64,000 nt of DNA, taken from Cognatundibacterium curvum (GTDB taxonomy: Bacteria; Pseudomonadota; Gammaproteobacteria; Burkholderiales; Burkholderiaceae_D). Position numbers and translations under genes: made by a program. Of the stretch, positions 1 to 64,000 are shown one piece after another. How positions within the stretch are numbered: position 1 is the first letter of the stretch; every line of letters begins with the position of its first letter. The notes beneath the pieces are model-generated. The model worked only from the letters and a program-made list of their open reading frames with translations, did no database searches and was not told the DNA's origin. The stretch spans positions 186,001 to 250,000 of the forward strand of contig NZ_JACOGD010000007.1 in NCBI RefSeq assembly GCF_014284235.1. Reading direction: 5' to 3'.

Positions 1-611
1 ACGCCATTCTCTGTGAGCAAACGTGCCACAGTACTGGCGCGTACTGCTGATAATTCCCAGTTGGACGGAAATACAGGATTTCGGATAGGCAGATTATCGG
101 TATGCCCTTCGACTTGTATCGCGTGATTATCCAGTTTAAGCACCGATGCAATTGCGATCAGAGCCTGTATCGAATCGGTATTCAGCTTTGCTTCACCAGG
201 AGGGAATAACAGACTCGCATTGATTTCTATCGTAACGCCTCGGCTGGTCTGCGACACCTTGACCTTGCCTTCGCGCACCAGCGGCTCCAGCACGGCCATG
301 ATATTAGTCGCGACACCGGTCATTTTTTCCCGCTCTTTACGCAAAGCTTCATGCGAACGGTTTTTCACCACCGGCAGCGTATCCAGCTTGACCACCGGAG
401 GAACCACCACCGGCTGCACCGCATTACTATTGGAGGAATTACTGAAAGCACCGGTCAGCGAGTTAGACAGCACGCGGTACTTGCCCTCATTGACTGAGGA
501 GATCGCATACATCACCACAAAAAAAGCAAACAGCAAGGTAATGAAGTCAGCATACGACACCAGCCAACGCTCATGATTTTCCGGCTCTTCCTGATATCGT
601 CTGCGCGCCAT
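1..611 (-). CDS. motD: Flagellar stator protein MotD (MotB family), 3' end missing
   Basis: This is the peptidoglycan-anchoring half of a flagellar stator and pairs with the MotA-type protein encoded just upstream. About 203 residues are visible before the window edge. After a short basic N-terminus, one membrane helix carries the motif YADFITLLFAFFVVMYA. Its Asp22 matches the proton-binding Asp of MotB. A linker with a proline-rich stretch follows, then the start of an OmpA/MotB peptidoglycan-binding domain with VEGHTDNLPI and NWELSAVRA. The C-terminus lies outside the window. The gene starts 12 bp after motC, so the two are almost certainly cotranscribed. MotD is preferred over MotB because it follows fliA-motC; a general MotB name is also defensible. 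Confidence 0.9.
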   Translation of the reverse strand, partial: MARRRYQEEPENHERWLVSYADFITLLFAFFVVMYAISSVNEGKYRVLSNSLTGAFSNSSNSNAVQPVVVPPVVKLDTLPVVKNRSHEALRKEREKMTGVATNIMAVLEPLVREGKVKVSQTSRGVTIEINASLLFPPGEAKLNTDSIQALIAIASVLKLDNHAIQVEGHTDNLPIRNPVFPSNWELSAVRASTVARLLTENG

Positions 612-623
612 GATGGGGAATGC

Positions 624-1358
624 TTAATGATTGCTGACCCGCTCTTCGATCACGCGCGGGCTGTCGCCGGTTGCGATACTGAAGAAGATATCGGCCAGCA
701 TTTCGCGTCGCGTGACTTCACGCGCAATGATCTCTTTTAACTTATGCCCGACCGGCAGAAAAAACAGATTGGCCAGTCCGACACCATAAATCGTCGCGAC
801 AAAAGCGACCGCAATGCCACCACCCAGCCGCGCCGGATCGGACAGATTTTCCATCACATGAATCAAGCCCAGCACCGCGCCCAGGATACCTATAGTCGGT
901 GAATAGCCACCGGCGGAATCCCAGATGCGTGCTGCCTGGCGCTGTTCCATCTCATACAGGGAAATATCGACATCCAGAATTTCTTTCAGGCGCACCGGGT
1001 CGACACCATCGATCACCAGGCGCAAGCCCTTATTGATAAAAGCGTCGTCTGAATTACTCATATAACGCTCCAGACTCAGAAAGCCTTCACGGCGCGCGAT
1101 CAGACTCCAGTTCAAGGCATCCTGAATATTTTTACGACTGGTATCCGGTGGTTCACTGATCACCCAGCGCAGCATGCGCAAGCCGCGCCTGAAGGTCGTC
1201 ATCCGGCTTTGCAACAGCACGGCACCCAGAGTGCCGACGAAGACAATGACAAATGCCGATGGCTGCAGCAGAGAAGATAACTTCCCACCTTCCATCAGCT
1301 GGCCAGCTCCTATCCCGACCATCACCAGGATAATTCCCGCTACGCTAGCCCAGTCCAC
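624..1358 (-). CDS. motC: Flagellar stator protein MotC (MotA/ExbB family)
   Basis: This inner-membrane stator protein conducts ions and exerts torque on the flagellar rotor through its cytoplasmic loop. It is 244 residues, slightly short for MotA (about 285) but usual for the MotC/PomA-like branch. Two N-terminal hydrophobic helices start MDWASVAGIILVMVGIGAG. They are followed by a charged cytoplasmic loop and a second helix pair with the family motif GGYSPTIGILGAVLGLIHVM and then GIAVAFVATIYGVGLANLFF. The start overlaps the 3' end of fliA by 19 bp, and motD follows after 12 bp. No second stator pair is visible in the window. Confidence 0.92.
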   Translation of the reverse strand: MDWASVAGIILVMVGIGAGQLMEGGKLSSLLQPSAFVIVFVGTLGAVLLQSRMTTFRRGLRMLRWVISEPPDTSRKNIQDALNWSLIARREGFLSLERYMSNSDDAFINKGLRLVIDGVDPVRLKEILDVDISLYEMEQRQAARIWDSAGGYSPTIGILGAVLGLIHVMENLSDPARLGGGIAVAFVATIYGVGLANLFFLPVGHKLKEIIAREVTRREMLADIFFSIATGDSPRVIEERVSNH

Positions 1359-2080
1359 GCCTTCTCCCTCAGATAAGCACGCAGACGTGCGACCGCCTGA
1401 CTATGCAATTGCGAGACACGGGATTCTGATACCCCCATGACCGCGCCGATTTCCTTCAGATTCAGTTCCTGCTCGTAGTACAAACCCATGAGCAGTTTTT
1501 CACGCTCGGGCAGACTGTCAATCGCACCGATCACCGCATCGCGGAAGTCATCGTTCAGCAAATCCTGCAAAGGATCACCGGAACTGTCCGAGCAATAATG
1601 ATCAAGGAAATGTTCCTTGGTTTCGGAGTCGTGAAAATCTTCGTAGTACACCAGTTGATGACCGCCGCTGTCACCCAGCACATCCTGATATTCGGACAGA
1701 CTGAGTTTGAGCGATTTCGCGACTTCGGTTTCGGTCGGCGGCCGCCCCAGCTTTTGCTGCAGCGAGCTCATCGCGCTTTCGATTTTGCGCATATTCTGGC
1801 GCACCCCACGCGGCAGCCAGTCGGTATTGCGCAATTCGTCCAGCATGGCACCGCGTATGCGTTGCACGGCATAGGTTTCGAATTGCGCGCCATGGGTGTC
1901 TTCGTAGCGGTTGACCGCATCCAGCAAGCCTATCATGCCGGCCTGCACCAGATCATCCACTTCCACACTCGGCGGCAGGCGTGCCTTTAACTGGTAAGCG
2001 AGTCGCTTGACCAGAGGCACATGCTCCTTGAGCAGATAGCTTTTGTCTGATTTTCCGCTAGCGGTGTACATAGTTATCAC
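1340..2080 (-). CDS. fliA: RNA polymerase sigma factor for flagellar operons (sigma-28)
   Basis: Sigma factor that directs RNA polymerase to late flagellar and chemotaxis promoters; its activity is normally held by the anti-sigma factor FlgM, which is not in this window. The protein is 246 residues. Region 2 is visible as EHVPLVKRLAYQLKARLPPSVEVDDLVQAGMIGLLDAVNRYE, given here by its start at residue 19. The hallmark sequence around ALRRIRGAMLDELR appears as AVQRIRGAMLDELRNTDW. Region 4 contains LKEIGAVMGVSESRVSQLHSQA, the helix-turn-helix. It overlaps flhG by 4 bp upstream and motC by 19 bp downstream, so translation is probably coupled. An ATG three codons into the ORF is an alternative start. 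Confidence 0.95.
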   Translation of the reverse strand: MITMYTASGKSDKSYLLKEHVPLVKRLAYQLKARLPPSVEVDDLVQAGMIGLLDAVNRYEDTHGAQFETYAVQRIRGAMLDELRNTDWLPRGVRQNMRKIESAMSSLQQKLGRPPTETEVAKSLKLSLSEYQDVLGDSGGHQLVYYEDFHDSETKEHFLDHYCSDSSGDPLQDLLNDDFRDAVIGAIDSLPEREKLLMGLYYEQELNLKEIGAVMGVSESRVSQLHSQAVARLRAYLREKAWTGLA

Positions 2081-2919
2081 ATTCCGAGGCCCACACTCAG
2101 CTCAGATTGACCTTCCAGCGCCAGGCTGGAGCGCGCGGTCGAAGCCAGACGCTCTGCCAGACGGGAGAACGCCAGTGCTGCGCGTGCTTTCGGAAAGGCA
2201 TCAATCACTGATTGCCCCAAGTGTGCGGCCTTAATTACATATTCATCCTGAGGAACATAACCTACAAATTGCAGCGGTACGGCCAGATAACGGCTCGCAG
2301 CCTGCGCCATATTCGAGTAGATCAACGTTGCCTCCTGTTCGCTTACCCCTGACACCAGCACATTAAAAGAGCGCCGGCCAAGACGGGCACTCAAACGCTT
2401 AATCAGACCATAGGCAGCCTTGATTGCCGCAGGATCTGACGATACCTGTATCACCAGTTCACTGTCATCAAGCGAGGCAAGCGGAAAATGATCCGTCGCA
2501 TCGATCGCTGCATCCACCACCACCAGATCGACATCATTGACGACCAGATCAAACACACGCGATAACTGGCGCAAATGCTCGGGCGGCAGCTCACGGGTCA
2601 GTGCGGCATGACGTGACAACTGTGTCACGGATAATCCTGCTGCGACAACTTTTATTGCTTCCTGCATTGTACGCTGTTGTTTCGCTACATCCAATAAGCT
2701 GCGGTCAAATCGCGCATTCAGCCACGCTCCCACGCTTTGAGGTGTGGAACGCGCATCCAGCATCAGCACCTGATTACCCTGCCGTGCCAGCGACACACCC
2801 AGATTAGCCAGTGTTCCGCTTTTTTCATCTTCGCTCAATACTGATAAGAATGTCAGCACCCTGGGTTTAGGCCCGGCCAGCATGCGGCGCAGACCTTCTG
2901 CCTGATCAAATTTAGCCAA
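2077..2919 (-). CDS. flhG: Flagellar number regulator FlhG/FleN, MinD-like ATPase with a degraded P-loop
   Basis: FlhG (FleN, YlxH) is a MinD/ParA-type protein that works with FlhF to set flagellar number and position. I start it at TTG 2919 because GGAGG lies 6 bp before it and the product then opens AKFDQAEGLRRMLAG, the typical FlhG N-terminal activation helix. This gives 280 residues and an 8-bp overlap with flhF. The usual deviant Walker A (KGGVGKT) is replaced by LSEDEKSGTLANLG. The second motif reads VLMLDARS where MinD has a DxD-like sequence. The Walker B region LVVVDAAID is recognisable. Betaproteobacterial FlhG proteins often have altered P-loops, so this may be lineage-wide. ATP binding is uncertain. 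Confidence 0.85.
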   Translation of the reverse strand: MAKFDQAEGLRRMLAGPKPRVLTFLSVLSEDEKSGTLANLGVSLARQGNQVLMLDARSTPQSVGAWLNARFDRSLLDVAKQQRTMQEAIKVVAAGLSVTQLSRHAALTRELPPEHLRQLSRVFDLVVNDVDLVVVDAAIDATDHFPLASLDDSELVIQVSSDPAAIKAAYGLIKRLSARLGRRSFNVLVSGVSEQEATLIYSNMAQAASRYLAVPLQFVGYVPQDEYVIKAAHLGQSVIDAFPKARAALAFSRLAERLASTARSSLALEGQSELSVGLGM

Positions 2920-4228
2920 GGGACACCTCCTTCGCCATTCCTGCTGCAATGCGTCCCTGTACGGCACCTGCCATGATCAGCGGCAGCTCTTCATCCAGAT
3001 AGCGGAAAGCCGCGGTTTCACGCTTGAGCTTAAATGCACGGTCGATCAGGTACTGCTTATTCGCTACATGCAAATCTTCCGGTACACGCTGGCCGCTCGC
3101 TACATAATACAGCGCCAGACGCTGACGGATCGCGATATCCAGCGCACCGCCTATGGTTGCCGCTTCATCCAGTTTAGTCAGGATACAACCTGCCAGACCA
3201 CCGCCCTGATAGGCGCGCACTACTTCGCTCAGGGTCTCGCCGGTAGAAGTCGCATTCAGGCACAGCAGGCGCTTCACTTGCGAGCCTGAGCCGGACAGCA
3301 TGGCGACCTGCTCCGTCACCATCTTATCGCGCTGACTGACGCCGACAGTATCTATCAATACTGTATGTTTATTCTTGAGTTCCGACAAGGCAATACGTAA
3401 ATCACTCTCATCTTTGACCGCATGTACCATCACACCCAGGATTTTTCCGTAAATTCTTAACTGTTCGTAGCCACCGATACGATAGCCATCGGTGGTAATC
3501 AGCGCCAGCTGGGAAGGACCGTGACGCATCACGCAACGCGCTGCCAGCTTGGCTGTGGTGGTGGTTTTGCCGACACCGGTCGGCCCTACCAGCGCGTAGA
3601 CGCCGCCCTTTTCCAGGATTTCGCTTTCATTGTCGATGGTCATCAGATTACGTGCCAATACTGACTTGACCCATTCCACGCCGTTTTGCACCGAATCACC
3701 CTCTGGCAATTTCGAGATCAGATAACGCGACAGACTGGCACTCAGGCCAGTGGCCAGCATTTCGCGCAGCACTTCGGCTTTATGCGGTTGCTTTTGCTGA
3801 GTCGCCGACCACGACAATTCAGCCAGTTGCGATTCCAGCATACTGCGCATAGAGCGGATCTCACTCATGACATCGTGCAGTTCACTGGATGCAGCTGCAT
3901 TGGCTGAACTGACCGGACTGGCGACGGATGGACGGGTAATCAGCGGACGCACTGCCTCGGCTTCCGGTTCAGGTGCGAAACTGCGCGGACTAAAACTACG
4001 GGCAGACTCTGCCGGAAAAGCGGGCGTCAGGCGTGCAACTTCGGGGGCCATGCTGCGTGGCTTTTCAACGGGAGCATATTCCGGCACCGACTCTTCAGCC
4101 ATCGCCATGATCTCGACTTTACCGTTGACGGTTTTATTGGACAGAATGACGGCATCTGCACCGAGTGCATCACGCAACATACGCAAAGCCTCACGCGAGG
4201 TATTGGCAGTAAATTTTCTCACGTTCAT
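2912..4228 (-). CDS. flhF: Flagellar biosynthesis SRP-family GTPase FlhF
   Basis: FlhF is an SRP-type GTPase that targets flagellar assembly to the correct cell site and is regulated by FlhG. The protein is 438 residues. It has the conserved N-terminal start MNVRKFTANTSREALRMLRD, a variable Pro/Ser-rich linker (roughly 60-125), the N domain, then the G domain from about residue 210. The P-loop is VGPTGVGKTTTTAKLAA, with further motifs DTVGVSQRD (G3; usually DTAG), and TKLDEA (G4). It overlaps flhA by 4 bp (ATGA) and flhG by 8 bp, which fits coupled translation within the flagellar operon. Confidence 0.95.
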   Translation of the reverse strand: MNVRKFTANTSREALRMLRDALGADAVILSNKTVNGKVEIMAMAEESVPEYAPVEKPRSMAPEVARLTPAFPAESARSFSPRSFAPEPEAEAVRPLITRPSVASPVSSANAAASSELHDVMSEIRSMRSMLESQLAELSWSATQQKQPHKAEVLREMLATGLSASLSRYLISKLPEGDSVQNGVEWVKSVLARNLMTIDNESEILEKGGVYALVGPTGVGKTTTTAKLAARCVMRHGPSQLALITTDGYRIGGYEQLRIYGKILGVMVHAVKDESDLRIALSELKNKHTVLIDTVGVSQRDKMVTEQVAMLSGSGSQVKRLLCLNATSTGETLSEVVRAYQGGGLAGCILTKLDEAATIGGALDIAIRQRLALYYVASGQRVPEDLHVANKQYLIDRAFKLKRETAAFRYLDEELPLIMAGAVQGRIAAGMAKEVSLG

Positions 4229-6333
4229 GATTGCCCTCCGATCAGGCTGGTAACTCTAATTGTTTTAGTTTCAGGTAATTCAGCATGCGACAGCACTTTG
4301 AGCTGTGGCAGTGCGCGGCGCAGGAAGCGCGATAACAAAGGACGCAGTGGTGCTGGCACCAGCAAGACCGGGGTTTGCCCCATTTGCTCTTGTTGTTTGA
4401 CTGCCTGATCCGCCTGTGCCGCCAGCGTGTCAGCCAGACCTGGCTCCAGCGCTGTGCCATCGCCGCCACCGGTATTCATGGCTTGCATCAGCAGACGTTC
4501 TAAACGGCTGTCGAGTGCCATCACGGTCAGTTCATTGGTACCCGGGAAAATCTGCTGCACAATCGCACGACCCAGTGCAATCCTGACCTGCGCCGTCAAT
4601 TCATTCGCGTCCTGGCTATGCATCGCCTGCTCAGACAAAGTTTCGATGATGGTGCGCATGTCGCGGATATGTACGCCTTCCTGCAACAGGTTCTGCAATA
4701 CTTTTTGCAGTACTGATAAAGGCAGCATTTTTGGCACCAGATCTTCCACCATCTTAGGCATTTCTTTGGCCAGATGATCAAGCAGCGATTGCACTTCCTG
4801 ACGACCCAGCAATTCCGCTGCATGCGTGGTGATGATGTGATTCAGATGGGTCGCAATGACGGTGCCTGCATCCACCACGGTGTAACCCATGATCTGCGCC
4901 TGTTCACGCATGCTGCCATCGATCCAGACAGCGGGCAGACCAAAGGCCGGGTCAGTAGTTTCTGCACCAGGCAAAGGACCGCTGACCATGCCGGGATTAA
5001 TCGCCAGATACTGACCATTCATGGCTTCACCAGTACCCACCTCCACGCCTTTGAGTGCGATTTTATATGCCGATGGTTTCAGTTCCAGATTGTCACGGAT
5101 GTGCACAGCTGGCGACAGAAAGCCAACTTCCTGTGCGAATTTTTTACGTATGCCTTTAATCCGGCGCAGCAATTCACCACCCTGAGATTTGTCCACCAAA
5201 GGGATCAGGCGATAGCCCACTTCCAGGCCCAGGGTATCGACCGGCAAAATATCCTGCCAGGTCGCTTCTTCCATTTCCGGTGCTGCTGCAGCAGCGGCGG
5301 TTGCGGCAGCGGCTTGCGCGGCATTGGCTGCAGCCGGGCTGCTTTGCGCATCAATGCGTTTCTGGATCAGATAACCGGCACCACCCAGTACCGAGGCCAG
5401 GAACACAAACGCCATATGTGGCATGCCGGGAATCACGCCCATGCCACCCACGATGCCCGCAGTAATAAACATCACCTGTGGTTTGGCAAATAACTGACCG
5501 ACTAACTGGGTACTGATATCTTCTTCACTGGCGACGCGCGATACCACCACACCAGCTGCGATGGAAATAATCAGCGAAGGAATCTGTGCCACCAGGCCAT
5601 CACCAATCGCCAGCAAGGTGTAGTTTTTCAGGGCCGCGCCAAAGTCCATATCATGCTGCACCATGCCCACGATCAAACCACCCACGATATTGACCACGGT
5701 GACCACGATACCGGCCACCGCATCACCACGCACGTATTTGGAGGCACCGTCCATCGCGCCATAGAATTCTGCTTCCTGCGCGACTTCAGTACGGCGGCGG
5801 CGTGCTTCCTGCTCCGGGATCAGGCCCGCATTTAAATCGGCATCAATCGCCATTTGCTTACCAGGCATCGCATCCAATGCAAAACGCGCACCGACTTCCG
5901 CGATACGGCCTGCACCTTTGGTCACTACGGTAAAGTTAATAATGGTCAGAATCACGAACACCACGATACCGACTGTGTAATTACCACCAATCAGAAAATG
6001 GCCGAAAGCCTCAATCACCTTACCTGCCGCATCCGGACCAGTATGACCTTCAGTCAGCACGATACGGGTGGATGCCACGTTCAGCGATAAACGCAACATG
6101 GTGCTGACCAGCAGCACCGTTGGGAACACCATGAAATCCAGCGGCTTGACCGTGTACAGACTGGTCAGCAATACAATCACCGCAATCGCGATATTGAAGC
6201 TGAAAAACATATCCAGTATGAAGGCCGGCAAAGGCAAAATCATCATCGCCAGCATCAGGATGATTAACAGCGGTGCCGCCAAAGCCTTAGCATTCATGCC
6301 GGCCATCCACATCGGCAGTCTCAGGCTATTCAT
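4225..6333 (-). CDS. flhA: Flagellar type III export gate protein FlhA
   Basis: FlhA is the major export-gate protein of the flagellar type III apparatus and docks substrate-chaperone complexes. At 702 residues it is full length. The N-terminal half holds about eight membrane helices and the conserved FHIPEP-type cytoplasmic loop, here within GARFALDAMPGKQMAIDADLNAGL. An alanine-rich linker near residues 335-350 is followed by the cytoplasmic domain that binds chaperones. The gene overlaps flhB by 8 bp upstream and flhF by 4 bp downstream. Start codon and N-terminus (MNSLRLPMWMAGMNAKALAA) fit the family. Confidence 0.97.
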   Translation of the reverse strand: MNSLRLPMWMAGMNAKALAAPLLIILMLAMMILPLPAFILDMFFSFNIAIAVIVLLTSLYTVKPLDFMVFPTVLLVSTMLRLSLNVASTRIVLTEGHTGPDAAGKVIEAFGHFLIGGNYTVGIVVFVILTIINFTVVTKGAGRIAEVGARFALDAMPGKQMAIDADLNAGLIPEQEARRRRTEVAQEAEFYGAMDGASKYVRGDAVAGIVVTVVNIVGGLIVGMVQHDMDFGAALKNYTLLAIGDGLVAQIPSLIISIAAGVVVSRVASEEDISTQLVGQLFAKPQVMFITAGIVGGMGVIPGMPHMAFVFLASVLGGAGYLIQKRIDAQSSPAAANAAQAAAATAAAAAAPEMEEATWQDILPVDTLGLEVGYRLIPLVDKSQGGELLRRIKGIRKKFAQEVGFLSPAVHIRDNLELKPSAYKIALKGVEVGTGEAMNGQYLAINPGMVSGPLPGAETTDPAFGLPAVWIDGSMREQAQIMGYTVVDAGTVIATHLNHIITTHAAELLGRQEVQSLLDHLAKEMPKMVEDLVPKMLPLSVLQKVLQNLLQEGVHIRDMRTIIETLSEQAMHSQDANELTAQVRIALGRAIVQQIFPGTNELTVMALDSRLERLLMQAMNTGGGDGTALEPGLADTLAAQADQAVKQQEQMGQTPVLLVPAPLRPLLSRFLRRALPQLKVLSHAELPETKTIRVTSLIGGQS

Positions 6334-7480
6334 GGTTCTCTCCTAACAAATTCAAAGGGTCCAGCTCTTTTGGTACATTCAGATTGCGTGGTTCATCGGG
6401 GTACTTACCACCACGTTCGCGATACACCCGCAACTGGAATACATAGGCCAGCACTTCTGCCACCGCACCGTACAAAGCCTCAGGAATTTCATCGCCCAGC
6501 TCAGTGTGCTTGTACAGCGCACGGGCCAGCGGTGGCGCTTCCAGCAGCGGCACTTTATTTTCTGCCGCGATTTCACGAATTTTGGCAGCCACGGCATCCG
6601 CACCTTTGGCCACCACCTGCGGCGCACGCATGCCGCCTTCTGTATATTTCAGCGCTACCGCAAAGTGGGTCGGGTTAGTCACCACCACATCGGCAGTCGG
6701 GATTTCCGACATCATGCGGCGGCGTGCCATCTCGCGCTGTTGCTGACGCATTTTCGCCTTGATCTGCGGATTACCATTGGCTTCTTTTGATTCCTGGATC
6801 ACTTCCTGATGCGTCATCTTCAGCTTCTCGGCATAGGCCCACATCTGGTAAGGCGCATCAATCGCCGCGATCACCACCAGCGAAGCAACAATCGCCATAA
6901 AACACACACCCAGCATGTGTCCCACGTGGGCCGAACCAGCCTGTACCGATTCTGTGGCAAGACTGAACATCGCCTCTTTCTGCCCCATCACCACCACCCA
7001 GGATACGCAGCCGACCAGGATGGTTTTCAAGACTGCCTTGAGCAACTCGACACCGGCGCGCGAAGACACCATATTGCCGAGTCCGGAAATCGGATTCATG
7101 CGGCCAAAATTAGGTTCCAACGCCTTGGCACTGAACAGCCAGCCACCGATCAGTAAAGGTGAGGCCAGTGCCACGATCAGCAACAACACGGCGACCGGAG
7201 CGAAAGCCAGCAATACATCGGTCAGACTGACTGAGATCTTTTGCACCAGCAAATTGAAATCAAAAGCGACTTCGCGCTCCAGGCTAAGGCCAGTAATCAG
7301 GCTGTGATTGAGCTGATTCACCAGTGAGCCACCCATCGCCCACAATGCACCACCCGCTGCCAGCAACACCGTACAAGTCGATAACTCGCGCGAACGCGGA
7401 ACATCACCCTCTTTGCGCGCGTCTTCCAGACGCTTGGGCGAGGCCGGTTCGGTTCTTTCGAGATCGCTTTCTTCGGACAT
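6326..7480 (-). CDS. flhB: Flagellar export switch protein FlhB
   Basis: FlhB is the inner-membrane export component that switches substrate specificity from rod and hook proteins to filament proteins through self-cleavage. It is 384 residues with four membrane helices and a cytoplasmic domain. The autocleavage motif is present in VVVTNPTHFAVALKY at about residue 263. The N-terminus begins MSEESDLERTEPASPKRLEDARKEG, typical of the family (motif from residue 9). AGGAG lies 7 bp before the ATG. This is the first gene of the visible flagellar operon; about 370 bp without a gene precede it, and I could not identify a confident promoter class there. Confidence 0.97.
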   Translation of the reverse strand: MSEESDLERTEPASPKRLEDARKEGDVPRSRELSTCTVLLAAGGALWAMGGSLVNQLNHSLITGLSLEREVAFDFNLLVQKISVSLTDVLLAFAPVAVLLLIVALASPLLIGGWLFSAKALEPNFGRMNPISGLGNMVSSRAGVELLKAVLKTILVGCVSWVVVMGQKEAMFSLATESVQAGSAHVGHMLGVCFMAIVASLVVIAAIDAPYQMWAYAEKLKMTHQEVIQESKEANGNPQIKAKMRQQQREMARRRMMSEIPTADVVVTNPTHFAVALKYTEGGMRAPQVVAKGADAVAAKIREIAAENKVPLLEAPPLARALYKHTELGDEIPEALYGAVAEVLAYVFQLRVYRERGGKYPDEPRNLNVPKELDPLNLLGENHE

Positions 7481-7846
7481 TGCCGACTCCTGTTATTTCC
7501 GCATGGCAAACACGACTTCACCATCACACGTCTACAGTTAGCATTATTGGCGAGTCAAACCACATTGCATGCGTGGAACAAACGAGTAAAAACCCGCTTA
7601 TTCCCAGATAACAGAGAAAATCAGCACTGGCACTGACAAGGTACGCATGCCATTCGGGCAAAAGCCGTACAAATCAGCATGAAGATGAAGGATGAGATGA
7701 AAGGATAAAAAAGGAAGTCCAATAAAGACGCGGCCTGTAGCCCGAAAACAGGCTGCAGGCCGCATAGATACTGGGTGATTGGAAATTGATGGCAGATTGC
7801 CAGATGCAGCGGAATCAGCAAGCACCGGGGAAAGAAGAAAACGAAC
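7481..7846. other. Gene-poor spacer between flhB and the tautomerase gene
   Basis: No convincing gene lies in these 366 bp; the short reading frames lack ribosome sites and family features. The part next to flhB must hold the promoter of the flagellar operon, but neither a clear sigma-28 nor a sigma-54 site is visible. A TTGACT hexamer occurs near 7550 on the minus strand without a good -10 partner. The strong hairpin at 7730-7763 is listed separately. Confidence 0.5.
7730..7763 (-). terminator. Hairpin downstream of the tautomerase gene, probable terminator
   Basis: Positions 7730-7742 and 7751-7763 form a 13-bp GC-rich stem with one G-T type mismatch and an 8-base loop. On the minus strand it is followed by a T-rich but interrupted tract. 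It lies about 84 bp after the tautomerase stop codon, so read-through into the flhB leader would be reduced. Confidence 0.5.
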
Positions 7847-8227
7847 TCAGACGTGCAGCATGCGCCCGCCAGCAAATGACCAGTTTTCCCAGGTGGTTTC
7901 TTTGAAGCAGACCATCACCTGCTCAGGCGACATGCCCGCAGCGCGTATGCCCTCCATCAGCGTCGCCAGCAAGGCTTTCTTAACCTTCACACTGCGCCCT
8001 GCCGACCACACAATTTCAATGAGCACAAAGTCATCCGTGCGCGCCTCGGTCAGATCCGGATAATGGGCATCAAAGCGAAAATCCTCAGCTGGCAATTCCA
8101 GCACACGCTGAAATACATCGGTTTGCGGCACCCCACTGGCCACCAGTGCGGCATGGACTGCCTGTAAAACGCCATCTTTAAAGGCGGTGGTTTTGGGCTG
8201 ACGTGTGGTGATGGTAACGATGGGCAT
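7847..8227 (-). CDS. Tautomerase-family protein (4-oxalocrotonate tautomerase superfamily)
   Basis: The 126-residue protein starts MPIVTITTRQ. The proline after the initiator methionine is the catalytic base in this superfamily, and GGAGA 5-9 bp before this ATG supports the start at 8227 over an upstream frame extension. At about 125 residues it matches the longer single-chain group related to MIF and CaaD-like enzymes. A conserved pattern PAEDFRFDAHYPDL is followed by VLIEIVWSAGRSVKVKKALLATL, the signature helix-turn of the fold, and then EQVMVCFKETTWENWSFAGG. The natural substrate cannot be read from sequence. It seems to be a single-gene unit, with the odd ABC ATPase upstream in the same direction. 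Confidence 0.85.
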   Translation of the reverse strand: MPIVTITTRQPKTTAFKDGVLQAVHAALVASGVPQTDVFQRVLELPAEDFRFDAHYPDLTEARTDDFVLIEIVWSAGRSVKVKKALLATLMEGIRAAGMSPEQVMVCFKETTWENWSFAGGRMLHV

Positions 8228-8364
8228 AGCAGTCTCCAGTCTGTAGCGCTTGGCAGTAGAAGGTAGTGGCAAACAACGGGAACAGCCTCAGGCTAACACA
8301 ACTCCATGCAGGCCACTGCGCACCGCTCAGCCAACAACAGCGCGCCGTTGCGGCAAGATGACAG

Positions 8365-8994
8365 TCAGGAAGCCAGATCTATTCTCGCCACCAGCGGCAC
8401 ATTGGCCGGCGCCTGATAATCCCCCACCACCAGAGCGCGCTGACCGGCCTGCGCCAATGCGGCCATCTGGGACAATACAAACGTGGCAGAACTTTTATCC
8501 AGCGCCGCCAGCGGATCATCCAGCAAAGTCAGCGCAGCCCCACTCGCAAACGCCGCCGCAATCCACACCTTGCGCCGGGTACCGGCCGATAACATCCGTA
8601 TCTGCTTGAACAAATGCGGCTCCAGCGCCAGCCCGGCAATCAGCTGCACCAGCGCCGCCTGATCAAAGCCCGCATAGCGACTGGCCTGCAAGGCAAAAAA
8701 CGCCTCTACCGTGAGTTCATCATAATCCACAGTCGCTGGCGCAATCCAATACACCTGCCGCCGATAAGCCTGCACATCCACCTGCAGTGCCACGCCCAAC
8801 AGACACAAACACCCCGCCGCCGCCGTCAACTCCCCCGCCAGCAAACGCAGAAAATCCGTCTTGCACTCCCCTTCCTCATCACACACCAGCGTCACACCCG
8901 CACCGATGGCAGCCGACCAGTCACGCAAGACCAGCCGCCCATGCGCAATATGCAAGCCATCGATCTGTAAAATTGCCGGGTTTTCAGTATGCAT
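8365..8994 (-). CDS. Stand-alone ABC-type ATPase-like protein with degraded motifs
   Basis: A 209-residue protein clearly built on an ABC nucleotide-binding domain, but without a permease gene nearby. The Walker A region reads VCDEEGECKTDFLRLLAGEL: the Lys-Thr pair is kept while two glycines of GxxxxGK[ST] are replaced. The signature is LSAGTRRK instead of LSGGQ. Walker B reads LTLLDDPLAALD, so the catalytic Glu is Asp. No membrane helices are present. I start it at ATG 8994; the frame is open to a TTG at 9039, which lacks a ribosome site. It may be a regulatory or decayed relative of CcmA-like ABC ATPases. No function is assigned. Confidence 0.7.
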   Translation of the reverse strand: MHTENPAILQIDGLHIAHGRLVLRDWSAAIGAGVTLVCDEEGECKTDFLRLLAGELTAAAGCLCLLGVALQVDVQAYRRQVYWIAPATVDYDELTVEAFFALQASRYAGFDQAALVQLIAGLALEPHLFKQIRMLSAGTRRKVWIAAAFASGAALTLLDDPLAALDKSSATFVLSQMAALAQAGQRALVVGDYQAPANVPLVARIDLAS

Positions 8995-9128
8995 AGCAGG
9001 CACCAGTGATTCTTGTTGAACAGGGAAAAGCCAGCCCAAAGGCAGGCGCAGTCAGGCCAGCATTATGGCGGCAAACTATGCACACCACAATCTGACAGCG
9101 ATCAAATCCGGCATTTGAAACAGGCAAC

Positions 9129-9165
9129 AAAAAACCCGCAAACTCCAAAGAATTTGCGGGTTTTT
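9129..9165. terminator. Rho-independent terminator after tRNA-Leu(TAA)
   Basis: Stem CCCGCAAA at 9135-9142 pairs with TTTGCGGG at 9153-9160 and has A-runs on the left and T-runs on the right, so it can work in both directions. On the minus strand it ends the tRNA-Leu transcript. Confidence 0.88.
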
Positions 9166-9186
9166 GCACTTACTGAGATGTCGATA

Positions 9187-9279
9187 TGGTGCCCGAGGCC
9201 GGAATCGAACCGGCACGCCCCGATTAAGGAAAGCGGCGGATTTTAAGTCCGATGTGTCTACCTATTTCACCACTCGGGC
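9187..9279 (-). tRNA. tRNA-Leu (anticodon TAA)
   Basis: The minus strand reads GCCCGAGTGGTGAAATAGGT at its 5' end, with the D-loop GGTAGACAC, an anticodon arm GGACTTAAAATCC (anticodon TAA), a long variable arm typical of class II tRNAs, a T-arm with GGTTCGATTCC and an encoded CCA end. It is the last of the tRNA group below pgsA and has its own terminators on both sides. Confidence 0.96.
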
Positions 9280-9316
9280 CCATCACTACAACATGCAGCC
9301 GAAACTGCTTGCTCTG

Positions 9317-9341
9317 AAAAAAAAGCGCTTAACAGCGCTTT
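9317..9341 (-). terminator. Terminator between tRNA-Cys and tRNA-Leu
   Basis: AAGCGC (9323-9328) pairs with GCGCTT (9335-9340) around a 6-base loop; the minus strand then runs into eight T residues. It follows the tRNA-Cys gene. Confidence 0.8.
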
Positions 9342-9349
9342 CTTTGTAC

Positions 9350-9423
9350 TGGAGGCGGGGGTCGGGATCGAACCGGCGTCTACGGCTTTGCAGGCCGCTG
9401 CATAACCACTTTGCTACCCCGCC
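9350..9423 (-). tRNA. tRNA-Cys (anticodon GCA)
   Basis: The 74-base gene on the minus strand begins GGCGGGGTAGCAAAGTGGTT, carries the anticodon arm GGCCTGCAAAGCC (anticodon GCA) and T-arm GGTTCGATCCC, and ends in an encoded TCCA. Confidence 0.96.
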
Positions 9424-9474
9424 TTTGAGATACCTCACAGCTTATGCTGCGAAATACATCACTACTGCTCTGAT

Positions 9475-9497
9475 AAAAACGGGGAACGTATTCCCCG
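9475..9497 (-). terminator. Terminator after the tRNA-Gly array
   Basis: A perfect 7-bp stem CGGGGAA/TTCCCCG (9480-9486 with 9491-9497) with a 4-base loop is followed on the minus strand by five T residues. It lies just after the last tRNA-Gly copy, so tRNA-Cys may need its own promoter or depend on read-through. Confidence 0.82.
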
Positions 9498-9505
9498 ATT
9501 TAATC

Positions 9506-9581
9506 TGGAGCGGGAAAAGAGTCTCGAACTCTCGACCTCAACCTTGGCAAGGTTGCGCTCTACCAACTGAGCTATTCCCGC
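9506..9581 (-). tRNA. tRNA-Gly (anticodon GCC), copy 4 in transcription order
   Basis: The 76-base gene starts GCGGGAATAGCTCAGTTGGT on the minus strand, with anticodon arm CCTTGCCAAGG (GCC), T-arm GAGTTCGAGACTC and encoded TCCA. It is the promoter-distal member of four identical copies. Confidence 0.97.
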
Positions 9582-9609
9582 ATTAACTGTTGCCTGCTGT
9601 GTGGGAAAG

Positions 9610-9685
9610 TGGAGCGGGAAAAGAGTCTCGAACTCTCGACCTCAACCTTGGCAAGGTTGCGCTCTACCAACTGAGCTATTCCCGC
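9610..9685 (-). tRNA. tRNA-Gly (anticodon GCC), copy 3
   Basis: Sequence identical to the other three tRNA-Gly copies; 28 bp separate it from the next copy downstream. The spacer differs from the other spacers. Confidence 0.97.
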
Positions 9686-9715
9686 TTTGACCATCACAAC
9701 ATTTACTACGAAACC

Positions 9716-9791
9716 TGGAGCGGGAAAAGAGTCTCGAACTCTCGACCTCAACCTTGGCAAGGTTGCGCTCTACCAACTGAGCTATTCCCGC
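9716..9791 (-). tRNA. tRNA-Gly (anticodon GCC), copy 2
   Basis: Identical in sequence to the other copies, with anticodon GCC and encoded CCA. Spacers to its neighbours are 30 bp (downstream) and 22 bp (upstream). Confidence 0.97.
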
Positions 9792-9813
9792 ATTACATTT
9801 CATCGAAGATACT

Positions 9814-9889
9814 TGGAGCGGGAAAAGAGTCTCGAACTCTCGACCTCAACCTTGGCAAGGTTGCGCTCTACCAACTGAGCTATTCCCGC
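9814..9889 (-). tRNA. tRNA-Gly (anticodon GCC), copy 1
   Basis: First of the four identical tRNA-Gly genes in transcription order. It begins 18 bp after the -10 hexamer of the promoter at 9907-9934. Confidence 0.97.
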
Positions 9890-9906
9890 ATCGACGAAAG
9901 ACCAAA

Positions 9907-9934
9907 ATTATATAGCACTCCGAAATTATGTCAA
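9907..9934 (-). promoter_or_regulatory. Near-consensus sigma-70 promoter of the tRNA-Gly array
   Basis: On the minus strand TTGACA (9929-9934) and TATAAT (9907-9912), both perfect consensus hexamers, are separated by 16 bp. The site sits between the pgsA stop codon and the first tRNA-Gly gene, so the array can be made strongly and independently of pgsA. Confidence 0.9.
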
Positions 9935-9939
9935 GCGGG

Positions 9940-10533
9940 CTAACTCACTTTGTCCTGGCGCTCTGTGCTTTCCTTGATCATAGGCCAGGCTTTTTTCAGG
10001 TAATAGCACATCGACCAGACGGTCAGCACGGCGGCCACCAGCAATAACCAGGAACCGATCAGCACGGAATCTATCACGCCAAACAGCATGTCGTAATACA
10101 GCAGCATAGGAATGGCGATCATCTGCGCCGTGGTTTTAATTTTACCCAGCGAGCTGACTGCTACCGATTTCGAGGCACCGATCAGCGCCATCCATTCACG
10201 CAATGCAGAGATGGTGATCTCGCGCCCTATGATCACAAACGCGATCACGGCATTCACCCTGTCCAGCTGCACCAGCACCAGCAAAGCACCAGCTACCATC
10301 AGCTTGTCGGCCACCGGATCGAGAAAGGCGCCAAACGAGGAAGTCTGATTCCAGCGCCGCGCGAGGAAGCCGTCGAACCAGTCCGTCACCGCTGCCACGA
10401 TAAACACGATGGTCGAGGCCAGACCTTTATAGAAGGGACTCAGCCACGCATCCGGCAAATAAAAAACACCGACCACCAGAGGAATCAGTGCGACGCGCAA
10501 CCAGGTCAGCAGTATCGGAAAATTTAAGGGCAT
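9940..10533 (-). CDS. pgsA: CDP-diacylglycerol-glycerol-3-phosphate 3-phosphatidyltransferase
   Basis: This inner-membrane enzyme makes phosphatidylglycerol phosphate from CDP-diacylglycerol and glycerol 3-phosphate, the committed step to phosphatidylglycerol and cardiolipin. The 197-residue protein has several membrane helices and the complete CDP-alcohol phosphotransferase motif DGx2ARx8Gx3Dx3D, visible from DWFDGFLARRWNQ to FGAFLDPVADKLM. It follows uvrC at 118 bp. A possible promoter inside the 3' end of uvrC is listed separately. The tRNA-Gly array follows directly, a common arrangement in related bacteria. Confidence 0.96.
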   Translation of the reverse strand: MPLNFPILLTWLRVALIPLVVGVFYLPDAWLSPFYKGLASTIVFIVAAVTDWFDGFLARRWNQTSSFGAFLDPVADKLMVAGALLVLVQLDRVNAVIAFVIIGREITISALREWMALIGASKSVAVSSLGKIKTTAQMIAIPMLLYYDMLFGVIDSVLIGSWLLLVAAVLTVWSMCYYLKKAWPMIKESTERQDKVS

Positions 10534-10640
10534 GACTATTGTTATGAGGTTCGGGCCAGTGGTTCAGCAAGGCAGCGACTACCGCTTTTGCGTGTCGCGC
10601 ACAGTGCTGTTTTCACTGTTTTTTATGAGAAATTTCGCCC

Positions 10641-10670
10641 ATTATATTTGTCTATCGCAATCGCTTGTAA
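10641..10670 (-). promoter_or_regulatory. Candidate promoter for pgsA inside the uvrC 3' end
   Basis: The minus strand has TTACAA (10665-10670), an 18-bp spacer and TATAAT (10641-10646), roughly 110 bp before the pgsA start. The -10 is perfect but the -35 is weak and the spacer is long. Confidence 0.45.
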
Positions 10671-12526
10671 ATTTCTTCGGCGAGTTTGTGCGATATTCCT
10701 TCGACGCTGGCTAATTCATCGACACTCGCATCGGCCACGCCCTTCAGACCACCAAAACGGGTCAGTAATTTTTGACGTCGTTTTGGCCCCACGCCTTCGA
10801 TATCTTCGAGTTGTGAAGTCTGGCGCGCCTTGTCACGCTTGGCACGCATGCCGGTAATCGCGAAGCGATGCGCCTCATCGCGGATCTGCGCAATCAGCAT
10901 CAGTGCTGCCGATTCTTTGCCCAGTTCCTGCTCAGGGCGACCATCGACGAACACCAGCGTTTCCAACCCGACCTTGCGGCCTTCACCCTTGGCGACGCCA
11001 ACGATCAGGCTGCAATCCAGACCCAGCTCGGTAAATACCTGACGTGCGACTTCGACCTGCCCTTTACCACCATCGATCAACACCACATCAGGCATGACGC
11101 GATTTTCCGCCGTTTCACTCTGTCCTGACAAATGCGCATAACGCCGCGTCAGCACCTGGCGCATGGCGGCATAATCATCACCCGGAGTAATGCCAGTGAT
11201 ATTGAAGCGCCGGTATTCGCCATTCTGCATCGCATGATGATGGAACACCACGCACGAAGCCTGGGTCGCCTCACCCTGGGTGTGACTGATATCAAAACAC
11301 TCGACCCGTATCGTTTCCAAATCCTGCGCGTCCAGTTCCAACACATTCGCCAGCGCACGGGTACGAGCCTGTTGCGAACCCTGTTCGGATAACAAACGTG
11401 CGAGCGCCAATCGTGCGCCTTTGAGCGCCATCTCCAGCCAGATACGGCGCTGCTCCTGCGGCTGAAAACTCAGATGGATTTTATGCCCGCATTGCTCGGT
11501 CAGCGCCAGCATCAGATCGGGTGCATTCAATTCGATATTGGTGACTAAGGTAGCCGGAATGAATTGCTCGACATAATGCTGCGCCAGGAAGGCCGCCAGC
11601 ACTTCGGCTTCTATGCTTTCTTCCGCTGTCGCCTGCACCTCATCGACATGAGTCGGAAAATAAGCGCGGTCACCCAGATGCCGCCCACCGCGTATCATGG
11701 CCAGGTTCACGCAGGCGCGGCCACCTTCTACAATCACGGCAATGATATCGACATCGGCGCTGCCGCTGGTTTCCATACTCTGCTGTTGCAGCACTTTGGA
11801 TAAAGCGGACATCTGATTACGTACCAGCGCCGCCTGCTCAAATTTGAGCTGCTCAGCGTAAGCCAGCATTTTCTTTTCCAAAGACTGCAGCACTTCCAGC
11901 TGACGCCCTCGCAGAAAATCCGCAGCATTAGCCACGTCTTGCTGATAGTCTTCAGGCGTGATCAGACCTACGCAGGGCGCGCTGCAGCGATGGATCTGAT
12001 GCAGCAGGCAAGGACGGGTACGATTGGCGTAGACGCTGTCCTCGCAATTCCTGAGCAAAAAAACTTTTTGCAGTATCTCCATCGACTCCTTGACCGCCCA
12101 ACCTGAGGGGAAAGGACCGAAGTACTGATGTTTTTTATCGACCGCACCACGGTAGTAACTCATGCGCGGCGCGGCATGTTGACTGATTTTCAGATAGGGA
12201 TAGGATTTATCGTCGCGGAACAGAATGTTGTAGCGCGGGCGCAGCGCCTTGATCAGATTATTTTCCAGAATCAGGGCTTCGGCCTCACTGCGTGTCACCG
12301 TGGTTTCCATGCGCGCGATTTTCGCGACCATCATGGCGATACGCGGACTGGATAAGGTCTTTTGAAAATACGTGGTGACGCGCTTTTTTAAGTCTTTCGC
12401 CTTGCCCACATACAGCAATTGATCCTGCTGATCAAAATAGCGGTACACGCCGGGCAAGTGGGGTAATTTTGCGACGGTATCGAGCACTTGTTGTCTGCCG
12501 TCGGCTTGCTGCTCATTCTCTGTCAT
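10652..12526 (-). CDS. uvrC: Excinuclease ABC subunit C
   Basis: UvrC makes both incisions flanking a DNA lesion in nucleotide excision repair together with UvrA-UvrB. At 624 residues it is full length. The GIY-YIG nuclease domain is N-terminal ([24 protein letters not shown] from residue 26). A UVR domain lies near 205-240, an RNase H-like nuclease domain includes [17 protein letters not shown] and [11 protein letters not shown], and the tail has two helix-hairpin-helix motifs ([13 protein letters not shown] and [16 protein letters not shown]). No LexA box was seen upstream. It lies 64 bp after acpS. Confidence 0.97.
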
Positions 12527-12590
12527 GATGGGTCCAGGCTAGGTAAAACGGCGCAGTGTTCGTACAAATGGTAGTTACCTGGCGACAGGT

Positions 12591-12986
12591 TCAACACTCT
12601 GCTTCCACCACGACAAAAGCCAGCGCATAGTCTTTTTCATCACTGAGCGACACATGTGCTTTCAGGCGCTGCGTCTGCATCCAGCTGGCCAGCGTGTCGG
12701 AATAATGCAGCACTGGCTTACCCTGCGCATCATTCAGCGTCTGCAGATTTTTCAAGGTCATCGGCAAACGTACACCAGTACCTATCGCTTTACCAAAGGC
12801 TTCTTTGGCCGCAAAACGGGTCGCTAAATAATGCATGGCACGCAGTTCCGATTGGGCTGCGCGTTGCTGGTAGATTTGCCATTCCTGCGCACCCAGAATT
12901 TTCTCGGCAAATCTGGGACCAGAACGCTGCAAGGCAAGCTGCATGCGGTCTACCCGGGTGATGTCGTTGCCTATGCCGTAAATCAT
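12591..12986 (-). CDS. acpS: Holo-[acyl-carrier-protein] synthase
   Basis: AcpS transfers 4'-phosphopantetheine from coenzyme A to the serine of acyl carrier protein. The 131-residue protein starts [16 protein letters not shown], where Asp8 is the usual Mg ligand. The second signature RFAAKEAFGKAIGTG holds the Glu and Lys of the active site. The start overlaps the stop of the PdxJ-like gene by 4 bp (ATGA), so the two are translationally coupled, as in the conserved recO-pdxJ-acpS cluster. Confidence 0.95.
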   Translation of the reverse strand: MIYGIGNDITRVDRMQLALQRSGPRFAEKILGAQEWQIYQQRAAQSELRAMHYLATRFAAKEAFGKAIGTGVRLPMTLKNLQTLNDAQGKPVLHYSDTLASWMQTQRLKAHVSLSDEKDYALAFVVVEAEC

Positions 12987-13633
12987 GGCTGCGGACCATA
13001 CAGGCGTATCAGCTCCGCTTTAGCGGCGGCCACCGCACTGCCCCAGCCTGACAGCAAGGCGGTCGCCAGTAAGCCCTGCCCTAACTCCAGCACGCGACAG
13101 CAAGGATAACTGCGTACCGCAGCCATTTGCTGAACTGAACGCAGCGGCAAACGCAGACTGATGCCAGCTTGCGTCGCAGCGCTACACAGCGCAGTGACAT
13201 CGGCGACGGCCTGCCAGCCTTCTTGCGGCAATTCCAGCAACACACTGCGCGCACCCTGCGCATGCACGGCCTGCAAAGCAGCGCTATCCGGGCTGGCCAC
13301 TGCCACCCACGGCGCGTCTGCAACCGACTCTGAGGCAATCTGTCCTGCGATTAAGCCCTGCTGCCATAAGCTCTGTGCCAAGGTATCCTGTGCAGCGGCA
13401 TACACAAACACCGGCAATGGGCATGTGCGCAGTAAGCTCTGCACCCCTTCAGCTGTCAGCGTGAGGCTGGCCACAGCCAGATCCAGGCTGAACTGATCGG
13501 CGCCCGCGTGCACCGCATCGCGCATCAGTTGCTCGCACACAGACTGCGGGTTTGCATCATTCAGCAAGGCGAGCAAGACCGGATCAAGGTCGATACACAG
13601 ATCCGGCAAATGCAAAGGAGGATGTATCATCAT
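12983..13633 (-). CDS. PdxJ-family protein lacking catalytic residues, at the pdxJ locus
   Basis: The gene sits where pyridoxine 5'-phosphate synthase (pdxJ) lies in most proteobacteria, between recO and acpS, overlapping each by 4 bp. The 216-residue product aligns by eye with PdxJ (about 243) along its length. [11 protein letters not shown] matches the N-terminal [21 protein letters not shown] matches QAGADGITVHL, and [22 protein letters not shown] matches HELNIGHAIIGRAVMTGL and what follows. The catalytic positions are lost: the His in VHLRED is Asp51, the Glu of NLEMA is absent, the GHGL histidine region reads LRLPLRS, and NIGH is LGQ (184-186). The frame is intact from end to end, so this looks like a maintained pseudoenzyme. 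It should not be taken as proof of vitamin B6 synthesis. Confidence 0.75.
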
Positions 13634-14463
13634 AAATTCTGCAAATCGATCAAAAGCTGGCGGGTACTGAGTACCGCGCCGTGTAAATGATGCGAGAGTA
13701 AAAAGCGCATCAGCATCTTACTTTGAAACTGAGTTTCCGGCAGGCTGTAATCACCATCCGCCATCGCCAGCAGGCAAGCCCCGCTCAATACCGGGAAATG
13801 ATCACCGGGCCGCGCCGGGCGCGTGCCAGCTTGTGGATCGAGCACATAATGCAGCTCAGGCTGCACGGGCGCACGCTGTTCGGTACACAGATGTATATCG
13901 CCCAGCAGGCCAGACTGACGTAGCAAAACCAGCTCAAACTGGCGCAGCACCACGGGTGCCGATTCGCCATGTGCTAACTGATTAATGGTTGCCACGTACT
14001 GATCAAACAAGGCAGGATGCGGCTCGTCTTTGAGCAGAAACTTAATGATCAGTTCATTCAGATAAAAACCGCATACAAGCGCCGATTTTTCTAAGGGCAG
14101 CATGCCGCCTACCCAATCAGCCGAGGTCAGGGTTTTTAACTCGGTCTTGCCCATCCAGGATAAGTTCAGCGGCTGGAAAGTCTGCAATACGCTGCGCAAC
14201 TGCGAGTGTGGCCGTTTGGCGCCTTTTGCGACCAGCGCAATGCGGCCGAAGTCGCGCGTCAGCACATCAACGATCAGACTGGTTTCTTTGTAGGGGCGTG
14301 CATGCAGCACAAAGCCAGGTTGCTGCAAAATTTTGCGCTCACGCTGTGCGCTGGCAGAGATGGCAGAGGAACTGCGCTTTTTGACTGGCGCAGAAGTGCG
14401 CAGAGGATCTTGCAGGTAGTCTGCAAGATCCTCTGCCACTGCGTCCGTCGCGGGATTCATCAC
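13630..14463 (-). CDS. recO: DNA repair protein RecO with N-terminal extension
   Basis: RecO helps load RecA on single-stranded DNA with RecR in the RecFOR gap-repair pathway. The protein is 277 residues. The family start, usually near the first residue, appears here at about residue 50 ([23 protein letters not shown]). It is preceded by a polar Ser/Lys-rich extension that looks disordered. The OB-fold segment continues [24 protein letters not shown], and the C-terminal helical part has [12 protein letters not shown]. Four zinc-type cysteines are not visible. It is coupled downstream to the PdxJ-like gene (ATGA) and lies 15 bp after era. A start at a later codon is possible, but no internal ATG with a ribosome site stands out. 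Confidence 0.93.
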
Positions 14464-14478
14464 CTCAAAGACAGAAAT

Positions 14479-15381
14479 TTACTCGTAGCCGTAAGCACGC
14501 AAACCGGCTTCATTGTCGGCCCAGCCTGATTTGACTTTGACCCAAATTTCCAGATATACCGGACCACCAAACAGCTTTTCCATGTCGATACGGGACTGGG
14601 TGGAGATTTCTTTCAGGCGCGCACCTTTGTTACCGATGACCATGGATTTATGGCCATCACGATCGACCAGGATCGCGACAAACACGCGGCGCAGATTACC
14701 TTCCTGCTCAAATTTTTCAACCAGCACGGTACTGGTATAAGGCAGCTCATCACCGACGAAACGGAATAATTTTTCGCGTACGATTTCAGCTGCGAGAAAT
14801 TTTTCGCTACGGTCGGTGATATCGTCTTCACCGAACATCGGTGGCTGTTCCGGCAGATATTTACGGATTTCACCCTCCAGATTTTCCAGCTGGAAGCGCA
14901 GTGTCGCAGATACCGGCACAATCGCAGTGAACGGGAACGCAGCCGCCACCTTCTGCGCGAACGGCATCATGACGGCTTTATCTTTGATACGGTCAGACTT
15001 GTTAATCACCAGGATGCAAGGCACGTTCTTAGGCAGCAGCTCGATCACTTGCTGATCAGCCGGGCCAAACGTGCCCGCTTCGATGATGTACAAAATCACG
15101 TCAGCGGCAGTTAAGGTGGTGGTAACGGTGCGGTTCAGCGTGCGGTTCAGCGCATTCGAATGGCGGGTCTGAAAACCCGGCGTATCGATGTAGACAAACT
15201 GGGTCTGATCTTTGGTTTGTATGCCAGTGATACGGTGACGGGTAGTCTGCGCTTTACGCGAAGTGATACTGACCTTGGCGCCGATCAGCGCGTTCATTAA
15301 GGTCGATTTACCGACATTAGGACGACCGACAATAGCAATATACCCACAACGAAATTCTGGGTTGTCTGTGATTTCATTCAT
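14479..15381 (-). CDS. era: GTPase Era
   Basis: Era is an essential GTPase that binds the 3' end of 16S rRNA and helps 30S subunit maturation. The 300-residue protein has [14 protein letters not shown] (P-loop, residue 17 on), the switch region [24 protein letters not shown] (its DTPG is G3) and NKSD (G4). The C-terminal KH domain includes [18 protein letters not shown] and [21 protein letters not shown]. It lies 8 bp after rnc and 15 bp before recO, in the classical lepB-rnc-era-recO order. Confidence 0.97.
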
Positions 15382-15389
15382 GGGAAGAC

Positions 15390-16235
15390 TCAGGCTGATT
15401 TAGGATGGGATTTCGCGGCAGGCGCTTTTTCTGTTGCGCCTGGTTCTTGCTGCGATACCGGTTTTTCTGACGGCGCTGGATTATCCTGCTGCGGCGTCGC
15501 GATACCGGCTAATTTTAATTGTGCGCTTCTGGGCTTGGATTTGCGTGCAGCGGGGGATTTTGCCAGCGCAGCAATTGCTGTTTCCAGTGCCCGCTTTGCT
15601 GCGGCCTGCTCGCCGGCACGGCGACTGCCACCGGTACCAAATACCTGAATATCGAGTTTAGGCACCAGGCATTCGATCTCGAATTCCTGATTATGTGCCG
15701 CGCCATGAGTCGCAACCACATTGTACTGTGGCAGTGCGATTTTCTTACTTTGCAAAAATTCCTGCAGCAAGGTTTTGGCGTCTTTACCCAAGGTAGTCGG
15801 GTCGACGGTGGCCATAATCGGTTGATACAAGGCCTCGATCACGCGCTTGGCAGTATCGAATCCTGCATCGAGGAAAATCGCGCCGAATAAGGCTTCCAGC
15901 GTATCGGCCAGGATAGACGGACGACGGAAGCCGCCGGACTTGAGCTCACCTTCACCCAGGCGCAGGAATTGCGATAATTCTATGCTTTGGGCGATTTCAA
16001 ACAAGGATTGCTGCTTGACCAGATTGGCGCGGACACGCGATAAATCGCCTTCATCGATATCTGCAAAACTATCAAACAACAGCGACGCCACCACACAGTT
16101 GAGCACCGAATCCCCAAGGAATTCGAGGCGCTCATTGTGCGTGACGCTATGACTACGATGCGTTAATGCCTGCTGCAATAAAGCGGGGTTATTAAACTGG
16201 TGCCCCAGTCTCTTTTGCAATAGTTGAAGATTCAT
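15390..16235 (-). CDS. rnc: Ribonuclease III with a long basic C-terminal tail
   Basis: RNase III cleaves double-stranded RNA, including the rRNA precursor. The 281-residue protein has the signature [13 protein letters not shown] at about residue 34 with the catalytic acidic residues. [15 protein letters not shown] carries the second acidic set. A double-stranded RNA-binding domain covers about 155-225. Beyond it lies a tail of about 55 residues rich in Pro, Ala, Lys and Gln, absent from the roughly 226-residue enterobacterial enzyme but common in betaproteobacteria. The gene is 12 bp from the DUF4845 gene and 8 bp from era. Confidence 0.96.
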
Positions 16236-16247
16236 ACGTCTGTCTGC

Positions 16248-16643
16248 TTATTCTGGCTTTTTCGCGATCACGCCACGACTTGCCGTTGTTCCCTGGTACT
16301 CGAGCAATAAGCTGGCTGGCCCGACCAGAGGAATTTTCTTTTGATACGAAAAGCTGACCTCGACACCTTCATCGCCTTTGGAAATTTGCAGCTCTTTACC
16401 AGAGATGGAGGTGATATAGCTTACTTCAGCCTGTTTATCAAAAGCAGTCTGAATTTCATTTGCGGTCGTGCCTGCATTCTTAGCCGATGCAATCGCTTTC
16501 TTAACCGAAGTGTATTCAATCACAGTCGGCACCACTTTCATCGCCAGCATCGCGATCAGGACGATGATGCCCAAGGAAAAAATCAATCCAAACAAGGAAA
16601 TACCTTGTTGTGATTTCAAAGTTTGTTGTCCGGTCTGTTTCAT
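16248..16643 (-). CDS. DUF4845 family membrane-anchored protein
   Basis: A 131-residue protein of unknown function with one N-terminal membrane helix (GISLFGLIFSLGIIVLIAMLAMKVVP) and a small exported domain containing SVKKAIASAKNAG and VEVSFSYQKKIPLVGPASLLLEYQG. This is the family regularly found between lepB and rnc in beta- and gammaproteobacteria. The N-terminus resembles a type IV pilin-like leader (QQGISLFGL), but no such processing is shown. It probably shares the lepA-lepB-rnc-era transcript. Confidence 0.85.
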   Translation of the reverse strand: MKQTGQQTLKSQQGISLFGLIFSLGIIVLIAMLAMKVVPTVIEYTSVKKAIASAKNAGTTANEIQTAFDKQAEVSYITSISGKELQISKGDEGVEVSFSYQKKIPLVGPASLLLEYQGTTASRGVIAKKPE

Positions 16644-16676
16644 ATTGTTTTCTCCCGATTATCCAAGTGCTTTTAC

Positions 16677-16712
16677 AAGCATTGATTCAAGCATTGATTC
16701 AAACATTTATTC
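16677..16712. repeat. Three 12-bp tandem units in the lepB-DUF4845 spacer
   Basis: AAGCATTGATTC occurs twice in direct succession (16677-16688 and 16689-16700). A third unit AAACATTTATTC with two differences follows (16701-16712). It sits in the 75-bp spacer, which has no gene. Confidence 0.8.
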
Positions 16713-16718
16713 TAGGAC

Positions 16719-17624
16719 TTAATGAAAGCTGCCTATACGTTTCACATCGCCGAAGTTCATCCAGACGAAGAAAGCCTTGCCGACGATATTTTCATCCGGG
16801 ACAAAGCCCCAGATACGGCCATCAGCACTATTATCGCGATTATCGCCCATCATGAAGTAATGGCCTTCTGGCACCACGCAGGTAAAGCCCTCACTATCAT
16901 AACTACAGTTCTGACGATATGGGAAATTCAATGGATCACTCACGAAAGCCGGACGTGTTTCATCGTTCAGGATGCGATGCGAGACACCTGTCAGGTTTTC
17001 TGTGAATTGCTTTGAATAACTGATTTCGTCCAGAAAATCTGGCTGTTGCTCGTATTGCAAAGGCTTACCATTGATGCTCAGACGCTTGTTTTTGTACTCT
17101 ACTTTATCACCAGGTATACCAACCACACGTTTGATGTAGTCTACGGTCGGATCCAGCGGATACTTGAATACCATCACATCGCCACGCTGTGGTTGATTCA
17201 GATCGATGACTTTTTTGTTGATCACTGGCAAACGTATGCCGTACGTGAATTTATTCACCAATATCAGATCACCAATCAGCAGCGTAGGCATCATGGAGCC
17301 GGAAGGAATTTTAAATGGCTCGAACAAAAACGAGCGCAGGAAAAACACCATCGCAATCACCGGGAAGAAGCTGCCTGAATACTCGATCCAGGTTGGCTGA
17401 CGCAAGAGATTCGCTTCCAGCTCAGCGCGCTTGCCCTGCTCCATCTTCACGCCATCTGCAGTCAGCTTGGCGACCCGTGCATCAAATTCTGCCAAAGCCT
17501 TATCTGCAGCAGCACGACGCTGCTTGGAAAATACAAATTTATCCAGACACCAGACGATACCCGTACCGACTGTCAACACAAACAATATCAGGGCGAAATT
17601 ACCCAGAATGAATGCAAATTTCAT
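16719..17624 (-). CDS. lepB: Signal peptidase I
   Basis: LepB removes signal peptides from secreted proteins at the outer face of the inner membrane. The 301-residue protein has two N-terminal membrane helices (about 5-27 and 84-100) and the catalytic serine in [13 protein letters not shown]. The catalytic lysine is in [13 protein letters not shown], and the later conserved box is [14 protein letters not shown] large periplasmic domain lies between. The start overlaps the lepA stop codon by 4 bp (ATGA), so the two genes are coupled. Confidence 0.97.
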
Positions 17625-19414
17625 TTCTCGTCCACTTGTAAAATCGCCAGGAATGCTTCTTGTGGAATCTCCACAGAACCGACTTGTTTCATCCGTTTTT
17701 TACCGGCCTTTTGTTTTTCGAGCAGCTTACGCTTACGGCTGATATCACCACCATAACACTTCGCTAAAACGTTTTTACGCAAGGCTTTCACATTTTCACG
17801 GGAAATGATGTTAGAGCCAATCGCAGCCTGAATCGCCACATCAAACATCTGACGCGGAATCAGTTCACGCATTTTGGCAGCCACTGCACGACCACGGAAC
17901 TGGCTGTTCGCACGGTGCACAATAATCGCCAGCGCATCGACTTTTTCACTGTTAATCAGCATATCGACTTTAACCACGTCGGCAGCACGATTTTCCTTGA
18001 ACTCATAGTCCATGGACGCATAGCCGCGTGAGGTGGATTTCAGACGATCAAAGAAGTCCAGTACGATTTCTGCCATCGGCATTTCATACGTCAGCTTGAC
18101 CTGGCGGCCGTGGTAGCTCATATCCATCTGCACACCGCGCTTCTGGGTACACAGGGTAATCACAGAACCGACATACTCTTGCGGCATATACAGGTTAACT
18201 GTCACGATAGGTTCGCGAATTTCCTCGATACGCGACGGTTCAGGCATCTTGGATGGATTATCCACCATCGCGATACTGCCATCAGCCATCACCACTTCAT
18301 ACACCACGGTCGGTGCGGTGGTGATCAGATCCATATCAAATTCACGTTCCAGACGTTCCTGTACGATCTCCATGTGCAGCAAGCCCAGGAAGCCGCAACG
18401 GAAGCCAAAGCCCAGCGCCTGCGACACTTCCGGCTCATACATCAGCGCCGCATCATTGAGTTTGAGCTTTTCCAGCGAGTCACGCAAAGCATCGTATTGA
18501 TTTGCCTCGACCGGGAACAAACCGGCAAACACCTGTGGCTGTACTTCCTTAAAACCAGGCAGAGGTTCAGCGGCCTTGTTGTTCGCGACCGTAATGGTGT
18601 CGCCGACTTTCGCTGCCTTCAATTCCTTAATACCGGCAATCACGAAGCCCACCTGACCGGCTGTCAACTGATCACGGCTCAGGGATTTAGGCGTAAATAC
18701 ACCGACGCTTTCGACCAGATGCTGGGCTTCTGTTGCCATGAACAGAATCTTATCTTTCGGACGCAAAGTACCGTTGACGATACGTACCAACATGACCACA
18801 CCGACATAGTTATCAAACCAGGAGTCGATGATCAAAGCTTGCAAAGGCGCAGTCGGATCACCCACAGGAGCCGGCACTTTAGCAATCAGGGATTCCAGCA
18901 CATCGGCCACACCGAGACCTGTCTTAGCGGAGCAGTGCACTGCTTCGGTCGCATCAATGCCGATGACTTCTTCAATTTCGGAACAGGCATTGGCTGGATC
19001 GGCGGACGGCAAGTCTATCTTATTTAGCACAGGTACCACTTCAACACCCAGCTCAATCGCGGTATAGCAGTTCGCTACAGTTTGCGCTTCCACACCCTGG
19101 GACGCGTCCACCACCAGCAATGCGCCTTCACAAGCGGATAAGGAGCGGCTCACCTCATAGCTGAAGTCGACGTGACCCGGAGTATCAATCAGGTTCAGGT
19201 TATACACCTGACCATCACGTGCTTTGTAATGCAAAGCGGCAGTCTGCGCCTTAATCGTAATTCCGCGCTCACGTTCGATATCCATCGAATCGAGGACTTG
19301 TGCCTCCATTTCGCGGTCAGACAGGCCACCACATAATTGAATGATGCGATCCGCCAGCGTTGATTTACCATGATCAATGTGGGCGATGATAGAGAAATTC
19401 CGGATGTTATTCAT
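17621..19414 (-). CDS. lepA: Elongation factor 4 (LepA)
   Basis: LepA is a translational GTPase that acts on stalled or maturing ribosomes. I place the start at ATG 19414, which gives 597 residues and the usual N-terminus [20 protein letters not shown]. The frame is open further upstream but without family sequence. Motifs are AHIDHGKST (P-loop), DTPGHVDF (G3) and NKIDLP (G4). The EF-G-like domains and the LepA-specific C-terminal domain follow, ending with the basic region [20 protein letters not shown]. lepB is coupled downstream. Confidence 0.97.
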
Positions 19415-19579
19415 TGAGATTGCTAAAAATTCTATATGTGAAGCGGTACCGGCTAAAAAAAAGCGCTCCGGTCTGGGCAACTTTCCCCAGGCGAGCGCCT
19501 TCTGTTTGGGTTTTGCAAAGCGCCATTTTACCGGAATTCAAGACCGAAAACCGAGTATTTACCAGAGAACAAGACGCAT

Positions 19580-20398
19580 TTACGCCAAAAGCGACAAGAA
19601 ACCAGGGATCAGCGCCGCCTCAGGCTGGGGCAACATCCACTTTTCTTCATAATCAATTTTGGCCAGATACAAGCCATCCGGCATAAAAGTGGGTGCTGCA
19701 ACACTGCGATCACGGCTGGCCAGCACTTCCGCCACCCAATCTGGCGCGCGCTTTCCGGTACCAACAAAAATAAGGGAGCCGACTATGTTTCTGACCATGT
19801 GATGCAAAAAGGCACTGGCCTTGAGGGTAAAGACAAACAATTCGCCATGCTGACGTATCTGTATTTCATACATGTGCTTGACTGGTGACTTGGCCTGACA
19901 TTCAGCCGCGCGGAACGCAGAAAAATCATGCTCACCCAGCAAATGCGCAGCCCCCTGCTGCATCAGCGCCAGATCGAGCGGCCGGAATACCCAACCTGCC
20001 CGCCCTATCCACATTGGCGAACGGATTTTACTGTTATGCAAAACATAATGATAGGTTCTGGCACGCGCACTGAAACGTGCGTGAAACTGATTCTGATCCT
20101 CAGCATCGAACTCCAGCTCTTTCGCCCACTGCACCGCAACCGTAGGTGGCAAAAAGGCATTCACACCATTTACCCAGGAATACGGAGTACGGCTGAGCTC
20201 AGTATCAAAGTGCACGACCTGCTCCAGCCCATGCACACCCGCATCGGTGCGACCAGCGCATAAAGTACGTATTTCCTGATTGGTAAAGCGGAGCAAAGCA
20301 CGTTCCAGCGCATCCTGCACAGTATCTCCGGAGGGCTGTGTCTGCCACCCACGCCACCCCTGGCCATCATATTGCACTCCCAATACTAATCGCTTCAC
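19580..20398 (-). CDS. truA: tRNA pseudouridine(38-40) synthase TruA
   Basis: TruA makes pseudouridine at positions 38-40 of the tRNA anticodon stem. I choose the GTG at 20398 because GGGGAAGAG lies just before it and the product opens VKRLVLGVQYDGQGWRGWQ, the normal family start, giving 272 residues. The catalytic Asp is in CAGRTDAGVHGLEQVVHF. Later conserved blocks are ARARTYHYVLHN and FLHHMVRNIVGSLI. It follows fimV after a strong terminator and precedes lepA by 165 bp. Confidence 0.95.
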   Translation of the reverse strand: MKRLVLGVQYDGQGWRGWQTQPSGDTVQDALERALLRFTNQEIRTLCAGRTDAGVHGLEQVVHFDTELSRTPYSWVNGVNAFLPPTVAVQWAKELEFDAEDQNQFHARFSARARTYHYVLHNSKIRSPMWIGRAGWVFRPLDLALMQQGAAHLLGEHDFSAFRAAECQAKSPVKHMYEIQIRQHGELFVFTLKASAFLHHMVRNIVGSLIFVGTGKRAPDWVAEVLASRDRSVAAPTFMPDGLYLAKIDYEEKWMLPQPEAALIPGFLSLLA

Positions 20399-20434
20399 AA
20401 ACACTCTTCCCCAAATATGACTTACGCAAAAAAG

Positions 20435-20465
20435 AAAAACGGGCGCCAACTATCGTGGCGCCCGT
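20435..20465 (-). terminator. Rho-independent terminator after fimV
   Basis: GGGCGCCA (20441-20448) pairs with TGGCGCCC (20456-20463) around 7 bases. On the minus strand the stem, extended by C-G and T-A pairs, runs into five T residues. It separates fimV from truA, although the truA ribosome site lies close by. Confidence 0.85.
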
Positions 20466-20482
20466 CCAGAGTTTACCCTGTT

Positions 20483-23329
20483 TTATGCCAACTGCAACAA
20501 CATGGCATTTGCTCTTTCTTTTTGAGCTGCACTGCCACCCTTCAGGACTTCGTCCAGCAATTCCTTAGCGCCCTCTTTGTCGCCAATTTCCTGATAAGCC
20601 ACTGCCAGATCCAGCTTGGTTGACATCTCAGCATTATCTTCCTCTGCGTGAGCCTCTGCAGCAGGCGCATCGGAAGGCAGATCCAGACTGATGCCAGACA
20701 AATCAAACTCAAATGCCGAAGCATGATCGGCATCTTGCTGCTCAGCAGGATGTTCAGCCGCATCAGAATGCTGCTCATCTTCTGCAGGCAGTGTCAGCAC
20801 GGCCAATGGCTCTTCAACCTGGCTGGCTGGCTGCTCTGTACCCGCATCAGACAAGGCAAAATCGAGTGCACCCAGATCGACATGATCAAAATCCAGCGCA
20901 TGGCTTTCGTCTGTTGGCGCGGCCACTGGCTCAACAGCTGCAGCAACTTCAGCGACCGGTTTCGCATCACCAAAATCAAAATCAATGGTACCAAAATCCA
21001 CCTCAGGCACAGGCTCTGGCTCCCGCTGAGAGGCAGCAGACACAGGCTCCGGAATTTGCGGCACTTCAGCCAGATCCAGACCCAGATCAAAGTCCAGTGC
21101 ACCGGCATCGAGTGGCTGGACTGGATCCACCACATCCGCTGCAGCATTGGCAGCTGAGTCAGCAGTATCTTTGTTTTCTGCATGGGATGCGGTATCTATG
21201 ATACTGATCGCTTCCAGCATATCGCGCGATAAGGAGTTCCCCAGCAGTGCATCCGGATCCAGATCCTCCAAAGGCTGAGTCGAATTACCCAGGCCGGCAG
21301 CGATCGAGGTATCCTGCTTCAGTTGCCCACCCGCATACAAAGGATTACCTGGTTCCAGCGAGACGCCCATAGACGCAGCTTGCGCCCACTCATCGCCCGC
21401 ACCGCTGGTCATGCCATACAACTCACTGGCAAGACGTTCAAACTGTTTGGTATCTTTGCGTGCAAAATAAATTTCCAGCAATTTGAGACGCACAGCATGA
21501 CGATCCGGCTGGGTACGCAAGGCCTCTTTCAGGATTTCCTCAGCCTGAGAATCACGACCATAGGCGATATACACATCTGCCTCAGCAACCGGATCGACCT
21601 CATTGGCATCGAGCTGACTGGCGGAAGGCGCAAAATTCGAATTAAAGACACTGTTATTGGTATCCACGCTCTGCCCACCAGTAGAGCCGAACATGGAGTT
21701 CGCCTTCATGCTGGAGCCAGTCAGAATACTGTCTTCGAATTGCTGCATTTTTTTCTTACGCTGGCTGGCCCAGAAACCTGCACCACCGAGCACTGCGATC
21801 AAAGCGATACCAGCTGGCATCAACCAGTCAGATATGCTTTCGAAGAAACTTGGCTCAGGCGCAGGAGGTGGCGGCGGCGGTACCGGCTTACGACGCACAA
21901 CTGGTTTATCACTGGCTGATGCATCGCTGGCTGCCGCCGCACTGGCTGATGCTGCTACCACTGGTGCTGAGGCCATCGCTGACGCACTTGCCGAAGCAGA
22001 GGCACTGTCAGGCGCTTTGGCAGCAGAAGCCGGAGCAGTTGCCGTCGCAACTGCGGGTACTGAAGCAGCCACTTTCGCCTTATCCGCAGCAGATGCAGCC
22101 ACCGGAGCAGCAGCCTTATCCTGCTGTTTCGCTTTAGATGCCAGCTCGGCTTCTTTCGCAGCCAGATCCTTGTTCTTTACATCCAGCAGACGCTGCAAAT
22201 CGCCTACATTTTTTTCCAGTTCTTTGAGGCGACTATTGGCTTCAGCCGTGGCTTTTTCTTTGGCGATCTTATCTTCTTCAGCAACACCCTTACCTTTACC
22301 GCCTTTAGCATCGGCCGGAGCTGCTTTAGAGAGCTTCAGCTTATCCGGTGAATCACCGGTTGGCGTTGGCAACTCCTTCACTTTCGCGGTGATGGAACCA
22401 CTCGCCGTTTGCTTACCAGCATTACGCTTTTCAGCAGGTGCACGTTCAACCTGCTCAGCTAACTTACCACGGTAAGAGTTAAAATCAGCCGCATGCGCCA
22501 TCACCACAGAATGGGCTTCGGCATTGCTTGCTGCACTGGATTTGACGGCATCAGCATCGGGCACCACCAGAATCTGGCCAGCACGCAGGCGATTCATGTT
22601 TTTTCCGGTAAATGCATTAGGATTTGCACGATACAAGCCGACCAGCATCTGATCCAGCGAAACTCCCTCTGGCTTGTAATTGCCAGCGATTTTACTCAGG
22701 GTATCACCAGGCTTAACAACATGCTCAGTGCCGTTTTTTTGCACTGGCGCTGCAGGCGCAGCACTATTTTTTTTTGCAGCTGAAGGCTGAATCGCAATCG
22801 CAGGTGCCTGCGAGCTACGGCCACCCGCGTCCGGCGCGGCTTTGCCAGCTACCGGATTAGGTTGCGCCACTTGCGGCGCCTGGCCATTTCTAAGCTCCGC
22901 CGGATCCAGCAGGAAAGTGTATTCGCGCAACAGCTTACCATTGGAAGATGTCATTTCTAATAACATATCTACAAATGGCTCATTCATTGCCTGGGTCGAG
23001 CTGACCTTGATCACATAACCCGCACCCTTAGGTTCGATCGCGAAACGCAGGGATAATAAAGCTGCATTGAATTCTATATTTGCCTGACGATACGCATCTG
23101 CTGAGGCCAGCTTGGGTACCAGGGCACCGATTTCATCTTTGCTGGGCGAAGTCAGCTCAATTTCAGCTTTCAGCGGCTGCCCCAGAGCGGACAGTACAGT
23201 CAGTCGTCCCATGCCTGTAGCATGTGCACCAGACATCACCATCAAAGTCGAAGCCACAGCAACGCCTAAGGCTTTGCGTCCCAGAGAAATCACAGATGTT
23301 CTTTTTTGTTTATGCATTTTGTCAGACAT
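20483..23329 (-). CDS. fimV: FimV-like pilus/polarity hub protein
   Basis: FimV family proteins are inner-membrane proteins with a peptidoglycan-binding part. In related bacteria they organise the cell pole and type IV pili. The 948-residue protein has a signal peptide (to about residue 38), the FimV N-terminal domain (GMGRLTVLSALGQPLKAEIEL), and a LysM domain (VVKPGDTLSKIAGNY to GQILVVPD). A Lys/Glu-rich coiled coil near 350-410 is followed by an Ala/Ser low-complexity stretch (SASASASAMASAP) and a proline run. One membrane helix precedes an acidic cytoplasmic part. It ends with the FimV C-terminal helical domain (KLDLAVAYQEIGDKEGAKEL). The gene stands between asd and truA, a conserved position. 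Confidence 0.93.
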   Translation of the reverse strand: MSDKMHKQKRTSVISLGRKALGVAVASTLMVMSGAHATGMGRLTVLSALGQPLKAEIELTSPSKDEIGALVPKLASADAYRQANIEFNAALLSLRFAIEPKGAGYVIKVSSTQAMNEPFVDMLLEMTSSNGKLLREYTFLLDPAELRNGQAPQVAQPNPVAGKAAPDAGGRSSQAPAIAIQPSAAKKNSAAPAAPVQKNGTEHVVKPGDTLSKIAGNYKPEGVSLDQMLVGLYRANPNAFTGKNMNRLRAGQILVVPDADAVKSSAASNAEAHSVVMAHAADFNSYRGKLAEQVERAPAEKRNAGKQTASGSITAKVKELPTPTGDSPDKLKLSKAAPADAKGGKGKGVAEEDKIAKEKATAEANSRLKELEKNVGDLQRLLDVKNKDLAAKEAELASKAKQQDKAAAPVAASAADKAKVAASVPAVATATAPASAAKAPDSASASASASAMASAPVVAASASAAAASDASASDKPVVRRKPVPPPPPPAPEPSFFESISDWLMPAGIALIAVLGGAGFWASQRKKKMQQFEDSILTGSSMKANSMFGSTGGQSVDTNNSVFNSNFAPSASQLDANEVDPVAEADVYIAYGRDSQAEEILKEALRTQPDRHAVRLKLLEIYFARKDTKQFERLASELYGMTSGAGDEWAQAASMGVSLEPGNPLYAGGQLKQDTSIAAGLGNSTQPLEDLDPDALLGNSLSRDMLEAISIIDTASHAENKDTADSAANAAADVVDPVQPLDAGALDFDLGLDLAEVPQIPEPVSAASQREPEPVPEVDFGTIDFDFGDAKPVAEVAAAVEPVAAPTDESHALDFDHVDLGALDFALSDAGTEQPASQVEEPLAVLTLPAEDEQHSDAAEHPAEQQDADHASAFEFDLSGISLDLPSDAPAAEAHAEEDNAEMSTKLDLAVAYQEIGDKEGAKELLDEVLKGGSAAQKERANAMLLQLA

Positions 23330-23398
23330 ATTGGGAATTTGGCGAACAGGGGTTCGCTGGGATTAGCTAGTTTAGCCAAAAGAAACAAATATTGTTTC

Positions 23399-23427
23399 AA
23401 GATAACATTAGCCACATAGCCGTGCAA
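23399..23427 (-). promoter_or_regulatory. Candidate sigma-70 promoter of fimV
   Basis: The minus strand carries TTGCAC (23422-23427), a 17-bp spacer and TATCTT (23399-23404), about 70 bp before the fimV start. The asd terminator lies upstream, so a promoter is expected here. Confidence 0.5.
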
Positions 23428-23551
23428 GCTTAACGCTATTTATACACAGGGTAAATACATTACGCCAGTAAGCCGCACTCTACTCCCTGGAAACGTTGCA
23501 GCCATTTAACAGAAGTTCTCTATTGTAAATCGCCAGACAGGGACTGATCAT

Positions 23552-23582
23552 AAAAAAAGGGAGGTAAACACCCCCCTTTTTT
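23552..23582 (-). terminator. Rho-independent terminator after asd
   Basis: A 12-bp stem with a single A-C mismatch (23553-23564 with 23571-23582), six-base loop, and A/T runs on both sides. On the minus strand it follows the asd stop codon by about 30 bp. Confidence 0.82.
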
Positions 23583-23614
23583 GACTTAATTTGCTACCAG
23601 ATGTAACGGTCTGA

Positions 23615-24739
23615 TCAATCTATCAAAATACGTAACATTCTGCGCAGAGGCTCTGCTGCCCCCCACAATAACTGATCACCGACAGTAAACGCACCCACAT
23701 ACTCAGGACCCATCGCTAATTTACGGATACGTCCGACCGGAATCGTCATCGTACCGGTAACAGCAACCGGCGTCAGATCACGGATACTGTCTTCCCGGGT
23801 ATTTGGCACTACTTTCACCCATTCATTGTCCGCAGCGATCATGGCCTCGATATCAGCGACCGGTACATCTTTTTTCAATTTGAAAGTCAATGCCTGACTA
23901 TGGCAACGCATCGCACCTATACGGATGCAGAAACCATCAACCGGAACTGCCTGCGACCCAAAGGCCTCTCCCTGACCCAATATCTTATTGGTTTCAGCCA
24001 TGCCCTTCCATTCTTCTTTGGACATGCCATCGCCCAGATCTTTATCAATCCAGGGAATCAGAGAGCCACCAAGCGGAACGCCGAAATTAGCCGTTTCCAC
24101 GTCAGAGAAGGAGCGCTGTTTAGCGATGATTTTGCGATCAATTTCCAGAATCGCACTCTTAGGATCATCCAGCAAATCCCGTACTTCTGCATTTAAGCTG
24201 CCGTACTGGGTCAGCAGTTCACGCATATGCTGTGCACCGCCACCGGACGCGGCCTGGTAAGTCTGGGTACTCATCCACTCAACCAGACCCGCCTTGTACA
24301 AAGCGCCAACACCCATCAGCATACAGCTGACGGTGCAATTACCACCGATCCAGTTTTTCTGACCTTTGACCAGTGCATCCTTGATCACCGGCAGATTAAC
24401 CGGATCCAGCACGATCACCGCATCATCATTCATACGCAGACTGGAAGCGGCATCGATCCAGTGACCATTCCAGCCAGCTGCACGCAATTGCGGGAAAACT
24501 GCATTGGTATAGTCGCCGCCCTGGCAGGTAATAATGATGTCGCACTTCTTGAGCTCATCAATATTATTTGCGTCTTTCAGTGTCTTTTCATTTTTTGCCA
24601 TCGCAGGCGCCTGACCGCCAGTATTTGATGTCGAAAAGAACACGGGTTCAATATGCGCAAAATCACCTTCTTCCTGCATACGCTGCATCAGAACCGAACC
24701 CACCATGCCACGCCAACCAACTAAACCAACCAGTTTCAT
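23615..24739 (-). CDS. asd: Aspartate-semialdehyde dehydrogenase
   Basis: Asd reduces aspartyl phosphate to aspartate semialdehyde, the branch point to lysine, diaminopimelate, threonine and methionine. From the ATG at 24739 it is 374 residues and begins [21 protein letters not shown], with AAAGGA 7 bp before. NADP binding is shown by GWRGMVGS. The catalytic cysteine is in [19 protein letters not shown], and later conserved residues include [16 protein letters not shown]. It follows leuB after 57 bp and is likely part of the leuC-leuD-leuB-asd transcript. Confidence 0.96.
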
Positions 24740-24796
24740 CATTTTTCCTTTAAATTGCAGGATAGCCTGCACCTGCTTTCATCGTCTCCGGCGACT

Positions 24797-25870
24797 TTAA
24801 CGCGCTAACGCCGCCACCACCGCCTGCCCCATCTCTGCCGTTCCCACTTTAGTGGTACCAGCTTCGTAAATATCCGGCGTACGCAAACCCTGAGCCAGCA
24901 CCGTTTTGACAGCCGCCTCAATACGGTCCGCCTGCTCTGCCTTATTTAGCGAATAACGCAACATCATCGCCGCCGACAGGATAGTTGCGAGCGGATTAGC
25001 AATCCCTTTACCCGCGATATCCGGCGCCGAGCCATGCGAAGGTTCATACAAGCCCTTATTGTTCGCATCCAGCGATGCGGACGGCAACATGCCGATAGAA
25101 CCGGTCAACATCGCTGCCGCATCCGACAGAATATCGCCGAACATATTGCCAGTTACGATCACGTCAAACTTCTTCGGTGCACGCACCAATTGCATCGCCG
25201 CGTTGTCGACATACATATGATCCAGTGCCACATCCGGATATTCGCGATGCACATCGGTCACGATATCTTTCCAGAACTGGAAAGTTTCCAATACATTCGC
25301 TTTATCGACGCTGGTCAGACGCTTGCCACGTTTCTGCGCAGTCTGGAAAGCGACATGCGCAATACGGCGGATCTCGGTTTCCGCATAGCGCATGGTATCG
25401 AAACCTTCGCGCTCACCTTTGAACGGGCCATCCGGACACTCACGCACACCGCGTGGCTGACCAAAATAAATATCACCGGTCAGTTCACGGATAATCAGAA
25501 TATCGAGCCCAGAAACCACTTCTGGCTTCAGTGTGGAAGCACCCGCCAGCTCCGGATACAGTATCGCCGGACGCAAATTCGCGAACAGCTTCAGATTTTT
25601 ACGCAAACCGAGGATAGCCTGCTCAGGGCGCAATGCACGCTCCAGCGTATCGTATTTCCAGTCACCGACTGAACCAAACAGCACTGCATCCGCATCCTGT
25701 GCCAGCTTCAGGGTAGCCTCAGGCAAAGGATGGCCAGAGGCTTCATATCCTGCACCACCAACCGGTGCCGTCTCCATTTCAAACTGTTCATCGAGTGCTT
25801 TGAGCACATGCACTGCCTGCTCTACGATTTCCGGACCAATGCCATCGCCGGGCAAAATTGCAATTTTCAT
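24797..25870 (-). CDS. leuB: 3-isopropylmalate dehydrogenase
   Basis: LeuB oxidises and decarboxylates 3-isopropylmalate to 2-oxoisocaproate with NAD in leucine synthesis. From ATG 25870 it is 357 residues and begins [16 protein letters not shown], the usual family start. Conserved regions include [17 protein letters not shown]-type sequence (here [17 protein letters not shown]), the substrate motif VDKANVLE, and [12 protein letters not shown] with [14 protein letters not shown]. The C-terminal part has [18 protein letters not shown]. It lies 93 bp after leuD. Confidence 0.97.
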
Positions 25871-25963
25871 TTTTTCTTTTTTCCTTAAGCTGCCGGCTGA
25901 GCGGCAGATAGACAGAACTGGCACCAGGCACGCACTATATGCGGCGACTGGATACCAATCCGT

Positions 25964-26611
25964 TTAAATAGTGTTTTGCAACCAGGGCTGCGCTTGCAAA
26001 TGACGCTCTTCAAACGCCCTGATTTTGTCTGCATGACGCAGCGTCAGTCCAATATCATCCAAACCATTCATCAGGCAGTATTTGCGGAAAGGATCTATCT
26101 CAAAACTGAAACTGAGCGCGCCATCGCTTGTGCTAACGGTCTGCTGACTCAGATCGACCACTAGATGAAAACCAGGGAAAGCCTTCACCTGATTGAATAA
26201 CTGATCTACTTGCGCCTCACTCAGCACAACTGGTAACAAGCCATTTTTATAGCAGTTATTAAAGAAAATATCGGCAAAACTTGGCGCAATAATGACCTTG
26301 AATCCGAACTGTTCCAGCGCCCAGGGCGCATGTTCACGCGAAGAGCCACAGCCGAAATTTTTACGCGCCAACAGTACCGAAGCGCCCTGATAGCGCGGCT
26401 GATTCAGGACAAAATCCGGATTCAGCGGACGCTGACTATTATCCATACCCGGCTCGCCGTGATCGAGATAACGCCATTCATCAAATAAATTAGGACCAAA
26501 GCCGGAACGCTTGATCGACTTCAGGAACTGCTTGGGAATGATCGCATCTGTGTCGACATTCGCTCTGTCCATAGGAGCGACCAGACCATTTAATAAAGTG
26601 AATTTTTCCAT
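25964..26611 (-). CDS. leuD: 3-isopropylmalate dehydratase, small subunit
   Basis: LeuD is the swivelling-domain subunit that with LeuC isomerises 2-isopropylmalate to 3-isopropylmalate. The 215-residue protein begins [31 protein letters not shown] (family start from residue 1) and carries the signature [15 protein letters not shown] at about residue 83. The entericidin-like gene lies 23 bp upstream in the same operon. Confidence 0.97.
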
Positions 26612-26634
26612 ATAGCTAACCAGTCGTATTTTTC

Positions 26635-26757
26635 TTATTTTTTAGCTGCGTTCTCAACCGCCTCACCGGCTTTTTTGACATCCTTACCAATACCTTGCAC
26701 GGTATTGCAAGCTGACAGGGCGCAGGCACAGAGGATCAGGGCGAATAATTTTTTCAT
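26635..26757 (-). CDS. Entericidin-type small lipoprotein
   Basis: A 40-residue product, [20 protein letters not shown] and so on, with a hydrophobic signal and a lipobox LSAC that would place the lipid on the cysteine at position 17. The mature part is short, GK- and Ala-rich ([21 protein letters not shown]). This matches the entericidin A/B family of small outer-membrane lipoproteins. GGAAA lies 6 bp before the ATG. It sits between leuC and leuD, where such genes are often seen in betaproteobacteria, so coexpression with leucine genes is likely. Its role here is unknown; a toxin-antidote role is established only for the enterobacterial pair. Confidence 0.88.
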
Positions 26758-26785
26758 ACTATTTCCTTTTACTTATTTTGCAGAA

Positions 26786-28189
26786 TCAGGATACGCGGCG
26801 CACATCAACAAAGTGCCCCTCAATACCAGCCGCAGCTGCCATCGCCGGAGAAACCAGATGCGTGCGACCGCCCTGCCCCTGACGTCCCTCAAAATTACGG
26901 TTAGAAGTAGAAGCGCAACGCTCGCCCGGCTCCAGGCGGTCTGCATTCATGGCCAGGCACATAGAGCATCCCGGTTCACGCCATTCAAAGCCAGCATCAC
27001 GGAAAATTTTATCCAGACCTTCACGTTCAGCCTGTTCTTTGACTAAACCCGAGCCAGGCACAACCATCGCCAGTTTGACGTTTGAGGCGCGGAATTTACC
27101 TCTGACGACAGCAGCCGCTTCGCGCAAATCCTCGATACGGGAATTGGTGCAGGAACCGATAAAGACCTTATCAATCCGGATATCAGAAATCGCTGTGTTT
27201 GGCTTCAGTGCCATATATACCAGTGCTTTTTCTATCGCATCACGTTTGACCGGATCTTTTTCCAGATCAGGATCAGGCACGCGCGCATCGATAGCCACCA
27301 CCATTTCCGGCGATGTGCCCCAAGTCACCTGCGGCAGGATTTCTGCCGCGTTCAATGTAACGACCAGATCAAATTTAGCGCCTGCATCGGAATGCAGCGT
27401 TTTCCAGTACTCGACCGCACGATCCCAATGCGGGCCCACCGGCGAGAACGGACGACCATGTACATAATCTATCGTGGTCTGATCAACCGCGACCATACCG
27501 GCGCGCGCTCCAGCTTCGATGGCCATATTACAGATGGTCATACGACCTTCCATCGACAAAGCACGGATTGCGGTTCCGGCAAACTCTATCGCGTAGCCAG
27601 TGCCGCCAGCTGTACCGATGCGACCGATTACTGCCAGTACGATGTCTTTAGCGGTAACGCCCTTAGGCAAAACGCCGTCAACCTGCACCAGCATCGATTT
27701 GGATTTTTTGGCGATCAGTGTCTGGGTTGCCAGCACGTGTTCCACTTCTGAGGTACCGATACCATGCGCCAGACAGCCAAACGCACCATGAGTGGAAGTA
27801 TGCGAGTCACCGCACACAACCGTCATACCGGGTAGCGTTGCACCTTGCTCAGGTCCGATCACATGCACGATACCCTGACGCTTGTCATTCATACCGAAAT
27901 AAGTCAGACCGTACTGGCGCGCATTCGCATCCAGCGTCTCTACCTGCAGCCGTGAAACCGGATCTTCTATGCCACCTGCACGATTGGTGGTCGGCACATT
28001 ATGATCGGCCACGACCAGATTAGCTGCATTACGCCATGGCTGACGTTCAGCCAGTTTCAAGCCTTCAAAAGCCTGAGGACTCGTGACTTCATGTAGCAAA
28101 TGACGATCTATGTATAGGATTGCGGTGCCATCATCTTCGGAATGAACAACGTGAGATTCCCATAATTTGTCATAGAGCGTTTTGAGCAT
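26786..28189 (-). CDS. leuC: 3-isopropylmalate dehydratase, large subunit
   Basis: LeuC is the aconitase-like subunit that holds the 4Fe-4S cluster and works with LeuD. The 467-residue protein starts [15 protein letters not shown]. Cluster ligands are seen in [17 protein letters not shown] and in [32 protein letters not shown] (ligands from residue about 408). [15 protein letters not shown] and [20 protein letters not shown] mark the active site. It is the first gene of the visible leu operon; about 410 bp without a gene precede it. Confidence 0.97.
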
Positions 28190-28600
28190 AATCTGAAGCC
28201 TGAAGAATGTTCTAAATAGAGAGTGTAAAGATGATAAAGAAGCGTGGACTTACATTTTTTTCGCATTTGATTATGCCACAATTGTGCGATGCAAAACCAA
28301 AAAAGCAGCCAAAATGGTGCGATGAAATTCAATATAAAAATCAGCTATTAGCTTATATACCAAATATTGAATGGTATTTTTCCAGGACTGCACGCGAATT
28401 CCGTTCAATATTTCGCAATGGAAATCTACCGCAAAACCTGCTGCGCCAGCAGATAAGAACAGTGACGTGAAATCTGGAAAAAATTTAGCTGGCACCAGCG
28501 ATGCCCGCTCCGGTACAGGCTGCAGGCATCAGGACGACCGGAACCGTTAGACGGCTAGTCCGCGGCCTCACAGACAACCAGGCCGAGAACCCAGTCAGTC
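28190..28600. other. AT-rich spacer between leuC and aroC
   Basis: No supported gene is present. The half nearest leuC (about 28200-28400) is clearly richer in A and T than its surroundings and must contain the leu promoter. On the minus strand TGGCATAAT near 28268-28276 resembles an extended -10. The 8-mer TGTGCGAT/GGTGCGAT occurs twice (about 28283 and 28316). No leucine-codon leader peptide typical of attenuation was found. Confidence 0.45.
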
Positions 28601-29674
28601 TCAGACAACATCGCCGCATTGAGCACGATGACGCAGCACATGATCCATCAACACAAGTGCCAGCATCGCCTCTGCAATTGGCGTAGCACGGATACCAACA
28701 CAGGGATCATGTCGCCCAAAAGTCTCCACCATGACGGGATTGCCATCCTTATCGACCGAGCGGCGCGGGGTACGTATCGATGAAGTCGGCTTAATCGCGA
28801 TCGATACCGTGATGTCCTGGCCGGTCGAGATGCCACCCAAAATACCACCCGCGTTATTCGACAGAAAACCTTCAGGCGTGAGTTCATCGCCATGCTCAGA
28901 GCCTTTTTGTGCCACACAGCGAAATCCGGCACCAATCTCCACACCCTTGACCGCATTGATCCCCATCATGGCGTAAGCAATTTCAGCATCCAGCTTGTCG
29001 TAAATCGGTTCCCCGAGCCCGACCGGTACGTTCTGTGCGACTACATCGATTTTTGCGCCTATAGAATCACCGTCCTTACGCAAGGCATCCATGTAATCTT
29101 CCAGGCGCGTGATCAGTGCCTGGTCGGCGGTCGGTGCAAAAAAAGGATTGGCGGCTGTATGCCCCCAGGATTCCAGCGGAATCACGATATCACCCAGTTG
29201 CGTCATGCCACCTTTAAATTCAGTGCCGAACTTGAGCTTCAACCATTTTTTGGCGATTGCTGCCGCACCAACCACGGGGGCAGTCAAACGAGCGGATGAG
29301 CGCCCGCCACCACGCGGATCGCGTATACCGTACTTATTCCAGTACGTAAAATCAGCATGACCCGGGCGGAAAGTTTCAGTGATATTGCCGTAGTCCTTAC
29401 TACGTTGATCCTGATTCCGTATCAGCAGCGCGATCGGGGTTCCGGTTGTTTTACCCTGATACACACCAGACAAAATCTCCACCGTGTCCGGCTCCTGCCG
29501 CTGCGTCACATGACGTGAAGTGCCAGGCTTGCGCCGGTCCAGCTCCAGCTGTATGTCAGCCTCGGACAATTCCAGCCCCGGTGGACAACCATCCACCACA
29601 CAACCAATCGCCGGACCATGCGATTCACCAAAGGTAGTTACCGTAAACAAGGTTCCAAATGTATTACCAGACAT
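28601..29674 (-). CDS. aroC: Chorismate synthase
   Basis: AroC makes chorismate from EPSP with reduced FMN, the last shikimate-pathway step. The 357-residue protein begins [33 protein letters not shown] (family signature 1 from residue 12). It has [30 protein letters not shown] (signature 2 near 105) and near the C-terminus [22 protein letters not shown] (signature 3). It is transcribed divergently from the GGDEF-EAL gene, with 274 bp between the starts. It is full length and shows no anomalies. Confidence 0.97.
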
Positions 29675-29948
29675 AATTCTTTTTGCAGTTCGGGTTAGTC
29701 GGATTGATGGGGCATTCTAACAGTGTTACGGTATGCCGCATGCACGCAGCCATTGGAAAACCAAGGTAGTCGTTGGCAATTTTAAAATTATTCGTTAATT
29801 GATGTCACTTAGGCGTAAAGAGTGTTTTATTATTGCCAAATAAAAAAACTTAAGACTTGGCTGGCATCGTTTTTAATGTCATAGTTCCGCAAGGAACGAT
29901 TTCAATCGCCCCCCACAGAAAAACGTCCAGTATGGAGCTGCATTTCCG

Positions 29949-32222
29949 ATGAATTCACCGATTCAATCTACCGAAGACGATCTGGTTTTCCTTGACGAGC
30001 CAGATCACGATGAGTTTTCGGCAGTTTCGCAGACCCAGGCGAGCTGGCGGATCATGATTATCGATGATGATCCTGACGTCCACTCGGCAACAACCTTTGC
30101 ACTGGGCAGCCTCGAAATACAACATCGGCCGCTGAGCTTTGTGCATGCTTACTCAGCTGCCGAAGCACGAGAAATTCTGCAAAAAGAAAAGGATATCGCC
30201 ATCATCCTGCTCGACGTGGTGATGGAGCATGAAGATGCCGGCCTGCAGTTAGTCAATTACATTCGGAAAACGCTGCAGCTCGCTGATGTACGCATCATTT
30301 TGCGTACCGGTCAGCCAGGCTATGCACCTGAAATTGACGCTATCCGCGATTATGATATCAACGACTACAAAACAAAATCCGAGTTAACGCGTACTAAACT
30401 GTATACCGCTGTCACTTCAGCTATCCGCTCCTACGAGCAAATCTGCTCCATCAGTGCCAGTCGCCGTGGTCTTGAGTTAATTATTAATGCCAGCACAGAG
30501 CTGATGGCGAAACATGGTTTGCAGAATTTTGCCTGTGGCGTTCTGACCCAGATTACTGGACTGCTTAACCTCGACACTGAGGGATTTGTCTGTGTACGGC
30601 AAAACCCGCTGGGCGAACAAGATACGGTCAATGATCTGCATATCATCGCATCAACCGCTGGCTTATCCCATCTGGTAGACCGTTCACTGGCCGACCTCGA
30701 CCGCCCAGCCGTGCTGGATCTGGTCAGCCGCTCACTGAGCGGCAAGCAGAGTATTTATGAAGCCGACATGACCGCGCTGTATTTCAATAATGCAGAGAAA
30801 AAAGACTTCACGCTATTCCTGGAAAACGGTCTGCAACTGAACGAAATGGACAGACGCCTGCTTGAGGTTTTCTGCGGTAACGTCTCGGTCGGTCTGGACA
30901 ATGTGATTTTGAATTCACGTCTGCATAATTATGCTTTTTATGATTTGCTGACCGGCTTAGCGAATCGCCTCAAGTTACTACAGACCTTAAACGAAACCCT
31001 GAGCTCACCGCTGAAGGAAAAGAGCGCACTGTCACTGATCGACATCGACCATTTTGCAGAAACCAATGACGCACTGGGGCATCAGTTCGGTGATTTACTG
31101 CTGTATGCGGTGGCGCAGCGCCTGTTCAACCATTTCGGCACACAATGCCAATTGGCCAGGGTCGGCAGCGATACGTTTGCGCTGCTGGGAGATCAGAATC
31201 TGGTCAATCCTGATACGATACTCAAGCTCTTTACCACGCCTTTCCAGGTCGACCATCAGGACGTGCAGCTATCTGCAACGATAGGTCTGATCAAACTCGA
31301 CGACTATGAAGGCGATGGCTCAGAAGCCTTAAAAGACACCAATATTGCGCTCAAACGTGCCAAGACTAATCAACGCGGCGGTTATGAATACTTTACCCGC
31401 AGCATGGGAGTGGAAATCCGGGAACGGGTTCTGCTGATGCACGCTTTACGTGCCGCTTTTGAACATGAGCGCCTGTTCCTGGTGTACCAGCCACAAATAG
31501 ACATGCGCACGGGTAAAGCCTTGGGTGCGGAAGCGCTGTTACGCTGGCGTACCGACGAGGGGAAATTTATTCCTCCGGATCAGTTCATTCCTATCGCTGA
31601 ATATTCTGGCCTGATCGTCGACATCGGCGAATGGGTGCTGCGCAGCGCTTTGTATGAACTGGTTCATCTGCGTAGTATAGGATATACAGAATTTCAGATG
31701 GCGATCAATGTCTCGCAAGCCCAGTTTTCCCATCCTTTGTTTATGCAATCCCTGCACAAAGCTTTGCAAGACACCAAGGCGCCGCCTGAGTTTGTAGAAC
31801 TGGAAATCACCGAATCTATGGCAATGAAGGACCCGGACTTGCTGATCAAAACACTGCATCAGATCAAGCAGCTCGGGGTCAATATCTCAATTGACGATTT
31901 CGGAACGGGATTTTCATCGTTGAGTCACCTGCAAAAACTGGATGTCGACAAACTCAAGATAGACCGCGCATTTGTCAACGATATCCAGCAAGATGCAAGT
32001 GAAGGCAGTATCGCCAAAATGATCGTCCAGTTAGGTCAAAACCTGGGTCTGACTATCATTGCTGAGGGCGTTGAAAACCAGATGCAGGCCAACACACTGC
32101 AAGAATACGGATGCTTCCTCGCGCAAGGCTATTTCTATGCAAAACCGCTGACTCAGCAAGACTTGCGTGCCTGGCTGCAGCAACGTGTGCAGCAACAAAA
32201 CCTGAGCGCCCATCAACGCTGA
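29949..32222 (+). CDS. Response regulator with REC, DUF3369, degenerate GGDEF and EAL domains
   Basis: A 757-residue cytoplasmic signalling protein. The receiver domain (about 33-155) has acidic residues D40-D41, phosphoacceptor D89 in ILLDVVMEHEDAG and the Lys in DYKTKSEL. A DUF3369 segment (about 165-330) follows. The GGDEF domain (about 335-490) has RVGSDTFALL in place of GGDEF, so cyclase activity is unlikely. The EAL domain (about 505-745) keeps GAEALLRW, ELEITESMAM, IDDFGTGFSSLSHL, LKIDRAFV and AEGVEN, as expected of an active cyclic-di-GMP phosphodiesterase. It probably lowers cyclic-di-GMP in response to phosphorylation. The cognate kinase is unknown. GGAG lies 11 bp before the ATG. 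Confidence 0.92.
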   Translation: MNSPIQSTEDDLVFLDEPDHDEFSAVSQTQASWRIMIIDDDPDVHSATTFALGSLEIQHRPLSFVHAYSAAEAREILQKEKDIAIILLDVVMEHEDAGLQLVNYIRKTLQLADVRIILRTGQPGYAPEIDAIRDYDINDYKTKSELTRTKLYTAVTSAIRSYEQICSISASRRGLELIINASTELMAKHGLQNFACGVLTQITGLLNLDTEGFVCVRQNPLGEQDTVNDLHIIASTAGLSHLVDRSLADLDRPAVLDLVSRSLSGKQSIYEADMTALYFNNAEKKDFTLFLENGLQLNEMDRRLLEVFCGNVSVGLDNVILNSRLHNYAFYDLLTGLANRLKLLQTLNETLSSPLKEKSALSLIDIDHFAETNDALGHQFGDLLLYAVAQRLFNHFGTQCQLARVGSDTFALLGDQNLVNPDTILKLFTTPFQVDHQDVQLSATIGLIKLDDYEGDGSEALKDTNIALKRAKTNQRGGYEYFTRSMGVEIRERVLLMHALRAAFEHERLFLVYQPQIDMRTGKALGAEALLRWRTDEGKFIPPDQFIPIAEYSGLIVDIGEWVLRSALYELVHLRSIGYTEFQMAINVSQAQFSHPLFMQSLHKALQDTKAPPEFVELEITESMAMKDPDLLIKTLHQIKQLGVNISIDDFGTGFSSLSHLQKLDVDKLKIDRAFVNDIQQDASEGSIAKMIVQLGQNLGLTIIAEGVENQMQANTLQEYGCFLAQGYFYAKPLTQQDLRAWLQQRVQQQNLSAHQR

Positions 32223-32300
32223 CTCTGCGCATTGCATACGATGGAGTTTCCCTGATTGGCATTCTATCCCCCGCTTTTTACTCCCTATCGCAATCTCGTG

Positions 32301-32349
32301 GCAAAGCAACCTACATTTCTTTAGAGTACAGACATGTAAGTTGCTTTGC
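32301..32349. repeat. Long hairpin ahead of the LytS-like kinase gene
   Basis: GCAAAGCAAC (32301-32310) pairs with GTTGCTTTGC (32340-32349), and after one mismatch TACAT (32312-32316) pairs with ATGTA (32334-32338), leaving a 17-base loop. No T-run follows, so it is not a standard terminator. It lies in the 178-bp spacer, 51 bp before the kinase start. Confidence 0.85.
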
Positions 32350-32400
32350 ACCGGATGTCCAGAGGCTGGATAGACCAGCGCCTTTAGAAGAGAGTAAATC

Positions 32401-33714
32401 ATGAATCCAAACACAGCAGACACGCTTAAAACACTACTCAGCGATTTCAGTGGCTGGCTGAGCCGTAGCTTTGATAAAACGGCAGCATGGGTAACCCAGC
32501 TTTCCTGGTGGAAGTTCTTCATTTTTGCGATTCTGCTCATGGCTGCAGGTGCCATCCTGCAAGACACCATATTCACGTCTGAAGAGAGTATTGTTGTCAG
32601 CAAAAGTCCAAGTAAGAAGAGTAAAAAGAATTCACATACCATAGAAGGCGATGCCAATATCGACATAGACGAGACCGGCATCCGCATCCGTAAACCCGGC
32701 GGCGATGGCAAAGGTAAGCAGATAGAAATCGACGAAAATGGGGTCAGAGTTTTGACTGAACCGGAAGCGATCAATTCATCTGGCATGCCGGCAACACCGG
32801 CTGCTCCGGCAACTCCAGCCACGCCCGCGCAACCGGGAGCGCATGAAATCAGGACTGGTGACGATATCCATATTAAGTTGCCACCAGAAGTCGCGCGTGA
32901 GATCAGCAACGAAATCAATAATGCAGTCGCCGATGCCGCCGATGAAGAAGTCAGAAGCTATAAGAAAACCTCATCAAAATGGTTCGCCAATTTTGTGCTG
33001 CTGGCCATCTTCGGTTTGTTTGGCATGAAGATTCTGATGGGTGGTAAGGTGCGCGCGGAAGAGAAAGCCAAAGAAGCAGGTCTCGCAGCAGAACGGGAAT
33101 CGCTGCTGCGCCAGGTCAGTGAAGCGCAGATGCAGATGATGCAAGCGCAGGTTGAACCGCACTTTTTGTTCAACACCCTGGCCTCAGTCGAACATCTGAT
33201 AGAAACCGATCCGCCGCGCGCAGCAGCCATGCAGCGCTGCCTGATCAGCTATCTGCGCGCGGTGTTACCACAAATGCGGGAAAACGCCTCTACCACCAAT
33301 CTCGGGCGTGAAGCTGACATGATCAAATCCTATCTGGATCTGCTGAAAATGCGCATGGAGGAACGGTTGAACATAGACTTTGTGATGCCGGAGGGTTTAA
33401 GAAGCGCGTCCTTCCCGCCTATGATGCTGCAATCGCTGGTAGAAAACGCCATCAAGCATGGCCTGGAATGTAAGGCAGAAGGCGGCACCATCCAGTTCCG
33501 GGTTGAAGTCGCTCATAGCAAATTGCGCGTCTCTGTGACCGATGATGGCCTGGGCTTCGGCGCTATGCCCAGCAATGGCACCGGACTGGGATTGCAAAAT
33601 ATCCGCGAACGCTTGAAATTATTATATAAAGAAAAAGCACAGATGATCATTACCCCTAACCAGCCTGGCGGTGTCTGTGTCACGATAGAAATTCCTTACG
33701 AATTAGCCCATTGA
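32401..33714 (+). CDS. LytS/AlgZ-type sensor histidine kinase
   Basis: A 437-residue membrane kinase of the His_kinase (PF06580) family. The first membrane helix is WWKFFIFAILLMAAGAIL (about 37-58) and the second is NFVLLAIFGLFGMKILMGG (about 198-216). The exported segment between has two similar stretches (NIDIDETGIRIRKPGG and IEIDENGVRVL) and an Ala-Thr-Pro linker. A short coiled coil leads to the phosphorylation site QVEPHFLFNTLASVEHL (His254). The ATPase domain has LVENAIKHGLE (N box) and DDGLGFGAMPSNGTGLGLQNIRERL (G boxes, from about residue 380). The partner LytTR regulator starts 7 bp later. The signal sensed is unknown. Confidence 0.93.
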   Translation: MNPNTADTLKTLLSDFSGWLSRSFDKTAAWVTQLSWWKFFIFAILLMAAGAILQDTIFTSEESIVVSKSPSKKSKKNSHTIEGDANIDIDETGIRIRKPGGDGKGKQIEIDENGVRVLTEPEAINSSGMPATPAAPATPATPAQPGAHEIRTGDDIHIKLPPEVAREISNEINNAVADAADEEVRSYKKTSSKWFANFVLLAIFGLFGMKILMGGKVRAEEKAKEAGLAAERESLLRQVSEAQMQMMQAQVEPHFLFNTLASVEHLIETDPPRAAAMQRCLISYLRAVLPQMRENASTTNLGREADMIKSYLDLLKMRMEERLNIDFVMPEGLRSASFPPMMLQSLVENAIKHGLECKAEGGTIQFRVEVAHSKLRVSVTDDGLGFGAMPSNGTGLGLQNIRERLKLLYKEKAQMIITPNQPGGVCVTIEIPYELAH

Positions 33715-33721
33715 ATAGCCT

Positions 33722-34480
33722 ATGCCAACCGCGATTATTGCCGATGATGAACGATTGATGCGCGACCAGTTGCGGTCGCGCCTGGAACAGGCCTGGCCTG
33801 AATTACAGATACTGGACGAAGCGAAAAATGGGGAAGAAGCGATACAGCTAGTCGCTCAACATCGCCCTGACCTGGTGTTTCTCGATATCCGTATGCCGAT
33901 TAAAACAGGCCTTGAAGCAGCCAAAGAGATAGGCAACCAGACCCACATCGTCTTCATCACAGCCTATGATCAGTATGCGATTCAAGCCTTCGAGCACGGT
34001 GCGGTCGATTACGTATTAAAACCTGCAGACCTGGAGCGCCTTGGTAAAACAATAGAACGCCTCAAGGCACGCCTACAGACACAGACCCAGCCTGCAGACA
34101 TGAGTCAGCTACTCGGACAACTGGCTAAGCAAATGGGTATTGCCAGCAAACCGGCGTATCTACAATGGATACAGGCCTCGATAGGTCAGGAGCTGCGCCT
34201 GATCCCGGTAGAAGAAATTTTGTTTTTCCAGTCAGATGAGAAGTATACCCGGGTACAAACCAGTAACTATGAAGCGCTGATCAGAAAACCGGTGCGCGAC
34301 CTGGCTGAAGAACTGGATCCTGCGCTGTTCTGGCAAATTCACCGCTCTACGCTGGTCAATGCCAAAGCCATTTCAGGCGTGGTACGAGATCTGCGCGGAC
34401 GTCATCTGGTGCAAATAAAGGGGTCAACTGAAAAGCTGGAAGTCAGCAGGAGTTTTGTGCACCTGTTCAAACAAATGTGA
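33722..34480 (+). CDS. LytTR-family response regulator
   Basis: The 252-residue protein has an N-terminal receiver domain (MPTAIIADDERLMRDQL, phosphoacceptor D55 in LVFLDIRMPIKTG, and the Lys in VDYVLKPADLERL). A short linker leads to a LytTR DNA-binding domain (about 150-250: IPVEEILFFQSDEKYTRV, FWQIHRSTLVNAKAI, LEVSRSFVHLFKQM). This is the AlgR/LytR architecture. It is encoded 7 bp after the LytS-like kinase, so they form a two-component system. Target genes cannot be told from the window. A terminator follows. Confidence 0.94.
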   Translation: MPTAIIADDERLMRDQLRSRLEQAWPELQILDEAKNGEEAIQLVAQHRPDLVFLDIRMPIKTGLEAAKEIGNQTHIVFITAYDQYAIQAFEHGAVDYVLKPADLERLGKTIERLKARLQTQTQPADMSQLLGQLAKQMGIASKPAYLQWIQASIGQELRLIPVEEILFFQSDEKYTRVQTSNYEALIRKPVRDLAEELDPALFWQIHRSTLVNAKAISGVVRDLRGRHLVQIKGSTEKLEVSRSFVHLFKQM

Positions 34481-34507
34481 GCCAGCCCCAGCCATGCAAG
34501 CAGACAT

Positions 34508-34537
34508 AAAAAAACCGGAGTTGACTCCGGTTTTTTT
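34508..34537. terminator. Bidirectional terminator between the LytTR regulator and pit
   Basis: CCGGAGT (34515-34521) pairs with ACTCCGG (34524-34530) with A-run before and seven T after. It serves the plus-strand regulator gene and the convergent minus-strand pit gene. Confidence 0.9.
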
Positions 34538-34538
34538 A

Positions 34539-35549
34539 TTACAGAATTTGCTTACCTATCCACCAGGCTATCGCTGCGACAAACGCAGACGCTGGTATCG
34601 TCAGCACCCAGGCCCACACAATATTGCCCGCAACACCCCAGCGTACTGCAGACATTTTTTGTGAAGAGCCGACGCCAACAATCGCGCCGGTAATCGTATG
34701 CGTGGTTGACACTGGAATACCCATTGCAGTTGCGATGAACAGCGTAATCGCACCGCCAGTTTCAGCACAAAAGCCACCAACAGGTTTCAGCTTGGTGATT
34801 TTCTGGCCCATGGTTTTCACAATACGCCAGCCACCAAACAAAGTCCCCATACCTATCGCCGCATAGCAAGACAAGATCACCCACATCGGTGGCATCGCGT
34901 CATGCGTACTGGAATACCCGCCAGCAATCAGCAACATCCAGATGATACCCATAGTTTTTTGCGCATCATTACCACCATGTCCCAGACTATACATGGATGC
35001 CGACACCAGTTGCAGACGACGGAACCATTTATCGACCTTCATCGGCGTGGAACGTACGAATACCCAGGATACCAGCAACATCATCAGCGAACCCAGCAGG
35101 AAACCCAGCAAAGGGGACAAAACGATGAAGCTGATCGTCCAGATCAGGCCTGAAGAAATCAGTGCCGCAGTGCCTGACTTAGCCACAGCCGCACCCACCA
35201 GGCCACCAATCAAAGCATGCGAAGATGAGGATGGGATACCAAAATACCAGGTCACCAAATTCCAGAATACAGCACCGACCAGGGCACCAAAAATCACATA
35301 ATGATCAATTGCCCACGGTTCTATGGTGCCCTTCCCTATCATCGCAGCGACTTTTAATTTAAAGAACACTATCGCGATCACATTGAAAAAGGCCGCCATC
35401 GCAACTGCTGTCTGCGGCTTCAGCACGCCGGTTGAAACGACAGTTGCGATCGCATTCGCTGCGTCGTGAAAGCCGTTCATAAAATCAAATAGCAATGCCA
35501 GCACAACTAAGCCTGCAATGACATATATGCTAATTTGTAAAGTTTGCAT
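34539..35549 (-). CDS. pit: Low-affinity inorganic phosphate transporter (Pit family)
   Basis: A 336-residue membrane protein of the PiT family (SLC20), which carries metal-phosphate with protons. It has about nine to ten hydrophobic segments. Both family signature repeats are present: FDFMNGFHDAANAIATVVSTGVL near the start and the later GHGGNDAQKTMGIIW. PSSSSHALIGGLVGAA and PVSTTHTITGAIVGVGSSQ are the paired repeat motifs. The DUF47 gene lies upstream with 114 bp between, the usual partner arrangement. Confidence 0.95.
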   Translation of the reverse strand: MQTLQISIYVIAGLVVLALLFDFMNGFHDAANAIATVVSTGVLKPQTAVAMAAFFNVIAIVFFKLKVAAMIGKGTIEPWAIDHYVIFGALVGAVFWNLVTWYFGIPSSSSHALIGGLVGAAVAKSGTAALISSGLIWTISFIVLSPLLGFLLGSLMMLLVSWVFVRSTPMKVDKWFRRLQLVSASMYSLGHGGNDAQKTMGIIWMLLIAGGYSSTHDAMPPMWVILSCYAAIGMGTLFGGWRIVKTMGQKITKLKPVGGFCAETGGAITLFIATAMGIPVSTTHTITGAIVGVGSSQKMSAVRWGVAGNIVWAWVLTIPASAFVAAIAWWIGKQIL

Positions 35550-35582
35550 GAAATTTACTCTGCTCTATCTGCTCTATATAGC

Positions 35583-35600
35583 GCCGGCAAAACTGCCGGC
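35583..35600. repeat. Perfect hairpin between the DUF47 gene and pit
   Basis: GCCGGCA (35583-35589) pairs with TGCCGGC (35594-35600) around AAAC. Smaller inverted repeats follow (GATCA/TGATC near 35604-35621). No T-run is present. It may tune the pit to DUF47 mRNA ratio. Confidence 0.7.
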
Positions 35601-35663
35601 CCCGATCAATCAATCCTGATCAGCCCGCAGGCTGACCGGTCAAACACTATCCAGGCGGGGAAA

Positions 35664-36290
35664 TTATGCGTTCTCTACAATAATGCCTTCGATGATATTC
35701 GCGACGTCTTCGCAACGGTCAGTCACGGTTTCCAAAATTTCATAGATCGCTTTGAGTTTGATCAGATTGCGCACATCAGGTTCGTCGCGGAACAGCTTGG
35801 ACATCGCTGCGCGCATCACATGATCCGCATCCGATTCCAGTCGGTCGATTTCTTCACAAATCGTCAGAATTTCGCGCGAGTTGTTCATGTTATGCAGCAG
35901 GCCTACGGCTGCTTTGACTTTTTCCGCACAAGCCAGGCACAGTTCAGCCAGGCGCTTGGCTTCAGGCGTGATTTCACGGATGTCGTACAAGGAGATGGTT
36001 TGCCCTGCATCTTCCAGCAAATCCAGAATATCATCCATGCGTGTGATGAGCTTATGAATATCATCGCGGTCTATCGGCGTGATAAATGTCTTATGCAGTA
36101 ACTCGATGGTGTTGTAAGTCACCGCATCAGCTTGTTTTTCTATACCTTCTATCGCATGAACACGGTTTTCGAGATCGTCGAAATTGGTCATCAAAGCCAG
36201 CATTTCTTTAGAACCTTTGACACACAAATCAGCGTGCTGGTTGAAAAGCTCAAAGAATTTGCCTTCGGTAGGCATCAAACGTCCAAACAT
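35664..36290 (-). CDS. DUF47 (PhoU-like) phosphate transport regulator
   Basis: A 208-residue, mostly helical protein of the DUF47/PhoU_div family (YkaA-like). Visible family features are FFELFNQHADLCVKGSKEM, EGIEKQADAVTYNTIELLHKTFITPIDRDDIHKLITRMDD (acidic metal-binding helices, from about residue 49) and EIDRLESDADHVMRAAMSKLF. Members next to Pit genes are thought to regulate phosphate uptake. It starts the DUF47-pit transcription unit. An inverted repeat lies upstream. Confidence 0.92.
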   Translation of the reverse strand: MFGRLMPTEGKFFELFNQHADLCVKGSKEMLALMTNFDDLENRVHAIEGIEKQADAVTYNTIELLHKTFITPIDRDDIHKLITRMDDILDLLEDAGQTISLYDIREITPEAKRLAELCLACAEKVKAAVGLLHNMNNSREILTICEEIDRLESDADHVMRAAMSKLFRDEPDVRNLIKLKAIYEILETVTDRCEDVANIIEGIIVENA

Positions 36291-36322
36291 TTTTTTCTCA
36301 CTGAAAATAGAAAATTACAAGA

Positions 36323-36346
36323 ACCAATTTCATGGATTCAATTGGT
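36323..36346. promoter_or_regulatory. Inverted repeat upstream of the DUF47-pit unit
   Basis: ACCAATT (36323-36329) and AATTGGT (36340-36346) form a perfect 7-bp inverted repeat with 10 bp between, 33 bp before the DUF47 start. It could be an operator or a leader hairpin; no Pho-box pattern is evident. Confidence 0.4.
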
Positions 36347-36403
36347 CGAAAACAAAAAAACAAAAAACAAAACCCGCGCATCTTTACATGATGCACAGCT
36401 ACA

Positions 36404-37795
36404 TCAGGACTCGCTGTCTCCGTAAATAGACAAGGAACCCACGTAATTATCAAACTTGGTGTACTCACCCAGGAAAGTTAAGCGCACACTGCCTATCGGA
36501 CCGTTACGCTGCTTACCGATAATGATTTCCGCCGTACCCTTATCAGGAGAATCAGGGTTATAGACCTGATCGCGGTAAATAAACATGATCACGTCCGCAT
36601 CCTGCTCAATAGCGCCGGATTCACGCAAATCTGACATGACCGGACGCTTATTCGGACGCTGCTCCAGCGAGCGGTTCAGCTGCGACAAGGCAATCACTGG
36701 GCAATTCAATTCCTTGGCCAGACCTTTCAGATTTCGGGAAATTTCTGAAATTTCTGTAGCGCGGTTTTCACCCGCTACGTTAGCCGACATCAGCTGCAAG
36801 TAATCGACGATGATCAAGCCCAGCTTACCGCACTGACGCGCTAAACGCCTGGAGCGGGCACGCAATTCTATCGAACTCAATGCCGGCGTTTCATCGATAT
36901 ACAACTGCGCCTCATTCATCTTCTGAATCGCATGCGTGAGTTTAGGCCAGTCTTCATCCGACAGCTTACCGATACGCAAACGGCTTTGATCAAGACGCCC
37001 AACTGAGCCCAACATACGCATCGCTAACTGCGCGCCGCCCATCTCCATCGAAAACACCGCGACTGGCAAACCGCTGTCAATGGCCACGTTTTCACCGATA
37101 TTCAGCGAGAACGCCGTCTTACCCATAGAAGGACGACCAGCAACAATCACCAGATCACCGGGCTGCAAACCTGAAGTCATCTTATCCAGATCAACAAATC
37201 CAGTCGGGACACCGGTAATATCATTCTGATTGTCACGGTTATACAGCTCATCTATCCGCTCAACCACTTGTGTGAGCAAAGGCTGAATTGCCTGAAACCC
37301 CTGTGCTCCGCGCGCACCTTCTTCTGCAATAGCGAAAATTTTTGATTCCGCCTCATCCAGCATTTGCTTCACTTCTTTGCCCTGAGGATTAAAGGCATTG
37401 CCTGCAATTTCATCGGAAACAGTGATCAATTTCCGCAATACACCACGATCACGCACAATCTCAGCATAACGCCGGATATTTGCTGCCGAGGGAGTATTTT
37501 GCGCCAAGGCATTCAAATAGGTCAGACCACCAGCCTCTTCCGCCTTTCCTTGCACGCTCAGTGCTTCATACACGGTGATTACGTCGGCCGGACGGGAACT
37601 GTTAATCAGTTTGACCATGCATTGGAAAATAATCCTGTGGTCATAACGATAGAAATCCTCTTCACTGATGAAGTCGGCAATACGGTCCCATGCCGCGTTG
37701 TCGAGCAACAAACCACCGAGCACAGATTGCTCTGCTTCGATGGAATGAGGAGGTACGCGTAGCGCGTCGAGTTGTGGGTCAGAAGCTGCTTTCAT
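36404..37795 (-). CDS. dnaB: Replicative DNA helicase DnaB
   Basis: DnaB is the hexameric helicase that unwinds DNA at the replication fork. From ATG 37795 it is 463 residues (MKAASDPQLDALRVPPHSIEAEQSVLGGLLL, family start from about residue 16). An N-terminal helical domain and linker lead to the RecA-like domain with LVIVAGRPSMGKTAFSLNIG (Walker A). LIIVDYLQLM is Walker B. VIALSQLNRSLEQR and SGAIEQDADVIMFIYRD are further helicase motifs. A TATAAT hexamer ends 7 bp before this ATG, which bears on the start (see findings). A terminator separates it from rplI. Confidence 0.96.
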   Translation of the reverse strand: MKAASDPQLDALRVPPHSIEAEQSVLGGLLLDNAAWDRIADFISEEDFYRYDHRIIFQCMVKLINSSRPADVITVYEALSVQGKAEEAGGLTYLNALAQNTPSAANIRRYAEIVRDRGVLRKLITVSDEIAGNAFNPQGKEVKQMLDEAESKIFAIAEEGARGAQGFQAIQPLLTQVVERIDELYNRDNQNDITGVPTGFVDLDKMTSGLQPGDLVIVAGRPSMGKTAFSLNIGENVAIDSGLPVAVFSMEMGGAQLAMRMLGSVGRLDQSRLRIGKLSDEDWPKLTHAIQKMNEAQLYIDETPALSSIELRARSRRLARQCGKLGLIIVDYLQLMSANVAGENRATEISEISRNLKGLAKELNCPVIALSQLNRSLEQRPNKRPVMSDLRESGAIEQDADVIMFIYRDQVYNPDSPDKGTAEIIIGKQRNGPIGSVRLTFLGEYTKFDNYVGSLSIYGDSES

Positions 37796-37802
37796 GGCGC
37801 GC

Positions 37803-37833
37803 ATTATACCTGCTAAATCAATTTCCCTAACAA
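37803..37833 (-). promoter_or_regulatory. Candidate dnaB promoter directly abutting the start codon
   Basis: The minus strand has TATAAT (37803-37808), with TTGTTA 19 bp further upstream (37828-37833). The -10 is perfect, the -35 and spacer are weak. Because the rplI terminator lies just upstream, some promoter for dnaB must lie between 37796 and 37911. Confidence 0.5.
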
Positions 37834-37910
37834 CACAAAACAAGCCGATTTGCGCTGTCTATACATAACAACAAAGCTGAAATTGTATAAATTATTTATT
37901 TGCAGAAAAT

Positions 37911-37940
37911 AAAAAAGCCGGGTTAAACCCGGCTTTTTTT
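37911..37940. terminator. Terminator after rplI
   Basis: AGCCGGGTT pairs with AACCCGGCT (within 37916-37934), flanked by A and T runs on both sides. On the minus strand it ends the rpsF-priB-rpsR-rplI transcript. Confidence 0.92.
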
Positions 37941-37954
37941 GAAGCGAACTAAGC

Positions 37955-38407
37955 TTAAGCTTGTTCAGCAACAACAGAGATAGTCACGTTCACAACAACG
38001 TCTGTGTGCAATGCAACAGATACTGCGTGCTCGCCAACTACTTTCAGTGGGCCTTGTGGCAGACGCACTTGAGATTTTTCAACTGTGAAACCTTGTTTTA
38101 CCAGGGCTTCAGCGATGTCGAAGTTAGTTACGGAACCAAACAAACGACCATCAACACCTGCTTTTTGAGCAACTTGAACGGTAGAACCTTCCAGTTTTTC
38201 GCCTTGAGCCTGTGCAGCAGCCAATTTCTCAGCAGCAGCTTTTTCCAGATCTGCACGCTTTGCTTCAAATTCAGCGATAGCAGCTGCAGTAGCACGACGT
38301 GCCATACGTTGTGGAATCAGGAAGTTACGTGCATAACCGTCTTTTACACGAACTACATCACCCAGGTTGCCGAGATTAACGACTTTATCCATCAGAATAA
38401 CTTGCAT
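37955..38407 (-). CDS. rplI: 50S ribosomal protein L9
   Basis: L9 binds 23S rRNA near the L1 stalk. The 150-residue protein starts [32 protein letters not shown] (family signature from residue 13), followed by the long central helix ([22 protein letters not shown]) and the C-terminal domain ending [14 protein letters not shown]. It follows rpsR by 27 bp and is the last gene of the cluster. Confidence 0.98.
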
Positions 38408-38434
38408 ATTTTTCTCCTAATACTTGGTCGTCAA

Positions 38435-38719
38435 TTACGCTGTGTGCAGATCAGTGTAAGGCAACAACGCTAAGTAGCGTGCGCGCTTGATCGCTGTGTC
38501 AACTTGACGCTGGTACAGTGCTTTAGTACCTGTCAAACGTGCAGGCATAATCTTGCCGTTTTCTTGTACGAAATCTTTCAGAGTGTCTACGTCTTTGTAG
38601 TCCACTTTTTCTACGTGTGCTGCTGTGAAGCGGCAGAATTTTTTACGCTTGAACAAAGGATTTTGTTGCTGACGCTTTTGCTTCAATTTGCTTTTATCAA
38701 ATTTTTTACCGAATGCCAT
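38435..38719 (-). CDS. rpsR: 30S ribosomal protein S18
   Basis: S18 is a small-subunit protein that pairs with S6. The 94-residue product has a basic N-terminus ([20 protein letters not shown]) and the family core [27 protein letters not shown], then [13 protein letters not shown]. The lone cysteine-containing FCRFTA segment is typical. It lies 9 bp after priB. Confidence 0.98.
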
Positions 38720-38728
38720 TTTTGGCTC

Positions 38729-39028
38729 CTAATCAAGTAAATGTGTCCCGACTTCAGTGATATGAAAAACGAGACTTTTGCTGTTGCGATTTTTGCGTGC
38801 TAAAAACCCGGAAAAACAAAACTCAACATCGAGCGGCAAATCTGAAACAACTTTGGACTGTTCACCGGCAGCCAGTGCTGCCAATTCAACTTCCACCAGT
38901 CTTGATAAGCCTGCCTCTTTTTGTTGGGAACTGTGCAACAACACACCATTCGCTATCGGAATACCCGCCGGCGTATAACGCACCGCAGCTTTTTCGATTA
39001 ATTTAGCGACTATAGTTAGTTGGTTCAC
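38729..39028 (-). CDS. priB: Primosomal replication protein N
   Basis: PriB is a small OB-fold single-stranded-DNA binding protein that acts with PriA in replication restart. The 99-residue product starts MNQLTIVAKLIEKAAVRYTPAGIPIANGVLLHSS (SSB-like core from residue 3). Its place between rpsF and rpsR is diagnostic. It ends SLVFHITEVGTHLLD. Confidence 0.95.
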   Translation of the reverse strand: MNQLTIVAKLIEKAAVRYTPAGIPIANGVLLHSSQQKEAGLSRLVEVELAALAAGEQSKVVSDLPLDVEFCFSGFLARKNRNSKSLVFHITEVGTHLLD

Positions 39029-39061
39029 CAGGTTGTCACACGACCTTTAAAAATAAAGAAA

Positions 39062-39430
39062 TTAAGCAGCTGGTGCTTCAACGCGTTGTGCTTTCGCTGC
39101 GTCTTCTTTCTGAACAGCTTTCATCATTGGAGATGGTGCTGTTTCAGCTTTCTTCATTTTAACTGTCAGGTGGCGCAGAACAGCATCATTGAATTTGAAT
39201 GCGGTTTCCAGCTCAACCAGAGTCTCTGCATCGCACTCGATGTTCATGCAAACATAGTGTGCTTTTGCCAGCTTCTGGATCATGTAAGCCAATTGACGAC
39301 GGCCCCAGTCTTCTACGCGGTGGATCTGACCACCACGGGCAACAACACTGGCTTTGTAACGTTCGATCATTGCCGGAACTTGCTCGCTTTGATCCGGATG
39401 TACGATAAATACGATTTCATAATGACGCAT
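39062..39430 (-). CDS. rpsF: 30S ribosomal protein S6
   Basis: S6 binds 16S rRNA as a pair with S18. The 122-residue protein starts [20 protein letters not shown] and has [28 protein letters not shown] (family signature from about residue 41). The C-terminal tail is Lys/Ala rich. GGAG lies 7 bp before the ATG. It is the first gene of the rpsF-priB-rpsR-rplI operon. Confidence 0.98.
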
Positions 39431-39458
39431 ATATTCTCCTTGTGGACAATAAAAATAG

Positions 39459-39486
39459 CCTGCCTCGGCGTCAAGACGAGTGCAGG
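39459..39486 (-). promoter_or_regulatory. Leader hairpin of the rpsF operon
   Basis: In the predicted 66-base leader, CCTGC pairs with GCAGG (39482-39486 with 39459-39463). Inside it CTCG pairs with CGAG (39477-39480 with 39464-39467) after a one-base bulge. Leaders of this operon in other bacteria contain a structure bound by S6-S18; whether this one fits that motif is inference. Confidence 0.35.
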
Positions 39487-39502
39487 AAGAGGAAAGCCGA
39501 CG

Positions 39503-39531
39503 ATTTTAACTGGTTTCCCCGGTTAACTCAA
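39503..39531 (-). promoter_or_regulatory. Sigma-70 promoter of the rpsF operon
   Basis: TTGAGT (39526-39531) and TAAAAT (39503-39508) on the minus strand are separated by exactly 17 bp. The start would be near 39496, giving a leader of about 66 bases. Confidence 0.72.
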
Positions 39532-39620
39532 ACTATTTTAATGCCCTGTACAAAAGCCTACCCACACTTAGGAATTTTCTGTATCGAAAAGATCAAATAG
39601 CGCTTGCAGATTCAATGACA

Positions 39621-39636
39621 CTGTATAAAAATACAG
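39621..39636. promoter_or_regulatory. LexA box 1
   Basis: CTGTATAAAAATACAG fits CTGT-N8-ACAG perfectly. It overlaps the A/T-rich -10 region expected for lexA, with TTGCAG at 39604 as a possible -35. Confidence 0.92.
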
Positions 39637-39637
39637 A

Positions 39638-39653
39638 CTGTTCATACGTACAG
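39638..39653. promoter_or_regulatory. LexA box 2
   Basis: CTGTTCATACGTACAG fits CTGT-N8-ACAG perfectly and lies 1 bp after box 1, 19 bp before the lexA start codon. Paired boxes fit tight autoregulation. Confidence 0.92.
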
Positions 39654-39672
39654 CGCAATTTACGGATATTTC

Positions 39673-40332
39673 ATGCTAAAGCTTACCAATCGTCAGGAAC
39701 AGATACTCAATCTGATCAAGGATGCCATACACCACACCGGCTTCCCACCAACCAGAGCAGAGATAGCAAGCGAGTTAGGCTTTCGCTCCACCAATGCAGC
39801 TGAGGAGCATCTGCAAGCCCTGGCACGCAAGGGCGTGATTGAGATTGCCGCTGGCACTTCACGTGGCATACGCCTACTGGAGTCCGAGCTGTCCAGTCAT
39901 ATCACCGGGATGCTGAAGAGCAAACCAAATCAGGACAATAGTAATCATATTTCGCTGCCACTGGTAGGCAGAGTCGCAGCGGGGTCGCCCATTCTTGCCT
40001 CCGAGCATATAGAAAGTAATTACACGGTTGATCCTGCTATTTTCTCTGCCAAACCGGATTTCCTTCTGAAGGTCAGGGGTATGTCTATGCGTGACGCAGG
40101 GATACTGGATGGCGATTTACTCGCAGTCAGACGCAGCGACAACGCCAGAAACGGACAAATTGTGGTCGCTCGCATCGGTGACGATGTGACGGTGAAACGC
40201 TACAAAAAAACCGGCGATCTGATCGAATTACTGCCAGAAAACCCAGACTACCCCATCATACGCATAGAGCGCGATGAACAATTATTTTCACTTGAGGGCC
40301 TGGCGGTTGGACTGATGCGCAGCTGGACTTAA
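39673..40332 (+). CDS. lexA: SOS repressor LexA
   Basis: LexA represses SOS genes and cleaves itself when RecA filaments form. The 219-residue protein has the winged helix-turn-helix N-domain ([19 protein letters not shown], then [20 protein letters not shown]). The cleavage site is Ala103-Gly104 in GRVAAGSP. The catalytic dyad is Ser138 (GMSMRD) and Lys175 (TVKRYK). Two LexA boxes lie directly upstream. It is divergent from rpsF and followed by a terminator. Confidence 0.97.
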
Positions 40333-40346
40333 TCCAAGCTATCAAT

Positions 40347-40377
40347 AAAAAACGCCCCGGGACTATCCGGGGCGTTT
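40347..40377. terminator. Terminator between lexA and lon
   Basis: AACGCCCCGG (40351-40360) pairs with CCGGGGCGTT (40367-40376), with an A-run before and T-run after. The two flanking genes converge here, and it can serve both. Confidence 0.9.
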
Positions 40378-40431
40378 TCATTACAACTCAACTAAGCTTA
40401 CTCTCAACTGCATTGAGGTGCGCACGCAGCA

Positions 40432-42837
40432 TCAATGCTTCACAACACCAGACTCAACCGGTGCTGGCGCAGAGGATGCAGCAAGCGCGACCTCCTCGTC
40501 CGACAAGGCAACCGGCTGACGCTCCAGAGCGATTTCCAGAACACGGTCTATCCAACGCACAGGAATAATTTCCAGTTTGTTTTTGACGTTATCCGGAATC
40601 TCAGTCAGATCCTTAGCATTTTCTTCCGGGATCAACACAGTTTTAATGCCACCACGGTGCGCCGCCAACAGCTTTTCTTTCAACCCGCCAATCGGCAACA
40701 CCTCGCCGCGCAAAGTGATCTCCCCTGTCATCGCCACATCTGCACGGACTGGAATACCAGTGAACACAGACACCAAGGCAGTCGTCATCGCGATACCGGC
40801 AGAAGGACCGTCTTTCGGCGTAGCGCCCTCAGGGACGTGGATATGAATATCAGACTTCTCAAACACATCTGCCTTGATACCCAGACGTTTAGCACGGCTA
40901 CGCACCACCGTACGCGCTGCCTCTATCGACTCTTTCATCACATCACCCAGGGTGCCGGTGCGGATCACACCACCCTTACCAGGCATAGAAACCGCCTCTA
41001 TCGTCAGCAAGTCACCACCCACCTCAGTCCAGGCCAAACCAACTACCTGGCCAACCTGATTTTCTTTGACTGCCACACCAAAATCATAGCGCCGCACGCC
41101 CAGATATTTATCCAGGTTTTTAGAAGTGATCGTTGCTTTTTTCTCGGTCTTCTTCAAAAGCAGCATTTTGACCACTTTGCGGCAAATCTTGGAAATCTCA
41201 CGCTCAAGCGAACGCACACCGGCTTCCCGGGTGTAGTAGCGAATGATGTCGCGGATCGCACTTTCAGCCACGCTGATCTCTTCCTCTTTCAAGCCATTGT
41301 TCTTGACTTGCTTAGGCAGTAAATAACGCTGGGCTATGCTGGTTTTCTCATCTTCGGTATAACCCGACAGGCGTATTACTTCCATCCGGTCCAGCAAAGC
41401 GGGCGGAATATTGTAAGAATTCGAGGTCGCAACAAACATCACGTCCGACAAATCAAAATCTACTTCTATGTAATGATCAGAGAAAGTGTGATTCTGCTCA
41501 GGATCCAACACTTCCAATAATGCAGAGGATGGATCTCCACGGAAATCTGCACCCATCTTATCCACCTCGTCCAACAGGAACAGAGGATTGCGTACACCGA
41601 CCTTAGACAGACTTTGCAGGATTTTTCCTGGCATGGAGCCTATGTAAGTGCGACGATGACCACGGATCTCAGCCTCATCCCGAACACCACCCAAGGCCAT
41701 ACGGACAAACTTGCGATTGGTCGCACGCGCGATAGACTGGCCCAGCGAAGTCTTACCCACGCCAGGAGGCCCGACCAGGCACAGGATAGGTGCCTTCAGC
41801 TTATCAACACGCTGTTGAACCGCGAGATACTCGAGGATGCGCTCTTTGACTTTATCGAGTCCGTAATGCTCATCTTCCAACACTTTCTCAGCATTACTCA
41901 GATCATTATTTACCTTGGATTTCTTTTTCCATGGCAAACCAACGATGGTATCGATGTAGTTGCGCACGACTGTAGCTTCAGCCGACATCGGAGACATCAT
42001 TTTCAGCTTTTTGAGCTCAGCCTGCGCCTTTTCACGCGCCTCTTTAGGCATTTTGGCAGCGATGATCTTTTTCTCAAGCTCATCAATATCCGCGCCTTCA
42101 TCACCCTCGCCCAGTTCTTTCTGTATGGCCTTTACCTGCTCATTCAGATAATACTCGCGCTGCGACTTCTCCATTTGGCGTTTAACACGTCCACGGATAC
42201 GCTTCTCCACCTGCAGGATATCGAGCTCACCTTCGAGCTGACCTAACAAGTGCTCCAGGCGTTTACCAACACTGAAAATTTCGAGTATGACCTGCTTCTG
42301 CTCAAGCTTGAGCGGCAAATGCGCAGCTATCGTGTCAGCGAGGCGTCCGGCATCATCAATTCCGGATAAAGAAGCGAGGATTTCAGGCGGAATTTTTTTA
42401 TTCAGTTTCACATACTGATCAAACTGCTGAACGATGGCACGACGCATCGCCTCGACTTCAGAATCATCTTCTTCATCCGATTCCACTGGCAGCAAATCAG
42501 CGCTGAAATGCGATTCAGAATCATGGATCTGACTGATTCGTGCACGTTGGCTGCCTTCGACCAGCACTTTGACTGTGCCATCCGGCAGCTTTAGCATCTG
42601 CAGAATATTGGCAACGCAGCCAATCTCGTAAATATCATCGGCCGACGGTTCATCCTTAGCGGCAGCTTTCTGCGCCGCCAGCATGATACTTTTACCTTGA
42701 TCCATCGCAGCTTCCAAAGCCTTGATAGACTTAGGGCGGCCTACAAATAAAGGTATGACCATATGAGGGAATACAACCACGTCACGCAATGGCAGTAACG
42801 GCAATTGAGTTTGCCCGGTAATCAGAGTAGTCGTCAT
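40432..42837 (-). CDS. lon: ATP-dependent protease La (Lon)
   Basis: Lon degrades misfolded and some regulatory proteins. From ATG 42837 (AAAGG 7 bp before) it is 801 residues. The N-terminal LON domain begins [21 protein letters not shown] coiled-coil middle follows, then the AAA+ module with [17 protein letters not shown] (Walker A) and [12 protein letters not shown] (Walker B). The protease domain has the catalytic Ser in [14 protein letters not shown] and Lys in [16 protein letters not shown]. It follows clpX after a terminator. No clear sigma-32 promoter was found in the 227-bp spacer. Confidence 0.97.
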
Positions 42838-43015
42838 GGCGCACCTTTCAAAAATACTGGTTAACAATGTTGGCGCACAAGGCTAAAACACAAGCCCACC
42901 ATCAAAAAAAATAATAAAAAAAGCCACGCAGAGCAGTCTCCGGGTAGCTTTACGATTGAAGCCCTTGGTTTAAATACATTCTACTGTGAAACGGAAAATC
43001 CCGCTGAAAACAAAC

Positions 43016-43043
43016 AAAAAAGGGGAGTTAGCTCCCCTTTTTT
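43016..43043 (-). terminator. Terminator after clpX
   Basis: A 12-bp stem AAAAAAGGGGAG/CTCCCCTTTTTT (43016-43027 with 43032-43043) with a 4-base loop, placed 22 bp after the clpX stop on the minus strand. Confidence 0.88.
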
Positions 43044-43064
43044 GCAACAACTGTGATGCGCAGA

Positions 43065-44330
43065 TCAGGCGCCAGCGACTTTGGCCTGCTCATGGTAAAT
43101 CAATAAAGGTTTAGCGCCATTGACGATGGTGTTTTCATCAATCACGACCTTCTCCACATTCTGATGGCTAGGCAAGTCATACATTATGTCCAGCAAAGCA
43201 TGCTCAAGAATAGAGCGCAGGCCACGTGCACCTGTCTTACGCGCTATCGCTTTCCTGGCAATTGCCTGCAAAGCAGCCGGACGAATTTCGAGCTCGGTTC
43301 CTTCCATCTCCAGCAATTTCGCATATTGCTTAATCAGTGCATTCTTAGGCTCAACCAAAATCTGGATCAAGGCTTCTTCAGTCAGCTCATTAAGCGTTGC
43401 AATTACAGGCAGACGGCCGATCAACTCAGGAATCAAACCGAACTTGATCAAATCCTGCGCTTCCACGTCCTGCAAAATTTCACTAGCCGACTGATCACTC
43501 TGACTCTTCACGCTGGCCGCAAAGCCAATACTGCTGCGCTCGGAACGATCTGAAATAATTTTCGCCAAACCATCAAATGCGCCGCCGCAAATGAACATGA
43601 TATTGGTGGTATCGATCTGTATGAAGTCCTGATTTGGATGCTTACGGCCACCCTGCGGTGGCACAGAGGCCATCGTACCTTCAACCAGCTTCAGCAAAGC
43701 CTGCTGCACACCCTCGCCTGACACATCGCGGGTAATGGAAGGATTGTCCGATTTACGTGAAATCTTATCGATTTCATCAATGTAGACGATACCCTTCTGT
43801 GCCTTCTCCACTTCGTAATTGCAATTCTGCAGCAATTTCTGAATGATGTTTTCGACGTCTTCACCGACATAACCCGCCTCAGTCAACGTGGTCGCATCTG
43901 CAATTACGAACGGCACATTCAACATGCGCGCCAGGGTCTGTGCCAGCAGAGTCTTACCTGAACCGGTAGGACCGACCAACAGAATATTACTTTTTGCAAG
44001 CTCGATATCATCCTTTTTACCCAGATGTTTGAGGCGCTTGTAATGATTATAAACGGCAACAGCCAAAATCCGCTTAGCATGCTCCTGACCAATCACATAC
44101 TGATCGAGCAGGCTGGTGATTTCTTTTGGCGTAGGCAGCTCGGTCTTTGCATTCGCAATATTATCGACCTCAGACACTTCATCACGAATGATGTCATTGC
44201 ACAGGTCTATGCATTCATCACAAATGAACACGGAAGGCCCGGCAATCAGCTTTTTCACCTCATGTTGGCTCTTGCCACAAAAAGAGCAATAGAGCAGTTT
44301 TTCACCACTGGAGGATTTTTTATCGGGCAT
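43065..44330 (-). CDS. clpX: ClpX unfoldase, ATPase subunit of the Clp protease
   Basis: ClpX unfolds tagged proteins and feeds them to ClpP. The 421-residue protein has the N-terminal zinc domain ([11 protein letters not shown] and [10 protein letters not shown]), Walker [16 protein letters not shown], Walker [11 protein letters not shown], and later sensor motifs with the [13 protein letters not shown] sequence. The IGF-type loop that contacts ClpP appears as SIGFAASV. It is separated from clpP by 175 bp and a terminator, so it is probably transcribed on its own as well. Confidence 0.98.
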
Positions 44331-44454
44331 GGTACGAATAGAAAATAGTCAAAATTAAAGAAGCTGAACGGATTGCATATTACCCGCAAAAAGCCATTTC
44401 GTCACCGAAACGTCATCACTGAATTGGGCAGACTCCGCATTTTCCATTCCGGAA

Positions 44455-44487
44455 TAAAAAACGCCCGTACCTGAGAGGAACGGGCGC
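44455..44487 (-). terminator. Terminator between clpP and clpX
   Basis: CGCCCGT (44462-44468) pairs with ACGGGCG (44480-44486), and seven T residues follow on the minus strand. It lies 19 bp after the clpP stop. Confidence 0.88.
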
Positions 44488-44505
44488 TTACACAACTCAT
44501 TAACA

Positions 44506-45132
44506 TCAGGCGCGATGAGTAAGAACTTTATCGATCAAACCATATTCGACCGCTGCATCTGCTGACATGAAATTATCACGGTCAGTGTCTTTAGCTATTT
44601 GCTCAAGACTACGTCCGGTTTTCTCTGCCAAAATACCATTCAGACGCTCACGCAAGTAAAGAATTTCTCTGGCCTGAATCTCGATATCGGAAGCCTGGCC
44701 CTGAGCACCACCCAGAGGCTGATGGATCATAATACGCGAATTCGGCAAGGAGAAACGCTTACCCTTTGCACCGGCAGCAAGCAGGAAAGCACCCATCGAA
44801 GCCGCCATACCAGTACACAGCGTAGACACATCCGGCTTGATAAACTGCATCGTGTCATAGATGGCCATACCAGCAGAAACCGATCCGCCAGGAGAGTTAA
44901 TATAGAGCGAAATATCCTTTTCAGGATTTTCACTTTCCAAAAACAGCAACTGCGCTACCACCAGATTCGCGGTCTGGTCATTGACCGGACCCACCATGAA
45001 TATGACACGCTCTTTCAGCAGACGCGAGTATATGTCATAAGACCGCTCCCCACGTCCACTCTGCTCCACCACCATAGGCACCATGCCCAGCATATTTGTA
45101 TCCAACGCCGAATTACGGATGATGCCTGTCAT
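44506..45132 (-). CDS. clpP: ATP-dependent Clp protease proteolytic subunit
   Basis: ClpP is the serine protease chamber of the Clp system. The 208-residue protein has an N-terminal propeptide-like stretch ([20 protein letters not shown]) and catalytic Ser112 in [13 protein letters not shown]. His137 is in [17 protein letters not shown], and the Asp lies in [11 protein letters not shown]. It starts 16 bp after tig in the same direction and is followed by a terminator. Confidence 0.98.
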
Positions 45133-45148
45133 GTGATTTCCTTTTAAA

Positions 45149-46498
45149 TTAAGCCTGAGCGTTATTACCCATCAGTTCGTCGAAAGGCAATTGCTTATCA
45201 GCGACCTTAGCTTTACCTAAAACGTAGTTAACGACGTTTTCTTCTAAAACAAGGGCTTCCACTTCTGCCAGACGATTACGATCACTGTAGTAGTATTTTA
45301 CTACTTGCTGAGGATCTTCGTAGCTCTGTGCGAAATCTTCAACCTGGGCTTTGATCTGGTCAGCAGTTGCCTGCAGGCTGTTGGTTTTCACCAGTTCAGC
45401 CAGAATCAGACCCAGACGGACGCGACGCTCAGCTTGTGCAGCGAACAGCTCTTTAGGGAATGGAACGTCTTTAACATTCATGCCACGCTGAGCCATATCC
45501 TGACGTGTCATCTCTGCCAGACGCTCGGTATCCTGAGCAACCAGAGATTGTGGCACATCAAAGCTGACAGCTTTAACCAGTGCGTCCATGACGCTTTCTT
45601 TGGTTTTCGCTTTTACGCGGCCACGTACTTCACGCTCCAGATTTTCTTTGATGTCAGAGCGCATTTTTTCGATGTTGCCATCTTCTACGCCCAACATTTT
45701 AGCGAAATCTGCATCGACTTCCGGCAGATGTGCCCATTCAATTTTGGATACTGTGATCGTGAATTCTGCAGTTTTACCAGCAACATCCTTGCCATGGTAA
45801 TCTTCAGGGAAAGCCAGTGGGAAAGTCTTGGACTCGCCAGCTTTCAGACCCAGAGTTGCTGTTTCAAACTCAGGCAACATACGGCCTTCGCCCAATACAA
45901 ATACAAAGCCTTCAGCTTTACCGCCAGCGAATTCAACGCCGTCAATCTTACCGACGAAATCCACTGTAACGCGGTCACCGTTTTGTGCGGACTGGTCTGC
46001 GCCACCGTCACCGTGCGCGCCCTGCTCGCCTTTTACGTGAAAATGTACGCGTTGCTTACGCAGAATATCGATGGTTTTATCGATTTCAGCATCAGTCACA
46101 TCAGATTTAACTTGCTCAACTTCTGCACCAGACAAGTCGCCAATGACGATTTCCGGATACACTTCAAAAGTCGCATCAAATGCTACATTACCTTCAGCAA
46201 CGCCTTCGCCAGTTTTTGGCTCTATGCTAGGGTAACCTGCTACGCGCAGATTGTTTTCATTTGCAGCCAGTGCAAACGCCTGACCTACTTTATCGTTCAG
46301 GACTTCAGTCTCTACCTGATAGCCGTATTGTGCAGCCACCATTTTCATTGGGACTTTACCAGCGCGGAAGCCAGGCGCTTTTGCTGTACGGGCACGCACT
46401 TTCAAACGCTTTTCAACTTCTGATTTCACATCAGCGATAGGAAAAGAAATCGTGAGGCGGCGCTCCAATTTATCTAAAGTTTCGACTGCAGTTGCCAT
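45149..46498 (-). CDS. tig: Trigger factor
   Basis: Trigger factor is the ribosome-bound chaperone and prolyl isomerase that meets nascent chains. From ATG 46498 it is 449 residues. The N-terminal domain begins [19 protein letters not shown] and contains the ribosome-binding signature [14 protein letters not shown]. The FKBP-type PPIase domain covers about 175-255 ([14 protein letters not shown] to [13 protein letters not shown]), followed by the helical arms. A longer frame upstream reads into tRNA-Leu, whose 3' end is only 28 bp before this ATG; no promoter fits between, so the mRNA may arise by processing from the tRNA. Confidence 0.97.
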
Positions 46499-46526
46499 GA
46501 AAATCGTCCAAATAGTAAAAATTCTG

Positions 46527-46613
46527 TGGTGCGAGGAGGGGGACTCGAACCCCCACACCATTGCTGGCGTCAGGACCTAAACCTGGTGCGTCTACCAATT
46601 TCGCCATCCTCGC
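46527..46613 (-). tRNA. tRNA-Leu (anticodon TAG)
   Basis: The 87-base gene on the minus strand starts GCGAGGATGGCGAAATTGGT, has anticodon arm CAGGTTTAGGTCCTG (TAG), a long variable arm, T-arm GGGTTCGAGTCCC, and encoded CCA. tig begins 28 bp after it. Confidence 0.96.
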
Positions 46614-46655
46614 GGGATGAGTTAAGTTACATACCGACACAAAAATCTTGCATCA

Positions 46656-46696
46656 GCAAAAAAGCAAAGGGCGACCCGAAATTCAAGCGTCGCCCA
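46656..46696 (-). terminator. Probable terminator after the RND pump gene
   Basis: GGGCGAC (46669-46675) pairs with GTCGCCC (46689-46695) around 13 bases; the minus strand then reads TTTGCTTTTTT. It lies about 175 bp after the pump stop and just before tRNA-Leu. Confidence 0.6.
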
Positions 46697-46869
46697 AAAC
46701 TAATGCATGTGGCATTACAACTCCAGCCCGATATTCTACTGGATTTTGTATTGCTGTGTCTTATTTTTTAAAGCATTTTCAAAAAAACGCTTCAAAACAA
46801 TGCTGACACACCGATTTGATGCACAACCATGCACAGAACTCAGTCTGCGCATGACTGATTCAGGCTGAC

Positions 46870-49800
46870 TCAGACCGGTTTTTTAACCCTGAACCAGGCT
46901 GCATACAAGGCGGGCAAGAACAACAGGGTTAACGCTGTGGCGATGATCAGACCACCCATGATCGCAACAGCCATTGGCCCCCAAAACACCGATCTGGACA
47001 AAGGTATCATCGCCAGCACTGCCGCTGCTGCCGTCAGAATAATCGGACGGAAACGGCGCACGGCTGATTCGACGACGGCATCCCAGGCAGGTACACCCTC
47101 GCGAATATCGTGCTCAATCTGATCAATCAGAATGACCGAGTTACGGATAATCATGCCAAACAAAGCAATCACACCAAGCTGTGCCACAAAACCAAAAGGA
47201 CGGTGTAACAGCAGCAAGGCCATTGCGGCACCAGCCAAACCCAGCGGCCCAGTCAGGAACACCAGCAAGGAACGTGAAAAACTATGCAACTGCAACATCA
47301 GCAAAGTGAAGATAATAAAAATCACCAGCGGCACATTGGCAGCGATAGATTGCTGCGCCTTGCCACTATCAGCCGCGGCACCAGCCAGCTCGACCTTATA
47401 ACCTGCCGGCAAAGCTGCCTGCAAATCTTTGAGCTTAGGCGCAATTTGCGAAGACACTGTCGGCCCCTGGATGCCATCCGCCACATCGGATTGCACCGTT
47501 ACCGCCCATTCACGCCCTTCACGCCAAACAACACCCGGCTCCCAGAGCAAACCAATTTTAGCCAGTTGAGATAAAGGAACCGCCTTACCCGTCGCGGTTG
47601 GCACATTCACGACACGCAATGCTTCTATGGTTGCAGCTTCATTCACAGGCTGACGCACCACCATGTCGATCAGTTTATTCCCATCACGGAACTGCCCTAC
47701 TGTAGTTCCGGATAACACGGTGTTAGTGACGCGCATAACCGCTTGCGAAGTGACTCCCAGTGCCCGCAATTTATCCTGATCGAGATCGACACGGATGACT
47801 TTGACCGATTCATTCCAGTTGTCATTAACGCCTACCGTATTTGGATTGGCGCGCATGACTTCCTTGACCTGATCTGCGATTTCACGCACTTTCGCGACTT
47901 CGAGTCCAGTCACACGGAACTGCACCGGATACGGCACTGGCGGCCCATTCGGCAGCAGCTTCACGCGTCCGCGCACTTCAGGAAATTCCGTCTTAAACGC
48001 ATCGACAATTTTCAGGCGCAGCGCTTCCCTCGCCTTCAAATCTTTTGGCAACACAACGATCTGCGACACATTCGTTTGCGGGAAAATCTGATCCAGTGGC
48101 AGGTAGAAACGCGGACTACCAGTCCCAACGTAACTGGTCACACTCTCCACCCCATCCTGCTTCTGAATAAAGGCTTCAAATTTTTTGACCTGTGCTTCGG
48201 TTGCGCGGAATGCAGACCCCTCAGGCAACCACATTTCCACCATCAACTCAGGACGACTGGAGTCCGGGAAGAACTGCTGCTCGATAAATTTAAAACCAAA
48301 CACACCCAATCCGAACACACCCAAAGTAACCATTATGGTCGTTTTGCGCCACTCCACACACCAGTTTACGATTTTTCTGAAGCGACTGTAAAACGGGCTA
48401 TCAAAAATTTCATGAGAGTGATCACCAACTGCATGCGCCTTGGTTTTCAGCAGCAAGTAACCGAGATAAGGCGTAAACAGCACAGCTGCCAGCCAGGAAA
48501 TCACCAGCGCCAGCGCATTGACTGAAAACATAGAGAAGGTATATTCACCGGCTGCAGATTTAGCCAGACCGATAGGCAGGAAGCCTGCAGCAGTGATCAA
48601 AGTCCCCGTCAACATAGGCATAGCAGTCGAGGTATAGGCAAACGTCGCTGCGTCAAATCTGGAGAAACCCTCCTCCATTTTACGCACCATCATTTCAACC
48701 GCAATGATCGCATCATCCACCAGTAAACCCAGCGCAATAATCAATGCACCGAGCGAGATTTTATGCAAATCGATTTCCAGAATATGCATGAACAGGAAGG
48801 TAATCGCCAACACCAGCGGTATCGTCAGACCCACCACCAGACCGGGCCAGATATCCAGTCGCAAAGGTTTGGTATGCAGGCCGAGCGACAAGAAACTGAC
48901 CGCCAGCACAATCACCACCGCCTCGATCAGGGTGTGTACAAACTCCCCTACCGATGCTTTTACCGCATCCGGCTGATTCGTCACTTGTTCCAGCACGATG
49001 CCGACCGGGAGCTTGGCTTTCAGGTTGCTCACTTCTGCCTGTAAGTTCTTGCCCAGGTCGATAATGTTGCCGCCTTTTTCCATCGAAATACCAAGGCCAA
49101 GCACTTCCTTGCCATTGAAGCGCATTTTGTCTTGCGGCGGATTTTTATACTCGCGTTTGACCGTAGCAAAGTCACCCAGACGGAAGGTGGTTCCATTCGC
49201 ACGCAGTTGCAGATTTTCCAGATCCTTGACTGTCATCAGTGCACCGGACACCCTGACCTGCAGGTTGTCGGTAGACGTAGTCAGTACGCCGGTACCTTCT
49301 ACACCATTCTGAGAATTTATCTGCGAAACGATCGCATCGAATGACACGCCCAACTGAGCAAATTTCTGATGCGAAAAAACGATATTAATTTTTTCATCCT
49401 GCACACCAAACAGCTCTACCTTAGAAACCGAAGGAATACGCAGGAACTGCTGACGCACAAAATCCGCATATTCCTTTACCTCTTCATAGGTAAAACCATC
49501 ACCGGACAATGCAAAGATAGAGCCATAGGTATCACCAAACTCATCATTGAAAAACGGCCCGATTACACCGGCAGGCAAGGTAGATTTAATATCGCCGATT
49601 TTTTTACGTACCTGATACCATGCCTGAGGCGTTTCCTTAGGTGGCGTAGATTCACGCAACTGCAGGATGATGACGGTTTCACCTGGTTTGGAGTAGCTAC
49701 GAATTTTGTCTATATAAGGTGTTTCCTGGAGCTTTTTTTCCAGCTTATCAGTGACCTGATCCGCCATCTGCAACGCAGTAGCACCCGGCCAGATCGCTCG

Positions 49801-49959
49801 CACCACCATGGCGCGGAAAGTGAAAGGCGGATCTTCATCCTGCCCCAGCTTGCCGTAACTGAAAATACCGCCCAGCAGCAGCACCACAATCAGATAGCGG
49901 GTTAGAGGAATATGCTCAAGCGCCCAACGTGATAAATTAAATCCACCGGAAGAACTCAT
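46870..49959 (-). CDS. RND-family efflux transporter (AcrB-like inner-membrane pump)
   Basis: A 1029-residue proton-driven pump of the RND superfamily (HAE1-like). It has twelve predicted membrane helices and two large periplasmic loops. The proton-relay aspartates are in LGLLVDDAIIAVEMM within helix 4, and the second half has the matching FGMIIRNSVILIDQIEHD. The N-terminal segment is WALEHIPLTRYLIVVLLLGGIFSYG. Its start overlaps the stop of the membrane-fusion gene by 4 bp. No TolC-type gene is adjacent, so it must use an outer-membrane channel encoded elsewhere. Substrates cannot be read from sequence. Confidence 0.94.
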   Translation of the reverse strand: MSSSGGFNLSRWALEHIPLTRYLIVVLLLGGIFSYGKLGQDEDPPFTFRAMVVRAIWPGATALQMADQVTDKLEKKLQETPYIDKIRSYSKPGETVIILQLRESTPPKETPQAWYQVRKKIGDIKSTLPAGVIGPFFNDEFGDTYGSIFALSGDGFTYEEVKEYADFVRQQFLRIPSVSKVELFGVQDEKINIVFSHQKFAQLGVSFDAIVSQINSQNGVEGTGVLTTSTDNLQVRVSGALMTVKDLENLQLRANGTTFRLGDFATVKREYKNPPQDKMRFNGKEVLGLGISMEKGGNIIDLGKNLQAEVSNLKAKLPVGIVLEQVTNQPDAVKASVGEFVHTLIEAVVIVLAVSFLSLGLHTKPLRLDIWPGLVVGLTIPLVLAITFLFMHILEIDLHKISLGALIIALGLLVDDAIIAVEMMVRKMEEGFSRFDAATFAYTSTAMPMLTGTLITAAGFLPIGLAKSAAGEYTFSMFSVNALALVISWLAAVLFTPYLGYLLLKTKAHAVGDHSHEIFDSPFYSRFRKIVNWCVEWRKTTIMVTLGVFGLGVFGFKFIEQQFFPDSSRPELMVEMWLPEGSAFRATEAQVKKFEAFIQKQDGVESVTSYVGTGSPRFYLPLDQIFPQTNVSQIVVLPKDLKAREALRLKIVDAFKTEFPEVRGRVKLLPNGPPVPYPVQFRVTGLEVAKVREIADQVKEVMRANPNTVGVNDNWNESVKVIRVDLDQDKLRALGVTSQAVMRVTNTVLSGTTVGQFRDGNKLIDMVVRQPVNEAATIEALRVVNVPTATGKAVPLSQLAKIGLLWEPGVVWREGREWAVTVQSDVADGIQGPTVSSQIAPKLKDLQAALPAGYKVELAGAAADSGKAQQSIAANVPLVIFIIFTLLMLQLHSFSRSLLVFLTGPLGLAGAAMALLLLHRPFGFVAQLGVIALFGMIIRNSVILIDQIEHDIREGVPAWDAVVESAVRRFRPIILTAAAAVLAMIPLSRSVFWGPMAVAIMGGLIIATALTLLFLPALYAAWFRVKKPV

Positions 49960-51119
49960 TTAGCCACTCCTACTGATGCAGCGCTCGCATCAACGCTGGG
50001 AGCCGGCTTAGCAACTGCACCCAGAATGCTGACCTTCTGGCCCGGCTTTAACAAATTGACGCCAGCCGTTACCACCATCTGACCTTTGTTTATGCCGTTT
50101 GCGATGGCGACAGTTTCACCAGAAGTGGCGCCCAACTGCACCGGAACCAGCTTTGCCACACCGTCCTGCACTACCCAGACCGAGCTCACACCTTTTTCCT
50201 GAAACAGTGCAGTCATAGGCAAACGAATCACCTCCTGAGCCGAGCCAGTACGCAGACTCACAGTTGCCGTCATACCCAGGCGTACATCCTGCACATCGGC
50301 AGGCAAGCTGATTTTTGCCAGATAGGTGCGAGTTGCAGGATCAGCCAACGGCGACAATTCACGGATTTTTCCGCTTATAACTTTGCCACTGTCAGCCCAT
50401 AATCTGATTTGTATATCACTGAACTGCTTAATTGAATTAATCGCGTTTTCCGGAATACCGACCACTACATCCATCGCACCTGACTGAGCAACCCGAACCA
50501 CAGGCGTACCCGCCGCTACGACCTGCCCAATCTCGGCTTCCAGTGCTGTCACCACACCATCTATATCTGCCACCAGGCTGGTATAGGAAGATTGATTTGA
50601 CTGGTTTTTATACGCTGCCTGTGCCTGTTCGAATGTGGCCTGCGCTGCCTTGTAAGCAACTTCTTTGCTATCCAACACGGAAGCGGCTACGAAATTCTTA
50701 GTACGTAAATCCTGGTAGCGCTTCAGTTCAGCAGCAGCCAGATCGCGGTTGCTTTCCGCAGAACTCAATGCCGCTTTAGCCTGCAACTGTGCCAGCGCAA
50801 TATCCTGAGGATCTAGCTGCATCAGTACCTGGCCACGTTTAACGACCGACCCCAACTCCACTTTTCTTACCAATATTTTGCCTGGCACCCGGAAACCCAG
50901 CCTGGATTCAATATGAGGACGCACCTCACCGGATAACTCCAACGCAGCAGAACTATCACTGACACCGGCGAAAATGGCGCGAACAGGACGTATTACCTCC
51001 ACCTTCTCTGGTGCTTTAGAGCAAGCACTCAGTCCCAGCACGACGGACAGGGCAAGAGCAAACGGCAAGCGCAGGGCTGCGTAGCCTTTCATGAGATTTG
51101 GCTTTTCTGGTGTTAACAC
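49956..51119 (-). CDS. RND efflux membrane-fusion (periplasmic adaptor) lipoprotein
   Basis: The 387-residue adaptor links the RND pump to an outer-membrane channel. A signal ends in the lipobox LGLSACSKAP. Then come a beta-barrel and lipoyl segment (GFRVPGKILVRKVELGSVVKRGQVLMQLDPQD from about residue 73), a helical hairpin rich in Ala and Gln, a second lipoyl half (VADIDGVVTALEAEIGQVVAAGTPVVRV) and the membrane-proximal domain. I use the GTG at 51119 because AAAGGA lies 8 bp before it; an ATG at 51092 also gives a normal signal peptide. It is coupled (ATGA) to the pump gene. Confidence 0.92.
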   Translation of the reverse strand: MLTPEKPNLMKGYAALRLPFALALSVVLGLSACSKAPEKVEVIRPVRAIFAGVSDSSAALELSGEVRPHIESRLGFRVPGKILVRKVELGSVVKRGQVLMQLDPQDIALAQLQAKAALSSAESNRDLAAAELKRYQDLRTKNFVAASVLDSKEVAYKAAQATFEQAQAAYKNQSNQSSYTSLVADIDGVVTALEAEIGQVVAAGTPVVRVAQSGAMDVVVGIPENAINSIKQFSDIQIRLWADSGKVISGKIRELSPLADPATRTYLAKISLPADVQDVRLGMTATVSLRTGSAQEVIRLPMTALFQEKGVSSVWVVQDGVAKLVPVQLGATSGETVAIANGINKGQMVVTAGVNLLKPGQKVSILGAVAKPAPSVDASAASVGVAK

Positions 51120-51190
51120 TGGAGTTTTCCTTTACTATGCAGGCTGAACGAGGTAGCTATATCAAAATAACAAGGTAACTTAATTACAAG

Positions 51191-51286
51191 ATTTACGCAA
51201 AATTGTCCCAACAAGGCATGGCGACGCACGCAGTACCCACAGTACGACAAGGAGCCATAACGCAGCTGGGGCGGTTTTGCGTAAGT
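51191..51286. mobile_element. 96-bp palindromic element with 20-bp inverted ends (MITE-like)
   Basis: The left end ATTTACGCAAAATTGTCCCA (51191-51210) and the reverse complement of the right end, ACTTACGCAAAACCGCCCCA (51267-51286), agree at 16 of 20 positions; all differences are C/T. The middle also has partial dyad symmetry (ATGGC...GTAC against GTAC...GCCAT). AATTAC occurs near both flanks (51182 and 51291). It codes for nothing visible. Confidence 0.6.
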
Positions 51287-51374
51287 CCTAAATTACTGAC
51301 TCAAAGGTTAGTTATTATATGTATCCATCCATTCTTTGCCAATGACTTTTCAGTCATTAATATTATTGCGCACC

Positions 51375-52184
51375 ATGTCTGTCGATCATTACGAAAATTT
51401 CCCTGTTGCATCACTGCTACTTCCGGGCCGCTTGCGACCAGCCGTTCAAGCCATTTATGCGTTTGCACGATATGCAGATGACATCGCCGACGAGGGAGAC
51501 TACGCCTCCGAATGGCGCCTACAACAATTACAAGAATTGGATGAAGACCTGGTTCGCATGCAATCTGGCAAGCCTTGCAAGCATCCACTGGTGAGCGCCT
51601 TAGTTCCACACATGCTAAAACATGCATTGCCAGCACAAGCATTGCGCGACCTACTCTCTGCTTTTAGCCAGGATGTGGTCAAGAAACGTTACCATAGTTT
51701 CTCTGAGTTAAGCGATTATTGCGCACGCTCTGCCAATCCAGTCGGCAGACTCATGCTGCACCTGTATCAGCATGTGAATCCGCTCAGTCTGCAACAATCC
51801 GATTCTATATGCAGCGCTTTGCAATTAATTAATTTTTGGCAGGATATTGCGATCGACTGGAACAAAGAGCGCATCTATCTGCCACTGGACGATATGCGCG
51901 AGTTTCAGGTTTCAGAAACTGACATACAAAGAATGACTGTCAACAAATCCTGGCAAGCATTGATGCAGTTCCAGACCGGGCGCGCCAGAACTATGCTGCT
52001 GTCAGGCAGCCCGCTGTGCAAAGCACTCGGCGGCCGGAGAGGCTGGGAGTTGCGCTTCGTTGTACAGGGTGGATTGTTGATACTTGAGCGCATAGAACAA
52101 GCCAACTACGATATTTACCAGCATCGCCCGGTTATCAAAAAATCAGACTTTCCTGTGTTGGCCTGGCGCGCACTGCGTATGTAG
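51375..52184 (+). CDS. hpnC: Hydroxysqualene synthase HpnC
   Basis: HpnC converts presqualene diphosphate to hydroxysqualene in the three-enzyme bacterial route to squalene and hopanoids. From ATG 51375 the protein is 269 residues (MSVDHYENFPVASLLLPGRL). Motifs are FARYADDIADEGD (first Asp-rich box) and LINFWQDIAIDWNKERIYLP (second box). The frame is open upstream to ATG 51342 and TTG 51336, but the family start is at 51375. hpnD lies about 2.3 kb downstream, not adjacent as is usual. A small lipoprotein gene follows. Confidence 0.93.
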   Translation: MSVDHYENFPVASLLLPGRLRPAVQAIYAFARYADDIADEGDYASEWRLQQLQELDEDLVRMQSGKPCKHPLVSALVPHMLKHALPAQALRDLLSAFSQDVVKKRYHSFSELSDYCARSANPVGRLMLHLYQHVNPLSLQQSDSICSALQLINFWQDIAIDWNKERIYLPLDDMREFQVSETDIQRMTVNKSWQALMQFQTGRARTMLLSGSPLCKALGGRRGWELRFVVQGGLLILERIEQANYDIYQHRPVIKKSDFPVLAWRALRM

Positions 52185-52302
52185 CGCAAACGAGCGCTTA
52201 GTCTTTACCACAAGGCGCTAACATCGCAGGCAAATCTTGCTGTTCATCATCATTCAGTGCACACTAGCTTACCAACCGAATCCTACGTTAAGAAAGCAAT
52301 CA

Positions 52303-52500
52303 ATGAAAGCCACTTTCCAACGCCTGGCCCTGCTTACCTGTGGCCTCATCATGCTAAATGGATGCACCGTCATTGCGATTGCAGATGCTGCTGTCTCCAC
52401 AACCGTCAAAGTCGGCAGTGCCGTGGTAGGCACTGCTGTCGATGTGACCGCAGCTGGTGTGAAAGCTGTCACAAACAGCAACGACAAGCCTGCAAAATAA
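52303..52500 (+). CDS. Small lipoprotein of unknown function
   Basis: A 65-residue product, MKATFQRLALLTCGLIMLNG then Cys, with a clear lipobox LNGC at residues 18-21. The mature part has alternating Val/Ala/Gly segments (AVSTTVKVGSAVVGTAVDVT) and a polar tail, resembling small NF038104-type lipoproteins (a loose comparison). The frame is open upstream to 52237, but the signal peptide fits the ATG at 52303. It is followed 44 bp later by the M24 gene in another frame. No function is assigned. Confidence 0.75.
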   Translation: MKATFQRLALLTCGLIMLNGCTVIAIADAAVSTTVKVGSAVVGTAVDVTAAGVKAVTNSNDKPAK

Positions 52501-52544
52501 GTCCGTTCAAAAAACTGCTACATAAGCCAATTCCCCTTAGCGCC

Positions 52545-53249
52545 ATGCCAAGTGAACAAAACATCGCCAGACAAAGGGCCGTGCAAAACGCGGCCAAGTC
52601 CGTGCTGGCGGCGCTGCCTCAAATGATAGACGCCAGCGACAATGAGCAAACGATTGCTGAAAAAGCGAAAAGCTTATTGCAGCAACAGGGCTATACCGAC
52701 ACTTGGTACTATGAATGCCACGCGTTGGTGCTACTGGGCTCGCGCAGTTGTATGTCGGTCTCAGGAAAAACTTACCAGCCGCAGGCTGAGCTGGTTGGGC
52801 AAACCAATCTGATCACCGTCGATCTGAGTCCGCTTGATGAAGAATGCTGGGGCGATTTTGCACGCTCTTTTCCAGTGGAAAACGGCCGGGTCATTTCGCA
52901 ACCCCAGTCGCTGGAGTTTCAGAATGGGCTGCGCTTTGTACAAGCCATGCAGGCCCACTTACTGCGCATCGCAAGACCTGACTATACTTTCGGCCAGCTA
53001 TTTGACTGGGCCAATTTGCGCATCAGACAAAGCGGCTTTGTGAATTTGGATTATCGCAATAATGTCGGTCACAGCATTGCAACCTCAAGAGAAAACCGGC
53101 AATTTATTGAGGCGAATAATCGGGCTCCACTCTCTTCAGTTGATTTTTTTAGTTTTGAACCCTTCGTGCGTCTGAAAGGCGGGCATTGGGGTTTCAAGCA
53201 TGAAGGTATTTTTTTCTTCAACCAATCCGGTGTGCTCGAAGAACTCTGA
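52545..53249 (+). CDS. M24 (creatinase/aminopeptidase-like) metallopeptidase family protein
   Basis: A 234-residue protein with the pita-bread fold motifs of the M24 family. The five expected metal ligands can be placed: Asp93 (ITVDLSP), Asp104 (CWGDFARSF), His176 (NNVGHSIAT), Glu205 (FFSFEPFVRL) and Glu220 (GFKHEGIFFF). The first box departs from the usual VDxG. It has no N-terminal aminopeptidase-P domain and no signal peptide, so it is cytoplasmic. Its substrate is unknown; it could be an enzyme or a proline-dipeptide binding relative. A terminator follows 15-48 bp after the stop. Confidence 0.8.
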   Translation: MPSEQNIARQRAVQNAAKSVLAALPQMIDASDNEQTIAEKAKSLLQQQGYTDTWYYECHALVLLGSRSCMSVSGKTYQPQAELVGQTNLITVDLSPLDEECWGDFARSFPVENGRVISQPQSLEFQNGLRFVQAMQAHLLRIARPDYTFGQLFDWANLRIRQSGFVNLDYRNNVGHSIATSRENRQFIEANNRAPLSSVDFFSFEPFVRLKGGHWGFKHEGIFFFNQSGVLEEL

Positions 53250-53264
53250 AGAAACATCAGAAGC

Positions 53265-53297
53265 AAAAAAGCAGCTACTTGCATAGCTGCTTTTTTT
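53265..53297. terminator. Bidirectional terminator after the M24 gene
   Basis: GCAGCTA (53271-53277) pairs with TAGCTGC (53284-53290), with six A before and seven T after. The convergent minus-strand lipoprotein gene ends 50 bp beyond it. Confidence 0.9.
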
Positions 53298-53346
53298 GTT
53301 TAAGGAACTAGCCGTTTCTGACTAACGGGCTAAAACACGATATGTA

Positions 53347-54234
53347 TCACACACAATTTACAATAATTTTAGCGGATGCCGCCGGATTGCTCATACTGAC
53401 TGTGCCGCTAGGATTTTGCACCGTGCAAGTCTGACCTGCTGGCTGGGTGTCCACTTTCACCGAGTAAGCCGTACCGTCAAGCAGACTCCAGTTGAAGAAA
53501 TAAATACCGATTGCATTTACCAGACGTTGATCTACCTTAGTTCCAAAGGTATTTGACAAAGTCAGCGAAGAACCCGCATTCAAACCATTGACCGTAAATC
53601 CGACTGGCACGGCTGGCACACAGCTGACGCCAATATTAGCTGCAGCATCAGGTTTGCTGTTATCAGCAGTTCCCGACCCGTTGGTCACTGAGCAAAAACG
53701 ACCTGCAGGCGGCAAAGAAACACTCACTACATATGGCTTACCATGCGCAACATATTTGCCAGCCAATTGAAATGCGCCATTGCTGGAAACTGTTTCCACG
53801 TAATCCTGTAAAGTATTTTTAACTGTATCAGTGGTATTGGTGTTCAGCGTGATTTTGCCCGCATCCGGCAAGCCAGTGAGCGTACCTTTTAATTGCACAT
53901 TGGGGACACAAGTCACAACAACCGAATTATTGACGCCTTCACCCGTCATTTTTCCAGTACCACCAGCGATATTGCAGTTAACATATTTAGGCTGCGCAGC
54001 AGCAGTAATCGAATAACTCGCATTGCTGGCAACATCAAATGCAAACGTGCCATCCGCAGTCATAAACTTTAAAAAACCACGCTCATTCTGCAAAGTCAGG
54101 CTATTCGTGCCATCTGTCCCCAAACCTGTAACCGTACCACCAATTGAAGTGTAGACAAAGCCACCACAACCTGCCAGTACCACAACGAGGCCACACGCTA
54201 TTCCAAAAAATTTTGTTTTATTCAAGATCTTCAT
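53347..54234 (-). CDS. Secreted lipoprotein with three 85-95-residue repeats
   Basis: From ATG 54234 the protein is 295 residues with a signal ending in the lipobox VLAGC. The mature part is three divergent repeats. Each starts with G-x-[VL]-x-GL, has an SLTL/KITL strand, then Y.V/Y.I and a P...C motif, and ends V-x-C-V: TVVV TCV, IGVSCV and IIVNCV close the three units. Two cysteines per unit could form a disulfide. Such repeats occur in several copies in secreted proteins of proteobacteria; their function is not known to me. It is encoded against the direction of the hpn genes. The frame extends upstream to 54282 without a better start. Confidence 0.8.
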   Translation of the reverse strand: MKILNKTKFFGIACGLVVVLAGCGGFVYTSIGGTVTGLGTDGTNSLTLQNERGFLKFMTADGTFAFDVASNASYSITAAAQPKYVNCNIAGGTGKMTGEGVNNSVVVTCVPNVQLKGTLTGLPDAGKITLNTNTTDTVKNTLQDYVETVSSNGAFQLAGKYVAHGKPYVVSVSLPPAGRFCSVTNGSGTADNSKPDAAANIGVSCVPAVPVGFTVNGLNAGSSLTLSNTFGTKVDQRLVNAIGIYFFNWSLLDGTAYSVKVDTQPAGQTCTVQNPSGTVSMSNPAASAKIIVNCV

Positions 54235-54483
54235 CCGGATGAGTAAAGTTGGTGAAAACACGCCTGACGAGTTGAGAGGCATATGACTTTTATAGCCCGA
54301 TATTATACGTTCTATACGAATTTGGTCGAATAATTCTACGAATCAGCCGTCTGCGCTACCAAAAGTACCATCTAATCTTTCGCTGACAGTGGTTCCGGCT
54401 GCTGTTCTGTTTGTTGTTCTGTTTGCAGTTTGTTAGGATAGCGCCTTTATCCGGCATTGTGCCGACTACTTATCCGATACAGC

Positions 54484-55317
54484 ATGTCTCCTGACGAATA
54501 TTGCCAGCAAAAAGCGGCGCAAAGTGGTTCCAGTTTTTATTACAGCTTCCTGTTCTTACCAACAGAACGCCGGCACGCGATCACCGCCTTGTATGCATTC
54601 TGCCGCGAGGTCGATGATGTAGTCGACGAAAGCACAGACGACATGGTCGCCAGATCCAAACTGGGCTGGTGGCGCAAAGAACTGCAAGCTATGCTGGATC
54701 AGCAGCCCACGCATCCGGTTACCAAGGCATTGCTGCCACACGTGGCGACCTATCAGCTGGATAGCAAGCATCTGTTTGCCATCATCGATGGCATGGAAAT
54801 GGATCTGAATCAGACCCGTTACCTGGATTTTGCAGGCTTACAAACCTATTGTTGGCATGTGGCGGGCGTAGTTGGCGTACTGTCAGCCAGTATTTTCGGC
54901 ATCACGCATCCACAGACGAAAGAATTTGCCGAAAAACTGGGGCTCGCATTCCAGATGACCAATATCATTCGTGATGTGGGTGAAGACGCACGTAAAGGCC
55001 GGATCTACCTTCCCGTCAATGAATTACAGGAGTTCAAGGTCACCGCCGCAGACATACTGAATGCCAGACATAGTGCGCAATTCGAAGCGCTGATGCAGTT
55101 TCAGTATGAGCGCGCGCAGAAACTGTATGATGAAGCGTTCGCCCTGTTACCAGCACAAGACCGCAAGGCACAACGTACTGGCCTGATCATGGCCGCGATT
55201 TACCGCGCCTTGTTGGTTGAAATTCAGCGTGATGGTTTTCATGTACTCACGCAACGCATCTCGCTGACGCCTATCCGTAAGCTCTGGCTAGCCTGGAAAA
55301 CCTATATCCGTGGCTGA
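54484..55317 (+). CDS. hpnD: Presqualene diphosphate synthase HpnD
   Basis: HpnD joins two farnesyl diphosphates head-to-head into presqualene diphosphate. From ATG 54484 it is 277 residues (MSPDEYCQQKAAQSGSSFYYSF). The Asp-rich boxes are FCREVDDVVDES and NIIRDVGEDARKGRIYLP. The motif RRHAITALYAF is typical. It overlaps hpnE by 8 bp, so the two are coupled. Confidence 0.94.
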   Translation: MSPDEYCQQKAAQSGSSFYYSFLFLPTERRHAITALYAFCREVDDVVDESTDDMVARSKLGWWRKELQAMLDQQPTHPVTKALLPHVATYQLDSKHLFAIIDGMEMDLNQTRYLDFAGLQTYCWHVAGVVGVLSASIFGITHPQTKEFAEKLGLAFQMTNIIRDVGEDARKGRIYLPVNELQEFKVTAADILNARHSAQFEALMQFQYERAQKLYDEAFALLPAQDRKAQRTGLIMAAIYRALLVEIQRDGFHVLTQRISLTPIRKLWLAWKTYIRG

Positions 55318-56662
55318 TTCCGCACTTCAAATCGCCGTGATAGGCGCGGGCTGGGCTGGTTGCAGCGCCGCAGTCAAACTGGCGCAGGCCGGGCACACAG
55401 TACAGCTACTGGAAGCCAGTGCCCATGCCGGTGGACGCGCGCGACGGGTTGACCTTCAGGGCTATGCACTGGATAACGGCCAGCACATCCTCTTAGGCGC
55501 TTATCACGACAGCGTGGCCTTGATGCGTGAGCTGGGACTGAAACCTGAGCAGTTATTCAAGCGACTGCCGCTGCAAATGATTTATCCGCCGGCGACCGAT
55601 GGCATGCATTTTCTGGCGTCTGGCTGGCCTGCTCCCTTGCATTTGCTGATGGCCTTGTGGCATGCGCGTGGCCTCAGCCGTGACGATAAACTGGCACTGG
55701 CGCGTTTCTCGACAACAGCACGCTGGATGGGCTGGCAGCTACACCAGGATTGCAGCGTAGAGGAATTGCTGATTCGCTTTGAGCAAACGCCACGCTTAAC
55801 GGAATTGATGTGGAATCCCTTGTGTGTTGCAGCGCTAAACACACCAGCACCTCAGGCGTCGGCACAAGTGTTTTTAAATGTACTCAGAGATAGCCTGGGT
55901 GCCAGCCGCAGCGCTTCCGACATGCTGTTGCCTGTGAGTGACCTGAGCAGCTTACTGCCGCAGGCTGCGATGAACTATTTGAAAAGCAAAGGGGCAAAAG
56001 TCCAGCTGTCTTGCCCAGTGAGGCAAATTCAGGCTAACGCCGACGCCAGGTGGTCGCTGCATACCAGCGACGGCAGCACTTATATGGCAGACCGGGTGGT
56101 GATTGCAACCGACAGCAAGAACGCAGCGCGCCTGCTGAATCCGCTTGCTGGCTCAGACTCCAAGGCCATACCCGATTACGACTATGCAGCCATCACTACC
56201 GTCTATCTGCAATATGGATCGGAAATGCGTCTGGCGCGACCCATGTTCGCCTTGCGCGAGCTGCCAGAACGCGCGCACTGGGGTCAGTTTGTATTTGATC
56301 GCGGCCAGTTACATGCTGAGCAGGCAGGCTTGCTGGCGATCGTGATCAGCGCTCCGACCAAGACACTCGAATTAACGCATGAAGAACTCGCAATCCAGGT
56401 CGCTCACCAACTTGCGGAATCACTGCAAGATTCTGCTTTGCTGCATCCAGTCTGGTCCAAAATCATCACCGAAAAACGCGCAACCTATCTGTGTCGCCCG
56501 AATTTAAGCAGACCGGACAACCGCAGCACTGTGCCCGGCATTTATCTGGCAGGCGATTACACCGCCGGTGACTATCCGGCTACTTTAGAAGGCGCTGTAC
56601 GCAGCGGCATCGCGGCAGCACGCATGCTCAGCGCCGACGCCAAAACACGCAACGCGAATTAG
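55310..56662 (+). CDS. hpnE: Hydroxysqualene dehydroxylase HpnE
   Basis: HpnE is an FAD-dependent amine-oxidase/desaturase-type enzyme that reduces hydroxysqualene to squalene. The 450-residue protein has the N-terminal dinucleotide-binding motif IAVIGAGWAGCSAAVKLAQAGH followed by LLEASAHAGGRARRV. NGQHILLGAY is also present, and near the C-terminus LAGDYTAGDYPATLEGAVRSG. No squalene-hopene cyclase gene lies in the window. radA converges 5 bp after the stop. Confidence 0.94.
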   Translation: MADSALQIAVIGAGWAGCSAAVKLAQAGHTVQLLEASAHAGGRARRVDLQGYALDNGQHILLGAYHDSVALMRELGLKPEQLFKRLPLQMIYPPATDGMHFLASGWPAPLHLLMALWHARGLSRDDKLALARFSTTARWMGWQLHQDCSVEELLIRFEQTPRLTELMWNPLCVAALNTPAPQASAQVFLNVLRDSLGASRSASDMLLPVSDLSSLLPQAAMNYLKSKGAKVQLSCPVRQIQANADARWSLHTSDGSTYMADRVVIATDSKNAARLLNPLAGSDSKAIPDYDYAAITTVYLQYGSEMRLARPMFALRELPERAHWGQFVFDRGQLHAEQAGLLAIVISAPTKTLELTHEELAIQVAHQLAESLQDSALLHPVWSKIITEKRATYLCRPNLSRPDNRSTVPGIYLAGDYTAGDYPATLEGAVRSGIAAARMLSADAKTRNAN

Positions 56663-56667
56663 TCAGT

Positions 56668-58050
56668 TCACAGATCATCCAGATCACGGATTTTGCTCAT
56701 TGCTTCGTCAATACGATCAACGCTGATAATCCTTAAGCCATCAATGCCTTGCTTAGGCGCGTTTGCTTTTGGAATCATCGCCACGGTAAAGCCCAGTTTC
56801 GCGGCTTCGCGCAAACGCTCCTGACCGCGCGGCGCAGGACGGATTTCACCGGCCAGCCCAACCTCGCCGAACACCACCAGATGGCGCGGCAAGGGCTTAT
56901 TACGCATCGACGAGTTAATCGCCAGCAGCACGGCCAGATCGGCCGCCGGCTCAGCAATTTTGACACCACCGACTGCATTGATAAACACATCCTGATCAAA
57001 GGCCGCCACCCCGGCATGCCGGTGCAATACTGCCAGCAACATCGCCAGACGATTCTGCTCCAGTCCAACCGACAGGCGACGTGCATTGGGTGCATGCGAA
57101 CTGTCAACCAGCGCCTGAATCTCCACCAGCAGCGGGCGGGTTCCTTCCTGCGTCACCATCACACAGGAACCGGCGACCTGCGTATCATGCTGGGACAGGA
57201 ACAAAGCTGAAGGATTAGACACACCGCGCAAACCGCGCTCGCTCATGGCAAACACGCCCAGCTCATTGACGGCACCAAAACGGTTTTTGATTGCACGCAC
57301 CAGACGGAAACTGGAGTGCGTATCGCCTTCAAAATATAAGACCGTGTCGACGATATGCTCCAGCACACGTGGCCCGGCCAAGGCGCCCTCTTTGGTCACA
57401 TGCCCAACTAAGATCATGGTGACATTCATGGTTTTTGCGACCCGCGTGAGTTGTGCCGCACATTCACGCACCTGGGCTACTGAACCCGGCGCAGAACTGA
57501 GCGCATCGGAATACAGCGTCTGTATCGAGTCGATCACCACCACCTGGGGCTGATGATCTGACAAGGTATTCAGGATTTTTTCGAGCTGAATTTCTGCCTG
57601 CAAGGCCAGCCCGGTCGTTTCTATGCCCAGCCTGTGCGCCCGCAAGGCAATCTGAGCGCCGGATTCTTCACCACTCACGTACAAGACTTTTTTAGAACGC
57701 GCCAGGTTGGCCAGGGCTTGCAATAAGAGTGTGGATTTACCTATGCCCGGATCACCACCAATCAATACCACACCACCGGGTACCAAACCGCCGCCCAGCA
57801 CGCGGTCAAACTCTTCAATACTGGTGCTGAAACGCGGCACATCGGCGGCCTCAATGTCCGACAAATTGAGGACGGGTGCAGTCTGCGCCAGGCTTTGTGG
57901 TTTTGCAGAGTAACGGTTGCCTGCGCCTGCACTTTCAACCAGGGTTTCCACCAGCGTATTCCACTGACCGCAGGACGGACACTGCCCAGCCCATTTATTG
58001 ACGATACCGCCGCATTCTGTGCAGGTGTAATTGGTCTTCGCTTTTGCCAT
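56668..58050 (-). CDS. radA: DNA repair protein RadA
   Basis: RadA is a RecA-like helicase that promotes branch migration in recombination. From ATG 58050 it is 460 residues, beginning with the zinc finger CTECGGIVNKWAGQCPSCGQW. Walker A is GGDPGIGKSTLLLQ. The family motif is RAIKNRFGAVNELGVF. A Lon-like C-terminal domain follows (KIAEPAADLAVLLAI, VVFGEVGLAGEIRP). The frame continues upstream ten codons to a TTG, without family sequence. Confidence 0.96.
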   Translation of the reverse strand: MAKAKTNYTCTECGGIVNKWAGQCPSCGQWNTLVETLVESAGAGNRYSAKPQSLAQTAPVLNLSDIEAADVPRFSTSIEEFDRVLGGGLVPGGVVLIGGDPGIGKSTLLLQALANLARSKKVLYVSGEESGAQIALRAHRLGIETTGLALQAEIQLEKILNTLSDHQPQVVVIDSIQTLYSDALSSAPGSVAQVRECAAQLTRVAKTMNVTMILVGHVTKEGALAGPRVLEHIVDTVLYFEGDTHSSFRLVRAIKNRFGAVNELGVFAMSERGLRGVSNPSALFLSQHDTQVAGSCVMVTQEGTRPLLVEIQALVDSSHAPNARRLSVGLEQNRLAMLLAVLHRHAGVAAFDQDVFINAVGGVKIAEPAADLAVLLAINSSMRNKPLPRHLVVFGEVGLAGEIRPAPRGQERLREAAKLGFTVAMIPKANAPKQGIDGLRIISVDRIDEAMSKIRDLDDL

Positions 58051-58198
58051 ATCTTTTGCCGTAACTTTCAGGATTCCCAAATAAACACTGATATTTTAAC
58101 CAGTATTGAATAATTAGCCTGCGCTATTTCAGCCGATCCTGCAGATTTTCATGGTATAAAGCAGACCGATAACACTTTGTAACAGGCACATAATAAGC

Positions 58199-59461
58199 AT
58201 GAAACGCGGTTTCTATACGATTATGGCGGCGCAGTTTTTTTCTTCGCTCGCCGACAATGCGCTGCTGATCGCCGCTATGGCGTTACTAATTTCCATGCAA
58301 GCCCCGGGCTGGATGACCCCCTTGCTCAAATTGTTTTTCGCTTTGTCCTACGTGCTGCTGGCCGCTTATGTCGGCGCTTTCGCGGATGCCCTGCCTAAAG
58401 GTAAGGTGATGTTCATCACCAATCTGATTAAGGTTGGTGGCTGTGCACTGATGTTTTTCCATGTTCATCCGCTGATTGCTTATGCACTGGTCGGATTTGG
58501 CGCTGCGGCGTATTCACCGGCGAAATACGGCATCCTGACTGAATTACTGCCTGCTGAAAAACTGGTGGCAGCCAATGGCTGGATCGAGGGCTTAACTGTC
58601 AGCTCCATCATCTTAGGTACCGTACTGGGTGGCTCACTGATCGACCCAAGGGTGTCCGCAGCACTATTGAATTTTGACTTTCCACTCATCGACTTCTCCA
58701 TCAACACCCCCACTGAAGCCGCACTCTGTGTGATCACCGCGCTGTATGTACTTGCCGCGCTGTTCAATTTGCGCATACCTGACACAGGTGCACGCTACGA
58801 GCATCAGAAACCGAATCCGATCAAGTTGATCGCAGACTTTGGGCATTGCTTCAGCACCTTGTGGCGCGATAAGTTAGGTCAGATATCGCTGGCCGTTACG
58901 ACGCTGTTCTGGGGCGCTGGTGCAACGCTACAATTTATCGTGCTGAAGTGGGCAGGAGAATCGCTGGGCTTACCATTGAACAAAGCGGCCATACTGCAGG
59001 GTGTGGTTGCGATTGGCATTGCAATCGGCGCAGTAGCAGCAGCGCGTTTCGTTCCGCTGAAAAAATCCCTGAGTGTGATGCCGCTGGGCGTAGCGATGGG
59101 TCTGGTCGTCACCACCATGATCTTCGTTCACAACGTCGTCATTGCCTACCCACTATTGATCTTAGTTGGTGCGCTGGCAGGTTTTTTTGTAGTACCGATG
59201 AATGCCTTGTTACAGCATCGCGGTCATGTGCTGATGAGTGCAGGTCATTCGATCGCAGTCCAGAATTTCAATGAAAACCTGTCTGTACTGATCATGCTGG
59301 GCTTATATGCTTTGATGGTCTCACTGGATCTGCACGTAAAAACAGTCATCGTACTATTCGGCTTATTTGTGGCTGGCACCATGTTGCTGGTCATGAAAAG
59401 ACATGCAGCAAATCAAAAAGAATTTGACTCACTGGCGCTGATAGGCGAACACAAGCACTAG
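58199..59461 (+). CDS. lplT: Lysophospholipid transporter LplT
   Basis: LplT is a major-facilitator protein that flips lysophospholipids across the inner membrane for re-acylation. The 420-residue protein has about twelve membrane helices. The start MKRGFYTIMAAQFFSSLADN and the segment FGAAAYSPAKYGILTELLP are family hallmarks. The partner acyltransferase gene aas, often adjacent, is not in the window. A 9-bp inverted repeat lies between it and the convergent DUF1853 gene. Confidence 0.93.
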   Translation: MKRGFYTIMAAQFFSSLADNALLIAAMALLISMQAPGWMTPLLKLFFALSYVLLAAYVGAFADALPKGKVMFITNLIKVGGCALMFFHVHPLIAYALVGFGAAAYSPAKYGILTELLPAEKLVAANGWIEGLTVSSIILGTVLGGSLIDPRVSAALLNFDFPLIDFSINTPTEAALCVITALYVLAALFNLRIPDTGARYEHQKPNPIKLIADFGHCFSTLWRDKLGQISLAVTTLFWGAGATLQFIVLKWAGESLGLPLNKAAILQGVVAIGIAIGAVAAARFVPLKKSLSVMPLGVAMGLVVTTMIFVHNVVIAYPLLILVGALAGFFVVPMNALLQHRGHVLMSAGHSIAVQNFNENLSVLIMLGLYALMVSLDLHVKTVIVLFGLFVAGTMLLVMKRHAANQKEFDSLALIGEHKH

Positions 59462-59477
59462 GACCTTCTTCACATTA

Positions 59478-59507
59478 ACTCAGGCAGACATGCAAGCTTG
59501 CCTGAGT
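59478..59507. terminator. Inverted repeat between convergent lplT and DUF1853 genes
   Basis: ACTCAGGCA (59478-59486) and TGCCTGAGT (59499-59507) form a perfect 9-bp stem with a 12-base loop. There is no T-run, so it may be a weak or Rho-aided terminator for either gene. Confidence 0.4.
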
Positions 59508-59518
59508 CGACGAGTGCT

Positions 59519-60514
59519 TCAGACTGAGCTACGACCATCCCGCTCAGAACGAAGAGCTCGCGCAGCTGTGGCACGCTCTGCCCAGTCATCCGGGATCACA
59601 AAACCACGCTCGTATTCCCATGCATAGCCAGCCGCATCGCGCCTGAGTTTAGCCAGCATTAAAGGCGCATCGGAAACTGCAAATTGCGCGCTGAGCATGC
59701 CTATCAAATCCACAGCACGGACAGATTGCGCCGCATCGACTCTGGCAGGCGCCAGCCATTCCAGGCGGTCAAGCAGACAGCCTTCCCAGTCAGATTGCTG
59801 GCGCAATTCCTGTAAGGTCCAGATTTGCCCTTTGCAATGATCTGCTGCCACACCCCTGACTTGCGGTAAATGCTGATTATCGGCCTCGCGATAAAACAAC
59901 CAGCCCTTAATCAAAGCACTGACCTGATCAGGTGCGTGCTCCAGTCTCTCCAAGGCTTGAGGCTGCTGCCCGAGTCGCATCTGACTGTGAATAATCTTAT
60001 GCATTTTGGCACCCAGACTATCTGCCAGATTGGGCCCCAGATAATCATAAACATCCGGCTTCTGCCCGCTGCTATCTGCTGTAGCAGGATGAAATAAATA
60101 GAATTTGGTGGCCAGCTCACAGTGCGTCCAGCCCGCTTGCCCAGGAATCAGAAAATCAAACTCCCCTACTGTTCTGCCTTGCGCATCATGGATCTGCAGG
60201 CCACGCTGAGTGCCCGGATACATCATTTGAAAATAGGCGTGCAGCAAATTTTCCGCATACAAACCCAATCGTCGTGTCGCCTTATGCCCGGCGAGCAGCC
60301 TTTTGAAAGCCTGAGGCGCACTCAGAATGTGCCGTATGTCAGCCCGCACATCCCGTTCTGACAAAAAAGCTGCACGCACATCTGCATCATGCCAGCACGC
60401 ATCCGCGTTCAGTAAATGCGGTGAAGTCAGCAACCAGATCAAAGCACGCAGATCCGGATCGCTCACATCTCCCCATTCCGCGTGAAATGTCTGCTGATAA
60501 GTGAAATCAGTCAT
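59519..60514 (-). CDS. DUF1853 family protein
   Basis: A 331-residue soluble protein of a family with no settled function. Family features are DLRALIWLLTSPHLL near residue 20, RRLGLYAENLLHAYF near 81, and GEFDFLIPGQAGWTHCELATKFYL at 117-140. The acidic residues E118, D120 and E133 with K137 resemble the active site layout of PD-(D/E)XK nucleases, though the last part is E-x3-K and not E-x-K. Its ATG follows the udg stop codon with no gap, so it is the last gene of tsaB-rimI-udg-DUF1853 and is translationally linked to a DNA-repair enzyme. A nuclease role is inference. Confidence 0.8.
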   Translation of the reverse strand: MTDFTYQQTFHAEWGDVSDPDLRALIWLLTSPHLLNADACWHDADVRAAFLSERDVRADIRHILSAPQAFKRLLAGHKATRRLGLYAENLLHAYFQMMYPGTQRGLQIHDAQGRTVGEFDFLIPGQAGWTHCELATKFYLFHPATADSSGQKPDVYDYLGPNLADSLGAKMHKIIHSQMRLGQQPQALERLEHAPDQVSALIKGWLFYREADNQHLPQVRGVAADHCKGQIWTLQELRQQSDWEGCLLDRLEWLAPARVDAAQSVRAVDLIGMLSAQFAVSDAPLMLAKLRRDAAGYAWEYERGFVIPDDWAERATAARALRSERDGRSSV

Positions 60515-61372
60515 TCAATTCTGCTGCATGACTTGCATCGCCATGCACAGGTCTTGCCAGGCCTTACTTTTATCCAGCGGTTTTCTGAGTAAGTAGGCGG
60601 GATGATAGGTTGCGATCAACGGTATCCCTGCAAACACATGCTGTTTACCACGCAACTGCGCGACCGGCGTATTCATATCCAAGCCCAACAAAGCGACTGC
60701 GGCAGTTTTGCCTAGCGCTACGATGACCTGAGGCTGTATCAGTGCAATCTGGCGCTGCAAATAGGGCAGACAGGCTGCAATCTCTTCTGCACTGGGCGGT
60801 CTGTCCTTGCCAGCATCATCAGTCGGTCTGCATTTGACAACGTTTGCGATGTAGGCACGTTGTCCGCGCTGTACACCTAACGCTTTCAGCATATTGTCCA
60901 GCAATTGGCCAGCTGCGCCGACAAAGGGCTGACCCTGAATATTTTCGTTGTAACCCGGACCTTCGCCGACAAACAACCAGGGTGCACCTTGGTCACCAAC
61001 GCCAAACACCGTTTGCTGGCGGCCTTCACACAAGCCACATGCGCGACAGCCAGCAACAGTCTGCTGCAGCTCATTCCAGCCCATCTGCATTAGCGACGCA
61101 GCCTGTGCAGGTGCAGCTACAACCTCAGGAAGCGTTGCAGATTGCGGCAGGCCCGCTACAAATTCTGCATTCGCTTCAATGTTGGCGTTGACAGGTGCAG
61201 AAGTTGCTATCAATGCCGGACCCGCATCCAGCATCGGCTCCTGAGTTTGAGCCTGATCTGCCAGCGTATGCGTTTCCTGCACTGCGGCGTTGACATCGAC
61301 CGGAAACCAAACTGGACCCAAGCCCATTTCATTCAACATTTTTACCTGCAACAGCGAGCTGGCCGCACTCAT
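60515..61372 (-). CDS. Uracil-DNA glycosylase, family 4 type, with N-terminal extension
   Basis: This enzyme removes uracil from DNA. The core from about residue 105 on has the 4Fe-4S cysteines (CRACGLCEGR, and further in KCRPT and AACLPYLQRQ). GEGPGYNENIQGQPFVGAAGQLL is the active-site block (about residue 137), followed by YIANVVKCRP and YHPAYLLRKPLDKSKAWQDL. About 100 Ala/Glu-rich residues precede the core and look disordered; in betaproteobacteria such extensions are common. It overlaps rimI by 4 bp (ATGA) and abuts DUF1853 (TGA directly followed by ATG). Confidence 0.93.
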   Translation of the reverse strand: MSAASSLLQVKMLNEMGLGPVWFPVDVNAAVQETHTLADQAQTQEPMLDAGPALIATSAPVNANIEANAEFVAGLPQSATLPEVVAAPAQAASLMQMGWNELQQTVAGCRACGLCEGRQQTVFGVGDQGAPWLFVGEGPGYNENIQGQPFVGAAGQLLDNMLKALGVQRGQRAYIANVVKCRPTDDAGKDRPPSAEEIAACLPYLQRQIALIQPQVIVALGKTAAVALLGLDMNTPVAQLRGKQHVFAGIPLIATYHPAYLLRKPLDKSKAWQDLCMAMQVMQQN

Positions 61373-61836
61373 CCCTGACTCCTTCGCATAACGATCGCAT
61401 CTTCGCGGGTATTGGACTGCGCCGGATAATAAGCTTTTCTGCGCCCTATCTCGACAAAACCAGCCTGCTGATAAACCTGAATGGCACGCAGATTACTGAC
61501 CCGGACTTCCAGCAAAATGGACTCCATTCCAGACTGCGCTGCATGATTGAACACATGATCAAGCAACTGACGCGCCAGACCCTGGCCTTGGAAAGAACTT
61601 GCGACCGTAATATTCAACAGATGTAACTCATCGACCACAGCCATCACCACACAATACGCAATGACACCGGCATCAGGATCACGCAGGCAAAATGCGTCAT
61701 ACCCACTGGTGAAAGAATCGGTAAAATTTCCACGGGTCCAGGGATGGCTGTATGACTGCTCCTCTATCGGCAGCAGGCTATCTACATCGGCCAGAGTCAG
61801 TCTGGAAACGGCAAATTGTTGCGCCATCTCAGACAT
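61369..61836 (-). CDS. rimI: Ribosomal-protein-alanine N-acetyltransferase RimI
   Basis: RimI is a GNAT-fold enzyme that acetylates the N-terminal alanine of ribosomal protein S18. I start it at ATG 61836 (155 residues); ATG 61827 is close and has better spacing from AAAGG. The core has DSLLPIEEQSYSHPWTRGNF (typical of RimI), the acetyl-CoA loop SSFQGQGLARQLLDHV, and VSNLRAIQVYQQAGFVEIGRRKAYY. It overlaps tsaB by 8 bp, the usual neighbour, and udg by 4 bp. Confidence 0.93.
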   Translation of the reverse strand: MSEMAQQFAVSRLTLADVDSLLPIEEQSYSHPWTRGNFTDSFTSGYDAFCLRDPDAGVIAYCVVMAVVDELHLLNITVASSFQGQGLARQLLDHVFNHAAQSGMESILLEVRVSNLRAIQVYQQAGFVEIGRRKAYYPAQSNTREDAIVMRRSQG

Positions 61837-62521
61837 GGCCTTTGAGTGCACGCTCAGCCGTTGTGAGCGCAATTTTATTGCGCAGATACAAAGGTTGTGC
61901 CTGCGAGGCAGGCTGAGCCAGACCCTGCATAAAATCCTGCAATGCCAGTTCTGCGACTTCACGCGCATGCGGCATCACGGACAACACCGGGTAAGGGAAA
62001 TCACCGGGTATTGAAACACCGTTACCAGTTACCACCGTTACCGCCCCCAAAGACGCGCAACGCTGCAACAATTCGCCCTCTTCCAGGCGTAACAGTTCAG
62101 GCTGAGCGGTCTCACTCAGCACGCCATTTACATTGTGATATTGCGCCCAGTAATGCTCGCCCATACGCGCATCCAGCAAACAAACCAGCTCACTGTCCGG
62201 CGCATGACTGGCGGCTGCTTGCGCCATGGCGCGTAGACTAACCACCGGCAACACAGGCAAATCGGCCGCGTAAGCCATACCTTGAATAATGCCGCAAGCG
62301 GTACGGATTCCGGTGAAAGCACCTGGCCCACAGCCGAAAGCCAGTGCATCGCATTCTGCGAGTTGCACACCGGCTTCCGCCAGCAAACTCTGTAAAGCAG
62401 GTATGATGCCTTTCGAATGCGTTTCCACGCCCGATAATTCACGGATAAAGCGGCCACGCGCGCTGATAATTGCGGCTGACGCAAACTCTGTTGAGGTTTC
62501 TATTGCTAAAATCGTAGTCAT
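61829..62521 (-). CDS. tsaB: tRNA threonylcarbamoyladenosine biosynthesis protein TsaB
   Basis: TsaB is the partner and scaffold of TsaD in making t6A37 on ANN-decoding tRNAs. The 230-residue protein starts MTTILAIETSTEFASAAI, an ASKHA fold beginning. AFGCGPGAFTGIRTACGIIQGMA (about residue 62) is the family signature. DARMGEHYWAQY is also typical. It is the first gene of the tsaB-rimI-udg-DUF1853 operon. Confidence 0.95.
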   Translation of the reverse strand: MTTILAIETSTEFASAAIISARGRFIRELSGVETHSKGIIPALQSLLAEAGVQLAECDALAFGCGPGAFTGIRTACGIIQGMAYAADLPVLPVVSLRAMAQAAASHAPDSELVCLLDARMGEHYWAQYHNVNGVLSETAQPELLRLEEGELLQRCASLGAVTVVTGNGVSIPGDFPYPVLSVMPHAREVAELALQDFMQGLAQPASQAQPLYLRNKIALTTAERALKGHV

Positions 62522-62604
62522 ACGCTTATTTTACTGTGTCCGGGCAGTGCAGGTGGAAATTTCCAGCCTGCGCTGCCCTCGATTGATCTCCCGAAGCCAT
62601 ACTC

Positions 62605-63009
62605 ATGCAAGAACTCAAGGATTTACAAACCCAACTTCAACAATCGCGCTGGCTGGTTGCGTGCCTATGCGCCGCCTGGTGCGATACCTGCAATGCCTAT
62701 CGCGAGCAGTTTGATGAACTGGCAAAAAAACACCCCGATAAATGCTTTGCATGGATAGATATTGAAGACGAAGCGCACTTGGTGGATGAGGTCGAGATTG
62801 AAAACTTCCCCACCCTGCTGATACAGCTAGACCACAATGTGGAATTTCTCGGCACTATGCTGCCAGATACCACGCAACTGCACCGTCTGCTGAATTCGTT
62901 AGCCAGCGAACTGCAAGCCGGTCAGGTCAAATCATTCAAGCGCAGCTCACTGAATCAAAACGCGCCAGACAACTGGGACCTCAGGCAATTAATACTGGAT
63001 CAGCAGTAA
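62605..63009 (+). CDS. Thioredoxin-like protein
   Basis: A 134-residue cytoplasmic protein with a thioredoxin fold. The active site is Cys26-Asp-Thr-Cys29 in CAAWCDTCNAYREQ, differing from WCGPC. The cis-proline is Pro69 in IENFPTLLIQ. After the domain a polar tail of about 30 residues follows. Similar proteins occur in Burkholderiales; the partner is unknown. It is divergent from tsaB, with 83 bp between their starts. Confidence 0.85.
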   Translation: MQELKDLQTQLQQSRWLVACLCAAWCDTCNAYREQFDELAKKHPDKCFAWIDIEDEAHLVDEVEIENFPTLLIQLDHNVEFLGTMLPDTTQLHRLLNSLASELQAGQVKSFKRSSLNQNAPDNWDLRQLILDQQ

Positions 63010-63072
63010 GCAGATATCCCGCCCATCCCTTTTCTTATAGGAGAGATGCTCACTCAACTCGCTCCGAAAACG

Positions 63073-63104
63073 AAAAAAGGGACTAGATTTTCATCTAGTC
63101 CCTT
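63073..63104 (-). terminator. Terminator of tRNA-Arg copy 3
   Basis: AAGGGACTAGA (63077-63087) pairs with TCTAGTCCCTT (63094-63104); six T follow on the minus strand. Confidence 0.9.
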
Positions 63105-63109
63105 GAATC

Positions 63110-63186
63110 TGGTGCGGCTGGCAGGAATCGAACCCACGACCCCTTGGTTCGTAGCCAAGTACTCTATCCAGCTGAGCTACAGCCGC
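63110..63186 (-). tRNA. tRNA-Arg (anticodon ACG), copy 3
   Basis: The 77-base gene starts GCGGCTGTAGCTCAGCTGGA on the minus strand. It has anticodon arm TTGGCTACGAACCAA (ACG), T-arm GGGTTCGATTCCT and encoded CCA. TATACT at 63197-63202 is its likely -10. Confidence 0.96.
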
Positions 63187-63304
63187 GAAGACAGAGAGTA
63201 TAGCACGATGCCATCTAAAATTACTAGCCCCTGATTCTAAATCTTACGCAAAATCCGGCACATCACTCAGGCAGTGAGTCCTCATCGTTTTGAGCGGCAC
63301 AATG

Positions 63305-63336
63305 AAAAAAGGGACTAGATTTTCATCTAGTCCCTT
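63305..63336 (-). terminator. Terminator of tRNA-Arg copy 2
   Basis: Same 11-bp stem and T-run as after the other two tRNA-Arg genes. Confidence 0.9.
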
Positions 63337-63341
63337 GAATC

Positions 63342-63418
63342 TGGTGCGGCTGGCAGGAATCGAACCCACGACCCCTTGGTTCGTAGCCAAGTACTCTATC
63401 CAGCTGAGCTACAGCCGC
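63342..63418 (-). tRNA. tRNA-Arg (anticodon ACG), copy 2
   Basis: Identical to the other two copies. TATACT at 63429-63434 is the likely -10 of its own promoter. Confidence 0.96.
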
Positions 63419-63536
63419 GAAGACAAAGAGTATAGCACGATGCCATCTAAAATTACTAGCCCCTGATTCCAAATCTTACGCAAAATCTGGCGCATAACTC
63501 AGGCAGAGACCCGTCATCGTTTTGAGAAACACAACG

Positions 63537-63568
63537 AAAAAAGGGACTAGATTTTCATCTAGTCCCTT
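63537..63568 (-). terminator. Terminator of tRNA-Arg copy 1
   Basis: Same 11-bp stem and T-run as the others, 6 bp after the tRNA gene. Confidence 0.9.
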
Positions 63569-63573
63569 GAATC

Positions 63574-63650
63574 TGGTGCGGCTGGCAGGAATCGAACCCA
63601 CGACCCCTTGGTTCGTAGCCAAGTACTCTATCCAGCTGAGCTACAGCCGC
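63574..63650 (-). tRNA. tRNA-Arg (anticodon ACG), copy 1
   Basis: Identical to the other two copies. TATAAT at 63661-63666 gives it a consensus -10 in a different leader sequence, so it may be the ancestral copy. Confidence 0.96.
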
Positions 63651-63707
63651 GCAAGCTGAGATTATAGCAAAGACCCCTGAGGAAAGTAAGTCTTTGCACC
63701 AACTAAT

Positions 63708-64000
63708 TTAGATTTCGACCTGTGCGCCCACTTCGATAACACGATTACTTGGAATTTGATAGTAATCCGCAGCATCACGTGCATTGCGCGACATCGCCAC
63801 AAACAAGCCCTCGCGCCAGGCTGCCATACCACTGCCAGGACTGGAAACGATGGTCTGACGGGAGATGAAATACGAAGTCTCCATAGGCTCAAACGTTAAA
63901 CCATGCTGGGCACACAATTCCAGCGCCGCAGGAATATCCGGTTCATTTTTAAAGCCATAGAATACATCGACCTGATAGCAGGCATTACCCAGGCTGGTGA
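63708..64000 (-). CDS. kup: Potassium uptake protein Kup, C-terminal part
   Basis: About 96 residues of the cytoplasmic C-terminus are visible; the start and membrane part lie beyond the window. The text matches the Kup/TrkD end: YQVDVFYGFKNEPDIPAALE, then ETSYFISRQTIV and WREGLFVAMSRNARDAADYY, closing RVIEVGAQVEI. Kup is a proton-coupled potassium importer of the inner membrane. Confidence 0.93.
   Translation of the reverse strand, partial: TSLGNACYQVDVFYGFKNEPDIPAALELCAQHGLTFEPMETSYFISRQTIVSSPGSGMAAWREGLFVAMSRNARDAADYYQIPSNRVIEVGAQVEI

Follow-up and report, generated by a model that had tools for sequence, protein, structure and literature searches.

A pdxJ descendant lacking most active-site residues is under purifying selection between recO and acpS

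Our analysis of the window, the 64,000-nucleotide stretch of DNA examined here, identified in the gene at 12983..13633 (minus strand) a diverged descendant of the native operon pdxJ. Its 216-aa product, here termed psiPdxJ, has lost most of the PdxJ active-site residues, and its protein sequence is currently under purifying selection. We give about even credence to the reading that psiPdxJ is a pseudoenzyme that retains its fold and serves a non-catalytic purpose, and that would have been left behind when another sequence type of PdxJ, type B, took over the enzymatic task. New here are the second, type-B PdxJ, the pairing of type B with copies like psiPdxJ (psi copies) in one clade of Undibacterium, and parallel cases in two genera.

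The psiPdxJ frame is intact, starts with ATG and occupies the pdxJ slot of the era-recO-pdxJ-acpS operon (for this gene order, see the passage on E. coli in PMC8708148). On the same strand it has recO upstream (13630..14463; Pfam RecO_N and RecO_C, NCBIfam TIGR00613) and acpS downstream (12591..12986; Pfam and NCBIfam TIGR00516), and the operon context further upstream includes era (14479..15381) and rnc (15390..16235), both on the minus strand and named from sequence and gene order. The recO stop and the psiPdxJ ATG overlap by 4 bp, as do the psiPdxJ stop and the acpS ATG. The original prediction had described a conserved locus, confirmed here by the Pfam and NCBIfam assignments of both neighbors, and an intact frame overlapping each of them, confirmed by the ORF coordinates. 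It had also taken the overlaps as a sign of selection. In each of the 40 extracted loci from Undibacterium, whether native or psi, an ATG lies at the recO-overlap point (the junction ATG of G039, where recO is cut, was set by hand), and in 10/10 Undibacterium psi loci the frame opens 4 bp inside recO. Since this overlap is common to native and psi loci and ancestral, it is in itself no evidence of selection; selection itself is evident from the dN/dS values below. At the other end, the frames of the ten psi loci finish -4 to +4 nt from the acpS start, where acpS starts were assigned by eye from the MIYG/VIYG beginning of the protein.

When the window protein was searched directly, by HMM and against the PDB, the matches were too weak to decide its origin, and bridging relatives were needed. 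No Pfam family matched it at E<=10, PdxJ (PF03740) included, and neither did the NCBIfam PdxJ model; phmmer against the PDB reported PdxJ 3gk0 at E=0.031, an HMM built from 44 natives matched at E=0.0065 (best of 2000 shuffles, 2.6), and profile comparison with 26 natives gave a probability of 9%. An HMM built from 12 other psi copies, with the window clade left out, matched the window protein at E=7.9e-13 (best of 2000 shuffles, 0.088). The profile of the window clade (3 sequences) matched that of six intermediate psi copies with 95% probability and E=2.7e-8 over 97 C-terminal columns, and the profile of these six matched the natives with 100% probability and E=2e-51. Undibacterium is the genus of the window, the same gene being present in U. 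crateris with 94% identity and in U. rugosum with 91%. Six other Undibacterium slot proteins match PdxJ at 145.8, 124.5, 103.5, 92.3, 73.3 and 64 bits. In a Pfam scan of nine other psi proteins, 6/9 exceeded the PF03740 cut-off of 24.5, G004 and G017 scored 12.0 and 13.5, and the slot protein of G040 had no PF03740 match; together with its two closest relatives, the window protein is thus below the cut-off. Membership in the PdxJ family, as originally proposed, is thus upheld by synteny, the bridging profiles and the leave-out HMM, the direct match being weak. The proposed end-to-end alignment stood only in part: psiPdxJ, though truly related to PdxJ, has 36 aa fewer than a native of 252 aa, the gap falls near native 54-90, and only the 97 C-terminal columns match firmly. 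The AF2 model of the window protein is poor (pLDDT 48, pTM 0.38; the input was three near-identical sequences), and the Foldseek ranking obtained with it is therefore only supporting evidence: 12/12 matches at E<0.001 are PdxJ chains, with TM by query of 0.44-0.54 and rmsd of 6.5-8.1. Active PdxJ is an octamer. psiPdxJ shares with PdxJ (PF03740) the locus, the neighbor order, framework residues and the C-terminal segment, and its predicted strand/helix alternation agrees; it differs in lacking most catalytic and phosphate-binding residues, in its length and in not significantly matching the family model.

Active-site residues are given in what we take to be the E. coli PdxJ numbering (H12, H45, R47, H52, E72, T102, H193, G215, H216 etc.). 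In the alignment, psiPdxJ has P for H12, D51 for H45 (codon 13481..13483, minus strand), A for R47, L for T102, L for H193 and Q186 for H216 (codon 13076..13078, minus strand; NIGH has become LELGQ), and the segment of PdxJ with H52 and E72 is a gap. At the PdxJ-enzyme residues His45, Glu72, His193 and Gly215-His216 it therefore carries D, a gap, L and G-Q. Two site positions are kept, D11 (here D17) and G215 (here G185), so the claim that every catalytic position had changed holds for most of them, H45, E72, H193 and H216 among them, but not for these two.

Residue retention was compared between 44 natives (29 from Undibacterium and 15 from genomes of other genera) and 15 psi copies in nine lineages; the native alignments exclude G024 (partial), G027 (unclear recO junction) and G020 (native locus not fetched). 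Near-invariance among the 44 natives was found in 124 alignment columns. H12, H45, R47, H52, T102 and H216 are kept in 0/9 psi lineages, and other site residues are partly kept: R20 in 1/9, N9, D11, E153 and H193 in 2/9, E72 in 3/9, G194 in 4/9 and G215 in 6/9. As for the framework, A45, D46, L99 and G232 are found in 9/9 lineages, A40, A43, G44, G192, A210, A236 and A242 in 8/9, and G154, W233 and K241 in 7/9 (positions from G232 on in native numbering). In psiPdxJ the AGAD framework motif (residues 43-46, D46 being the residue present in all nine lineages) is encoded at 13496..13507, and the C-terminal segment retained by profile match and conservation (residues 183-210, with the native positions G232, W233, A236, K241 and A242) at 13004..13087, both on the minus strand. 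Mean retention is 1.57 of 9 lineages for active-site columns vs 3.04 for all others (p=0.049), a modest contrast because many other columns drift too. Charged residues make up 23-26% of two natives and 12-19% of three psi copies. Our best guess is that the psi copies preserve the framework of the barrel (AGAD, GW..A....KA and conserved glycines), and not the pocket.

The one PdxJ of the window genome above the family cut-off is a type-B protein of 248 aa, encoded on another contig (E=3.3e-77), and PdxA was also found in this genome. A search for a second intact pdxJ, suggested along with the original prediction, therefore succeeded, at another locus and with intact catalytic residues. Type-B proteins, recognized by an NxNK motif, have intact catalytic positions in 17/17 aligned sequences save for D11 to N, H12 to K and G194 to D (the 17 exclude type B of G040, which was read by eye). 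Type B likely carries out pyridoxine phosphate synthesis, and we infer that its takeover of this synthesis freed the native copy from catalysis. Although psiPdxJ belongs by descent to the same Pfam family, type B differs from it in sequence type, locus and its intact catalytic residues, most of which psiPdxJ lacks; position and bridging profiles indicate that psiPdxJ derives from the A-type of the operon slot and not from type B.

The type-B pdxJ of the window genome is flanked by putative genes for the 3-methylcrotonyl-CoA carboxylase alpha subunit and HMG-CoA lyase, both labeled by eye. Type-B pdxJ follows a putative 3-methylcrotonyl-CoA carboxylase gene at the Undibacterium loci L069, L070, L087, L097 and L082, and is directly followed by a putative HMG-CoA lyase gene in G000, G033, G037 and G040, not in G014. 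Neither the carboxylase nor the lyase pattern was found in 1.5-kb flanks of type-B genes at seven g3, g4 and g23 loci. These differing surroundings in other genera suggest several acquisitions.

Among 43 genomes of the genus, 25 have the native copy only, 7 have native and type B, 10 have psi and type B, and one, G033 (89% complete), has type B, its recO locus not having been found. Leaving G033 aside, a psi copy is present in 10/17 type-B genomes with a readable locus and in 0/25 genomes without type B, where the B gene may be missed in some cases, completeness being under 90% for six of them. In the genus tree, which excludes G020 and G033, the ten psi genomes form one clade (support 100), nested in a clade, also with support 100, that includes six native genomes with type B and G023 (native, no B). 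Being a single clade, they are not independent events. Across this clade the similarity and length of the psi copies drop stepwise, with 216 aa in the window and 171 aa in G040 and the frame unbroken, and all 15 psi copies found, in whichever genus, are open frames. The 171-aa ORF in the recO-acpS slot of G040 (L096) has no significant Pfam match and is counted as psi by position only; it may be a psi copy that has shrunk further, or else a new ORF.

Pairwise codon-model dN/dS of the psi genes was 0.16, 0.19 and 0.21 in the window clade, 0.31 for G008/G012 and 0.35 for G002/G016 (p<1e-4 vs 1 throughout), in line with the earlier view that the gene is not simply decaying. The neighbors recO, acpS, era, rnc and uvrC and the type-B gene gave 0 to 0.17 in the same comparison, a range that leaves out the acpS value of 0.25 for G004/G017, which has an upstream start overlapping psi. 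When the five psi pairs were trimmed by 12 N-terminal and 35 C-terminal codons, dN/dS was 0.21-0.31. In genus g3 the psi values were 0.08-0.18, with dS saturated in 2/3 pairs. About 18 new stops were expected under neutrality in three psi tip pairs, and 0 were observed. Native pairs without type B gave 0.03-0.045 in the four pairs with dS of 0.2-0.9, some of which have genomes in common; of the other four, three have dS>2 (0.002, 0.018, 0.035) and one shows little divergence (0.23). Natives that coexist with type B, with the active site intact, gave 0.07-0.11 in 15 pairs of six genomes. Constraint relaxes stepwise from native to native with type B to psi, short of whole-gene neutrality. The native pdxJ genes with apparently weaker constraint beside type B are those at L043, L050, L051, L055, L057 and L058.

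Constraint is unevenly spread along the gene: residues 1-75 hardly vary within the window clade, and residues 76-150 there are not distinguishable from neutral (0.41-1.35). The active natives rank the regions in the same way, so this ranking is inherited, and a new N-terminal function, considered on account of the conserved residues 1-75, was rejected. With four psi pairs pooled, dN/dS was 0.36 at polar vs 0.27 at hydrophobic positions; in the window clade alone it was 0.39-0.45 vs 0.12-0.16, and in pooled recO 0.13 vs 0.07.

A survey of 371 genomes of the family revealed, outside the genus, a best match of type-B strength together with a weaker one in at least three g3 and at least two g4 genomes. 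The weak copies of g3 and g4 follow recO, are open, span 225-262 aa and lack H45, R47, H52, T102 and H216, with E72 persisting in g4 and H193 in g3. In the family tree g3 (support 100), g4 (100) and the Undibacterium psi clade (97) form separate branches, with weak deeper nodes, for which three independent conversions of native to psi would be the simplest reading. Two matches were also listed for g23 (G126 and G127 were checked), G217 and G274, which are outside the psi count. Genera g5 and g19, psi candidates by their scores, were rejected, as the single PdxJ there adjoins recO. Five family genomes without a PdxJ match also have no RecO match among the matches listed, and are therefore uninformative on deletion.

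The wider order was surveyed in 399 genomes, from which 30 with a single lower-scoring PdxJ were chosen from the matches listed. In 17/30 a PdxJ with the type-B NK motif has recO in the fetched flank (L157, L162, L164-L168, L170-L172, L174, L176-L178, L180, L182, L184); in the rest, three PdxJ of other or unread type lie beside recO, L173 has acpS only, and for nine neither neighbor was found. The type of PdxJ at the locus thus varies within the order. RecO loci were also inspected in 30 genomes, some of them among the 30 above. There, recO directly abuts acpS in 15/30 (f20, 8/8; f37, 6/6; f12, 1/3), a PdxJ-like ORF after recO is absent in the two remaining genomes of f12, in nine of f5 and in G496, and such an ORF is present in G381, G744 and G615. 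The type-B motif was seen in 7 of these 30 genomes and the remainder were typed by score; the PdxJ of f37 has no recognized type motif. In g44, a genus of family f5, G636, G693 and G728 have an empty slot after recO and G381 and G744 a filled one, which rules out that a displaced native is always kept as psi; in none of these five was acpS found beside recO. The recO-acpS slot can therefore be empty; in f20, f37 and f12 pdxJ may never have stood there.

How might a gene stripped of its active site be maintained? In the pseudoenzyme reading, type B would take over pyridoxine phosphate synthesis, the native operon copy, freed from catalysis, would lose the pocket and keep the framework, and the folded, non-catalytic TIM-barrel product would keep a role that PdxJ already had beside RecO or AcpS. 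We guess at a scaffold or a regulatory partner, and the role and the partner alike are guesses. psiPdxJ lacks the conserved catalytic motifs while its sequence is maintained by selection, and the pairing of psi with type B recurs in at least two other genera. Several observations count against this reading: the window protein alone has no PdxJ model match and a poor structure model; E72 (3/9), H193 (2/9) and G215 (6/9) persist, and the contrast with other columns reaches only p=0.049; the polar positions of the window clade are freer, as selection for mere folding would give; its middle third is not distinguishable from neutral, and natives rank the regions alike; charged residues are lost, as drift would do; and the g3 psi dN/dS of 0.08-0.18 overlaps that of natives with type B. 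A broader version, that PdxJ between recO and acpS always had a second, non-catalytic function to which the native was stripped in three lineages, seems to us doubtful.

The alternative to be taken most seriously, possible though below even credence, is a translational relay without a function of its own, in which an open frame lets ribosomes pass from recO on to acpS, and misfolding or toxic variants are purged. Obligatory translation would by itself conserve the fold and leave the active site to drift, and the kept framework and lost pocket conform to this, as do the ten psi loci that start 4 bp inside recO and end within 4 nt of the acpS start, the shrinkage to 216 and 171 aa in an unbroken frame, and the polar positions of the window clade, about three times freer than the hydrophobic ones. 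Shrinkage and charged-residue loss fit the pseudoenzyme and relay readings both. Yet the recO junction is ancestral, recO abutting acpS in 15/30 genomes of other families implies that an intervening gene is not needed in general, and in the four pooled psi pairs polar positions are constrained nearly like hydrophobic ones (0.36 vs 0.27). A pure coupling ORF would show dN/dS near 1; the whole-gene values are 0.16-0.35 (p<1e-4), and only the middle third of the window clade is no different from 1. Coupling of translation as the sole task, which the original prediction had allowed for, is thus weakened by the constraint on sense codons and by the abutting genes elsewhere, and what survives of it is the relay with a foldable product. 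That the gene is redundant and in slow decay, with leftover constraint and a frame due to be lost, is improbable: its dN/dS does exceed that of every neighbor, from 1.5-fold for acpS (one pair) to more than 6-fold for era (all five pairs), again without the G004/G017 value for acpS, and similarity and length do fall stepwise across the clade, but the compared pairs split after the catalytic loss and still have dN/dS well below 1, none of the roughly 18 stops expected was seen, and 15/15 copies are open. TIM barrels often change activity, and the window clade has D15 and D51 where natives have N and H, as if another catalytic centre had replaced that of PdxJ; the residues at the old active-site positions vary from one of the nine lineages to another and show no shared new set, which makes a new enzyme on the same barrel very improbable. 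The thought that position and similarity agree by chance, without PdxJ kinship, could draw on the missing Pfam match and the 9% probability against natives, and is hardly credible: in our view it is already refuted by the bridging profiles, and the leave-out HMM (E=7.9e-13), the shared operon slot and the uniformly PdxJ Foldseek matches, though from a poor model, oppose it too.

PMC10211241 names scaffolding, allosteric regulation, signal integration and competitive inhibition as non-enzymatic roles of pseudoenzymes. psiPdxJ resembles the class as described there in that a catalytic motif is lost and the protein maintained, and differs in that the dead copy occupies the original locus and the live one is the addition. 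A study of a PdxJ pseudoenzyme or of Undibacterium pdxJ was not found in the open-access literature, which is no proof of novelty. The review PMC10582724 describes as 'enigmatic' what the lasting synteny between era and metabolic genes, including pdxJ and acpS, means mechanistically. The series from active enzyme through active enzyme with relaxed constraint to a dead but selected copy makes this question testable: should a gene outlast its chemistry, then its place in the operon or its folded product would matter in its own right. It also offers a bacterial pseudoenzyme for which a single genus displays the parent type, the intermediates and the displacing copy. A second function of PdxJ, if true, would reveal the reason that this ancient operon retains metabolic genes. 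Elsewhere in the window, at 9187-9889 on the minus strand, lie six tRNA genes (Leu-TAA, Cys-GCA and four copies of Gly-GCC), and this cluster explains the repeated, probably spurious plus-strand ORFs at 9164-9943.
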